Below, piece by piece: positions 1 to 64,000 of a DNA stretch of 64,000 nt. The stretch comes from Chondrosia reniformis (Eukaryota > Porifera > Demospongiae > Chondrillida > Chondrillidae), in contig OX359202.1 of the NCBI GenBank assembly GCA_947172415.1, forward strand, positions 3,880,001-3,944,000. The letters run 5' to 3'. The notes beneath the pieces are model-generated. The model made no database searches. It saw nothing but the letters and a program-made list of their open reading frames with translations, and was not told the origin of the DNA. Position numbers and translations under genes: made by a program. Each line of letters starts with the position of its first letter. Positions within the stretch are counted from its first letter, which is position 1.

Positions 1-1915
1 CCTAGTTATATTAGAGACTAGGGAGGTACTAGTTGTATGTACTAGATACTAATTGTATATACTATTTGTATGTACCAATTGTATGTAATTGTATTAGTTG
101 TTTGTACTATTTATATGTAGTATTTATATGTTTATGTACTAGGTATATATACTACTTGTTTGTGCTAGCTGTATGTGCTGGTTGTATGTACTAATTGTAT
201 GTACTTGTTGTATGTACTAATAGCAGGTATATTTCCTAGTTGTAGGTGCTAGTTGTATGTACAAGTTGTGTGTGGTAGTTGTATGTACTAATTGTATGGA
301 CTAGTTGGATGTACTAGTTGTATGTACTAGTTGTATGTACTAAATATGAACCAGTTGTATGCACAAGATGTATGCACTAGTTCTTTGTACTAGCTATATA
401 CTAGTTTTATGAAGTAGTTGTATCTACTTGTTGTATATACTAATTGTATGTCATAGTCGCATGTTCTAGTTGTATGTACTAGTTACTAGTTGTGTGAACT
501 ATTTGTATGTACTAATTGTATGTACTAGTTGTATGTACTAGTTGTATGTACACACCAGTTGTATGTACTAGTTAAATGTACTAGTGTTATATATATTAGT
601 TGTATGGACTAGTTTCTAGTTGTATGTACTAGTTTTATGTACCCGTTCAATGTACTAGTTGTATGTACTATTTATAATTACTAGGTATATGTGTATGTAC
701 TAGTTGTATGTAGTAGGTGTATGTACTAGTTATATGTCCTAGTTGTTTGTACTAGGTGTTGTATGTACTAGTTGTATATACTAGTTGTATGTTCTATTTG
801 TGTGTATTGTTACGATGTACTAGTTGTATGTACTTATTGCATGTACTAGTTGTATGCACTAGTTTTATGAACTAGTTCTATATATATTTACTAGTTGTTA
901 TATGTTTGTGAACTAGTTATATATACTAGTTGTATGCACTAGCTGGATGTACTAGTTGTGTGTACTATTTATAATTACAAGGTATATGTGTATTTACTAG
1001 TTATATGTAGTTGGTGTATGTACTAGTTATCTATCCTTGTTGTTTGTCCTAGTTGTATCTAGTAGTTTAATGTACTAGTTATATGTACTCGTTAATAGTT
1101 GTATGAACTAGTTGTACGTTCTAATTGTCAATACTAGTTGTATGAACTAGTTGTAAGTACTAGTTTTATGAACTAGTTATATTTACCAGTCGTATGTCCT
1201 AGTTGCATGTACTGGTTATATGTAGTAGTTAATAGTTGTGTGAACTAGTTGTACAACCTAATTGTAAATACTAGTTGTACAAATTAGTTAAATGTACTAG
1301 TTTTATGTGTATATTAGTTGCATGTACTAGTTTTATGAACTAGTTATATATACTATATGGATGCTCTATTCATATGTACTAGTTATATATTTATGTACTG
1401 ATTATATGTTGTAGGTGTGTACTAGTTATAGATCCTAGTTTTATGTACTACTTCTATGTACTAGTAGTTGTATGAACCACTTGTGTGTACTCTGTTAATG
1501 TACTATATATATGTGCTAGTTATATTTTTAGGTATTAGTTATATGTGGTAGATGTGTGTACCAGTTAAATGTACAAGTTGCAAGTACTAGTTGTACGTAC
1601 TAGTTGTATGGACTAGTAATAGTTATATTTACTAGTTGTAGACACTATTTGTATGTACTTGTTGTATGTACTAATTGTATGTCCTAGGTGTGTGTACTAA
1701 ATGGTATGTATTAGTTGTATGTACTATTTGTATGTACTAGTTATATGTGATAATTTTATCTACTAATTGTTTGTACAAGTTGCATGTACTAGTTGCATGA
1801 ACATGTCGTGCATACTACTTCAATGTACTAGTTGTGTGTACTCGTTACTAGTTGTTAGTAGTAAGTGTAGGTACTAGTTTTCTGAACTAGTTTCAGTTAT
1901 ATGTACTAGTTGTAG
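1..1915. repeat. Satellite array, forward orientation
   Basis: Degenerate tandem copies of a unit of about 13 bp, TACTAGTTGTATG. Many units differ by one to three bases, and some are spaced by ATGTGT-type inserts. The array opens with a recurring module (CTAGTTATATTAG followed by CTAGGGAGGTACTAG) that reappears near 6360, 8610 and, as reverse complement, in the middle block. No gene or RNA is visible. The last 130 bases match, as reverse complement, the module at about 40,780-40,850. Confidence 0.95.
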
Positions 1916-2180
1916 GAAACAAAAGCCTTAATGGAGAACCTTGTTACTTCTTACCTTAGTTTACTAAAGCAAGGAGTATCCGGCTTGGACAACCCTCAGT
2001 CAGTTATGTTTTCCTTTCTTTGGGTTTTTAGCCAGAAGCCTCGGCTTTGCCTCCTTCCGGCAGCAGCAGGCAGGTGCACGTTGGGCCAAAGTTGACCGTC
2101 ATAATAGGAGGGAGTACCTCCATACACAAATCCACCACTACTTTTCAGAGGTCGACAGGCAAGGACTGGGATAGGACTAC

Positions 2181-2906
2181 TTATCGTCCAGGCCACAATC
2201 CCTCAACAGATAGATATCGCCTCAATATCCTTACAGCCGAGCAGAGAACAGTTCTCTGCATCGCTCTCATCACTTCTACTGCACTCTTTGACAGCTTTGG
2301 AATTCCACTTAGGTCTTCCAAGAGCGTGTCCACTGTCCCCAAAGCACCAATTATCATCGGGACTACCTTAATTCGGTAGCCCCTAAATTGTTTCCTCATA
2401 TCAGCCGCCAGCTTCTGGTACTTTTGGAACTTCTTTTGCCATCTTCCATTAATATTACTGTCAGTAGGAACTGACATCTCAATAATGAAGATGGACTTAC
2501 ATAGCCGATCCTCAACCACTAAGTCTGGCCTTCTTTCTGTCATTTCATCATCTGTAAGGATACTAGGATCCAACAAGATTTTGACAGCCCTATTCTCATA
2601 GACTGGTTTTGCTTCTAGTTTGTACCAGGGCTCTTCCTGCTTGAATCCATATTCTTTCAACAGTCTCCTCAACACTATTAGTATCGCCCGGTCATGTCTC
2701 TCTTTGTAGAGAGAAAATCCCTTGGGCTCACACTTGTTTAGTATGTGTTTGACCGTTTCCATAGCCTTGCCACATTCTCTGCACATTAGCAGGCTAGAAT
2801 TCCTCAGAATCCTATTTTGGTACCACCTAGTGTGCAGCACATCATCTTGGGCTGCGAGAATCGGAGCCTCAGTTTGAGGTCTGAGTCTCCCCTCAGAAAG
2901 CCACAC
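2181..2906 (-). pseudogene. RLE-LINE zinc knuckle and restriction-like endonuclease
   Basis: C-terminal 241 codons of the LINE polyprotein, in a third frame relative to the reverse transcriptase, with 124 bases of broken sequence between them. A CCHC knuckle has Cys42, Cys45, His54 and Cys59. It is followed by a PD-(D/E)XK-type endonuclease: RRPDLVVED with Asp128, then IFIIEMSVP with Glu143, then a Lys-rich helix around KKFQKYQKLA. In R2/R4 elements this domain nicks the target to prime reverse transcription, and often gives site specificity. The same block is present in copy 2 at 34560-35393 with few differences. Confidence 0.88.
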
Positions 2907-3030
2907 ATAAGACTCCCTATTTGTGATTTGTGACTTGTCTGTGGTATGAGCCCTGGTGAGACTTTTCGGCTAGGTTACTGTTTAACCTTTCAGTCTGAGC
3001 CTCCTGGAGCTCACGTGCCACTCTCCTCCA

Positions 3031-5098
3031 TTATCTTACACTAATTTGTGAGGGATCTGTCTTCAGCCACATTTCCGGTTCTAGTTCTATTCCGTGGCTT
3101 CTCAGTATCAATCTGGCTTCTTTCAAGACAGTCCTCCTCTGCTTTGAGCTCTCCAGCCACTTTTGGTGTTTAACCACAACAGCTATGAGTGGATCATTGG
3201 CAGTATGGAGGTATCTTGCCAGATTCACAACAGCCCTGTCGTGATCCAAAGGAAAACTACAGAGCCCTCTACCACCTTGAGAGCGAGGCAAATTCACTCT
3301 TTCAATGGCAGAGTTATAGTGATGACACTGGTACTTTCTCATGATCTTTCTCACCATTCGGTCCAGTTTTGGAAGCTCACTTTGAGTCCACTTCAAAACT
3401 GGGTAAGAGTATCTCAATAGAGAGGCACACAACATGTTAGAGGCTTCTGCAGCATTCTTACCATTGAGGTGAGAGCCCCACACTTTGTGGAGTCTTTTCC
3501 TCAATTCGTTGTCAAGCTTTGACCTTGCTGTCATCTACCTCAAACAGTTGTTCTAGCCCTAGGTACTTATAAGTAGTACCTTTTTCAAGGCTCCTTATGG
3601 ATTCTTCACTGCGTTCAGGGTTGTCTGGGCCAGCCAGAACTTTCCCCTTTTGCATGTGAGCTGTTCGACACTTTCTCACTCCAAACCTCATGCCAATGGC
3701 ATTTGAGGTTTTCTCCACACATTCCATGGCTTCCCTGAGTTTATCAGGCCCTCCAGCATATATCTTAAGGTCATCCATGTACAGCAAGTGTGACATGGTG
3801 TTCCTTTCCCCATTATGCCAGAGGGTATATCCCTTGGTTCTGTTAAGAACTTGGGATATGGGAGCTATGGCCAGACAAAAGAGGAGTGGCGATAGGGAGT
3901 CTCCTTGGAAGAGTCCCCTGTTATATTTAACAGGGGTGCTCCTAACCACCTTCCCCGCAGTCCTCAACTCAAGCACAGTAGCCCAGTGTTTTGAGAAGAG
4001 CTCTATAGACCTCCGGATCCAACCTGTGCCCTTGATGGTTTTTAGCACCTTCATCACCCACTTGTGAGGGACTCTGTCATATGCCTTCTCATAATCGATC
4101 CATGCCACACTAAGTGGCTTGCCCATAATTTTGGCATCTAGACCGATTGATTGATCCAGCGGTAGACAGTCCACACAGCCCCACCTCCCTTTTCTCATGG
4201 CTCGTTGAGCCATAGGTAAAAGATCATTAGTGTAGCTGTAAGTGAGTAATTCTGATGCAATGTATGCTGTGACAGCCTTGTACATTGTGTTGAGACACGC
4301 AATAGGTCGGTAGTTGGCCGCACTTTTTGGGTCACCCTTTTTGGGGATGAGTAGAGTGCGACCCCTTGTAAGCCAGTCTGGGACTGACAGATCTCCGCTC
4401 ACCACCCTCCATAGTACATCTGCCAAGGCAGACTGTGCAGAGGGGAGTGCTTTCCACCAAAAAGTGTGGATGCCATCCGGCCCAGGGGCTGACCAGCTTT
4501 TTGCCTTTTTCAAGGCTTTCCTCAGTTTGGTCTCATCAATGCTATCGGGACCTTCAGAGGAGGTTCTACCCACCCTCTTTTTGGTTTCCTTTAGCCATTC
4601 TTTCACCCCTGGGTCGTCTTTGTTGACCTTACCAACAGTACCTACAATCTTTGTCCAAAAGTCTCTTACTACCTCAATTGAGGGAGCTTCATTGGAGGTT
4701 GGAACATTGCCATTCATCCGGAACTTCCTTTGGGTATTCCAAAGGTGGTTTTGTTCCTGGAATTTCCTGCATTCAGCCGATCTTTGCTCTTGTAGGGTCC
4801 AGACCCTAAGTTTCCCCAGTGTCTGTTCCCGAGCTCTGATCAGCACATTCAGGTTTAATGAATGGAACTCCCTCCTAAGCTTTCTTCGGAGTACTTTCTG
4901 GCGTTTGGTCATAGGATTATTATTCTGTTGACGCGCTATTTCCACATCCAACCAGGCAAGCAGTCTTCTAAACCTAAGGCCTTTGGCCTTCCTGTCACTT
5001 ATGTGACCTTCCTGTCTCTTACCTCCCTTCTGATTATCTGATTTCCTTCCCTGGTTGCATGGCTGCGATTCATAGGTTGTTTTTCCCCTCACAGCCAT
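3031..5098 (-). pseudogene. RLE-LINE reverse transcriptase
   Basis: Reverse transcriptase that would copy element RNA at a nicked target (target-primed reverse transcription). The main open stretch is 3512-5098 (528 codons). Visible motifs: APGPDG at residues 204-209 followed by FWWK, NYRPI at 262-266, motif A AWIDYEKAYD (Asp335), motif B FQGDSLSP at 397-404, and the catalytic YMDD at 440-443. The FWWK signature and the context match R2-type rather than APE-type LINEs. The first 130 residues are basic. A frameshift near 3512-3534 moves the thumb/connection region into another frame (3031-3534, 167 codons). All catalytic residues of the palm are present, but the gene is broken. Confidence 0.9.
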
Positions 5099-5128
5099 AG
5101 CAACAGAGTAGACTAGGCAGTTCAGGTG

Positions 5129-6115
5129 TCAGGCCGACCTAGGGCCTTCCTGCCACTCTTTCTCCACCCAATCATTGGCCTCCTGAAGCAGTGCCGTATC
5201 AACATGGTTGAACCGCACCGCCCCACAGGGTTTTCTGTCAGAGAAATCTCCAGGTTTCTTTCGAAGACAGGCATCTTTTGCTTTGCCTAAAAGTTGCATC
5301 AGTTGATCATTGCCACTTGTCCTGGGACTTGTAGGAGTTTCAACAGGGGCTGCAGGCAGCTCACCATTTTGTTCAGTTACAGCCTGAACTTGGTGAAGCT
5401 CCCCCTGCCCCTGGGCTCCCACAAATTCCTCCACTGTCTCAGTTAGGGTGGCTAAACCACAAGAGTCAGGTTCCACAAGGTTTAGTCTCGAGAGACCTTG
5501 ACCTCTTCGGATTCTACTAATTCTCGTAGTTAGCGCTACCTTTGTGGTTTTATGGTCTGGTATTTTAGCATTCCAAGCCTGGTACAACCGCTCGGCATAC
5601 CCCTTTTCCATGGGCTTACTTTCTCGGTAGAGCTCCATGAGGATATTATCCCTCTGAAGGTTCCAGATCACCCCTTGGATCCTTCTCCTTCTAAAGGCAC
5701 CTTGCGGTGCATCATTAACCAAATCTAAATCTCGGCTACCCGTTACGTGCAGTACTCCGTCTCCTACCAAGCTCCTTTTGGCTTGGAAGGCAAGGGTTCG
5801 ACCGGTATGAGGCAAATGTGGTTATTTGCTCAGCCATTCCCGCTCTAAACGCTTTTGATAGCCACCTCTTTTGGGTTCAGATTGCTCAAAGCAATCAATT
5901 AGTGCCCTAACCATTTCCTCGCTCCAGAGGGCTGGTTGGCCCGCCACGGGGACCGAAGAAGGGTTATTACATTCAGGTACATCTCCCTGTGAGGCACCAG
6001 TGGAATCACCTATTCTGGTTGACCCAGGGTTTTCTTCACCACTGGTGCACCTAGGCCACAGCCTGTCTTGAAAATTTTCATTGTCATGACGTAACGTAAC
6101 CCAGTGAAGCTGCCA
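5129..6115 (-). pseudogene. RLE-LINE N-terminal region with Myb/SANT-like helix motif
   Basis: Start of the LINE polyprotein. The longest open stretch (5129-5815, 228 codons) begins at a TTG just after an in-frame TAA. Read through that stop, the same frame continues upstream to about 6115. Just before the stop lies a tryptophan-led, Myb/SANT-like helical stretch: WSEEM, then LIDCFEQSEPKRGGYQKRL, then EW. Such stretches occur at the N-terminus of some invertebrate LINE proteins and may bind DNA; that role is inferred. The rest is basic and low in recognisable motifs. A TGA separates it from the reverse transcriptase ORF, which is in the same frame. The true initiator cannot be identified. Confidence 0.65.
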
Positions 6116-6263
6116 GACGGGGGGTTAGCCCATACTGGCAGGGAGGCTGATTTAGCCACAGGATGCCACATGAAGGGCTAAGCACCCTGTTCCGTCGGGG
6201 GGTTGAACTGGACAATACCCATCCTCTTGTCAGCTTGGAACCACAGCCTCTAATTCCCACATT

Positions 6264-9200
6264 TGTACTAGTTAATAGTTGTATAGTCTAGTTGTATGTA
6301 CTAGTTGTATGTACTAGTTGTATGTACTAGTTGTATGTACTAGTTGTAGGTTCAAATCCTAGTTATATTAGATACTAGGGAGGTGCTAGTTCTATGTACT
6401 AAATACTAAATATATGTACTTATTGTTTGTACCAGTTGTGTGTAATTGTACTAGTTGTATGTACTATTTGTATGTACGAGTTGTATATACTAGTTGTATG
6501 TACTGGGTGTATGTAGTAGTTGTATGTCCTAATTGTTTGAACTAGTTCTATGTACTAATTGTATGTACATAGATATGTACTGGTTACTAGTTTCTAGTTG
6601 TATGTACTATTATAAATACTAGTTGTATGTACTATGTGTATGTACCAGTTGCTGATTCTTGTACTACTTATACTTTGTACTAGGTAGGTTCTAGTTGTGT
6701 GTACTAGATACTTGTTGCGTGTACTAGTTGTCTGAACAAGTTTTATGAACTAGTTGTATGTTCTGTTTATATGTACTAGTTTTATGTACTAGTAGCATGT
6801 ACAAGTAATATTTACTAGCTGTACGTACTATCTGTGTGTACTAATTGTATGCACTAGTTGTATGTACTAGTTGTATGTACTCAACACTCTTTGTATGTAC
6901 TAGTCGAATATAGTAGTTATTTGTACTAGTTGAATGTATAATTAGTGTGTAATTGTTGTATGTACTAGTTATATGTACTAGTTGTATGTACTAGTTGTAT
7001 GTACTAGTTGTATGTACTAGTTTTATGTACTAGTTGTATGTACTAGATGTTTTAACTAGTTTTAGGTTCTAGTACAATTTATACTAGGTACTAGGAATGA
7101 ACTGGTTCTATGAACTACTTGTTTGTTGGTGTGAACAAGTTTTCTGTACTAGTTGCATGTACTATATTTATGTACTAATTATATGTGTATGTACTAGTCA
7201 TATGTACCAGTTATAAGTACTAGTTTTATGTACCACTTTTGTGTAATTTCTGTATGTACTAGTTGTATGTACTACTTATATGTACCCGTTACATTTGTAT
7301 GTACTGGGTGTATGTACCAGTTGTTTGTACTAGATATGAACCAGTTGTGTGTACAAGATGTATGCACTAGTTCCTTGTACTAGCTGTATACTAGTTTTAT
7401 GAACTAGTTGTATGTACTAGTTGAATGTACTAGTTGTATGTACTAGTCGCATGTACTAGTTATATGTACTAGTTACTAGTTGTATGAACTAGTTGTACCA
7501 ATTAATTTTAAGTACTAGTTGTATGTATATACCAGTTGTATGTACTAGCTATGTACTAGTTGTATGTACCATGTGTGTGTACTATTCATATATACTAGTT
7601 ATATGTTTATGTATTAGTTATATGTAGTAGGTGTTTGAACTTGTTATATATACTAGTTGAAAGTACTAGAGGTATGTGCTAATTGCATGTACACGTTCTT
7701 TGTACAAGTGGTATGTTCTAGTTGTATTTACTATTTGTATGTACTATTTGTATGTTTGTGTACTGGTTATATGTACTAGTTGTATGCGCAAGCTGTATGC
7801 ACTAGTTGTATGTATTATTTATATTTTCTAGATATACGTGTATGTGCTCGTTATATGTAGTAGGTGTATGTACTAGTTATATGTCCTAGTTGTTTGTACT
7901 AGTTGTACATACGAGTTGAATGTACTAGTTGTATGTTCAAGTATTTTGTACTCGTTCTATGAATTAGTTGTATATACTAGTTTCTAGTTGTATATACTAA
8001 TTGTATGTACTTTTTGTAAGTACTTGTTGTATGTACTAGGTGTATGTATATTTTTATATAGTAGTTATATGTGTATGTATTGGTTATATGTAGTAGTTGT
8101 ATGTTACAGTTGGATGTACAAGTTGCCTGGACTACGTGTATGTGCTAGCTGTATGTATTAGTTGTAGGTGCTAGTACTAGTTTTATTAGGTACTGAGTAG
8201 GAATTAATTGTTTGTACTAGTTGTTAGGACTACTTTAACGTATCAGTTGTATATACTGGTTCTATGTACCAGTACTAATTAATATTTACTAGTTTTAAGT
8301 ACTGGTTGTAAGTAGTAGTTGGATGTAGTGGTTGTATGTACTAATTGTATGTGTTAGTTGTATGCACTATTTGTATGTTGTATGTAGTAGCTATGTACTA
8401 GTTGTATGTACTAGTTTCCTGTTTATGTAGTGGTAGTATATACTAGTTGAATGTACTAGCTGTATATACTACTGGTATGTACTCGATACTATTTGTATGT
8501 ATCAATCAAATGTAATAGTTATATGTACTAATTGTAGGTATTAGTTTTATGTACTAGTTACAAATTGTATATACTAGTTGTATGTACTAGTTGTAGGTTC
8601 GAGTCCTAGTCATATTAGGTAATAGCCAAGTGCTAGTTGTATGTACTAGTTACTAATTGTATGTACTAGTTTTATGTACTAGTTAAATGTACTAGTGTTT
8701 ATATATATGCTAGTTGTATATACCAGCTTCTAGTTGAATATACTAGATTTATGTACTATTTGTAATTACTAGGTATATGTATGTACTAGTTGTATGTAGT
8801 AGGTGTATGTAGTAGTTATATGTCCTATTTGTTTGTCCTAGTTATATGGACTAGTTTAATGTACTAGTTGTATGTACAAATTGTATGTGCTAGGTGTGTG
8901 TACCAGTTATTGATTCTTGTACTAGTTATACTATGTACTAGGTAGGTTCTATTTGTATGTACTAGATACCTGTTGCATGTATTAGTTGTATGAACTAGTT
9001 TTATGAACTAGTTATATGTACTATTTTTATGTACTAGTTGTATGTACTAGATGTTTGAACTAATTTTAGGTTCTAGTGCAAGTTATACTAGGTACTAGGA
9101 ATGAACTGGTTCTATGAACTACTTGTTTGTTTGTGTGAACTAGTTTTCTGTACTACTTGTATGTACTATATTTATGTGCTAATTATATGTGAATGTATTA

Positions 9201-9937
9201 GTCATATGTAATACTTATATGTACTAGTTATTTGTACTAGTTGCATGAACTAGTTGCATGTACTAGTAGTATATACTAGTTGCTGGTTCTAGTCCTAATT
9301 ATGCTAGGTTCTAGGAATGAACTGGTTCTATGAACTACTTGTTTGTTTGTGTGAACTAGTTTTCTGTACTACTTGTATGTACTATATTTATGTGCTAATT
9401 ATATGTGAATGTATTAGTCATATGTAATACTTATATGTACTAGTTATTTGTACTAGTTGCATGAACTAGTTGCATGTACTAGTAGTATATACTAGTTGCT
9501 GGTTCTAGTCCTAATTATGCTAGGTTCTAGGGAGGAACTAGTTGTATATACTAGACACTAGTTGTATGTACTAGTTATATGTACTAGTTGTATTTACAAC
9601 TTATATGTCTAGTTGTATGTACTAGTTGTATGTACTAATTATATGGACTCGTTACATTTGTATGTACTGGTTGTACGTACTAGTTGTTTGTACTAGTTAT
9701 ATATACTAGTTGTACGTACTATTTATATGTACTATATATATTAATACATGTACTTGGTACATGTATTACTTGTATGTACTAGCTGTATTAGCTGGTTGTA
9801 TATACGAATTCTATGTACTAGTTGTATGTACTAGTTACTAGTTGTATGAACTAGTTGTACCTATTAATTTTATGTACTAGTTGTATGTTCTAGTTGTATG
9901 TATATACCAGTTGTATGTACTAGTTAAATGTACTAAT
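6264..9937. repeat. Satellite array, forward orientation
   Basis: Same TACTAGTTGTATG satellite. It holds several long runs of near-perfect units (6290-6350, 6955-7050) separated by diverged ones. Modules with CTAGTTATATTAG/GGGAGGT recur at about 6360 and 8610. An exact 216-bp segmental duplication lies at 9095-9526 and is listed separately. No coding potential is seen. Confidence 0.95.
9095..9526. repeat. 216-bp direct tandem duplication inside the satellite
   Basis: The segment 9095-9310 is repeated at 9311-9526 with no difference that I can see, far more similar than neighbouring units are to each other. It starts with CTAGGAATGAACTGG and ends with TATGCTAGGTT. This points to a recent unequal exchange or slippage event at the scale of a higher-order module. 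Confidence 0.85.
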
Positions 9938-10209
9938 TAGGGGCTGTATTATGTATAATATGAGTTCATACTCAACTATTGTAACACTTAATTTATACAT
10001 CAATACATCATTTTTGCAAATGGTGGTATTCAGGAAGCTTTGGTTAACAAAGCTTTTCCATCGTTATTTATAAAGTTCAGGACACTCAAGCGTCCTCAAA
10101 TGTTAGTATTCCGAATGTATATATCAAATCCCAATGATGCGGCTAAGTAGTTCAAATTAATTTGGGGGGCGGCAGCCCCACGAGTTTTTAAACTCGAAAT
10201 ACTTCTTTT
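9938..10209 (+). mobile_element. Hairpin-ended non-autonomous element, copy 1 (Helentron/HINE-like?)
   Basis: A non-satellite insert of about 270 bp. It shares most of its sequence with 18766-19155 and with the reverse complement of 55671-56042. The right end carries the hairpin CGAGTTTTTAAACTCG followed by AAATACTT. Just before it is a GGGGGCGGCAGCCCC stretch. No ORF. A stem-loop a few bases from the 3' end with no long TIR is typical of Helitron-type elements; the assignment is inferred and the left end is not precise. Confidence 0.6.
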
Positions 10210-11401
10210 ATATATATACTAGTTGTATGTAATAGTTTCAAATTGTATTTACTAGTTTTATGTACTAGTTGTATGTACTAGTTTTATGTACTAGTTGTAT
10301 GTACTAGTTGTATGTACTATGTGGATGCACTATTTATTTGAACTAGTTATATTTTTATGTATTAGTTATATGTAGTAGGTGTGTGTACCAGTTATATGTA
10401 GTAGTTCAAAGTACTAGTTGTATGTACAAGTTGTATGTAATAGAACTAACTATAGTTATAAGTACTAGTTGTATGCACTAGTTTTATGAACTAGTTTTAT
10501 TTATATTTACTAGTTGTAGGTACTAGTTATATGTAGCAGATGTATGTACTATTTGTATCTACTATTTGTATGTACTATGTGCATGTACTATTTATAAGTA
10601 CCAGTTATATGTATGTAGTAGTTATATGTTTGTGATCCAGTTTTATATACTAGTTGTATGCACTATCTGTATGTACTAGTTGTATGTACAATTTATAATT
10701 ACAAGGTATATTTGTATTTACTAGCTATTTGTAGTTTGTGTATGTACTAGTTATATATCCTAGTTGTTTGTCCTAGTTATATGTACTAGTTGAATGTACT
10801 AGTTATATGTACTAGTTACTAGTTTTATGAACTAGTTGTACGTACTAATGGTAAATACTAGTTGTATGAACTAAATGTGTGTACTAGTTTTATGAACTAG
10901 TTGTATGTACTAGTTGAATGTACTAGTTGCATGTACTGGTTATATGTACTAGTTAATAGTTGTGTGAACTAGTTGATGACCCAATTGTAAATACTAGTTG
11001 TATGAACTAGTTGTTTGTATATAATAGTTGTATAAATTAGTTAAATGTACTAGTTTTATGTATATATTAGTTGTATGTACTAGTTTCTAGTTGCATGTAT
11101 GTACTAGTTTTATGTACTAGTTATATATACTATATGGATGCACTATTCACATGTACTAGTTATATATTTATGTACTAATTATATGTAGAAGGTGTGTACT
11201 AGCTATAGATCCTAGTTTTATGTACTCGTTCTATGTACTAGTAGTTGTATGGACTCTTGCATGTAGTATGTTTATGTACTATTTATATGTACTAGTTATA
11301 TTTTTATGTAATAGTTATATGTGGTAGATGTGTGTACTAGTTATATGAACTAATTTCAAGTACTAATTGTATGTACTAGTTGTATGGACTAGTACTAGTT
11401 A
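10210..11401. repeat. Satellite array, forward orientation
   Basis: Diverged TACTAGTTGTATG units with the same module order as 60,200-61,400 (for example ATATACTATATGGATGCACT followed by TTCACATGTACTAG), so these two stretches look like copies of one higher-order repeat. Nothing else is seen. Confidence 0.93.
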
Positions 11402-11644
11402 TAGAGAACAATAAAAATTTTCTTCAAAAATAGTGAAGATGTAGGGATGGCACAAAAAGCAGAGAAACAAGAAAGGGATGTTACACAGTGAAGCATTAGC
11501 TATGCATGAATCATACAACACCCTTGCTTGTAGGATTCATGCATAGCTAATGCTTCACTGTGTAACATCCCTTTCTTGTTTCTCTGCTTTTTGTGCCATC
11601 CCTACATCTTCACTATTTTTGAAGAAAATTTTTATTGTTCTCTA
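11402..11644. repeat. Perfect inverted repeat, 111-bp arms, 21-bp spacer
   Basis: Left arm 11402-11512 and right arm 11534-11644 are exact reverse complements by eye, with a 21-base spacer. Arms begin TAGAGAACAATAAAAATTTT and contain ATGTAGGGATGGCAC, a string also found at the end of the adjacent GAAGAT-type repeat. The arms have no satellite units. As RNA this would form a long perfect hairpin. It could be a foldback element, a fresh inverted duplication by template switching, or an assembly artefact. Confidence 0.92.
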
Positions 11645-12175
11645 GTTTCTGTACTTTTTATGGAGCATAAGCTAGGAATTCGTTGTATTTTAAACCACTT
11701 TGGTTTTTGCAATGTTTGACTGAATATGACGTCATTAAAATGGCGAATTTATTGAGGTCTTGACTCTGGGGCCATGAAAACTGTCATACTCAATAATAGC
11801 GTTATCGCTCTCGCTTCTACAAAAGAATACAGCTCGGAAAATTTAGAGTATTTTCGCTTAAGAAGTAGTCCGAAGACTTATTGCGTTTTTTAGTTACAGC
11901 GGGCGAAGAAGATGAAGAAGATGAAGAAGATGAAGAAGAAGAAGATGAAGAAGAAGAAAACGAAAATGGGAGATTTCAAAGTTCGTTCATTTGCCAACGA
12001 TACACGGTCGCTTGCCTTCAAGGCCAATTTATAGCATGGCTGTTCTATATTTAACTCTACATAGTCTCGTTTCGGCGATTTTCAGCCTAATTCGGAATTT
12101 CGCTCCTATACCAATGTATGGGGAAAACGAAACAACCAGTACCATCCCTACATAGAGAGTACTACCGTACTCTCT
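11645..12175 (+). repeat. GAAGAT-rich dispersed repeat, copy A, ending in a short hairpin
   Basis: A unique-looking insert also present, inverted, at 20076-20527. It contains TGACGTCAT-type sequence at about 11727, a purine tract of GAAGAT/GAAGAA units at about 11905-11960, and ends in the hairpin AGAGAGTAC-TACC-GTACTCTCT (12154-12175) next to CCATCCCTACAT. No convincing ORF. Probably a non-autonomous mobile element; class unknown. Confidence 0.65.
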
Positions 12176-14816
12176 GATTTACTAGTAGTAGGTACTAGTT
12201 GTATGTACTAGTTGTATGTATATACTAGTTGTGTGTACTAGCTATGTACTGGTTTTATGTTCTAGTTATATGTACTAGTTGTATGTACAAGCGGTAGGTT
12301 CTTATACTAGTTATACTAGGTGCTAGGAAGGTACTAGTTGTATGTAGTATATACTAATTGGATGTAATTGCTGTATGTACTAGTTGTATGTACTATTTGT
12401 TTCTAATTATTAGGTAAAAGTGTACATACTAGTTATATGTAGTAGGTGTATGTACTATTTATATGTACTAGTTGTTTTTCCTAGTTGTGTGTAGTAGTTA
12501 TGTACTAGTTGAATATCCAGGTTGTACGTTCTAGAATTGTGTACTCATTCTGTGAGCTAGTTGTATATCCTAGTTTCCAGTTGTATGTACCTGTTGTAAG
12601 TACTAGTTTTATGTACTGGTTGTATGTACTAGTTGTGTGTACTATTTATAATTACAAGGTATGTGTATTTACTAGCTATATGTAGTAGGTGTATGTACTA
12701 GTTATATGTCCTAGCTGTTTGTCGTAGTTGTATGGACTAGTTGAATGTACTAATTGTATGTTCAAATTGTATATACTAGGTGTATGTAGTGGTTGTATGT
12801 TCTAATTGTTTTAACTCAGTTCTATGTACTAATTGTATGTACTAGTTATGTACTAGTTGTATGAACCAGTTTTAAGTGCTATATAGTTCTGGGTACTAGT
12901 TGTATGTACTAATTGTATGTACTAATTGTATGTACTAGGTATGTACTAGTTACTAGTTTCTAGTTGTATGTACTAGTTGTTAGTACTAGTTGTATGTACT
13001 TTGTGTATGTACCAGTTGTTGATTCTTGTACTACTTATTCTATGAACTAGGTAGGTTGTAGTTGTATATACTAGATACTTGTTGCATGTACTAGTTGTAT
13101 GAACTAGTTTTATGAACTAGTTGTATGTACTCAATACTATTTGTATGTACTAGTTGAATGTATACGTATTGGGTAATTGTTGTATGTACTAGTTATATGT
13201 ACTAGTTGTGTGTACTCTTTGTATGTACTAGTTGTATGTACTAGATGTTTGAACTAGTTTTAGGTTCTAGTACAAGTTATACTAGGTACTAGAATTAAAC
13301 AGTTCTATGACCTACTTGTTTGTTTGTTTGAACTAGTTTTCTGTACTAGTTGTATGTACTATATTTATGTACTAGTTATATGTGTATGTACTAGTCATAT
13401 GTATTAGTTATGTGTACTAGTTATATGTACTAGTTGTATGTACTACTTATATGTACTCGTTACATTTGTATGTATTGGGTGTATGTACTAGTTGTTTGTA
13501 CTAGTTATATATACTAGTTGTACGTACTATTTATATGTACTATATATATGTGTATGTGCTAGGTATATGTACTAATTGTAGGTACTAGCTGTATTAGCTG
13601 GTTGTATGTACTAATTCTATGTACTAGTTGTATGTAATAGTTGAATTTACTATTTGTATGTTCTATTTATATATGTGTGTACTAGTTCTATGTACTAATT
13701 GTATGAACTAGGTGAGTACTAGTTATTAGTTTCTAGTTGTATGTACTAGTTGTATGTATTAGTTGTATGTACTATGTGTATGTACCAGTTGTTGATTCTT
13801 GTACTACTAATACTATGTACTAGGTGGGTTCTAGCTGTATGTACTAGATTCTTGTTGCATGTACTAGTTGTATGAACTAGTTTTATAAACTAGTTGTGTG
13901 TACTGTTTATATCTACTAGTTATATTTACCAGTTATATGTAGTCTATAGTTTTATGTACTGCTAGTATATACTAGTTATATTTACTAGCTGTATGTACTA
14001 TCCGTGTGTTCTAATTGTATGCACTAGTTGTATGTACTAGTTGTATGTACTCAAACTATTTGTATGTACTAGTCGAAAGTAGTAGTTTTTTCTACTAGTT
14101 GAATGTATAAGTAGTGGGTAATGTGTGTATGTACTAGTTATATGTACTAGTTGTGTGTACACTTTGTATGTACTAGCTTTATGTACTAGTTGTATGTTCT
14201 ATTGTCTAATTATATGTACTAGTGTTATGTACTAGCTGTATTTACTAGGTGTATGTTGTAGTTTTATGTTCTAATTGTTGGAACTAGTTCTATGTGCTAA
14301 TTGTATGTACTAAGTATATACTAGTTACTAGTTTCTAGTTGTATGTACTAGTTGTAGGTACTAGTTGTAGGTACTATGTGCATGTACCAGTTGTTGATTC
14401 CTGTACTAGTTATACTATGTACTAGGTAGGTTCTAGTTGTATGTACTAGATACTTGTTGAATATACTAGTTTTATGTATTAGCTGTATGTACTATTTGTG
14501 TGTACTAATTGTATGCACTAGTTGTATGTACTAGTTGTATGTACTCAATACTATTTGTATGTACTAGTCGAATGTAGTAGTTATTTGCACTAGTTGAATG
14601 TATAAGTAGTGGGTAATTGTTGTATGTACTAGTTATTTGTACTAGTTGTATGTACTATATTTATGTACTAGTTATATGTAGTAGTTGTATGTACTACTTA
14701 TATGTACTGGGTGTATTTATGTTCATTCCTAGTACTAGGACTAGGTACTAGGAATGAACTAGTTCTATGAACTACTTGTTTGTCTGTGTGAACTAGTGTT
14801 CTGTACTAATTGTATG
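12176..14816. repeat. Satellite array, forward orientation
   Basis: TACTAGTTGTATG satellite with a recurring module containing CCAGTTGTTGATTCTTGTAC and then a TACTAGGTAGGTTCTAG run (near 13015, 13790 and 14390). The spacing of roughly 600-780 bp suggests a higher-order unit. No gene is seen. Confidence 0.94.
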
Positions 14817-14886
14817 TATCTTTGTAAAGGTTCATCTTTCAACTTTTAGAGCGTCTAGAGACGCAGTTTTTTCGATTCTTCTGTTC

Positions 14887-14927
14887 TGCCAAACGTTTCG
14901 ACACTGGGGGTCTTCTTCAGTGACTGG
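14887..14927 (-). ncRNA. Degenerate hammerhead in the PLE1 inverted arm
   Basis: Reverse complement of the PLTR ribozyme. The core CTGAAGA and GAAA are kept, but stem II reads GACCC/GTGTC, which adds a mismatch. Probably weaker than the PLTR copies. Confidence 0.6.
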
Positions 14928-14951
14928 TGTTGGTCTTCAAGGTGACTTCAT

Positions 14952-15485
14952 TTATAGGCATCTTTTCCCGCCATTTTTGATTACCTCATCAGTGATGTCA
15001 TCGGTTACATCATTTCCGGAGGAAGGAGAGGTGGAGGGAGTATTCATAAAAAAGGGTTTCCAACCACTTCTTAGTACAATTCCTTGATCTAAGTTCATTC
15101 TTACCTGACGTTGTTGGATCTTCAGGGCTTCCTTAATTCTTCTTCTGTACCAGTTCTCTTCCCTCTCCACCACTCTGGCTTGGCTCCACTCAATTGGATG
15201 ACCAGTTTTTAGGGAGTGAACAGCTAAACCATTGTTCACATCCCCCATCCTGACGGCACGTTTGTGCTCCGCCATCCTGACTTTTAGTGTTCTTCCAGTT
15301 TCTCCAGTGTACACTGCAGGGCAACTAGAACAGGGAATCTGGTAAATGACACCTTTAATATCCATGGTAGGCTGGGGTTGTTTAGGCCTAGAGAGGATAC
15401 TCCTCAGTGATCTCTGCTTTGTGAAAATGGTTTCGATGTTCATCTTCCGGCATGTTCTGGAGATCATTTTACTGAGGCCTTTCAC
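14952..15485 (-). pseudogene. Inverted copy of the PLE1 GIY-YIG C-terminus
   Basis: An open reading frame of 177 codons, almost identical to the last 176 residues of the PLE1 protein, in reverse orientation upstream of it. It starts inside the protein (KGLSKMISR) and contains the full GIY-YIG core (GVIYQIP, YTGETGR, AEHKRAV). It is part of the inverted tail typical of PLE insertions rather than a gene. Whether it is expressed is unknown; the frame is intact only because the duplication is recent. Confidence 0.85.
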
Positions 15486-15638
15486 ATATGGAATATAAAG
15501 TTTATTCCATTGGAATTGTACTAAGAAGTGGTTGGAAACACTTTTTTATGAATACTCCCTCCACCTCTCCTTCCTCCGGAAATGATGTAACCGATGACAT
15601 CACTGATGAGGTAATCGAAAATGGCGGGAAAAGATGCC

Positions 15639-15644
15639 TATAAA
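15639..15644 (+). promoter_or_regulatory. PLE1 TATA box
   Basis: TATAAA, 30 bp upstream of the first base of the hammerhead (15669). An initiator-like CCAGTCA follows at the expected start distance, so the RNA probably begins at the ribozyme. Inferred from spacing only. Confidence 0.5.
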
Positions 15645-15668
15645 TGAAGTCACCTTGAAGACCAACAC

Positions 15669-15709
15669 CAGTCACTGAAGAAGACCCCCAGGGTCGAAAC
15701 GTTTGGCAG
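15669..15709 (+). ncRNA. Hammerhead ribozyme, PLE1 5' PLTR
   Basis: Core CTGAAGA (15675-15681) and GAAA (15696-15699) flank a stem II of GACCC/GGGTC with a short loop. Stem III is minimal (ACGT, no loop). Predicted cleavage is after GTT at 15703. Stem I pairs GTCA with TGGC (one G-U). Minimal type I hammerheads of this kind are known in Penelope-like elements. The A at the base of stem II is unpaired, so activity needs testing. Confidence 0.72.
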
Positions 15710-15759
15710 AACAGAAGAATCGAAAAAACTGCATCTCTAGACGCTCTAAAAGTCGAAAG

Positions 15760-18255
15760 ATGAACCTTTACAAAGATAAGTTCGACGCAGTTAGAAGAAA
15801 TCCTTATTCCATTATTGATCGCTCAGAGCGAGCTACAATCGCCGTGTGCTACCAACTTAGGAACATCAAAGAACGCATCGCCCGTTACCGTAACCATCTT
15901 GTTTTCTTCCTCAGATGTAGGGACAAGAAGATCGTGCCAAAAGGACTTCGAATACGGCTCCCAATCGTCACGGAAAAGGCTAAACGATTAGCGTTTCGCA
16001 CGTCAATGGCTTTAGTACGAGAACGTATTGGCGCGGCTCGTAGGACATTACATCACTCCCGAATGCTGTTGGAATCCTGTGAAGCTTCCTTAATGAAGTT
16101 GGTCAGCAGGGAATCCTTCTCTAAACTGAAGGAATGGAGTGACAACATTGCTGAAAGGACCTTCCAGGAAACCAAGGAGAGGCATAGGGTGAAGTTCCAG
16201 TCTCTGCTAAACAGGAACATCAAGGTCAACAGGTTCACTCCCAATGACCCAGAAAAAGTGATCATCAACCTTTCTAAGAGGGAGTTGACACCACAACAGA
16301 GACAGGTTCTTACCCTTGGCCTTAATTTTATACCAACTCCTCGTCACATTCCACAGGTTGACATCATTGCGGGGACAGAATCCTTAGCTCGTTACTTACC
16401 TGGTCACCAGGGAGAACAACTCAGGAGTGAAGTCCAACGATGCCTGTCAAAAGCTGGGGTCCCGAGCCCTAATCTGACCAAACGTCAGACAGCGGCCATC
16501 AAGGAGCTCAAGGTGAACTCTGATACCATCATTCTTCCAGCAGACAAGGGAAATGCCACAGTCCTCCTGGACAAAGAAGAGTACGACCGCAAAGTAAGGG
16601 AACTTTTGGATGATACGAGCTATCAACCAATCAAAAAGAACCCAACATTGAAAATAGAATGGAAGGTAACTGAAGTTCTCTGGTCACTGGAAAAGAATGG
16701 CAAACTCCCTAATGATCTGAGGAAGAGGGTTCAGAACCAACAGAGCTCCACCCCCCAGTTATATGGACTCCCAAAGATCCATAAGGCCAGTTGTCCCTTG
16801 AGACCTATTGTTTCCTCTATAAACTCCCCTACTTACCACCTATCCAGATATCTGGCGACTATCCTGTCACCCTTGTGGGGGAACACTCCTCACTTTGTGA
16901 GGAATTCAGAGGACTTTGTGAAGAAAATCAGGGGATTACAAGTAAAGAATGAAGATAAGTTAATCAGTTTTGATGTGAAGAGCTTGTTTACAAAGGTACC
17001 TATAGATCTCTCCTTACAGATCATTGATAGGAGGCTGAGGGAAGACAACACCCTATCAGACCGGACCACTCTGGACCCTCCCACCATCACAATGCTCACA
17101 GAACTCTGCCTTAGGACAACGTACTTCCAGTACGGTAACGAGTTCTTTGAGCAGAAGGATGGGGCAGCCATGGGCTCTCCTCTCTCTCCAGTGATGGCAA
17201 ACATCTTCATGGAAGAGTTTGAAAACGAAGCCCTCCAGGAGGCTGGCTCCAAACCTAGGCTCTGGCTACGTTATGTAGACGACACCTTTGTCATCTGGAG
17301 CCAAGGTAGGGATCAGCTGGAGGATTTTCTGTCTTTTCTTAATGGAAGACACGGAAACATTCAGTTCACCATGGAGGAGGAGACAGATGGCTCTATCCCG
17401 TTTCTTGACGTGCTAGTGAAGAAGAACAAAGGAAGTTTGAGTACATCCGTGTACAGAAAACCAACCCACACGGATAGATACCTTCATTTCTCGTCTCATC
17501 ACCATCCTAGGGTGAAAGCTGGCATTGCCCTTTGCCTCAGGGACAGAGCGGAGAAGATCTGTGGTGCTGGATCCAGTGTCCTCCAAGAGGAAAAAGAGCA
17601 CCTGAAAGGGGTTCTCCAGGCCAACGGATACCCCAGTAAGGTTGCTGCTAGGCACATGAAGAAGAGACAACGGAACCAGGGAAGTAGGGAAGATGGTAAA
17701 CGTAAACTTTTTATTCCATATGTGAAAGGCCTCAGTGAAATGATCTCCAGAACATGCCGGAAGATGAACATCGAAACCATTTTCACAAAGCAGAGATCAC
17801 TGAGGAGTATCCTCTCTAGGCCTAAACAACCCCAGCCTACCATGGATATTAAAGGTGTCATTTACCAGATTCCCTGTTCTAGTTGCCCTGCAGTGTACAC
17901 TGGAGAAACTGGAAGAACACTAAAAGTCAGGATGGCGGAGCACAAACGTGCCGTCAGGATGGGGGATGTGAACAATGGTTTAGCTGTTCACTCCCTAAAA
18001 ACTGGTCATCCAATTGAGTGGAGCCAAGCCAGAGTGGTGGAGAGGGAAGAGAACTGGTACAGAAGAAGAATTAAGGAAGCCCTGAAGATCCAACAACGTC
18101 AGGTAAGAATGAACTTAGATCAAGGAATTGTACTAAGAAGTGGTTGGAAACCCTTTTTTATGAATACTCCCTCCACCTCTCCTTCCTCCGGAAATGATGT
18201 AACCGATGACATCACTGATGAGGTAATCAAAAATGGCGGGAAAAGATGCCTATAA
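15760..18255 (+). CDS. Penelope-like reverse transcriptase with GIY-YIG endonuclease
   Basis: A single open frame of 831 codons from the first ATG. The frame is open back to a TTG at 15703 inside the ribozyme, but ATG 15760 is the likelier start. Numbering from the TTG, landmarks are: the PLE-specific ADKGNATVLLD (DKG at 291-293), LYGLPKIHK at 353-361, motif A FDVKSLF (Asp434), motif B GSPLSPVMAN (491-500), and the catalytic YVDD (524-527). A C-terminal GIY-YIG nuclease (about 718-805) follows, with IYQIP, PCSSC, YTGETGR and EHKRAV. The protein would nick DNA and prime reverse transcription there. No stops or frameshifts, so this copy could be active. The last codons overlap the 3' PLTR. Confidence 0.95.
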   Translation: MNLYKDKFDAVRRNPYSIIDRSERATIAVCYQLRNIKERIARYRNHLVFFLRCRDKKIVPKGLRIRLPIVTEKAKRLAFRTSMALVRERIGAARRTLHHSRMLLESCEASLMKLVSRESFSKLKEWSDNIAERTFQETKERHRVKFQSLLNRNIKVNRFTPNDPEKVIINLSKRELTPQQRQVLTLGLNFIPTPRHIPQVDIIAGTESLARYLPGHQGEQLRSEVQRCLSKAGVPSPNLTKRQTAAIKELKVNSDTIILPADKGNATVLLDKEEYDRKVRELLDDTSYQPIKKNPTLKIEWKVTEVLWSLEKNGKLPNDLRKRVQNQQSSTPQLYGLPKIHKASCPLRPIVSSINSPTYHLSRYLATILSPLWGNTPHFVRNSEDFVKKIRGLQVKNEDKLISFDVKSLFTKVPIDLSLQIIDRRLREDNTLSDRTTLDPPTITMLTELCLRTTYFQYGNEFFEQKDGAAMGSPLSPVMANIFMEEFENEALQEAGSKPRLWLRYVDDTFVIWSQGRDQLEDFLSFLNGRHGNIQFTMEEETDGSIPFLDVLVKKNKGSLSTSVYRKPTHTDRYLHFSSHHHPRVKAGIALCLRDRAEKICGAGSSVLQEEKEHLKGVLQANGYPSKVAARHMKKRQRNQGSREDGKRKLFIPYVKGLSEMISRTCRKMNIETIFTKQRSLRSILSRPKQPQPTMDIKGVIYQIPCSSCPAVYTGETGRTLKVRMAEHKRAVRMGDVNNGLAVHSLKTGHPIEWSQARVVEREENWYRRRIKEALKIQQRQVRMNLDQGIVLRSGWKPFFMNTPSTSPSSGNDVTDDITDEVIKNGGKRCL

Positions 18256-18425
18256 ATGAAGTCACCTTGAAGACCAACACCAGTCACTGAAGAAGACCCC
18301 CAGGGTCGAAACGTTTGGCAGAACAGAAGAATCGAATAAACTGTGTCTCTAGACGCTCTAAAAGTCAAAAGATGAACCTTTACAAAGATAGGTTCGACGC
18401 AGTTAGAAGAAATCCTTATTCCATT
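18123..18425 (+). repeat. PLE1 3' PLTR
   Basis: Direct copy of 15516-15815 that ends where satellite resumes, just after AATCCTTATTCCATTA. It contains the ORF stop (18253-18255), a TATAAA box at 18251 overlapping that stop, and a hammerhead. Confidence 0.9.
18281..18321 (+). ncRNA. Hammerhead ribozyme, PLE1 3' PLTR
   Basis: Same fold as at 15669: CTGAAGA at 18287-18293, stem II GACCC/GGGTC, GAAA at 18308-18311, predicted cleavage after 18315. It lies 30 bp from the TATAAA box at 18251. Paired with the 5' copy it could trim a read-through transcript to unit length. Confidence 0.72.
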
Positions 18426-18765
18426 AGTTGTATGTACTATGTTTATGTACTAGTTATATGTACTAGTTGTATGTACTATTTGTATGTACTACTTATATGT
18501 ACTCGTTACATTTGTAAGTACTGGGTGTATGTACTAGTTGTATGTACTATTTACATTTACTAGGTATACATGTATTGTACTAGTTATATGTAGTAGGTGT
18601 ATGTACTATTTATATGGCCTATTTGCATGCACTAGTTGTATGGACTAGTTGTATATACTAGTTGCATGTATTAATTATATTTACTAGTTACTAATTTTAT
18701 GAACTACTTGTACCTACTAATTTTATGAACTACTTGTAACTACGAATTTTATGCACTACTGGTAT
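18426..18765. repeat. Satellite array, forward orientation
   Basis: Short stretch of TACTAGTTGTATG units between PLE1 and the next insert. No other feature. Confidence 0.92.
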
Positions 18766-19155
18766 ACCTTATATTGTTTTCATTTGCCGATTACGTTGTA
18801 CGGCTTCATGTTACAGAAAGAGTATATATATATATATATATCTATTTATATAATGCGGGTTAATACGCAACTATTATAACACTTATTTTATACGTCGATA
18901 TTTGTATAATACGAGTTCATACGCAACTATTGTAACACTTAATTTATACGTCAATACATCGTTTTTGCAAATGGTGGCGTTCAGGAAGCTTTAGTTTATG
19001 AAGCTTTTCCATCGTTATTTATAAAGTTCAGGACACTAAATCGTCCTCAATTGTTAGTTTTACGAATATATATATTAAATCCCTACGATGTGGCCAAGTA
19101 GTTCCAGCTAATGCGGGGGGCGGTAGCCCCACAAGTTTTTTAACTCGAAGTACTT
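18766..19155 (+). mobile_element. Hairpin-ended non-autonomous element, copy 2
   Basis: Shares the right 250 bp with 9938-10209, including GCAAATGGTGGCGTTCAGG, the GGGGGGCGGTAGCCCC stretch and the terminal hairpin (here one base weaker, CAAGTTTTTTAACTCG) plus AAGTACTTG. A (TA)n run sits at about 18824-18841. The left part carries a doubled segment (AATGCGGGTTAATACGCAAC and AATACGAGTTCATACGCAAC). No ORF. Confidence 0.6.
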
Positions 19156-20075
19156 GTTTGTACTAGTTGTATGCATATACCAGTTTTAGACTAGTTAAAT
19201 GTACTAGTTTTATATATATACTAGATGTATATTCTAGTTTCTAGTTGTAGTATCTAGTACATACAACTAGAACCTCCCTAGTACATAGTATAAGTAGTAC
19301 CAGAATCAACAACTGGTACATACACATAGTACAAACAACTAGTACTTACAACTAGTACATACAATTAGTACATAGAACTAGTTCAAACAATTAGAAAATA
19401 CAACTAGTACAAAGCTAGTACAGACAACTAGTATAAACATACAAATAGTACACCGAATGTATACAAACAATTAGCACAAACAACTAGTACTTTTAACTAG
19501 TACATATAACAAGTTCACACACCTACTACATATAACTAATACATAAACATATAACTAGTATATATAAATAGTACATACACATAGTACATACAACTAGAAA
19601 CTAGTACATACAACTAGTATATATATAAAACTAGTACCTTTAGCTAGTACATACAACTGGTATATACATACAACTAGTACATACAAGTATTACATAAATT
19701 TCGTAGGTACAACTAGTTCATAAAATTAGTAACTAGTAAATATAATTAGTACATGCGACTAGTATATACAACTAGTCCATACAACTAGGACATGCCACTA
19801 GTACATACAATTAGGCCATATAACAAGTACATACACCTACTACATATAACTAGTACAATACACGTATACCTAGTAAATGTAAATAGTACCTACAACTAGT
19901 TCATACAGCTAGCGCATACAACTAGTACATATAACTAGTACATACACATATAAATAGTACATACAAATAGTAAATACAACTAGTACATACAACTAGTACA
20001 TAGAATTAGTACATACAACCAGCTAATACAGCTAGTACCCACAAGTAGTACATATACCTAGTACATAAACATATC
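19156..20075. repeat. Satellite array with orientation switch near 19,250
   Basis: Units read TACTAGTTGTATG up to about 19,250 (CTAGTTTCTAGTTGTAG) and CATACAACTAGTA from there on (TATCTAGTACATACAAC). The switch is abrupt, with no transposon at the joint. Confidence 0.92.
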
Positions 20076-20527
20076 AGGGAGTACAGTAGCACTCCCTATG
20101 TAGGGATGACACGTTTTTTTCGTTTTCCCCATACATCAGTATAGGAACAAAATCCCGAAATAAGCCGAAAATCGACAAAATAAGGCTATGTATAGCTAAA
20201 TATACAATATGCATACTCTAAATAGACCTTAAAGGCAAGCGAATATATCCCGCTGGCAAAATAATAAACTTTAAAAATTCCCATTTTCGTCTTCTTCATA
20301 ATATTCTTCTTCTTCTTCTTCTTCGTCAGCCATAACTAAAAAACTAAATAAACTTTTGGATTAATTCTTAAACGAAACTATTGCAAATTTTCCAAGCTGT
20401 ATTCTTTTGTAAAAGTGAGAGCGATAACGCTATTATTGAGTATGATGGTTTTCATGGCCTCAGAGTCGAGGCCTCAATAAATTCACCATTTTAATGACGT
20501 CATTATCAGTCAAAGATTGCGAAACCA
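20076..20527 (-). repeat. GAAGAT-type dispersed repeat, copy B
   Basis: Reverse-complement homologue of 11645-12175. The end hairpin AGGGAGTA-CAGTAG-CACTCCCT (20076-20097) is followed by ATGTAGGGATGACAC. CTTCTTC tracts at about 20290-20330 and a TGACGTCAT motif at about 20496 match copy A. It is more diverged than copy A and has no ORF. It abuts the hammerhead element through an ACTGAG triplet repeat. Confidence 0.62.
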
Positions 20528-20835
20528 AACTGAGACTGAGACTGAGACTGTAGCCTCCATCCTCACTTAAAATGAAACCACAAGTGTTTCACTTGTGGTG
20601 GATTTATAAGTGAGGGCAGTCATCCAATTTACGATCTTTGAAGTGTACCACACTGATGAGCCCAAATGAGGGCGAAACAGCTGTCTGTGGTTCTTTGATG
20701 AATTTTTTCCATCTTTGGATGACTGGGAGGCGATCACTGGTTGCCAACTTAATAGGACTTCGTCCCCCAGCCAAGATCAGACTTCGGTCACTTGGCTGGT
20801 ATGGCGAAATATGTTCCAGTGATTATTTCTGATCA
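20528..20835 (+). other. Structured RNA element around a hammerhead ribozyme (retrozyme-like?)
   Basis: An insert of about 300 bp with nested perfect pairings seen directly. CCTCACTT pairs with AAGTGAGG around the hairpin CCACAAGTG/CACTTGTGG. CAGTCATCCAA pairs with TTGGATGACTG (11 bp) and encloses the ribozyme. ATCACTGG pairs with CCAGTGAT around the hairpin CCAGCCAAG/CTTGGCTGG. A TATAAG lies at 20605. The 64-codon frame here looks incidental. Animal retrozymes and PLE ends are known homes of such ribozymes, but the family is not recognised and I find no second copy of the whole unit in the window. Confidence 0.7.
20647..20691 (+). ncRNA. Type I hammerhead ribozyme, textbook fold
   Basis: Stem I ACCACA (20647-20652) pairs with TGTGGT (20686-20691), 6 of 6. 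Core CTGATGA is at 20653-20659. Stem II is GCCC/GGGC with loop AAATGA. GAAA is at 20674-20677. Stem III is the loopless palindrome ACAG/CTGT. The cleavage triplet is GTC with the cut after 20685. Every invariant core base is present. A loopless stem III is usually active as a dimer or in tandem transcripts. Confidence 0.94.
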
Positions 20836-21296
20836 TTAGTTCATACAACTAGTACATACAGCTAGTGCATACAACTAGAACATATAACTAGTACACACAC
20901 ATATAACTAGTACACACACATATAACTAGTACATACAAATATTAAATACAACTAGAACATAAAACTAGTGGGTACAACTAGTACATGCAAATAGTACATG
21001 CAACTAGTATCTAGTATATACAACTAGTATAAACATACAACTAGTACACTGAACATGTAAATGCAATTAACACATACAACTAGTACTTTTGAACTAGTAC
21101 ATATGACAAGTTCACACACCTGCTACATATAACTAATACATAAACATATAACTAGTATATATGAATAGTACATACACATAGTACATACAACTAGAAACTA
21201 GAACATACAACTAGGATATATAAAAAAGTACATTTAACTAGTACATACAACTGGTATATACATACAACTAGTACATACAACTTGAACATACAAGTA
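20836..21296. repeat. Satellite array, inverted orientation
   Basis: CATACAACTAGTA units, ending at the TA target of the Tigger derivative. Nothing else is seen. Confidence 0.93.
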
Positions 21297-21651
21297 CAGT
21301 AGAACCTCGGTTATCCGAACCTCAATTAACCGGCTGCTCAGATTATCCGGACTCGAAGGTCGCATAATCTTATTAACGCCCATCGTTTTTTTGCGAAGTA
21401 ATGGCTAGTTAGAGAGGCTCTGCGAGGAAAAGGAAGCGCTTAATTCTTCCCCTAGAGAGCAAGATAGTTATACTGGAGTGACTGAAGGCTGGAGCAACCC
21501 AAGCGCAGCTTGCAGAGGAGTACGGGATCAGAAGTTCGACCGCTGGAGATATCAAAATTACATATTCATTAGGATGATTCACATATCCGGCCGTTTCACT
21601 TATCCGGCCATAGCTTGGTCCCATTGAGGTCGGATAACCGAGGTTCTACTG
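21297..21651 (+). mobile_element. pogo/Tigger-type deletion derivative
   Basis: Terminal inverted repeats start CAGTAGAACCTCGGTTATCC and end GGATAACCGAGGTTCTACTG, flanked by TA on both sides, the hallmark of pogo/Tigger transposons of the Tc1/mariner superfamily. It is 355 bp long and too short for a transposase, but keeps a piece of its DNA-binding domain (next entry). Confidence 0.9.
21401..21559 (+). pseudogene. Tigger transposase N-terminal HTH remnant
   Basis: 53 codons from ATG 21401 with two in-frame stops (codons 4 and 27). The residues RKRKRLILPLESKIVILE and LKAGATQAQLAEEYGI match the CENP-B/psq-type helix-turn-helix at the start of Tigger transposases, which binds the element ends. 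The catalytic DDE domain is absent, so it needs a transposase supplied in trans. Confidence 0.8.
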
Positions 21652-24600
21652 TAGTACATAAAATTTGTAGGTAGAACTAGTTCATTAAATTAGTAACTAA
21701 TAAGTATAATTTGTACATGCAACTAGTACATACAACTAGTACATACAACTAGCGCACACAACCAGCTAATACAGCTAGTACCTACAAGTAGTACATATAC
21801 CTAGTACATAAACAAAAATATAGTACATATAAATAGTGCATACAACTAGTATATATAACTAGTACAAACAGCTAGTATATACCCCCAGCATATACAAATG
21901 TAATGGGTACATATAAGTAGTACATACAACTAGTATATACAACAATTACACAAAACTGGTACATACAACTAGTACATATAACTAGTACATATAACTAGTA
22001 CAAACAACTAGTGTCTAGTATATACAACTAGTACCTCCCTAGTCCCTAGTATAATTAGGACTAGAACCTACAACTAGTATATACTACTAGTACATACAAC
22101 TAGTACATGCAACTAGTACATATAACTAGTACATATAACTATTACATATGACTAGTACATACACATGTAACTAGTACATAAATATAATACATACAACTAG
22201 TACAGAAAACTAGTTCACACAAACAAACAAGTAGTTCATAGAACTTGTTCATTCCTAGTACCTAGTATAACTTACTAGAACTAGAACCTAAAACTAGTTC
22301 AAACATCTAGTACATACAACTAGTACATACAATAGGCAATAGAACATACAACTAGTACAAACAACTAGTACATACAAATAGTACATACAACAAGTGCATA
22401 TAACTAGTACATACAACAATTACACACTACTTATACACTGATAGTTCACACACCTGCTACATATAACTAATACATAAACATATAACTAGTATATATGAAT
22501 ATAACTGGAACAAGTACATAATACTAGTACATACAACTACTACTAACCACTAGTAACGAGAACATACAACTAGTACATGGAACCAGTACGCACAACATGT
22601 ACATGCAACATGTTCATGCAACTTCTCCATACAATTAGTAGATAAAATTAGTACATATAACTAGTACATACAAATAGTAACGAAAACATACAACTAGTAC
22701 ATTGAACTACTACCCACAACTTATACATAAAACTAGTAAATAGTACAATCGGCTTGGACATACAACTGGTACATACAACTAGGACATACAACTGGTATAT
22801 ACAACTAGGCAATATAACTACTTTATATTACAAGTTCATACAAGTAGTTTCAGTACATATAACTATATAGAACCTGCCTACAACTAGTATATACAACTAG
22901 TGCATACAATTAGTACACACAAATAGTATATACAGCTATAATTAGTACATACTTCTAGGAATTAAAACTAGTACATATAACTGGTACATATAACTGGTAC
23001 ATAAAAACAGTAAATACAACTAGTTCATAAAACTAGTTCAAACAACTAGTACATGCAACAAATATCTATTACATACAAATAGAACCTACCTAGTACATAG
23101 TATAACTAGTACAAGAATCAACAACTGGTACATACACATAGTACATATAACTAGTACTTACAACTAGTACATACAACTAGAAACTAGTAAATACTACTAC
23201 TTCATAGAACGAGTACATAATACTATATATAACATACAACTTGAATAGATATATAGTACATAGCAAATATTAACAACTAGTATATAGATACAACCTTTAC
23301 GTACAACAGGTAAATAACTAGTACATACAAATAGTACATACAATTAATACATACAACTAGTACATATATATATTACATTTGACTGGTACATACAAATAGT
23401 ACATACAACCACTACATAAACAGGAAACTAGTACATACAACTAGTACATAGCTACTACATACAACTAATTTATACATACAACTAGTACATCCAACTACTA
23501 CATACAACCAGTACCTACATCTAGTAAATATAACTAGTACTAGTACATAGAACTAGTACATACAACTAGTACGTTAAAGTAGTACTAACAACTAGTACGT
23601 ACAACTAATTCCTACTCAGTATCTACTATAACTAGTACTAGAACCTACAATTAGTACATACAGCTAGCACATACAACAAGTGCAGGAAACTAATACATAC
23701 AACTGGTACATACAACTACTACAAATAACCAGTGCATACACATATAACTAGTATATAAAAATAGTACATACACCTAGTACATAAAAATAGGATATACAAA
23801 AAGTACATACAACTAGTATATACAACTAGAAACTAGTACATACAATTAATTCATAGAAAGAGTACATAAAACTTGAACACACAACTAGTACATTCAATTC
23901 GTACGTACAACTAGCACAAACAACTAGGACATATAACTAGTACATACACCTATTACATCTAACGAGTACATACACATATACCTACAAAATATAAAGAGTA
24001 CATACAGCTAGTGCATACAACTAGTACATATAACTAGTACACATACATATAACTAGCACATACAAATAATATATACAACTAGAATATAAAATTAGTACAT
24101 GTGACTAGTACATACAACTAGTGCATACAACTAGTACATACAACTAGGCAATATAACTAGTACATACACCTACTGCATATAACTGGTACATATAACTAGT
24201 ACATACAACTAGTGTCTAGTATATACAACTAGTACCTCCCTAGTACTTAGTATAATTAGGACTAGAAACTACAACAAGTATATACTACTAGTACATACAA
24301 CTTGTACATATTACTCGTACATACAACAATTACCTACTACTTACACATTCGACTAATACAAATAACTACTACATTCGACTAGTACATACAAATGGTATTG
24401 AGTACATACAACTAGTACATACAACTAGTGCATACAATTAGTACACACAAATAGGACTTACAGCTAGTAAATATAACTGTTACATGCTACTAGTACATAA
24501 AACTAGTACATGTAACTGGTACATATAACTGATACATATAAACAGTACATACAACTAGTTCATAAAACTAGTTCATACAACTAGTAAATATAACTGTTAC

Positions 24601-25304
24601 ATGCTACTAGTACATAAAACTAGTACATGTAACTGGTACATATAACTGATACATATAAACAGTACATACAACTAGTTCATAAAACTAGTTCATACAACTA
24701 GTACATTCAACAAGTATCTAGTACATACAACTACAACCTACCTAGTACATAGTATAACTAGTACAGGAATTAAAGACTGGTACATAAACATAGTACATAC
24801 AACTAGTACTTACAACTAGTACATACAACTAGAAACTAGTAACTAGTACAAATTTAGTATATACAATTAGTACATAGAACTAGTAAACTTTTTGATATAA
24901 CTAGTACATAAGTAGTACATACGATTAGTACATAGAACTAGTTCAAACAATTGGAACATACAACCACTACATACACCTAGTATATACAATTTGTACATAC
25001 AATTAGTACAATTACACACAACTGGTAAATACAACTAGTACACACACCTACTATCTAGTACGAACAAATAGAACCCAACTAGTACATAGTCTAACTAGCA
25101 CAAGAATCAACAACTGGTAAATACACATAGTACGTAAAACTAGTAAATACAACTAGGACATAAAACTAGTATGTACAACTAGGACTTGCAACTAGTAGTA
25201 CCTACAACTAGTAAATATACATAGAACTAGTCCATACAACTAGTACATATACCTAGCACACACATCTACCACATATATATAAAAACATGAAAATATAACT
25301 AGTA
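21652..25304. repeat. Satellite array, inverted orientation
   Basis: CATACAACTAGTA units with two kinds of recurring module: one with CTAGTACCTCCCTAGT and TATAATTAGGACTAGAACC (about 22,030 and 24,230), and one with ACGTTAAAGTAGTACTAAC (about 23,570). A 117-bp direct duplication (24464-24697) is listed separately. No gene is seen. Confidence 0.94.
24464..24697. repeat. 117-bp direct tandem duplication
   Basis: 24464-24580 repeats at 24581-24697, starting CTAGTAAATATAACTGTTAC, with no difference that I can see. A recent local duplication of part of a higher-order module. Confidence 0.82.
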
Positions 25305-25838
25305 CAGTGCAGCCCACTTAATTCGAATTGCTGGGGACAATGGAAAAATTTGAATTATCAGGTTATTTGAATTATCAGGGATTTAAGTTGATCTCAATCT
25401 AAGTATAACAAAAAGGGATGTGTTTATGATATTTATGCATATATTGATAAAGTTTTACTATGAACTTGTAAAATCTGTTATTACACTCTGAGATAAGGAG
25501 TTAGAGGATGCTTTAGTTAGTGCAATATCTAAGTCTTTCAAAATGCGAAATGTGGATTCAGGGTTATCACTATTTTGCAGGAGATATGCCTGGATATTTT
25601 TGTCAACCAAAGTATAGCCATATACGTAATATGACACCTGTTACGCACGCTGTGCTAATTTGCTAAAAATCACACTGAAATATGATACATCCTGTGTGGT
25701 AACTTGTGTCAGCAGATTCGATTTAAGCGAGTTTTTTCCGTACGAAATAATGTATTAGCTGCATACAGGGAAATAGAAAAACGTTCGAATTAAACGGTAA
25801 TTCGAATTAAGCGAATTCGAATTAAGTGGGCTGCACTG
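25305..25838. mobile_element. MITE with CAGTGCAGCCCACTTAATTCG ends
   Basis: 534 bp with long inverted ends: CAGTGCAGCCCACTTAATTC at the left and its complement at the right, flanked by TA. AT-rich, no transposase. TA target and CAGT ends fit Tc1/mariner-pogo elements. The ends resemble those of 48213-48712 but the interiors differ. Confidence 0.85.
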
Positions 25839-26275
25839 TACTTCAAAATAGTACATAAACATAGTACATCCAAGAAGTCCATACAACTACTAGTACATAG
25901 AACGAGTACATAAAACTAAGACCTATAACTAGAACACACCTACTACATATAATTAGTACATTAATATATAACTAGTTCTTATGGATAGGGCATCCATATA
26001 GTATATATAACTAGTACATAAAACTAGTACATGCAACTAGAAACTAGTACATAAAACTAATATATACATAAAACTAGTACATATAACTAATTTATACAAC
26101 TAGGTTTAACAATTAGGTCGTTCAACTAGTTCAAACAACTATGAACTAGTACATATAATAGTACATACAACTAGTTCATAAAACTAGTACAACTAGTTCA
26201 TACAACTAGTAACAAGTACATATAACTAGTACATTCAACTAGTACATACAACTAGGACAAAAAACTAGGATATAA
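25839..26275. repeat. Satellite array, inverted orientation
   Basis: CATACAACTAGTA units up to the 5' edge of the LINE. No other feature. Confidence 0.92.
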
Positions 26276-26290
26276 GTTATTATAGTTATT

Positions 26291-27421
26291 TGTGAAACCT
26301 TTTTGAAGGATAAAGACGTAGTTACTATACCTGGATACTTATGGATAGGCCATAACCGTACTAAATTATCTAAAAAGGCTACCAGAGGCTCTGGTGGAGT
26401 GGGAGTCCTAATTAAAGAGTCTCTACTTTGTAATTATACTTCCTCTATCCTCAATAATAGTTATGAAGGCATCTTGTGGTTGTCCTTTAACCATATTAAC
26501 TCCAGTAATTCCTTCTGCCTGTGTGCCTGTTATTTGCCACCATCAGGCTCTAGCCGTGGAGACTCATGTGTAGAATTTTTTGAGACCCTAAGAACTCAAA
26601 TAATGCTTTTTTACCCCCTTGGTGACCTTATTATATGCGGGGATTTTAATGCTAGGACCGGCAACCTGAGTGATACAGACATGCCCCACCTCCCTAAGAG
26701 GCAGGTAGTTGACTCCGTGGTGAACTCCCACGGGCGGCAGTTTATTGATCTGTTATTAGATTCACACATGATCATGCTTAATGGTAGATCTGACCCCAAG
26801 TATAACAATTTTACCAGTATATCAACACTTGGTAGGGCAGTAGTAGATTATGTAATTGTCCCCCAGTCCACTCTGGCTTATTTCTCAAACTTTGAAGTAC
26901 ACACTGTACTAGATTTAGTTGAGGAATTAAATTTACCATACGACTCTAATGCACTTGATCACTCCCTTCTAACATGGAAATATTTAATTGATTCTACATA
27001 CAATGCCCAACAATTTTATTCAAGAAAAGATGAGTCTAGACTAACCTATAGACATAGACGTACCTATCACTGTGCTCCATCAAAGACTTGTCTATCAACC
27101 CCGGAAGCCACTAATACTATAGATACACTTATTACAGAACTTGAAACTATCTCCTCAGAACCAAACCCTACTAAGCTTAATAAAAATTTTAGTACATTCT
27201 GTAATATCATCAAGTCTGAAGTCGATGGTCAAAGCCCTAATAATACAAGACGTTACGGCCCATCCCCCAAATCTTGGTGGAATAGTGATTTGTCCATCTG
27301 TAGAAAAGAGTTGAAGGAGGCTCAGAAAAAGTGGCTGGCCTGTAATAGATCTGACCCAATTAGGCTACAATTATGGCGAATATTTAGAAATAAACAAAAA
27401 GTTTTTGACACCCTGGTCTGA
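26291..27421 (+). pseudogene. LINE AP-like endonuclease (N-terminal part of ORF2)
   Basis: Exonuclease-endonuclease-phosphatase domain that would nick target DNA. The frame enters at CETFLKD; the first conserved strand of the domain is missing. Numbering from the TTG at 26303: RGSGGVGVLIKES at 28-40, catalytic GDFNARTG at 113-120, VVDYVIV near 180-186, and LDH at 218-220 (the usual SDH). The frame ends at a TGA (27419-27421) and continues in phase as HEKRKYQNR, so one nonsense change separates it from the reverse transcriptase. Confidence 0.9.
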
Positions 27422-29314
27422 CATGAAAAAAGAAAGTATCAAAATAGAATGAATTTAAACCTAGTAAATCATTTAAGCATGGGCAATTCACAGAAATTTT
27501 GGAAACTATTTGATAAAATTAGTATCACTAGCACCCCAGAAAAAAATACCCTGCCAAGATCACTTTTAAATGCTAATGGTACATTAACATCTGACCCTCA
27601 AGAAATAAAAGATATCTGGCATAACTACTTTAAGAACTTACTAAACCCCCCTTACCAACAGCAGCCTAATCAAGAGTTAGTTACAATGGCTGATGATTTG
27701 GTACAGACACTACAAACTAACAATAATCAGACCCAATGGGAACCGTACTTGAATAGGGAAATCTCCTTAGAAGAAGTCACTGATGCAGTTTACTCTCTAA
27801 AAGATAAAAAAGCGGCAGGTCCAGATGGTCTAGGCCCTAGTACACTTAAAAACATTAATACTCTTAAATATCTACATAAACTATTTAATCTCTGTTTTAA
27901 GAAATCATTGATACCAGATGAATGGTACTATAGCTCACTGACACCCATATACAAGGGTATTGGAAATAAATATGACACAAATAATTACAGAGGAATAGCA
28001 GTACAATCTTGTATTACTAAGTGCTATTGTAAAATCCTGAATAATCGTCTTACAGCATACTTGGATTCTAATGATCTACTATGTGAAGAGCAAGGTGGAT
28101 TTAGGAAAAATAGAAGCTGTCAAGGCCAAATATTTTCTCTTTTTAGCATTATTGAAAATCGAAAGTCAAGGAAGAAAGATACATTTGCTTGTTTTGTTGA
28201 CTTTAAAAAAGCCTTTGACTCTATACCAAGAGAGAAATTATGGTCAAAATTAAACAATATAGGTATCAATGGCCTTTTTCTCAGTTCTATCCGTAGACTT
28301 TATTCTAACACACAATATGCAGTATGTACTGAAAATGGTACCACTGATTGGTTCCAAGTTAATACAGGTGTTAAGCAAGGATGTGTTTTGTCCCCCACTC
28401 TATTTAACATTTATATCAATGATCTACCGGTTTCCCTCAGGGAAGTAAATGCCCCAATTAGCTTTGGTAATATAAAGATCGATGCTCTACTATATGCAGA
28501 TGATTTAGTTATCATAGCAGACTCTCCTAGAATCCTACAGAATAAGTTAAATTCTCTTACCTCTTATTGTAACTTATGGAATTTGTCTATAAACCCTGAT
28601 AAAACTAAAACAGTGCATTTCAGAAACAATAGAAAACCACTAGACTCAAAAATATTTAAATGCTGTAATGCTTATATTACTTACACTGATAAATACAAGT
28701 ACCTAGGTGTCATATTTACTGAACACCTTAGTCTGAAGGCTACAATTGAAGCAACCTCCATCTCAGCCAGTAGAGCTGCCAGCCTTTTAATCTGTAAATC
28801 TAGGACCTCAGGTAATTTTAACTACAATGTATACAGTAAAATATATGAAAGTCTAATCTTACCAGTCATTAATTATAGCTCCTTTTTAGGGGGATTTAAG
28901 TCCTATGATCAGGTTAACAAAATACAGTTTAAACTAATTAGAAACTTCTTAGGACTTAATCGGAATGTACCTCTTGACGCTTTAATAGGGGAGATGGGTT
29001 GGAAACCTATATCATGTCTGACAAAAATCACATGTATTAAATTTTGGAAAAGACTACACACCCTACATAATAATCGTATCACAAAAGCAGTTTTTATTGA
29101 AGCATGTAGATTGGCCGAGCAAGGCACCCATAATTGGGTTAGCTCTGTAAATAATTTGTTTTCTAGCTACTGGCCCCAATACTCCCCCCTGCAACACTTG
29201 ATCTTAACTCTATTGTACATCTTACCACCCAAAGTATCTGTGTTAATTATGATTTACTCTGGTATCAAAATATTAATAGAATCCCTTATAACTCCAGTTC
29301 TGGTGGTAGATTAA
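27422..29314 (+). pseudogene. LINE reverse transcriptase (ORF2)
   Basis: Open for 621 codons from ATG 27449, in frame with the endonuclease. Motifs by residue from that ATG: KAAGPDG (121-127), PIYKG (166-170), NYRGIAV (179-185), EQGGFRKNRS (214-223), motif A FVDFKKAFD (Asp251), GVKQGCVLSPTLFN (307-320), catalytic YADD (349-352), and KYLGVIF further on. All palm residues are intact. A frameshift near 29,195 (after SPLQH) moves the last part into the next frame, which then reads LDLNSIVHLTTQS and so on. Confidence 0.92.
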
Positions 29315-29709
29315 ATCTTTACCGTAAGATAAAATTTGCTCCCAAGGTAGATAGTTATATAATGAGATGTGAGAAAGGCAGGAGACGAGTCATCGCTGGT
29401 CTACGTACTGGTTGCCTTCCCCTTGCAGTCGAAGTTGGTCGTTACACCTCCATCCCATTTGATCAGAGGACATGTCAGGTCTGTGCTGGGGGTGAGGTGG
29501 AGGACCAAGCACAATTTTTGCTTGATTGTTGTAAACTTAATATTATAAGAAAAGATTTATTTACCTACTGTACCTATCTTAATCCCAATTTTACATGTAT
29601 GCCTCCCTCCACTAAATTACAATATCTTTTAACCTCAGACAATACAAAAGTCATTAATTTTATTTATAGAATGTATAATCTTAGACAATCCCTTTTATTC
29701 CCATCATAA
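29199..29709 (+). pseudogene. LINE ORF2 C-terminus with cysteine motif
   Basis: Continuation of ORF2 after the frameshift, open to the stop at 29707-29709. It contains a CQVC...DQAQFLLDCC cluster, the CxxC-(H/Q)-C type end found in CR1/Jockey-group proteins. An ATG at 29362 is internal, not a real start. Confidence 0.8.
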
Positions 29710-29830
29710 TTTATTGTAAACACCCTCACCAATCTTTTTTGTGACTAATAAGCCAAACCTGGCTGGTAAGCTTGTATACTGATAGTCACTTTAATAATAA
29801 TAATAATAATATAATAATAATATATAACTA

Positions 29831-32800
29831 GTACATACACCTACTACATATAACTAGGAAATAAACATATACCTTGTAATTATAAATAGTACATACAACT
29901 AGTATATATAACTAGTTCACAAACATATAACTACTACATACATATAACTGGTACTTATAAATAATACATACACATAGTACATACAAATAGTAGGTACAAA
30001 TAGTACATACATCTGCTACATATACCTAGTACCTACAACTTGTAAATACAAATAGAACTAGTCCATAAAACCTATGCATACAACTAGTCCATGCAACTAG
30101 TACAAACAACTAGTACATCCTAACAGTACACACAAATAGAACATACAACTAGTACTTACAATTAGTACATACAACTAGTACATTCAACTAGAACATACAA
30201 CTTTTACCAACAACTAGGACATATAACTAGTACATACATCTACTACATACAACTAGTACATACACCTATACCTAGTAATTATCAATAGTACATACAACTA
30301 GTTCATAGAACGGGTACATAAAACTAGTACATACAACTAGAAACTAGTCCATACAACTAGTATATATATAACACTAGTACATTTAACTAGTACATAAAAC
30401 TAGTATATACATGCAAAGAGTACATACAACTAGTACATAAAATTAGTAGGTACAAATAGTTCACACAACTAGTAACTATTACATATAACTAGTACATGCG
30501 ACTATGACATACAACTAGTACATACAACTAGTACATACAACTACTTCATAAAACTAGTATATAGCTAGTACAAAGAACTAGTGCATATATCTTGAACATA
30601 TAACTGGTTCATATATAGTACATCCAACTAGGACATACAACTAGTACACAATTAGTACAAAAAATAGGTTCAAACAAACAAACAAGTAGGATATAGAACG
30701 AATTCCTTCCTAGTTCCTAGTATAACATGTACCAGAACCTACAACTAGTTAAAAAAGCTAGTACACACAACTAGTACCTACAACTAGTACAAAGCTAGTA
30801 CATACAACTAGTATAAACATACAACTAGTACAGAGAACATGTACATACAATTAGCACATACAACTAGTACTTTCAACTAGTACTTAAAAAAAGTACAAAC
30901 ACCTACTACATATAACTAATACATTAACATATAACCAGTATATATGAATAGTACAAACACATAGTACATACAACTAAACACTAGTACATACAACTAGTAT
31001 ATATATATAAAACTAATACATTTAACTAGTACATACAACTGATATATACATACAATTAATACATACAACTAGTACATACAAGTAGTACATAAAATTTGTA
31101 GGTACAACTAGTTCATATATTAGTAACTTGTAAATATAATTAGTACAAGCGACTAGTACATACAACTTGGACATATAACTAGAACATACACCTTCTACAT
31201 ATAACTAATACATACACGTAAACCTAATAAATGTAAATAGTACATACAACTAGTACATAGAGCTAGTGCATACAACCAGTATATATAACTAGTACACACA
31301 CATATAAAGAGTATATACAAATAGTAAATACAACTAGTACATACAACTAGTACGTACAACTAGGACATACAACTAGTATCTAGTACATACAACTAGAACA
31401 TACAACTAGTACATAGCTAGTACGTATATACAACTAGTGTATACAAAGAACTATTACACAGAACTTATTCCTACAATTAGCACATGCAACGACTACATAT
31501 AACTATTGCATACAACTGGTACCTAAAACTAGTAAATATAGCTAGTTCTAATACATACAACTAGTACTTCCAACTAGTACATATAACTAGTAGAAACATC
31601 TACTACATATAATTAATACATAAAAATATAGCTAGTTCAAATAAATAGTGCATCCACATAGTACATACAACTAGTACATAAAACTATTAAATACACCTAG
31701 AAACTAATACATACAATTTGTATATATACAAAATTAGTACATTTAACTAGTACATACAAATGGTATATACATACAACTAGTACATACAACTAGTAGCTAG
31801 TCCATATAACTAGTACATGCAACTAGTTCTTACAACTAGTACATACAATTAGTACATACAAATAGTTCATAAAACTAGTATAATAAATACAAAGAACTAG
31901 TGCATACATCTTGTACATACAACTGGTTCATATCTAGTACGTACATACAACTAGTACATACAACTAGTGCATAGAATTAGTACATACAACCAGCTAATAC
32001 GGCTAGTACATACCAGTAGTACATATACCTAGTACATACACATATATATAGTACATATAAATAGTACGAACAACTAGTATACATAACTGGATCTAGTACA
32101 TAAAACTAGTACATACAGCTTCTACTAACAACTAGTAACAAGTACATACAACTAGTACATTGAACTAGTACGCATAACATGTACATGCAACTAGGACATG
32201 CAATTTGTACCTACAATTAGTATATAAAATTAGTACATATAACAAGTTCATACAAATATATAGTAACGAAAACATGCAACTAGTACATAAAACTAGAAAA
32301 TATGACAATCAGCTAGGACATGCAACTGGTATATACAACTAGGTCATATAACTACATTATATAACCAGTATAGTTATATAATGTAGTTATATGACCTAGT
32401 TGTATATACCAGTTGCATGTCCTAGCTGATTGTCAAATTTTCTAGTTTTATGTACTAGTAGTTTCTCGTACATATAACTATATAGTACCTATCTAGCACC
32501 TAGTTTAACTAGTACTAGAAGCTACAACTAGTACATACAACTCGTGCATACAATTAGTACGCACAAATAGTACATACAGCTAGTAAATATAACTAGTACA
32601 TACTACTAGTACATAAAACTAGTACATCTAACTAGTTCAAAAAACTAGTTCATACAACTAGTACATGCAACAAGTATCTAGTACATACAAATAGAACCTA
32701 CCTAGTACATAGTATAACTAGTACAAGAATCAACAACTGGTACATACACATAGTACATACAACTAGTACTTACAACTAGTACATATAACTAGAAACTAGT

Positions 32801-33805
32801 AAATACTTCTAGTTCATAGAACAAGTACATAATACTATATAGAACATACAACTTGAATATACATCTTGTACATAGCTTATATTAACAATTAGTATATATA
32901 TACAACTATTAAGTACAACTGGTACATAACTAGTATATACAATTTACAACAATTACATTCAACTAGTCCATACAACTAGGAAGCACAACTAGGACATATA
33001 ACTAGTTCATATATCTACTACATATAACTAGTAAATACACATATGCCTAGTAATTATGAATAGTACATACAACTAGGTACATACAGCTAGTGCATACAAT
33101 TAGTACATACAACTAGTACATACAACTATAAACTAGTACATATAACTGGTTCATAGAACAAGTACATAATATAAGAACGTACAACTTGTATATACAACTA
33201 GTGCATAGCTATTATTTATAACCAGTATATACATATAACTCGTACATACAACTGGTACATAACTAGTACATGCAACTAGTACATAGACATAAACCAAACA
33301 AATAGCACACACAACTATTACATACAACTTTTACATAAAGCTAGTACCTACAACTAGTAAATATAACTAGTACGAGTCCAGACAACTAGGACATATAACT
33401 AGTACGTACAACTAGGACATACAACTAGTAGCTAGTACATACAGCTAGAACATACAACTTGTACATAGCTAGTATATACAACTAGTATATACATACAACT
33501 AGTACATACAACTAGTACCTACAACTAGTAAATATAACTAGTACTAGTCCATACAACTAGTACATACAACTAGTTTGTACAACTAGTACATACAACTAGT
33601 ATCCAGTACATACAACTAGAACATACAACTTTTACACAGCTAGTATATACAACTAGTATATACATACAATTAGTACTCAGAACTTGTATATACAATTAGC
33701 ACATGCAACTACTACATACCATTAATTCATACAACTAGGACCTAAAACTAGTAAATATAGCTAGTTCTAGTACATACAACAAGTTCATACAACTAGTACA
33801 GAGAA
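29831..33805. repeat. Satellite array, inverted orientation
   Basis: CATACAACTAGTA units in long diverged stretches, with the TATATATAAAACTAGTACATTTAAC and AACAAACAAGTAG modules repeated. The palindrome at 32279-32459 is listed separately. No gene is seen. Confidence 0.94.
32279..32459. repeat. Near-perfect palindrome made of satellite, 87-bp arms, 7-bp spacer
   Basis: Arms 32279-32365 and 32373-32459 are reverse complements with one mismatch that I can see; the spacer is CAGTATA. The left arm is an ordinary piece of a module found at about 22,740, 40,880 and 45,160; in those copies the sequence runs on instead of folding back. It is a local inverted duplication. Confidence 0.9.
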
Positions 33806-34160
33806 TTACGGTAGTTCAGAAAATTTTCCTGGGTAAAATGTTGGTGTTAAAAATTTTTTGTGGTCTGGGGGCTACCACGAAAATATATTACCACAAAAAT
33901 TTAAAGACGTTACGTAATTACGATTGTTGCTGCTGGTACTTCGGACGAAAGTGAGCCCTTTGGATCCGGTAAGCCATCCTTGCACTGCAGGTATCGCAGT
34001 AGAGCATTTTGGCTGCGCTCGACTATGTTGTGTTTACATATACGTAGATGGTACAACGTGTTATTATTCGTTGTTAAAAATATTTTGTGTGATACATTAT
34101 AGTGGTTTGAACCAACATCGAAAATATTTACACAACGAAAATTTCCCTAATTACGGTAGT
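33806..34160. mobile_element. Unclassified short insert bounded by AATTACGGTAG
   Basis: About 350 bp of non-satellite sequence. AATTACGGTAGTTC at the left edge and AATTACGGTAGTAC at the right edge form a direct repeat. GAAAATTTTCC and GGAAAATTT-like strings near both ends hint at imperfect inverted ends. Paired CCACGAAAATAT and CCACAAAAATTT strings are present. The 85-codon frame from 33924 shows no known motif. Confidence 0.5.
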
Positions 34161-34294
34161 ACATTCAACAAGCTAATATAGCTAGTAAATACAAGTAGTA
34201 TATATGCCTAGTACATACACATATATATAGTAAAGATAAATAGTACGTACAACTAGTATATATAACTAGTACAAACAATTAGTACATCCACCCA
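34161..34294. repeat. Satellite array, inverted orientation
   Basis: A short run of satellite units between the small insert and LINE copy 2. Confidence 0.9.
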
Positions 34295-36609
34295 GAAACA
34301 AAAGCCTTAACCGAGAACCTTGTTACTTCTTGCCTTAGTTTACTAAGGCAAGGAGTATCTTGCTTGGACAACCCTCAGTCAGTTATGTTTTCCCTTCTTT
34401 GGGTTTTTAGCCAGATGCCTCGGCTTTGCCTCCTTCCGGCAGCAGCAGACAGGTGCGCATCGGGCCAATTTTGACCGTCATAATAGAAGGGAGTATCTCC
34501 ATACACCAATTCACCACTGCTTTCCAGAGGTCAACAGGCAAGGACTGGGACAGGACTACTTATCGTCCAGGCCCCAATCCCTCAACAGATAGATGTCGCC
34601 TCAATATCCTCACAGCCGAACAGAGAACCGTTCTCTGAATTGTTCTCATCACTTCTACTGCACTTTTTGACAGCTTTGGAATTCCCCTAAGGTCTTCCAG
34701 GAGCGTCTCCACTGTCCCCAAAGCACCAATTATCATCGGGACTACCTTAATTCGGTAGCCCCTAAATTGTTTCCTCATATCAGCCGCCAGCTTTTGGTAC
34801 TTTTGGAACTTCTCTTACCATCTTCCATTAATATTGCTGTCAGTAGGAACTGACATCTCAATAATGAAGATGGACTTACATAGCCGATCCTCAACCACTA
34901 AGTCTGGCCTTCTTTCTGTCATTTCTTCATCTGTAGGGATACTAGGATCCAACAGGATTTTGACAGCCCTATTCTCATAGACTGGTTTTGCTTCTAGTTT
35001 GTAACAGGGCTCTTCCTGCTTGAATCCATATTCTTTCAACAGTCTCCACAACACTATTAGTATCGCCCGGTCATGTCTCTCTTTGTAGAGAGAAAATCCC
35101 TTGGGCTCACACATGTTTAGTATGTGTTTGACCGTTTCCATAGCCTTGCCACATTCTCTGCACATTAGCAGGCTAGAATTCCTCAGAATCTTATTTTGGT
35201 ACCACCTAGTGTGCAGCACATCATCTTGGGCTGCGAGAATCAGAGCCTCAGTTTGAGGTCTGAGTCTCCCCTCAGAAAGCCACACATAAGACTCCCTATT
35301 TGTGACTTGTCTGTGGTATGAGCCCTGGTGAGACTTTTCGGCTAGGTTACTTTTTAACCTTTCAGTCTGAGCCTCCCGGAGCTCACGTGTCACTCTCCTT
35401 CATTCACTTACACTATTTTGTGAGGGATCTGTCTTCAGCCATATTTCCGGTTCTAGTTCTATTCCGTGGCTTCTCAGTATCAATCTGGCTTCTTTCAAGA
35501 CAGTCCTCCTCTGCTTTGAGCACTCCAGACACTTTTGGTGTTTAACCACAACAGCTATGAGTGGATCATTGGTAGTATGGAGGTATCTTGCCAGATTCAC
35601 AACAGCCCTGTCGTGATCCAAAGGAAAACTACAGAGCCCTCTACCACCTTGAGAGCGAGGCAAGTTCACTCTTTCAATGGCGAAGTTATAGTGATGACAC
35701 TGGTACTTTATCATGATCTTTCTCACCATTCGGTCCAGTTTTGGAAGCTCACTTTGAGTCCACTTCAAAACTGGGTAAGAGTATCTCAATTAAGAGGCAC
35801 ACAGCATGTTAGAGGATTCTGCAGCGTTCTTACCTTTGGGGTGAGAGCCCCACACTTTGTGGAGTCTCCTCCTCAATTCGTTGATCAAGCAAGCTTTGAC
35901 CTTGCTGTCATCTACCTCAAACAGTTGTTCTAGCCCTAGGTACTTATAAGTAGTACCTTTTTCAAGGCTCCTTATGGATTCTTCACTGCATTCAGGGTTG
36001 TCTGAGCCAGCCAGAACTTTCCCTTTTTGCATGTGAGCTGTTCCACACTTTCTCACTCCAAACCTCATGCCAATGGCATTTGAGGTTTTCTCCACACATT
36101 CCATGGCTTCCCTGAGTTTATCAGGCCCTCCAGCATATATCTTAAGGTCATCCATGTACAACAAGTGTGACATGGTGTTCCTTTCCCCATTATGCCAGAG
36201 GGTATGTCCTTTGGTTCTGTTAAGAACTTGGGATTTGGGAGCTATGGCCAGACAAAAGAGGAGTGGCGATTAGGAGTCTCCTTGGAAGAGTCCCCGGTTA
36301 TATTTAACAGGGGTGCTCCTAAACACCTTCCCCGCAGTCCTCAACTCAAGCACAGTAGCCCAGTGTTTGGAGAAGAGCTCTATAGATCTCCGGATCCAAC
36401 CTGGGCACTTGATGGTTTTAAGCACCTTCATCACCCACTTGTGAGGGACTCTGTCATATGCCTTCTCATAATCGATCCATGCCACACTAAGTGGTTTGCC
36501 CATAATTTTGGCATCTAGACCGACTGATTGATCAAGGAGTGGACAGTCCGCACAGCCCCACCTCCCTTTTCTCATGGCCCTTTAGGCCATAGGTAGAAGA
36601 TCATTAGCA
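34295..36609 (-). mobile_element. R2/R4/HERO-like LINE, copy 2, 5' truncated
   Basis: Matches 1916 to about 4232 at high identity, starting with the same 3'-end bases and stopping inside the reverse transcriptase (GATCATTAGC, then satellite). Loss of the 5' part is the usual result of incomplete target-primed reverse transcription. Both copies lie on the window minus strand, but the local satellite runs in opposite directions at the two sites. Confidence 0.92.
34560..36609 (-). pseudogene. Truncated RLE-LINE polyprotein, copy 2
   Basis: Fragments in order: reverse transcriptase from about QRAMRKGRWG through AWIDYEKAYD and FQGDS (36270-36575), palm with YMDD (35790-36173), thumb/connection (35400-35789), CCHC knuckle and RRPDLVVED endonuclease (34815-35393), and C-terminal tail (34560-34778). 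The breaks are stops and small indels, several at positions different from copy 1. So the two copies decayed independently and the source protein can be judged by comparing them. Confidence 0.88.
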
Positions 36610-39600
36610 TACACCCAGTACATACAAATGTAACGAGTATATACTAGTGGTACATACAACTAGTATATACAACTAGTACATATAAGTAGTACCTACAACT
36701 AGTACTTATAACTAGTAGAAACAACTAGTGTCTAGTATATACAACTAGTACCTCCCTAGTACCTGGTATACATAGGACTAGAAACTACAACTAATATATA
36801 CTACTAGTACATACAACTAGTACATGCAATTAGTACATATAACTAGTACATATAACTATTACATATGACTAGTACATACACATATAACTAGTACATAAAT
36901 ATAGTTCATACAACTAGTACAGAAATCTAGTTCACACAAACCAACAAGTAGTTCATAGAACTAGTTCATTCCTATCACCTAGTATAACTTGTACTAGAAC
37001 CTAAAACTAGTTCAAACATCTAGTATATACAACTAGTACATGCAATTAGGCAATAATACATACAACTAATACATAGATCAAGTACATACAAATAGTATAT
37101 ACAACTAGTATATTTAAATAGTACATACAACAATTACACACTACTCATACATTCAACTAGTATAAATAACTACTACATTCGACTAGTACATACAAATAGT
37201 ATTGAGTACATACAACTAGTACATACAACTAGTGCATACAATTAGTACACACAAATAGTACATACAGCTAGTAAATATAACTAGTACATACTACTAGGAC
37301 ATAAAACTAGTACATATAACTGGTACATATAACTAGTACATATAAACAGTACATACAACTAGTTCATAAAACTAGTTCATACAACTAGCACATGCAACAA
37401 GTATTTGGTACATACAACTAGAACCTACCTAGTATATAGTATAAGTTGTACAAAAAACAACAACTGGAACATACACATAGTATATTCAACTAGTCCTTAC
37501 AACTAGTACATGCAATTAGAAATTAGTTACTAGTCGATATGTAGTACATACAATTAGTACATAGAACTAGTTTAAACAATTAGAACATACAACTACTACA
37601 TACACCTAGTAAATACAGCTACTACATACTACAACTAGTACAAACAACTAGGACATATAACTAGTACATACACCTACTACATACACCTAGTACATACACA
37701 TATACCTAGTAATTATAAATAGTACATACAACTAGTGCATAGAACGGGTACATAAAACTAGTACATACAACTAGAAACTAGTCCATACAACTAATATATA
37801 TGTAACACTAGTACTTTTGACAAGTACATAAAACTAGTATATAGATACAAAGAGTACATACAACTAGTACATAAAATTAGTAGGTACAACTAGTTCACAC
37901 AACTAGTAACTACTAAATATAACTAGAACATGCGGCTATGACATACAACTAGTACATACAACTAGTACATACAACTACTTCATAAAACTAGTATATAGCT
38001 AGTACAAACAACTGGTGCATACATCTTGTACATATACCTGGTTTATATCTAGTCCTTACAACTAGTACATAGATTTAGTTCATACAACTATCACATACAA
38101 CTTGTAGATACAACTCTCACCTACAACTAGTAAATATAACTAGTATTAGTACATACAACAAGTGCATACAATTAGTACATACAACCAGCACATACAGTTA
38201 GTATATACAAGTAGTACATATACCTAGTACATAAACATATAAATTGTACGTAGAAATAGTCCTTACAACTAGTACAATTACACACAACTGGTACATACAA
38301 CTAGTACATACAATTTATATCTAGTACATACAACTAGCACCTCCCTAGTACCTAATATAACTAGGACTTGAACCTACAACTAGTACATACAACTAGGACA
38401 TACAATTAGTACATAAACTAGTTTAAACAAACAAACAAGTAATAAATAGAACGAGTTCCTACCTAGTTCCTAGCATACCTTGTACTAAAACCTACAACTA
38501 GTTCAAAAAACCAGTACATACAACTAGTACATACAATTAGTGTCTAGTACATACAACTAATACATACAATTAGTACATACAACTACTACATCCAACTACT
38601 ACATACAACCAGTACCTACAACTAGTAAATATAACTAGTACTAGTACATAGATCTAATACATACAACTAATACGTTAAAGTAGTACTAACAACTAGTACA
38701 TACAAGTAATACCTACTTAGTACCTAATATAATTAGTACTTGAATCTACAACTAGCACATACAACTAGCACATACAGCTAGCGCATACACTTAGAACACG
38801 CAACTTGTACATACAACTGTTACATATAACTACTATAAAAACCAGTACATACACATATAACTAGTATATGAAAATAGTACCCACACCTAGTTCATAGAAC
38901 GACTGCATAATGCAAGAACATACAACTTGCATATACAACTAGTACATAGCAACTATACACAACTAGTATATACATACAACCAGTATGTACAACTGGTACA
39001 TAACTGGTACATACAACTTGTACATAACTAGTTCCTACAACTTGTACATAGTACGAGTACATAAAACTGGCATATACAACTACTAAATAAACAACAAACT
39101 AGTATATACATACAACTAGTACATACAACTAGTACAAACAATTAGTACATACAACTACTACATCCAACTACTACATACAACCAGTACCTACATCTAGTAA
39201 ATATAACTAGTACTAGTACATAGAACTAGTACATACAACTAGTACGTTAAAGTAGTACTAACAACTAGTACATACAACTAATTCCTACTCAGTACCTACT
39301 ATAACTAGTACTAGAACCTACAATTAGTACATACAGCTAGCACATACAACAAGTACAGGAAACTAATACATACAACTGGTACATACAACTACTACATATA
39401 ACCAGTACATATACATATAACTAGTATATAAAAATAGTACATACACCTTGTACATAAAACTAGTACATACACAAAGTACATACAACTAGTATATACAACT
39501 AGAAACTAGTACATACAACTAATTCATAGAACGAATGCATAATACTTGAACACACAACTAGTACATTCAATTCGTAGGTACAACTAGCACAAACAACTAG

Positions 39601-42600
39601 GACATATAACTAGTACATAAACCAACTTCATAAAACTAGTAAGTACACATATACCTTGTAATTATAAATAGTACATAAAAATAGTACATACAGCTAGTGC
39701 ATACAGCTAGTACATATAACTAGTACACAAACATATAACTAGTACATAAAATAGTAAATACAACGTACAACTAGTATATACAAATAGTACATGCAACTAG
39801 TATCTAGTACATACAACTTGAACATATCACTAGTGCAAAGCTAGTATACAACTAGTACACAGAACTTGTACATACAATTAGCATATGCAACTAGTACTTT
39901 CAACTAGTACATATAAGAAGTACACACACCTACTATGTACAACTAATACATTAACGTATAACTAGTATATATGTATATTACATACATATAGTACATACAA
40001 CTAGAAACTAGTACATACAACTAGTATATATAAAACTAGTACATTTAACTAGTACATACAACTGGTATGTACATACAACTAGTACATACAACTAGTACAT
40101 ACAATTAGTACATACAAATAGTTCATAAAACTAGTATAATAAATACAAAGAACTAGTACATACATCTTGTACATATAACTGGTTCATATCTAGTATATAC
40201 AACTAATCCATACAACTAGTACATAGAATTAGTACATACAACCAGCTAATACAGCTAGTACATAAAAGTAGTACATATACCTAGTACATACAAATATATA
40301 TAGTACATATAAATAGTACCTACAACTAGTATACATAACTAGTACCTCCCTAGTACCTAGTATAATTAGGACTAGAACCTACAACTAGTATATACTACTA
40401 TATAGTATATACAGCTAGTACATACAGCTAGTACATACAAGTTGTATATAAAACTAGTACAAACAACTAGTACCCAGAACTAGTACTTAAAACCATTTCA
40501 TATAACTAGTACATAACTATTATATAAAATTAGTACATAGAACTAGTTCAACAATTAGACCATTCAACTACTACATACACCTGGTATATACAATTTCTAT
40601 ATAGAATTAGTACATACAAATAGTACATACAACTAGTACATACAACTAGACTCTGAAACTGTTAACTAGTACATACAACTAATACATGCAAATAGGACAT
40701 ACGAATCGTACTTGCAACTAATAAATACAACTAGTACCTACAACAAGTACATATAACTGGAACAAGTACATAAAGCTAGTATATACAACTACTACTAACA
40801 ACTAGTAACGAGTACATACAACTAGTACATTAAACTACTACACACAACTTGTACATAAAACTAGTAAATAGTACAATCGGCTAGGACATACAACTGGTAC
40901 ATACAACTAGGACATACAACTGGTATATAAAACTAGGTCATATAACTACTTTATAAAACAAGTACATACAAGTAGTTTCTGGTACATATAACTATATAGT
41001 ACCTACCTAGTGCCTATACTAGAACCTACAACTAGTACATACAACTAGTGCATACAATTATTACACACAAATAGTACATACAGTTAGTAAATATAACTAG
41101 TACATACTACTAGTACATAAAAATAGTATATATAACTGGTACATATAACTTGTACATATAAACAGTACATACAACTAGTTCATACAACTAGTACTTACAA
41201 CTAGTTCATAAAACTAGTTCACACAACTAGTACATGCAACAAGTATCTAGTACATACGAATAGAACTTAACTAGTACATAATATAAAGTTGTACCAGAAT
41301 CAACAACTGGTACATACACATAGTACATACAACTAGTACTAACAACTAGTACATACAACTAGAAACTAGTAAATACTACTAGTTCAAAGAACGAGTACAT
41401 AAAACTATATAGAACATACAACTTAAATATACTTCAAGTACATAGCTATTATTAACAATTAGTATATACATACAACTATAACATACAACTTGTACAAACG
41501 TAGCACATACAATTTGTACATACAACTGGTACATTAAACTAGGACAAACAACTAGTACATTCATCTACTACATATAACTAGTAAATACACATATACCTAG
41601 TAATTATGAATAGTACCTACAACTAGTACATACATCTAGTGCATACAACTAGTACATATAACTAGTACACACACATATAACCAGTACATACCCATATAAT
41701 TGGCACTTATAAATAGTACATACACATAGTACATACAATTAGCACATAAAACTAGCATATACAACTAGTTCATAGAACGAGTACATAATACTGAAACGTA
41801 CAACTTGTATATACAACTAGTGCATAGGTATTATTTATAAATAGTGTATACATACAACTAGTACATACAACTAGTACTTGCAACTTGTACATATAACTAG
41901 TACACACATCTACCACATATAACTAATACAAGAAAATATTACTATTACATATAAATAGTACATAAACATAGTACATACAAGTAGTTCATACAACTAGTAA
42001 CTAGTACATATAACTAGTACATTCAACTAGTACATACAACTAGGACAAACAACTAGTATATATAACTAGTACATACACCAACTACATATAACTAGTGAAT
42101 GCACATATACCTTGTAATTATAAATAGTACATACAAGTAGTACATACAGCTAGTGCATACAACTAGTATATATAACTAGTTCACGAACATATAACTACTA
42201 CATTCATATAACTGGTAGTACATACAAATAGTAGATACAAATAGTACATACATCTGCTACATATAACTAGTACCTAAAACTAGTAAATGTAAATTGAACT
42301 ACTTCATAAAACTAGTGCATACAACTAGAAAATGCAATTAGTACATACAACTAGTACATCCTAACAGTACACACAAATAGTAACAAAAAACTGGTACATA
42401 CAACTAGTACATTCAACTAGAACATACAACTAGAACAAACAACTAGGACATTTAACTAATACATACACCTACTAAATACAACTAGTACATACACATATAC
42501 CTAGTAATTATAAATAGTCCATACAACTAGTACATAGAACACGTACATAAAACTAGTACATACAACTAGAAACTAGTCCATACAACTAGTATATATATAA

Positions 42601-43068
42601 CACTAGTACATTTAACTAGTACATAAAACTAGTATATACCTACAAAGAGTAAATACAACTAGTACATAAAATTAGTAGGTACAAGTAGTTCGCACAACTA
42701 CTAACTATTACATATAACTAGTACATACGACTATGACATACAAGTACTGTATAAAACTAGTATATAGCTAGTACAAACAACTAGTGCATACATCTTGTAC
42801 ATACAACTGGTTCATATCTAGTACATATAACTAGTACATACAACTAGTACATCCAACTAGTACATACAATTAGTACTTACGACTCGCACATACAACTGGT
42901 ACATACAACTAGCCCCTACAACTAGTAAATATAACTAGTATTAGTACATACAACAAGTACATACAATTAGTTCATACAACCAGCACATACAGCTAGTACA
43001 TACAAGTAGTACATATACCTAGTACATAAACATATAAATAGTCATATAAATAGTACATACAACCAGTA
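36610..43068. repeat. Satellite array, inverted orientation (longest uninterrupted stretch)
   Basis: About 6.5 kb of CATACAACTAGTA units. Module recurrence is clear: CATCCAACTACTACATACAACC with ACGTTAAAGTAGTACTAAC appears at about 38,590 and again at about 39,165, roughly 580 bp apart. The CAGAATCAACAACTGGTACATAC-type module recurs many times. No gene, RNA or transposon is seen. Confidence 0.95.
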
Positions 43069-43152
43069 CGATTAAAAAACGAACATTCTTTAATAATTAG
43101 CGATTGTTATGTGACAATCGCTAATTATTAAAGAATGTTCGTTTTTTAATCG
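43069..43152. repeat. Perfect hairpin, 39-bp arms, 6-bp loop
   Basis: Arms 43069-43107 and 43114-43152 are exact reverse complements around TATGTG. It sits exactly at the left boundary of a long non-satellite insert, so it may be the left terminus of an element or a breakpoint fold-back. Confidence 0.93.
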
Positions 43153-44419
43153 TTAGAGTGAATGCATTATTTAACGTTATCGGTTACAAACCGGAAGAAA
43201 TCAATACGTTAACCAAGAGTTACAAATTGCTTTGGCTTTTCTTGGCATTTCTTTGAACGATTTTAGGAGATTTTCACTTGAGAAATAAACTAACACTTTA
43301 GCCAAAGCTGTAAATATATGTATACGTACGCCCAGCCAATGATCGCAACTATTGCACTTCCGAAAGTACCGTTAACTGTATTTGCGTTAGACGAAACACA
43401 ATAGGTGTTAAATGAAGATGAATTTATTTAACTGTATTTATGACTATCGTTACAACTGCCAAAAATGTCGGCGAAGTGTTGTTGGGAAGAAAATCGTTTA
43501 ATGCTTAGTCTAGAAGAACAGTTGGACAACGCCGATGGTTTTATTGTGATCAGTAAGTGTTGCTATACAAAACTGTCAGCCTCGGTATCGATTCCTTCTT
43601 CATTAGTCAAGTTATGGCCAAATACGTGCTTGTTAATTACACTTAATAGTGACATTTTCTTTATTATATCGAGAAAAAAAGCTGTATTAAAACCGAGGCC
43701 GACAGATTTTTAGTTTAACCTATAAGGATTCCAATGATGTTCAGAAATTGGAGCTCTTTCAAAAACTCAGCACAAACCTTATGAGTGTTTTAAACGGGTG
43801 CTCATTCGGTGGAGAATTTCGATAAAACATATATTCGATGCCCTTCAAAATTTGCAAGACTATTATTCTAACCGTAAAGACTTTAAATATAAATTTTAAA
43901 AGGCATTAGTTATTCCTATGCTGAGAAATTAACTTGTAAAAGCGTTAACGGTTTAACGCAATTTAACGCGGAACAGCCATACGGTGCCTGTGGTTCCCTG
44001 TATAGTCCCAGTACATCAATTTCGTTTGGAATTTTCGTTTATTTTGTAGAGAATAGGAAGTATTTCAACACAAATAAGCGAGCTCAAAGTCATTTAGGAG
44101 ACAATCATACTTAGCTAAATCGTCATTAATCATTCTCAGTACCGTGTTATTCTCCAGCTATGCAACGTTCACGTTACCAATCACTTATTCTGGAACGAAA
44201 ACTAAAGATTATCGATCTCTTGGACATCTGGAAAGAAGAAAAAGGACATTGCTACTGCTACTTGGCTGCGTAATTTTCTCTTTTTCATTTTATTTCAAAT
44301 GTATATTTGGTGTTTAGACATCACTTGGCTATTTTGAACATAATCCTGTTAATTCAAAATACCTATTATTTCAAACTTTTTCTGATTCCCTGGATATTCG
44401 AATTAGGTGGACTGCACTG
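43153..44419. mobile_element. Composite insert ending in a MITE right half
   Basis: The right part (about 43,985-44,419) matches the MITE at 48,267-48,712, including the terminal GGTGGACTGCACTG and flanking TA, but its left inverted end is missing. The left part (43,153-43,980) is AT-rich with no match elsewhere in the window. It holds an internal inverted pair, CTGTCAGCCTCGGT and ACCGAGGCCGACAG (about 43,576-43,709), and GTTAACGGTTTAACG repeats. An 82-codon ATG frame (43,465-43,713) overlaps that inverted pair and has no recognisable motif; I would not call it a gene. Confidence 0.6.
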
Positions 44420-44421
44420 TA

Positions 44422-45729
44422 GAACATACAACTAGTACATACGAATGTAACGAGTATATATAAGTAGTACATACACCTAGTACATACAACTACTACATAT
44501 AACTAGTACATACAACTAGTGTCTAGTATATACAACTAGTACCTCCCTAGTCCCTAGTATAATTAGGATTAGAATCTACAACTAGTATATACTACTAGTA
44601 CATACAACTAGTACATGCAACTAGTACATATAACTAGTACATATAACTATTACATATGTCTAGTACATACACATATAACTACTACATAAACATGGTACAT
44701 ATTAATTAGTACATTCAAAGTGGACATAGGAATCGTAATTGCAACTAATAAATACAACTAGTACCTACTACAAGTACATATAACTGGAACAAGTACATAC
44801 AACTACTACTATCAACTAGTAACGAGTACATACAACTAGTACATATTAATTAGTACATTCAAAGTGGACATACAAATCGTAATTGCAACTAATAAATACA
44901 ACTAGTACCTACTACAAGTAAATATAACTGGAACAAGTACATACAACTACTACTATCAACTAGTAACGAGTACATACAACTAGTACATTGAACTAGTGCG
45001 CACAACATGAACATGCAACTGGTACATGCAACTTGTACCTACAATTAGTAGATAAAATTAGTACATATAACTATGTCATACAAAGAGTAACGAAAACATA
45101 CAACTAGTATATTGAACTACTACACACAACTTGTACATAAAACTAGTAAATAGTACGATCAGCTAGGACATTCAACTGGTACATACAACTAGGACATACA
45201 ACTGGTATATACAACTAGGTCATATAACTAATTTATATAGCAAGTACATACAAGTAGTTTCTAGTATATAACCATATTCTACCTACCTAGTACATAATAT
45301 AACTAGTACTAGAACCTACAAATAGTACATACAACTAGTGCATACAATTAGTACACACAAATAGTACATACAGCTAGTATATAAATATAACTAGTACATA
45401 CCATGAGTACATAAAACTAGTATATATAACTGGTATATATAACTAGTACATATAAACAGTACATACAACTAGTTCATAACTAGTACATGCAACAAGTATC
45501 TAGTACATACAAATAGAACCTACCTGGTACATAGTACAACTAGTACAAGATCAACAACTGGTACATACACATAGTACATACAACTAGTACATAAAATTAG
45601 TAGGTACAACTAGTTCACACAACTAGTAACTAGTACATATAACTATTACATGCGACTATGACATACAACTATTACATACAACTACTTCATAAAACTAGTA
45701 TATAGCTAGTACAAACAACTAGTGCATAC
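44422..45729. repeat. Satellite array, inverted orientation
   Basis: CATACAACTAGTA units. It includes a 144-bp near-exact direct duplication (44701-44844 and 44845-44988, starting ATTAATTAGTACATTC). It ends in CATAC, the left copy of the PLE3 target-site duplication. Confidence 0.93.
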
Positions 45730-45734
45730 TAGTA

Positions 45735-46399
45735 GAGCTCATTAATTATCTTATTGACAACATTTATGTATGTGTAGACGGTTCTGTATTTAAGCAATGT
45801 GTAGGTATCCCTATGGGTACTGACTGTGCCCCTGTAGTTGCTAATTTTTTCTGTTTGCCTATGAGTATGAGTTTATGAAAGGACTACTTAAGGATAACAT
45901 CACCTTAGCTATTAAATTTTCCAATACTTATAGGTATATTGGTGACCTTTTAAGTATTAACAACAAGGATTTTGAACTATAAATTAGTGATATTTACCCC
46001 AAAGAACTTATTCTTAAAAAGACAAATACCAGCCCTAAAAAATCCCCCTTTTTAGACTTAGATATAACCATTACTAAGAATCAATTTATCACTAAAGTAT
46101 ATTATAAGCGAGAGGACTTTAACTTTGATATAGTAAATTTCCCCCATTTAGATAGTAATATTCCTAATACCCCGGCCTATGGTGTCTTTATTTCACAACT
46201 AATTAGATATTCCAGAATATGTAGTGACTTCTCCAGTTTTCAGGCTAAAAGTTTGCAGTTATGCAGTAGGTTTATTAAGCAGGGTTACAAATACTTTAAG
46301 CTAAAATCAACCTTTAAAACCTTCCTATCCCGGCAGCCTCTAGTTAGAATTAAGTATAAGCAAAAAGTAGCTAGTATGCTTAAGGACTGTCTTGTGTAA
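45735..46399 (+). pseudogene. PLE3 reverse transcriptase C-terminal half
   Basis: It enters within the palm: YLIDNIYV, then CVGIPMGTDCAPVVANFF (motif B). A one-base frameshift follows, then FAYEYEFMKGLLKDN, then YRYIGDLLSINN. Motif C is YIGD, so a catalytic aspartate has become glycine. After an in-frame TAA comes DIYPKELILKK, DLDITI, EDFNFDIVNFPHLDSNIP, AYGVFISQLIRYSRIC and KQGYKYFKLKSTF, the thumb typical of PLEs. It stops at 46397-46399 with no GIY-YIG domain. Dead copy; the upstream half was never inserted or was lost. Confidence 0.82.
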
Positions 46400-46644
46400 C
46401 CCCATATTGTGTTACCCCACCTCCAAAGAAATGTTACTACTAGAGGATCTAAGGGTAGACTTACGTAATATGTCCTACTTGTGTCTATAGTTATGCTGAG
46501 TCTGTTTTACCTGTACAAGCAAGATTACTAATAGATTTATAATTAATTCATAAAAGTTAATTGGACCTACATTCCTTTCCTAAAATCAAATTTCATCATG
46601 TGTCTTAGTTAACACCTAATTTAACTTTTGGCACCAAAAGAGTG

Positions 46645-46652
46645 TATATAAG
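46645..46652 (+). promoter_or_regulatory. PLE3 TATA box
   Basis: TATATAAG in the element's 3' non-coding part, upstream of the hammerhead (79 bp). A promoter at the 3' end is expected when this segment is a terminal repeat that restarts transcription in tandem copies. Sequence match only. Confidence 0.45.
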
Positions 46653-46723
46653 GCCCCTAGATTTCGCATAGAGAGCCAAGGATTCACAGAAGATCAAGAT
46701 AAAGAAGAAGACAAAGACTCCCA

Positions 46724-46769
46724 GGATCACTGATGAAGGGTGGAATTCCCAGAAACGGCTGTCTGACCC
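46724..46769 (+). ncRNA. Hammerhead ribozyme, PLE3
   Basis: Core CTGATGA (46730-46736), stem II GGG/CCC with loop TGGAATT, GAAA (46752-46755), loopless stem III ACGG/CTGT (one G-U), cleavage triplet GTC with the cut after 46763. Stem I GGATCA/TGACCC pairs five of six. The A-A at the base of stem II is unpaired. Confidence 0.82.
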
Positions 46770-46915
46770 AGTGGAGAAGAAGATGAAAGAAGGGAAAAGA
46801 AGGAAGAAAAGACTCCTGTATCTTCATCTAAAGCTCTCTTTAGGTTTAGTTCTCCTATAGGCTCTTTTTACAGAATAGGCATATAGCATGTAGGAAAATG
46901 GTATCTTAGATTTTT

Positions 46916-48212
46916 CATACATCTTGTTCATACAACTGGTTCATATCTAGTACATGCAACCAGCACATACAGCTAGTACATACAAGTGGTACATATACCT
47001 AGTACATAAGCATATAAATAGTACATATAACTAGTACATACAACTAGTATAATTACACACAACTGGTACATACAACTAGTACATACAATTAGTATCTAGT
47101 ACATACAACTAGCACCTCCCTAGTACCTAATATAACTAGGCCTTAAACCTACAACTAATACATACAACTAGTACATACAATTAGTACATAAAACTAGTTC
47201 AAACAAACAAACAAGTAGTATATAGAACGAATTCCTTCCTAGTTCCTAGTATTACTTGTACCAGAACCTACAACTAGTTAAAAAATCTAGTACATACAAC
47301 TAGTACATACTACTAGTACAAAGCTAGTACATACAACTAGTATAAACATACAACTAGTGTATACATACAACTAGTACACTGGACGTGTGCATACAATTAG
47401 CACGTGCAACTGGTACTTTCAACTAGTACATATAACAAGTACACACACCTACTGCATATAACTAATACATTAACATATAACTAGTATATATGGATAGTAC
47501 ATACACATAGTACATACAACTAGAAACTAGTACATACAACTAGAAACTAATACAAACAACTAGTATATATATTAAACTAGTACAATTAACTAGTACTTAC
47601 AACTGGTATATACATACAACTAGTATATACAACTAGTACATACAAGTAGTACATAAGATTCGTAGGTCCAACAAGTTGATAAATTAGTAACTAGTAAATA
47701 TAATTAGTACATGCGACTAGTACATACAACCAGTACATAGCTAGTACATACAACTAGTATATACATACAACTAGTACACTGAACTTGTACATACAATTAG
47801 CACATGCAACTACTACATACAACTAGTACATATAACTGGTACACACACCTCCTACATATAACTAATACATAAAGATATATCTAGTTCAATTAAATAGTGC
47901 ATCCACATAGTACATAAAACTAGTATATACAACTAGAAACTAGTCCATACAACTAGTATATATATAAAATTATTACATACACCTGGTATATACATACAAC
48001 TAGTACATACAACTAGTACATAAAATTAATATGTACAACTAGTTCATACAACTAGTAACTAGTACATATAACTAGTACATGCGACTAGTACATGCAACTA
48101 GTACATGCAACTGGTACATACAACTAGTTCATAAAACTAGTAATAGTTAGTACAAAGAACTAGTGCATACATCTTGTACACACAATTGGTTCATATCTAT
48201 TACATACAACTA
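46916..48212. repeat. Satellite array, inverted orientation
   Basis: CATACAACTAGTA units with the AACAAACAAGTAG module near 47,205. No other feature. Confidence 0.93.
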
Positions 48213-48712
48213 CAGTGCAGTCCACTCAATTCGAATCCGTTTTTGACGAAATTTTGCCTATTTCAAATAGAACTCCGGTTCCCTGTATAGTCCCAATACA
48301 TCAATTTCGTTGGGAATGTTTGTTTATTTCGTTGAGAATACGGAAGTATTTCAACACAAATAAGCGAGCTCAAAGTCATTTAGGAGGCAATCGTACTTAG
48401 CTAAATCGTCATTAATCATTCTCTGTACCGTGTTATTCTCCAGCTATGCAACGTTCACGTTAACAATCACTTATTCTGGAACGAAAACTAAAGATTATCG
48501 ATCTCTTGGACAACGCTCCATCTGTAAGAAGAAAAAGGACATTGCTACTGCTACTTGGCTGCGTAATTTTCTCTTTTTCGTTATGTTTCAAATGAATATT
48601 TGGTGTTTAGACATCACTTGGCTAATTTGTACTGAATCCTGATAATTCAAAATTCCTAATATTTCAATTTTTTCCTGATTCCCTGGATATTCGAATTAGG
48701 TGGACTGCACTG
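48213..48712. mobile_element. MITE with CAGTGCAGTCCACTCAATTCG ends
   Basis: 500 bp, inverted ends CAGTGCAGTCCAC and GTGGACTGCACTG, flanked by TA. The interior is shared with 43,985-44,419. Frames of 61 and 70 codons inside look incidental. Most likely a Tc1/mariner-pogo-type non-autonomous element. Confidence 0.87.
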
Positions 48713-48847
48713 TAGAACATACAACTAGTACATAGAATTAGTAAATACAATCAGTTAATACAGCTCTGTACATACAAGTAGTTCATATACCTAGTACATA
48801 CACATATATATAGTACATATAAATAGTACGTACAACTAGTATATAAC
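48713..48847. repeat. Satellite array, inverted orientation
   Basis: A short satellite run. Its first bases, TAGAACATACAACTAGTAC, equal those following the partial MITE copy at 44,420, so the two MITEs share right-hand flank. Confidence 0.9.
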
Positions 48848-48950
48848 TAATAGAATAAGGATTCCTTATAACTGCGTCGAACTTATCTTTGGGATGGTAC
48901 ATCCTTCGACTTTTGAGCGTTTAAAAACGCAGTTGGTTTTTTCAATTCTT

Positions 48951-49267
48951 GGTCAAACGTTTCGACCCAGCTATCAGTACTGGAGTATTTCGGTGTCCAC
49001 CTGAAATATGCGCCGAGGTTATGGTAACTACAATCTTGGAATTTCTTCAAAACCGTAGTGTTTCCATTGAATCGGTCTTCATAGTACTACTTGCAAAAGA
49101 CAATATAACTCACTTCTTCAAAGAGGCATTGATTGGGTGCATTGGTGCAGGTGTTCCCATTCCAGAGCTCCCTAAGGAAGGCCTTGGTAATGTTGGAGTG
49201 TTTCTTGATAAGTTTAGCATCATCGAGGAAGACATTTGTAAAGTCCCCCAGTCTTCCTCAGTGACTG
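48951..49267 (-). ncRNA. PLE2 hammerhead interrupted in loop II
   Basis: On the minus strand, CTGAGGA (complement of 49255-49261) and GAAA (complement of 48960-48963) are intact, but the stem-II hairpin that joins them elsewhere is opened by the macro-domain insert. GAC/GTC at the stem base still pair. Stem I GTCA/TGAC is perfect. Hammerheads can tolerate long loop-II insertions, so this could still fold; that is inference. Confidence 0.6.
48967..49251 (+). pseudogene. Captured macro-domain fragment (host-derived)
   Basis: About 94 codons without a stop, reading antisense to PLE2. It begins PAISTGVFRCPPEICAEV, the diphosphate-binding loop and following helix of macro (ADP-ribose-binding) domains. 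ILEFLQN, then SIESVFIVLL and HFFKEAL complete the last strand and helix. About 35 residues of unrecognised linker follow. The first half of the domain (with the DAIVN-type loop) is absent. Flanks are PLE2 on both sides: CGACC at the left, GTCTTCCTCAG at the right. Likely a piece of a multi-macro-domain gene picked up by template switching. It cannot bind ADP-ribose alone. The PLE sequence upstream happens to keep the frame open from a TTG at 48949. Confidence 0.75.
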
Positions 49268-49290
49268 ATGGTTGAGTGGAAGAATTGCCT

Positions 49291-50063
49291 CTATTTATAG
49301 AGGATTTTCCCGCCATTACCACTTCCTGTCATGTGACCCTCAGCAGGATGAGAAAAACAGGAAGTATGAATATTAAATCGTCTCCAGGCTTGATGTAACA
49401 CAATGCCTTGATCTAAATTCATTCTCACCTGACTCTTCTGGATCCTGATGGCTTCTTTGACCCTTCTCCTTTGCCAGTGGGTTTCCCTGTCTGTAATCTT
49501 GGCCTTGTCCCAAGCAATTGAGTGGCCAGTCTTGAGGGAGTGAACAGCTATACCGTTGTTCACATCCCCATCCTGACTGCTCGCTTGTGTTCTGCCAATC
49601 TCACTTTCAGGGTCCTTCCAGTTTCACCAATGTAGACTGCAGAACACTCACCATAGGTGGTTGTGGCTGTTTTGGGTTGGATAAAAGGGTTCTCAGTGAT
49701 CTCTGCTTGGAGAAAATGGTCCGGATACCCATTTTTTTACAGCTTTTATCGATCATCTCACTGAGTCCCTTTATATATGGAATAAAGAGTTTGTGTTTAC
49801 ACTCATCCTCACTCCCCTTTGTCTGCCTTCTCCTGTTGAGCAGTCTGTGAGCCTCCCATTTAGGGTATCCATTAGCTTGAAGTACTCCTTCCAGGTGCTC
49901 CTTTTCTCTTTCCAAGCTACTGGAGTGTGGTCCACAAATCTTTTCGGCTCTGTCTTTGAGACACAGTGCGATACCAGTTTTTACCCTAGGGTGGTGATGA
50001 GAGGTAAAGTGAAGGTACCTGTCTGTGTGTGTTGGTTTCCTATACACAAATGTGTCCAAGATT
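49291..50063 (-). pseudogene. PLE2 reverse transcriptase tail and broken GIY-YIG nuclease
   Basis: Read on the minus strand from VYRKPTHTDRYLHF (end of the reverse transcriptase) through KLFIPYIKGLSEMI and KQRSLRTLLSNPKQPQPP, which parallel PLE1. A deletion of about 33 bp then removes the GVIYQIP strand with the first tyrosine of the GIY-YIG motif and shifts frame. YIGETGR and AEHKRAVRMG follow. A run of four G instead of the five in PLE1 causes a second shift, after which NNGIAVHSLKTGH to the end is open (49291-49563). The nuclease is dead. Confidence 0.85.
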
Positions 50064-50267
50064 ACAGACAGGGAAACCCACTGGCAAAGGAGAAGGGTCA
50101 AAGAAGCCATCAGGATCCAGAAGAGTCAGGTGAGAATGAATTTAGATCAAGGCATTGTGTTACATCAAGCCTGTAGACGATTTAATATTCATACTTCCTG
50201 TTTTTCTCATCCTGCTGAGGGTCACATGACAGGAAGTGGTAATGGCGGGAAAATCCTCTATAAATAG
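50058..50267 (+). pseudogene. Inverted copy of the PLE2 C-terminus
   Basis: The residues TDRETHWQRRR to the C-terminal lysine, on the plus strand, matching the minus-strand body nearly exactly. Part of the inverted tail; not a gene. Confidence 0.85.
50259..50266 (+). promoter_or_regulatory. PLE2 TATA box (inverted arm)
   Basis: TATAAATA within the palindrome CCTCTATAAATAGAGG, 32 bp upstream of the hammerhead start at 50291. A copy in minus orientation lies in the body near 49,300. The spacing matches PLE1. Confidence 0.5.
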
Positions 50268-50290
50268 AGGCAATTCTTCCACTCAACCAT

Positions 50291-50331
50291 CAGTCACTGA
50301 GGAAGACCCCCAGGGTCGAAACGTTTGTCCA
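50291..50331 (+). ncRNA. Hammerhead ribozyme, PLE2 inverted arm
   Basis: Core CTGAGGA (50297-50303), stem II GACCC/GGGTC, GAAA (50318-50321), minimal stem III ACGT, cleavage after GTT (50325). Stem I GTCA/TGTC has one mismatch. Same family as the PLE1 ribozymes. Confidence 0.68.
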
Positions 50332-50396
50332 AGAATTGAAAAAACCAACTGCGTTTTTAAACTAAAAAGTCGAAGGATGTACCATCCCAAAGATAG

Positions 50397-53300
50397 TATA
50401 TAACTAGTACAAACAACTAGTACATACATCCAGCACATACAAATGTAACGAGTACATATAAGTAGTACATACAACTAGTACATACAACTACTACATATAA
50501 ATAGTATATACAACTAGTACATACAACAATTACACAAAACTGGGACATACAATTAGGAAAAATAGTACATACAACTAGTATATACATACAACAATTACAC
50601 ACTACTTATACATTCAACTAGTACAAATAACTACTACATTCGACTAGTATATACAAATAGTATATAGTACATACAACTAGTACATACAACTAGTGCATAC
50701 AATTAGTACACACAAATAGGACATACAGCTAGTAAATATAACTAGTACATACTACTAGTACATAAAACTTGTACATATAACAGGTACATATAACTAGTAC
50801 ATATAAACAGTACACACAACTAGTCTATAAAACTAGTTCATACAACTAGTAAATGTAACAAGTATCTAGTATATACAACTAGAACCTACCTAGAACATAG
50901 TATAAGTAGTACAAGAATCAACAACTGGCACATACACATAGTACACACAACTAGTAATTACATTAGTACATACAACTAGAAACTAGTAACTACTACATAC
51001 CTAGTACATACAATTAGTGCATAGAACTAGTTCAAACAATTAGAACATACAACTACGACACACACCTAGTACATATAACTAGAACTTAAAACTAGTTCAT
51101 ATAACTAGTACATAACTATTACACCCAATTAGTACATAGAACTAGTTCAAACAATTAGAACATACAACTACTGTATACACCTAGTATATACAATTTGTAC
51201 ATACAATTAGTACATACATATAGTACGTACAACTAGTACATACAACTAGACTATACAACTATTAACTAGTACATTCAAAGAGGACATACAAATCGTACTT
51301 GCAACTAATAAATACAACTAGTACCTACAACTAGTATATATAACTGGAACAAGTACATAAAACTAGTACATACAACTACTACTATCAACTAATAACGAGT
51401 ACATACAACTAGTACATGCAACTTTTATATACACTTAGTAGATAAAGTTAGTACATATAACTAGTTCATACAAATAGTAACAAAAACATACAACTAGTAC
51501 ATTGAACTACTCCACATAACTTGTACATATATAAAACTAGTAAATAGTACAATCAGCGAGGACATACAACCGATACTAACAGCTAGCACATACACGTAGT
51601 ACTGACAACTGTTATATACAACTACTACATATAACCAGTACATACATATATAACTAGTATATAAAAATAGTACATACACCTAGTACATAAAACAAGTACA
51701 TACAAAACGTACATATAACTAGTACATACAAATAGTACACACAACTAGAAACTAGTACATACACCTAGTTCATGAAACGTGTGCATAATACTAGAATATA
51801 CAACTTGTATATACAACTAGTACATAGAAACTACATACAACTAGTATATTCATACAACTAGTACGTCCAACTGGTACATAACTAGTGCATACAACTAGTA
51901 AATAGCTAGTATTTACATTTAGTATATACTACAACTAGTACATACAACTAGTACAAACAATTAGTACATACAACTACTAAATATAACTAGTACATACACG
52001 TATACCTAGTAAACGTAAATAGTACATACAACTAGTACATAAAGCTAGTGCATACAACTACTACATATAACTAGTACACACATATAAATACAACTAGTAC
52101 ATACAACTAGTACGTACAACTAGTACACACAACTAGTATCTAGTACATACAACTAGAACACACAACTAGTACAAAGCTAGTAAATACAACTAGTAAATAC
52201 ATACAACTAGTACACAGAACTTGTACATCCAATTAGCACATGCAACTACTACATACAACTAAAACATACAACTAGTACCTAAAACTAATAAATATAGATA
52301 GTTCTGGTAAATACAACTAGTACATACAATTAGTACTTCAACTAGTACATAGAACTAGTACACAAATCTACTACATATAATTAATTCATAAAAATATAAC
52401 TAGTTCAAAGAAATAGTGATTCCACATAGTACATACAACTATTACATAAAACTAGTAAAAACAACTATAAACTAGTACATACAACTAGTAAATATATAAA
52501 ATTAGTACATTTAACTAGTACATACAACTGGTATATACATACAACTAGTACATAGAACTAGTACATAATATAAAAGGTATATACAACTAGTTCTTATAAG
52601 TAGTAACTAGTACATATAACAAGTACATGCGACTAGTACATACAAGTAGTACATACAACTAGTACATATAACTAGTACATACAAATAATACATACAACTA
52701 GTACATATAACTACTACATTCGACTAATAGTATTGAGTACGTAGTACATGCAATTGGTACACAAATAGTACATACAGCTAGTAAATATAACTAGTACACC
52801 CTAAAAGTTCATAAAACTAGTTCACACAACTAGTACATGCAACAAGTATCTCGTGGATACAACTAAAACCTACTTAGGACATAGTATAAGTAGTACAAAA
52901 ATCAATAACTGGTACATACACATAGTACATACAACTAGTACTTACAAATAGTACATACAACTAGAAACTAGTAGCAAGTACATACCTAGTACATACAATT
53001 AGTACATAGAACTACTACATGCACCTAGTACATACAAATAGTACATACAACTAGTACAATTACACACAACTGGTACATACAACTATTACCTACAAATAGG
53101 ATCTACGAATCGTACTTGCAACTAATAAATACTATTAGTACCTACAACTATTACATATAACTGGAACTAGTACATAAAACTAATACATACAACTACTACT
53201 AACAACTAGTAATGAGTACATACAACTAGTACATTGAGCAATTGCACACAACATGTACATGCAACTAGTACATGCAACTTGTACATACAATTAGTAGATA

Positions 53301-55670
53301 AAATTAGTACATATAACTAGTGCATACAAATAGTAACGTAAACATACAACTGGAACATTGAACTTCTACACACAACTTTTACATAAAACAAGTAAATAGT
53401 ACAATCAGCTAGGACATTCAACTGGTACATACCACTAGGACATACAACTGGTATATACCACAAGGTTATATAACTACTTTACAATACAAGTACATACAAG
53501 TAGTTTGTAATACATATAACTATATTGTACCTACCTAGTACCTAGTTTAACTAGTACTAGAACCTACAACTAGTACATACAACTAGTACATACAATTAGT
53601 ACACACAAATAGTACATACGGCTAGTAAATATAACATATAGTACATACACTATTACCTAATTATTATAAATAGTACATACAACTAGTATCTACTTCATAC
53701 AACTAGTGTTTTTCTAGAACCTAGTATAACTAGTACAAGAACCCACCACTTGTACATACAACTAGTACCTACAACTAGAACATACAACCAGTACATAGCT
53801 AGTACATGCAACTAGTATATACATACAACTAGTACATACAACTAGTACCTACAACTAGTAAATATAACTAGTACTAGTCAATAAACTAGTCCATACGACT
53901 AGTACTTGCAATTAGTATATATAGTTAGTACACAATCTATCACATATAACTAATACATAAAAATATAGTTAGTATATATAAATAGTATATATACATAGTA
54001 CATACAAGTTGTTCATACAACTATTAGTACATACAACGAGTACATAAAACTAGGACCTATAACTAGCACACACCTACGACATATTATTAGTACATAAATA
54101 TATAACTAGTACATATTAATAATGCATCCACATAGTATATATAACTAGTACATAAAAGTAGTACATGCAACTAGAAACTGGTACATGCAACTAATATGTA
54201 CCATAAAACTAGTACATTTAACTAGTTCATACAATTATTATATACAAACAACTAGTTCATACAACTAGTATTTACAATTAGTACGTACAACTAGTTGATA
54301 CAACTAGTAACTAGTACGTAAAATTAGTACATTCAACTAGTACATACAACTAGGTCAAACAACTAGGATATATAACTAGTACATATATCCAACTACATAT
54401 AGCTAGTAAATACACATATACCTTGTAACTATAAACAGTACATACAACTAGTACATACAGCTAGTGCATAAAACTAGTATATATAACTAGTTCACAAACA
54501 TATAACCACTACATACATATAACTGGTACTTATAAAAAGTATATACACATAGTACATACAAATAGTACATACAAATAGTACATACATCTACTACATATAA
54601 CTAGTACCTACAACTTGTAAATATAAAGAGAACTACTTCATAAAACTAGTGCATACAACTAGGATATGTAATTAGTACATACAACAAGTACATCCTAACA
54701 ATACACACAAATTGAACATACAACTAGTACATACAACTAGTACATTCAACTAGAACATACAACTAGTACAAACAACTAGGACATATAACTAGTACATACA
54801 CCTACTACATACAACTGTTACATACACATATACCTGGTAATTATAAATAGTACATACAACTAGTACATATAAGTGGTATATAAAACTATTAGAAACTAGT
54901 CCATACAACTAGTATATATATATAACACTACTACATTTAACTAGTACATAAAACTAGTATATACATACAAAGAGTACACACAACTAGTAAATAAAATTAG
55001 TAGGTACAACTAGTTCACACAACTAGTAACTAGTATATATAACTAGTACATGTGACTAGTACATACAACTAGTATATACAACTAGTATATACAACTAGTT
55101 CATAAAACTAGTATTTAGCAAGTACAAAGAACTAGGGCACACATACAACTGGTTCATATCTAGTACATACAACTAGTACATTCAACTATTACATAGAATT
55201 AGAATATACAACCGGCTAATACAGCTAGTACATACAAGTAGTACATATACCTAGTACACACACATATATATAGTACATATAAATAGTACGTACAACTAGT
55301 ACAAACAACTAGTACATACACCCAGTTCATACAAATGTAACGGGTACAATAAAGTAGTACATATAACTAGTACAGACAACTAGTACATATAACTAGTACA
55401 TACACTTTTACCTAATAATTATATATAGTACATACAACTAGTACATACAACTAGTACATACAACTAGTATCTACTACATCCAACTAGTACCTTCCTAGCA
55501 CCTAGTATAACTAGTACAAAAACCTACCACTTATACATACAACTAGTACATACAACTAGAACATACAACCAGTACATAGCTAGTACATCCAACTAGTATA
55601 TACATACAACTAGTTCTTGCAATTAGTACATATAACTAATACACCCATCTACCACATATAAGTAATACAT
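50397..55670. repeat. Satellite array, inverted orientation
   Basis: About 5.3 kb of CATACAACTAGTA units with the same modules as 36.6-43 kb. Several stretches (for example 54,330-55,310 against 42,000-42,960) run in the same module order, so they are copies of one higher-order repeat of at least 1 kb. No gene or transposon is seen. Confidence 0.95.
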
Positions 55671-56042
55671 AAAACAAGTAGTTCGAGTTTAAAAACTCGT
55701 GGGGCTGCCACCCCCAGAATTTACTTGAACTACTTGGCCGCATTGTTGGGCTTTGATATACTATTCTAAATCCTAATGATTGAGGACACTTAAGTGTCCT
55801 GAAAATTACAAATTGTGACGGAAAGGCTTCATTAACTAAAGCTTCCTGAACGCCGCCATTTGCAAAAATGATGTATTGATGTATTAATTAAGTGTTACAA
55901 TAGTTGGTTTGAACTCGTATTATACATATATCGACGTATAAAATGTGTTATAATAGTTACGTATGAACTCGTATTATATATATATTCATTTATATGTATA
56001 TATATATTCGTAACATAAAGCCATGCATAGATCGCTGCAACA
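55671..56042 (-). mobile_element. Hairpin-ended non-autonomous element, copy 3
   Basis: Reverse-complement homologue of 9938-10209 and 18766-19155: CAAGTAGTTCGAG with the CGAGTTTAAAAACTCG hairpin at the left, GGGGCTGCCACCCCC next to it, then the shared interior. TA-rich strings near 55,970-56,010 mark its far end. No ORF. Confidence 0.6.
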
Positions 56043-58232
56043 TATAAATAGGAAATAGATATAACTACTACATATGAATAGTGCATCCATATAGTATATA
56101 TAACCAGTACATAAAACTAGTACATGCAACTAGAATCTAGTACATACAACTGGTTCATACAACTAGTATTTACATTTAGTACGTACAATTAGTTCATACA
56201 ACTAGTAACTAGTACATATAACTAGTTTATAGTTGAATGTACTAGTTGTATGTTCTAATTGTATGCACAAGCTGTATGTACTAGTTGTATGTACTATTCA
56301 TAAATACTAGGTATATGTGTATTTACTAGTTATATGTACCAGTTATATGTATTAGTTTTATGTACTAGTAGTATGTACTAGTTATATTTACTATTTGTAT
56401 GTACTATTTGTGTTTACTAATTGTATGCACTAGTTGTATGTACTAGTTGTAGGTTCTAGTACTAGTTAAACTAGGTAATAGACACTAATTGTATGTACTT
56501 GTTATATAAAGTAGTTATATGACCTAGTTGTATATACCAGTTGTATGTCCTAGTTGTATGTACCAGTTTTATGTCCTAGCTGATTGTACTATTTACTAGT
56601 TTTATGTACAAGTTGTGTGTAGTAGTTCAATGTACTAGTTGTATGTACTCGTTACTAGTTGTTAGTAGTAGTTGTATGTACTAGTTTTATGTACTAGTTC
56701 CAGTTATATGTACTAGTTGTGGGTACTAGTTGTATTTATTAGTTGAAAGTACGATTCGTATGTCCTATTTGCATGTACTAGTTGTATGTGCTAGTTAATA
56801 GTTGTATTAAGTCTAGTTGTATGTACTAGTTGTATGTACTAATTGTATGTGTAATTGTATGTTTATGTACTATTTATATTTTTATGTATTATTTATATGT
56901 GGGAGATATGTGTACTAGTTATATGTACTAATTGCAAGTCCTATTTCTATGTACTAGTTGTATGTACTAGTTGTATGTATATACTAGTTGTATGTACTAG
57001 TTGTATGTATATACTAGTTGTACGTACTAGCTTTGTACTGGTTGTATGTTCGAGTTGCATGTACTAGTTGTATGTACAAGTGGTAGGTTCTCGTACTAGT
57101 TATACTAGGTGCTAAGAAGGTACTAGTTGTATGTAGTAGATACTAGTTGTATGTATATACTATTTACAATTATTAGGTAAAAGTATATGTACTAGTTATA
57201 TGTAGTAGGTGTATTTACTATTTATAAGTCATAGTTGTTTTTCCTAGTTTTGTGTAGTACTTATGTGCTAGTTGAATACACAAGTTGTACGTTCTAGTAT
57301 TAGTATTACAAGGTATGTGTATTTACTAGTTATATGTAGTAGTTGTAGGTACTAGTTATATGTCCTAGCTGTTTGTCATATGTATGGACTATTTGAATTG
57401 ACTAGTTGTATATACTAATTGTATGTACTAGTTGTGGGTACTATTTGGTATGTTCTAGTTGCAAGTAATAATTGTATGTATATAGTAGTTGTTAATATTA
57501 GATTTGTACTTGATGAATATTTAAGTTCTTTGCTCTATATAGTATTATGTACTCGTTCTATGAACTAATAGTATTTACTAGTTTCTAGTTGTATGTACTA
57601 GTTGTAAGTACTAGTTTATGTACTATGTGTATGTACCAGTTGTTGATTCTTGTACTACTTATACTATGTACTAGGTAGGTTCTAGTTGTATGTACTAGAT
57701 ACTTGTTGCATGTACTAGGTGTATGAACTAGTTTTATGAACTAGTTGTATGTACTGTTTATATGTATCAGTTATATGTACCAGTTACATGTACTAGTTTT
57801 ATGTACTAGTAGCATGTAACAGTTATATTTACTAGCTGTATGTCCTATTTGTGTGTACTAATTGTATGCACTAGTTGTATGTACTAGTTGTATGTACTCA
57901 ATACTATTTGTATGTACTAGTCGAATGTAGTAGTTATTTGTACTAGTTGAATGTATAAGTAGTGTGTAATTGTTGTATGTACTAGTTACATGTAGTAGTT
58001 GTGGGTACTATTTGTATGTGCTAATTGTATGTACTAGTTGTATGTACTATCGCCTAATTGTATGTACTAGTTGTATAAATATACCAGTTTTATATACTAG
58101 TTAAATGTACTGATTTTATATATATTCTAGTTGTATCTACTAGTTTCTAGTTTAATTTACTAGTTTCATGTACTAGTTGTATGTACTACATGGATGCACT
58201 ATTTATTTGAACTAGTTATATTTTAGTACAGT
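56043..58232. repeat. Satellite array with orientation switch near 56,220
   Basis: Units run CATACAACTAGTA up to about 56,220 (ACATATAACTAG) and TACTAGTTGTATG afterwards (TTTATAGTTGAATGTACTAG). Directly after the switch, 56,480-56,720 is the reverse complement of a module at about 40,740-40,960, so the same higher-order repeat lies in both orientations. Confidence 0.93.
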
Positions 58233-58625
58233 CAAGTATTATATTTTGTTTTAAATAACTATAGGGGCACCATAGGCGCCCCTATAGTTATTTCAGAAAT
58301 TATGTTAACGTATGGCTTCCTGTTCATAGTCTTATATATATATATATATATCTGTCAAAAAATGGCGGACGTTAGGCTAGCCTTGTTTTCTAGCTTAAAA
58401 TTAGCTTTCTCTTTCTTAGCTGAACAAACAAAATGCATTTACTAATAATATGTAACGTAAAGCTTGCGCAAAAACGTTTTCCACGAAATATGGCCTTGAA
58501 AAATTGATAACCATTAAGAGTCAATCAAAAATCGGTTCACCGGATATCTATGGGAATGAGCCAAGTAGTTTGAGTTTACTTAGGGGCGCCTGGCGCCCTA
58601 CGAGTTTTTAAACTCGAAATACTTG
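58233..58625 (+). mobile_element. Hairpin-ended element, related family member
   Basis: 393 bp starting CAAGTATT and ending AATACTTG, with T on both outer sides. The right end shares CGAGTTTTTAAACTCGAAATACTTG with the other three, but the interior differs. Near the left end, AAATAACTATAGGGGC pairs perfectly with GCCCCTATAGTTATTT around a 9-base loop. A GGGGCGCC/GGCGCCCT stretch precedes the right hairpin. A (TA)n run is at about 58,334. T-T insertion plus a 3' hairpin and short asymmetric inverted ends would fit Helentron-type elements. Confidence 0.62.
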
Positions 58626-60622
58626 TTTTATGTATTAGTTATATGTGTTATGTGCGTGTACTAGTTTATGTACTAGTTGAGAATACTAGTTGTAAGAAGT
58701 AGTTGTATGTACTAGAACCAGCTATATTTTCTAGTTTTAGGTACTAGTTGTATGTATTAGTTGTATGTAGTAGTTGTATGTACTAATTGAATGTACAAGT
58801 TCTGTGTATTAATTGTATGTATATACTAGTTGTATGTACTTGTTGTACCTACTAGTTGTATGTACTAGTTGTATTTACTATTTGTATGTTCTAATTGTAA
58901 GTGTTTCTATTAGTTATTTGTACTAGTTGCAGCGCTAGCTGTATGTACTAGTTGCATGTACTATTTACATTTACTAGGTATACGTGCATGTAGTAGTTAT
59001 ATGTAGTAGGTTTATGTACTAGGTATATGTCCTAATTGCATGTACTAATTGCATGCACTATATAGTTGTATGTACTAGTTGTATATACTAGTCGCATGTA
59101 CTAATTAAATTTACTAGTTACAAATTTTATGAACTAGTTGTACTTAGGAAGTTTATTTACTACTTGTATGTACTAGTTGTATGTACTATTCACATATTCT
59201 AGTTATATGCTTATGTATAAGTTCTATGTAGTGGGTGTGTGTACTCGTTATATGCAGTAGGTGTGTGTACTTGTTATATGTACTAGTTGAAAGTACCAGT
59301 TGTACGTGCTAATTGTATGCACACGTCCTGTGTACTAGTTGTATGTATACACTAGTTGTATGTTTATACTAGTTGTATGTACTAGCTTTGTACTAGTTGT
59401 ATGTATTAGTTGTATGTACTAGTTTTTTGAATTAGTTGTAGATTCTGGTACAAATTATACTAGCAACCACAAAGGAACTCGTTCTGTATACTACTTGTGT
59501 TGTTTGTTTGAACTAGTTTTATGTACTAATTGTATGTATTAGTTGTATGTACCCGTTGTATGTACTTGTTGTATGTACTAATACTAGTTGTATGTTCAAG
59601 TTGTAGGTGGTGGTTGTATGTACTAATTTTATGTACTACTTGGATGTACTAATTGTATGTACTAGTTGTATGTACTAGATATGAACAAGTTGTATGTACA
59701 AGATATAGGCACTAGTTGTTTGTACTAGCAATATACTAGTTTTATGAAGTAGTTGCATGTACTAGTTGTATGTCATAGTCTCATGTACTAGTTATATGTA
59801 CTAATTACTAGTTGTGTGAACTAGCTGAACCTACTAATTTTATGTACTAGTTTTATGTACTCCTTGTATGTATATATTACTAGTTTTATGTACTAGTTAA
59901 ATGTACTAGTGTTAAATATATACTAGTTGCATGGACTAGTTTCTAGTTGTATGTACAGTTATTATGTACCCGTTCTATGTACTAGTTGTATGTACTATTT
60001 ATAAATATTAGGTATATGTGTATGTACTAGTTGTATGTAGTAGGTGCATGTCCTAGTTATATGTCCTATATATTTGTTTGTACTAGTTGTATGGTTTAGT
60101 TGAATGTATTAGTTGTATGTACTATTTGCGTGTACTGTTAGGATGTACTGGTTGTATGTACTAATTGCATGTAGTAGTTGTATGCACAAGTTTTATGAAG
60201 TAGTTCTATTTATATTTACAAGTTGTACGTACTAGTTATATGTAGCAGATGTATGTACTATTTGTATCTACTATTTGTATGTACTATGTGTGTGTACTAT
60301 TTTTAAGTACCAGTTATATGTGTGTAATAGTTATATGTTTGTAAACTAGTTATATATACTAGTTGTATGCACTAGCTGTATGTACTAGTTGTATGTACTG
60401 TTTATAATTACAAGGTAAATGTGTATTTACTAGTTATAAGTAGTTGGTGTATGTACTAGTTATATATCCTAGTTGTTTTTCCTAGTTGTATGTACTAGTT
60501 GAATGTACTAGTTTTAGAACTAGTTGTACGTAGTAATTGTAAATACTAGTTGTACGAACTAGTTGGATGTACTAGTTTTAGACCTAGTTGTGTGAACCAG
60601 TCGTATGTACTAGTTGCATGTA
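58626..60622. repeat. Satellite array, forward orientation
   Basis: TACTAGTTGTATG units; the module order from about 59,670 parallels that at about 345-1300. No gene is seen. Confidence 0.94.
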
Positions 60623-60965
60623 CAGTAGAACCTCGGTTATCCGAACCTCAATTAACCGGCTGCTCGGATTATCCGGCCTTAGATTCCGTTCCTAATTAAC
60701 GTCCATCGTTTAATAGTGTGTACGAGTTTACGACAATGGCTAGCTGTAGCGATGTCTCCTTGAAAAGGGAGTGTAGTTGTGCTACTTTAAAGACCAAACT
60801 AACTTATTTGAACCAACCACTCGACAAAATCAACCGAAATACTACTTGTTCCTCGCTTGAAAATGTCGATCGAGGCGGCGTTTTCTTTTGCTTCACACAT
60901 CTGGTCGTTTCAGTTATCCGGACATGGTCCGGTCCCGTTGGGGCCGGATAAGCGAGGGTCCACTG
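60623..60965 (+). mobile_element. pogo/Tigger-type deletion derivative, second copy
   Basis: 343 bp, left end CAGTAGAACCTCGGTTATCC identical to 21297, right end more diverged (GCCGGATAAGCGAGGGTCC then ACTG), TA on both sides. The first 60 bp match the other copy closely; the interior differs, so the two are separate deletion products. Confidence 0.88.
60718..60951 (+). pseudogene. Possible Tigger transposase N-terminal remnant
   Basis: A 77-codon frame. After MASCSDVSLKRE comes TLKTKLTYLNQ, which weakly recalls the start of the CENP-B-type helix-turn-helix of Tigger transposases (compare RKRKRL and ESKIVILE in the other copy). The remainder runs into the right inverted end and is not protein-like. 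Low confidence. Confidence 0.4.
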
Positions 60966-63900
60966 TACTGGTTATATGTACTAGCTAATAGTTGTGTGAA
61001 CTAGTTGTACTACCTAATTGTAAATACTAGTTGTATGAACTAGTTGTTTGTATATAATTGTAGTATTAACTAGTTAAATTCGCTAGTTTTATGTATATAT
61101 AAGTTGTATATATGTACTGGTTTCTAGTTGCATGTACTAGTTTTATGTACTAGATATATATACTATATGGACGCACTATTCATATGTACTAGTTATATAT
61201 TTATATACTAATTATATGTAGTAGGTGTGTACTAGTTATAGGTCCTAGTTTTATGTACTCAGTCTATATACTAGTAGTTGTGTGAACTACTTGTATGTAC
61301 TATGTTTATGTACTATTTATATGTACTAGTTTTATTTTTCTGTATTATATAGTTATATGTAATAGATGTGTGTACTAGTGATATGTACTAATTGCAAGTA
61401 CTAGTTGTATGTACTAATTGTATGTGTATACTAGTTTTATGTACTAGCTATGTACTGGTTGGATGTTCTAGTTGTATGTACTAGTTGTATGTACAAGTGG
61501 TAGGTTCTTGTACTAGTTATATTAAATGCTAAGAATATACTAGTTGTATGTACTATTTATAATTATTTGGAAAAACTGTATGTACTAGTTATATGTAGTA
61601 TATAGGTGTATGTACTATTTATATGTTCTAGTTGTCTTTCCTAGTTATGTGTAGTACTTATGTACTAGTTGAATAAACAATTTGTACGTTCTAGCATTAT
61701 ATACTCATTCTGTGAGCTAGTTGTATATACTAGTTTCTAGTTGTATGTACTAGTTGTGTGTACTAGTTTTAGGTACTAGTTTTAAGTACTAGTTGTATAT
61801 ACTATTTATAATTACAAGGTATGTGTATTTACTAGTTATATGTAGTATGTGTATGTACTAATTATATGTCCTAGCTGTTTGTCGTAGTTGTATGGACTAG
61901 TTGAATGTACTAGTTGTATGTACTGGTTGCATGTAGTAGTTTTATGTACTAATTGTTTGTACTAGTTGTATTCACTAGTTTTAGGTACTAGTCCTAGTTA
62001 TCTTTAGTAGTTGTAGGTACTAGCTGAATGTAAAAGTTGTATGTACTAATTGTTTGTTGTATTTGTATGTACAAGTTGTATGTACTAGTTATGTACCACT
62101 TGTATAGACTAGTTGCATGCATATACTAGTTATAAATAAATGCAATCCACTAGTTGTATATATAAGTTCTACTTTCTGGTGTTATGTACTCGTTCTATGA
62201 ACTAGTCATATGTACTAGTTTACAGTTGTATGTTTTAGTTGTATGTACAAATTGTATGCATGAGCTGTATGTACTAGTTGACTGTACCATTCATAATTAC
62301 TAGGTATATGTGTATTTACTAGTTATATGTAGTAGATTTATGTACTAGTTATCTGGCCTAGTTGTTTGTCCTAGTTGTATGGACTAGTTTAATGTACTAG
62401 GTGTATGTACTAGTTGTATGTGCTAGTCGCATGTACCAGTTATACGTACTAGTTACTAGTTGTATGAACTAGTTGTACCTATTAATTTTATGTACTAGTT
62501 GTATGTACTAGTTGAATGTAAATACCAGTAATATGTACTAATTAAAAGTACTAATTTTATATATATACTAGTTGTATGTACTAGTTTCTGGTTGTATTTA
62601 CAAGTTTTATGTACTAGTTGTATGTACTATGTGGATGCACTATTTATTTGAACTAGTTATATTTTTATGTATTAGTTATATGTAGTAGGTGTTTTTTCTA
62701 GTTATACAAGTTGTATGCACTAACTGTATGTACTAGTTGTATGTACTATTTATATTTTCTAGGTATATGCATATGTACTCGTTATATGTAGTAGGTGTAT
62801 GTACTAGTTATATGTCCTAGTTGTTTGTGCTAGTTGTACTTACGAGTTGAATGGACTAGTTGTATGTTCAAGTATTATGTACTCGTTCTGTGAATTAGTT
62901 GTATGTACTAGTTTCTAGTTGTATATACTAGTTGTATGTACTTTTTGTATGTACTAGTTTTATGTACTAGGTGTATATGACTATTTTTATATAGTAGTTT
63001 TATGTGTATGTACTGGTTATATGTAGTAGTTGTATGTACCAGTTGTTTGTGCTAGTTTCCTGTACTTGTTGTATGTGCTAGCTAATTGTAGGTTCTAGTA
63101 CCAGTTATAGTATGTACTAAGTAGGAAATAGTTGTTTGTCCTAGTTCTATGTACTAGTATTAGTTATATTTACCAGATGTAAGTATTGGTTGTATGCATT
63201 AGTTGGATGTAGTAGTTGTATGTACTATTTGTATGTACTATGTGCATGTACTATTTATAAGTACCAGTTATATGTATGTAGTAGCTATATGTTTGTGAAC
63301 TAGTTATATATACTAGTTGTATGCACTAGCTGTATGTACTAGTTGTATGTACTATTTATAATTACAAGGTATATGTGTATTTACTAGTTATAAGTAGTTG
63401 GTGTATGTACTAGTTATATATCCTAGTTGTTTGTCCTAGTTGTATGTACTAGTTGTATGTACTAATTGTAAATACTAGTTGTTTGTATATAAAAGTTGTA
63501 TGAACAAGTTAAATGTCCTGGTTATATATACTATGTGGATGCACTATTCATATTTACTAGTTATATATTTATATACTAATTATATGTAGTAAGTGTGTAG
63601 GTCCTAGTTTTATGTACTCGTTCTATGTACTAGTAGTTGTATGAACTACCTCTATGTACTAAGTTTATGTATTATTTATATGTACTAGTTATATTTTTCT
63701 GTTTTAGTTATATATGGTAGATTGTGTATTAGTTATATGTACTAATTACAAGTACTAGTTGTATGTACTAGTGGTATGTACAAGTGCTAGGTTCTTGTAC
63801 TAGTTATACTAGGTGCAAGGAAGGTACTACTTGTATGTACTAGATACTAGTTGTGTGTACTAGTACATACAACTGTATGTACTAGTGGTATGTACTATTT

Positions 63901-64000
63901 ATAATTATTAGGTAAAAGTGTATATACTAGTTATATGTAGTAGGTGTATGTACTCTTTTTATGTCCAAGTTGTGTTTCCTAGTTGTGTATAGTAGTTATG
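60966..64000. repeat. Satellite array, forward orientation
   Basis: TACTAGTTGTATG units to the end of the window. The segment 63,170-64,000 follows the same order as 60,150-61,640 (without the Tigger insert) and 10,540-11,400, another case of a higher-order unit over 1 kb. No gene is seen. Confidence 0.95.

Follow-up and report, generated by a model that had tools for sequence, protein, structure and literature searches.

A fragment of a host macro-domain gene within the hairpin of a Penelope-like element in the sponge Chondrosia reniformis

How did a piece of host coding sequence come to lie inside a hairpin of a Penelope-like element (PLE)? The window, i.e., the whole stretch of DNA that was analyzed, is 64,000 nucleotides of Chondrosia reniformis chromosome 14 (GCA_947172415.1, contig OX359202.1, positions 3,880,001 to 3,944,000). 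It contains an element, PLE2, with two inverted arms, and the left arm holds part of a macro-domain gene. An earlier sequence-only reading had proposed that the fragment was captured at a hammerhead ribozyme by template switching at structured RNA. The features of the locus, in window coordinates, are:

48838-48849, no strand: left target-site duplication AGTATATAACTA, a 12-nt match to 50395-50406
48850-48968, minus strand: outer part of the PLE2 left arm, comprising the 3' hairpin half and a tail of the long class (inverted repeats I2 and I3)
48967-49245, plus strand: 279-bp fragment of the macro-domain host gene, antisense to the PLE (279/279 identity to C3:3674146-3674424)
49246-49250, no strand: 5-nt filler CCCCA, the reverse complement of the missing loop TGGGG (junction comparison)
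49251-50059, minus strand: inner part of the PLE2 left arm, with the 5' half of the hairpin, the 3' UTR and the C-terminal coding region
50056-50394, plus strand: PLE2 right arm with the short tail (arm and tail comparison)
50292-50326, plus strand: undisturbed hammerhead-like hairpin in the right arm (CTGAGGA, GACCC/GGGTC stem, GAAA)
50395-50406, no strand: right target-site duplication AGTATATAACTA, a 12-nt match to 48838-48849

The whole twin-armed element spans about 48850-50394 and is embedded in a 13-bp satellite. The arms are inverted repeats; 252 nt of the inner part of the left arm are 100% complementary to the right arm, two outer blocks match over 50 nt at 98% and over 34 nt at 97%, and the arms are joined with a 4-nt overlap at 50056-50059. 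The 12-nt match of the target-site duplication is weak when taken alone, because it lies inside the satellite. The window copy of PLE2 is truncated and its 58-aa piece had no Pfam match. A sister copy (L054:434-1948) was found to carry RVT_1 (2.9e-11) and GIY-YIG (1.1e-4) in one frame, while the frame of a second sister copy (L055) matched RVT_1 only. By these predicted domains PLE2 is an endonuclease-bearing Penelope-like element, with reverse transcriptase and GIY-YIG in a single frame, and the window element has the inverted pseudo-LTR arms, the tail on one of them and the short target duplication of such elements.

Nineteen paired PLE2 insertions were found, and two of them, with a duplication below 8 nt, were set aside. 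Of the other 17, with a duplication of 8 nt or more, 16 have one long and one short tail, the window element included. The sole exception, L026, belongs to a nested cluster, where its arms may have been paired wrongly. This pattern suggests strand-specific start sites. With one long tail, one short tail and a 12-bp duplication, the outer anatomy of the window element is therefore normal. The count quantifies the optional tail mentioned in the accessible text of PMC3846280; the rule itself is not new.

Some variation was observed around the element. At 50328 in the right arm the triplet is GTC, whereas it is GAC at 48953 and at nearly all examined sites, and the tail of the right arm differs too. 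The two arms in the window may stem from different RNAs, despite the identical inner 252 nt. The degenerate 13-bp satellite CATACAACTAGTA occupies window positions 46916-63785 with a strand switch near 56.06-56.23 kb, and several PLE2 copies elsewhere also end in such satellite-type sequence, which may be a favoured PLE2 target. A further element at 48213-48712 has the inverted ends CAGTGCAGTCCAC and TA on both sides; we take it to be, probably, a Tc1/mariner-like miniature transposon.

A search of the genome sequence identified the donor of the insert. The fragment at 48967-49245 (279 bp, 93 codons) is identical at 279 of 279 positions to C3:3674146-3674424 on chromosome 3, within locus L009 (3147-3425). 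Ten places matching the insert were found in one haplotype, with an initial pass that skips very common words. Besides the window itself, these are eight full-length matches and a partial one (160 bp, 81%). The full-length places outside the window, the eighth of which sits in L011, differ from the insert by 0, 1, 1, 2, 2, 3, 10, and 15 bases, so C3:3674146-3674424 is the only perfect match. All eight have the flanking bases of the gene itself, and none has a PLE2 context. The fragment had also been spoken of as a transduction; among the nine full-length places, PLE2 context was found only in the window, and there is thus no sign of spread with the element. The capture event is recent.

An error of assembly that fused the donor to PLE sequence was considered here, as the satellite setting and inverted arms identical over 252 nt are hard to assemble. 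The assembly was made from HiFi reads with a reported QV of 69.8 (PMC12181767, in the part available), the junctions carry biological signatures, and the donor lies on a different chromosome. We regard such an error as extremely improbable. The host fragment in PLE2 is confirmed as real, and its borders are sharp.

The donor stretch lies within a stop-to-stop frame of 386 codons in L009. This reading frame matched Pfam Macro over the whole model (E 5e-26), and with a perfect donor in the same genome the identification as a host macro-domain fragment held up. The insert alone gave only 0.14 against Pfam Macro, which falls short of the curated threshold, as no more than the final 19 model positions (100-118 of 118) are present in it. 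The description of the insert as the second half of a macro domain was therefore correct as to macro sequence but not as to extent; it comprises the final stretch of one macro domain, then a linker, and then what is probably the start of a further such domain, as judged from the gene sequence. A transcript-free reading of the gene predicts the insert to be wholly exonic. The sequence-only reading had called for a comparison with exon borders, and the borders of the insert do not coincide with those of L009: the left one falls within an exon, and the right one comes 3 bases ahead of the putative 5' splice site AAT/gtacgt. Exon capture by splicing was ruled out on account of these two borders.

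The exonic position bears on a patch of cDNA or RNA from the donor mRNA, made by any cellular reverse transcriptase and captured at a break in a PLE copy. The insert would be entirely exonic by the gene reading, as this explanation expects, and spliced mRNA was captured at breaks in mouse zygotes, in one case in reversed orientation (PMC4516963, in the part available). An exonic origin by itself is nevertheless weak evidence; the insert lies inside one exon and no intron is crossed, so an RNA and a DNA source look alike. We consider such a patch very improbable.

The next intron of the donor gene bears on another route. A relic of a related PLE was observed in this intron about 115-325 bp downstream of the donor fragment, in L009 and in its paralogue L012. 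Homology between this relic and PLE2 could have guided recombination, the two pairing and bringing the loci together. When compared with the PLE2 hairpin-tail, the L012 intron scored 35 on one strand, above all 300 shuffles (maximum 28), and 25 on the other strand, a score reached by 7 of 300 shuffles; the relic is thus two-armed. In L009, the actual donor, the relic was detected on one strand only (score 25, reached by 3 of 300 shuffles), and the other strand was at chance (215 of 300 shuffles). BLAST of the relic gave E 0.003 for L012 and 0.058 for L009. Against this route, the insert contains no intron base, and homologous copying from the relic can therefore not alone yield the observed borders. 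We judge it very improbable.

The junctions were resolved to the base. On the window strand the pre-insertion site reads CGACCC-TGGGG-GTCTTCC, and the present site reads CGACCC-[AGC...AAAGTC]-CCCCA-GTCTTCC. At the left junction the insert and the left flank overlap by 2 bp, CC being common to target and donor. At the right junction the filler CCCCA is located between the end of the donor sequence and the right flank. The only loss from the target is the loop, which was returned inverted, and both target flanks are preserved to the base except for this 5-nt flip. Neither a poly(A) nor a duplication around the insert itself was found in the window sequence. The insert had been estimated at about 282 bp, and 282 nt is indeed the gap between the hairpin halves in the left arm; the donor match, however, is 279 bp, with CCCCA as an extra before the right flank. 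The orientation antisense to the element and the position exactly at the hairpin, with the two halves flanking the insert, were as first read, and so was the undisturbed state of the other arm (50292-50326).

Whereas the gap is 282 nt in the left arm of the window element, it is 5-6 nt in 52 of 53 distinct PLE2 arms (arms with a 5' half that reaches the hairpin, those with identical context counted once). The arms were found with an uninterrupted query, by a pattern search or mostly from a list of intact 32-mers; the sample therefore favours intact arms, and it demonstrates the normal state and not the rate of insertion. Genome-wide, the 15-nt 5' half of the hairpin occurs 213 times, with 128 exact copies of the intact 32-mer that holds both the CTGAGGA and the GAAA box, and the remaining 85 were read in part. 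At nine places the base after AGTCACTGAGGAAGAC (the 5' half and one C) is not C. Eight of these continue into a variant hairpin, several of them resembling other PLE families, and the window alone has an interruption. The other PLE2 copies examined thus lack the insert, and an ancient component of PLE2 was ruled out, the insert being absent from 52 of 53 distinct arms and eight of the nine variant places being uninterrupted. The insert disrupts the hairpin and has no evident function within the element, and it looks like a one-off.

The hairpin had been named a hammerhead. Both core boxes, CTGAGGA and GAAA, were found around a five-pair stem in PLE2. No Rfam hammerhead (covariance model RF00163) was found in 48850-50450 at E up to 10, and none in ten sister loci at E up to 1. 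A hammerhead cleavage site as a rule has an NUH triplet. At the cleavage position of 53 intact sites (sites with identical surroundings counted once, a few from variant families) the triplet was GAC in 51, GAA in one and GTC in one, the latter being the right arm in the window, and the NUH triplet is missing in 52 of the 53. The five-pair hairpin appears in the predicted fold, while the stability of the region was no better than that of shuffles (z-scores of -0.74 for 80 nt and 0.12 for 43 nt). The name hammerhead amounts to a motif resemblance, and for this sponge PLE family it refers to the motif boxes only; the PLE2 hairpin is probably a degenerate, hammerhead-like structure.

Elsewhere in the window a type I hammerhead at 20647-20691 passes the Rfam gathering score (34.6 bits vs. 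34) and is unlike the PLE2 hairpin. Hammerhead-like sites of a CTGAAGA variant were seen at 14891, 15670, and 18282, one on the minus and two on the plus strand, and they look like members of a second PLE family. Hammerhead ribozymes of Penelope-like elements were reportedly described by Cervera and De la Pena in 2014. The PLE2 hairpin is like those treated in the accessible part of PMC11167929 in having the CTGAGGA and GAAA boxes around stem II and in adjoining the tail, and it differs from them in lacking an Rfam match and in having GAC as the triplet in 51 of 53 sites. The ribozyme of a lizard Penelope was seen to cleave only when protein was added (same source and part), so by analogy the PLE2 hairpin could still be active.

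Based on the junctions, the antisense orientation and the kept flanks, we favour templated-insertion repair, which fits these features better than switching by a reverse transcriptase. We hold it somewhat more probable than its negation that a single PLE2 insertion in the chromosome 14 satellite was patched by this repair with a 279-bp copy from the chromosome 3 macro-domain gene. The long-tailed arm would have broken at or near the stem-II-like hairpin (GACCC/GGGTC and loop), this break being inferred, either in integrated DNA or during the repair of integration intermediates. One end would then have primed short synthesis on a nearby template of the opposite strand, giving the flipped CCCCA, and would next have copied the donor far away, either from its DNA or from a cDNA already present. 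The second end would have been joined through 1-2 bases. Overall, this would be a "class 2" templated sequence insertion. The insert duplicates a distant locus whose original is still in place (insert on chromosome 14, donor on chromosome 3, 279/279), and its end-joining junctions, with a 2-bp overlap to the left and a 5-nt inverted filler to the right, are without poly(A) or duplication, as in that class. A templated insertion at a break explains the kept ends, the small overlaps, the short local inversion and the distant patch. These data are one event, which carries no statistics, and come with an incomplete census of PLE2 arms that favours intact ones.

Against repair, a finished genome displays no break, and the position in a hairpin suits the stalling of a polymerase or a reverse transcriptase too. 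The PLE reverse transcriptase could have copied the left arm from the tail, reached the hairpin about 120 nt in, moved to another RNA for 277-279 nt and come back to the far side of the hairpin; we see this as possible, though unlikely. As a specific claim, a stall of the PLE2 reverse transcriptase in the stem-II-like hairpin, shortly after its start at the tail, followed by a switch to a host transcript and back, is distinctly unlikely. The insert position is the hairpin, as expected from switching. In vitro, the protein of a lizard PLE cut and extended both target strands and started copying inside the RNA (PMC11167929, in the part available), which fits twin arms with outward tails. For Penelope, jumps between templates and the use of antisense templates were proposed in 2013 (PMC3846280, in the part available), and an antisense PLE template would make the donor orientation fit a sense mRNA. 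A sense PLE template, as used in vitro, demands an antisense donor RNA; a jump from sense PLE RNA to the donor mRNA would leave the donor in PLE sense, and the observed antisense orientation thus disfavours switching. Switching also requires two jumps, the second landing within five bases of the point of departure, the flipped CCCCA is not predicted, and the hairpin region folds no better than shuffles. That 52 of 53 distinct arms crossed the hairpin cleanly is a weak point against switching, as the sample favours intact arms. Template switching at structured RNA, as put forward in the sequence-only reading, is accordingly a possible but not the favoured explanation.

Two further points run counter to templated-insertion repair. 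The filler CCCCA is C-rich and has five bases only, the chance of an exact 5-mer being 1 in 1024 with equal base odds, and capture of host DNA by Penelope elements is on record and was attributed to element replication in the available text of PMC3846280. If the reverse transcriptase did stall and switch, host sequence would have a natural way into Penelope elements through the hairpin loop, and the flipped loop would be the footprint of the switch.

The event is clean in that the donor, the empty site and both junctions have all been placed at single-base resolution. It serves as a worked example of how host coding sequence can enter a retroelement arm, with no sign so far that the element has passed it on. 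Additional captures at this loop, should they turn up, would make the way in which Penelope elements acquire host DNA open to testing.

Both capture of host DNA by Penelope elements (PMC3846280, in the part available) and templated insertions are already in print. Titles and the starts of abstracts on Penelope, in a collection without most subscription journals, mentioned no capture that was recognised as lying inside the hairpin. In the rotifer Adineta vaga, host DNA was captured by Penelope elements according to the accessible text of PMC3846280. These elements are like PLE2 in that endonuclease-bearing copies hold host sequence and in that they have inverted pseudo-LTRs, an optional tail on one of them and short target duplications. 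The captured sequences in A. vaga are whole genes between the pseudo-LTRs, or spacers of 0.9-1.5 kb before the 3' one, whereas in PLE2 a 279-bp internal piece of an exon lies within the hairpin of one arm.

Further parallels come from templated sequence insertions, in the accessible parts of the reports. Class 2 insertions are described with microdeletion, microhomology and added nucleotides (PMC5110952), and templated insertions at yeast breaks with 0-5 bp of microhomology and short foldback inversions, mostly below 14 bp (PMC11724301). Like the insertions in these two reports and in PMC4516963, the PLE2 insert is a short stretch copied from a distant locus, the donor staying intact, with a few bases of microhomology, with a short local inversion and with neither poly(A) nor a duplication around it. 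Those insertions were mapped as polymorphisms or at induced breaks, the organisms being human, yeast and mouse, whereas the present one lies in the arm of a sponge retroelement and its break is inferred.
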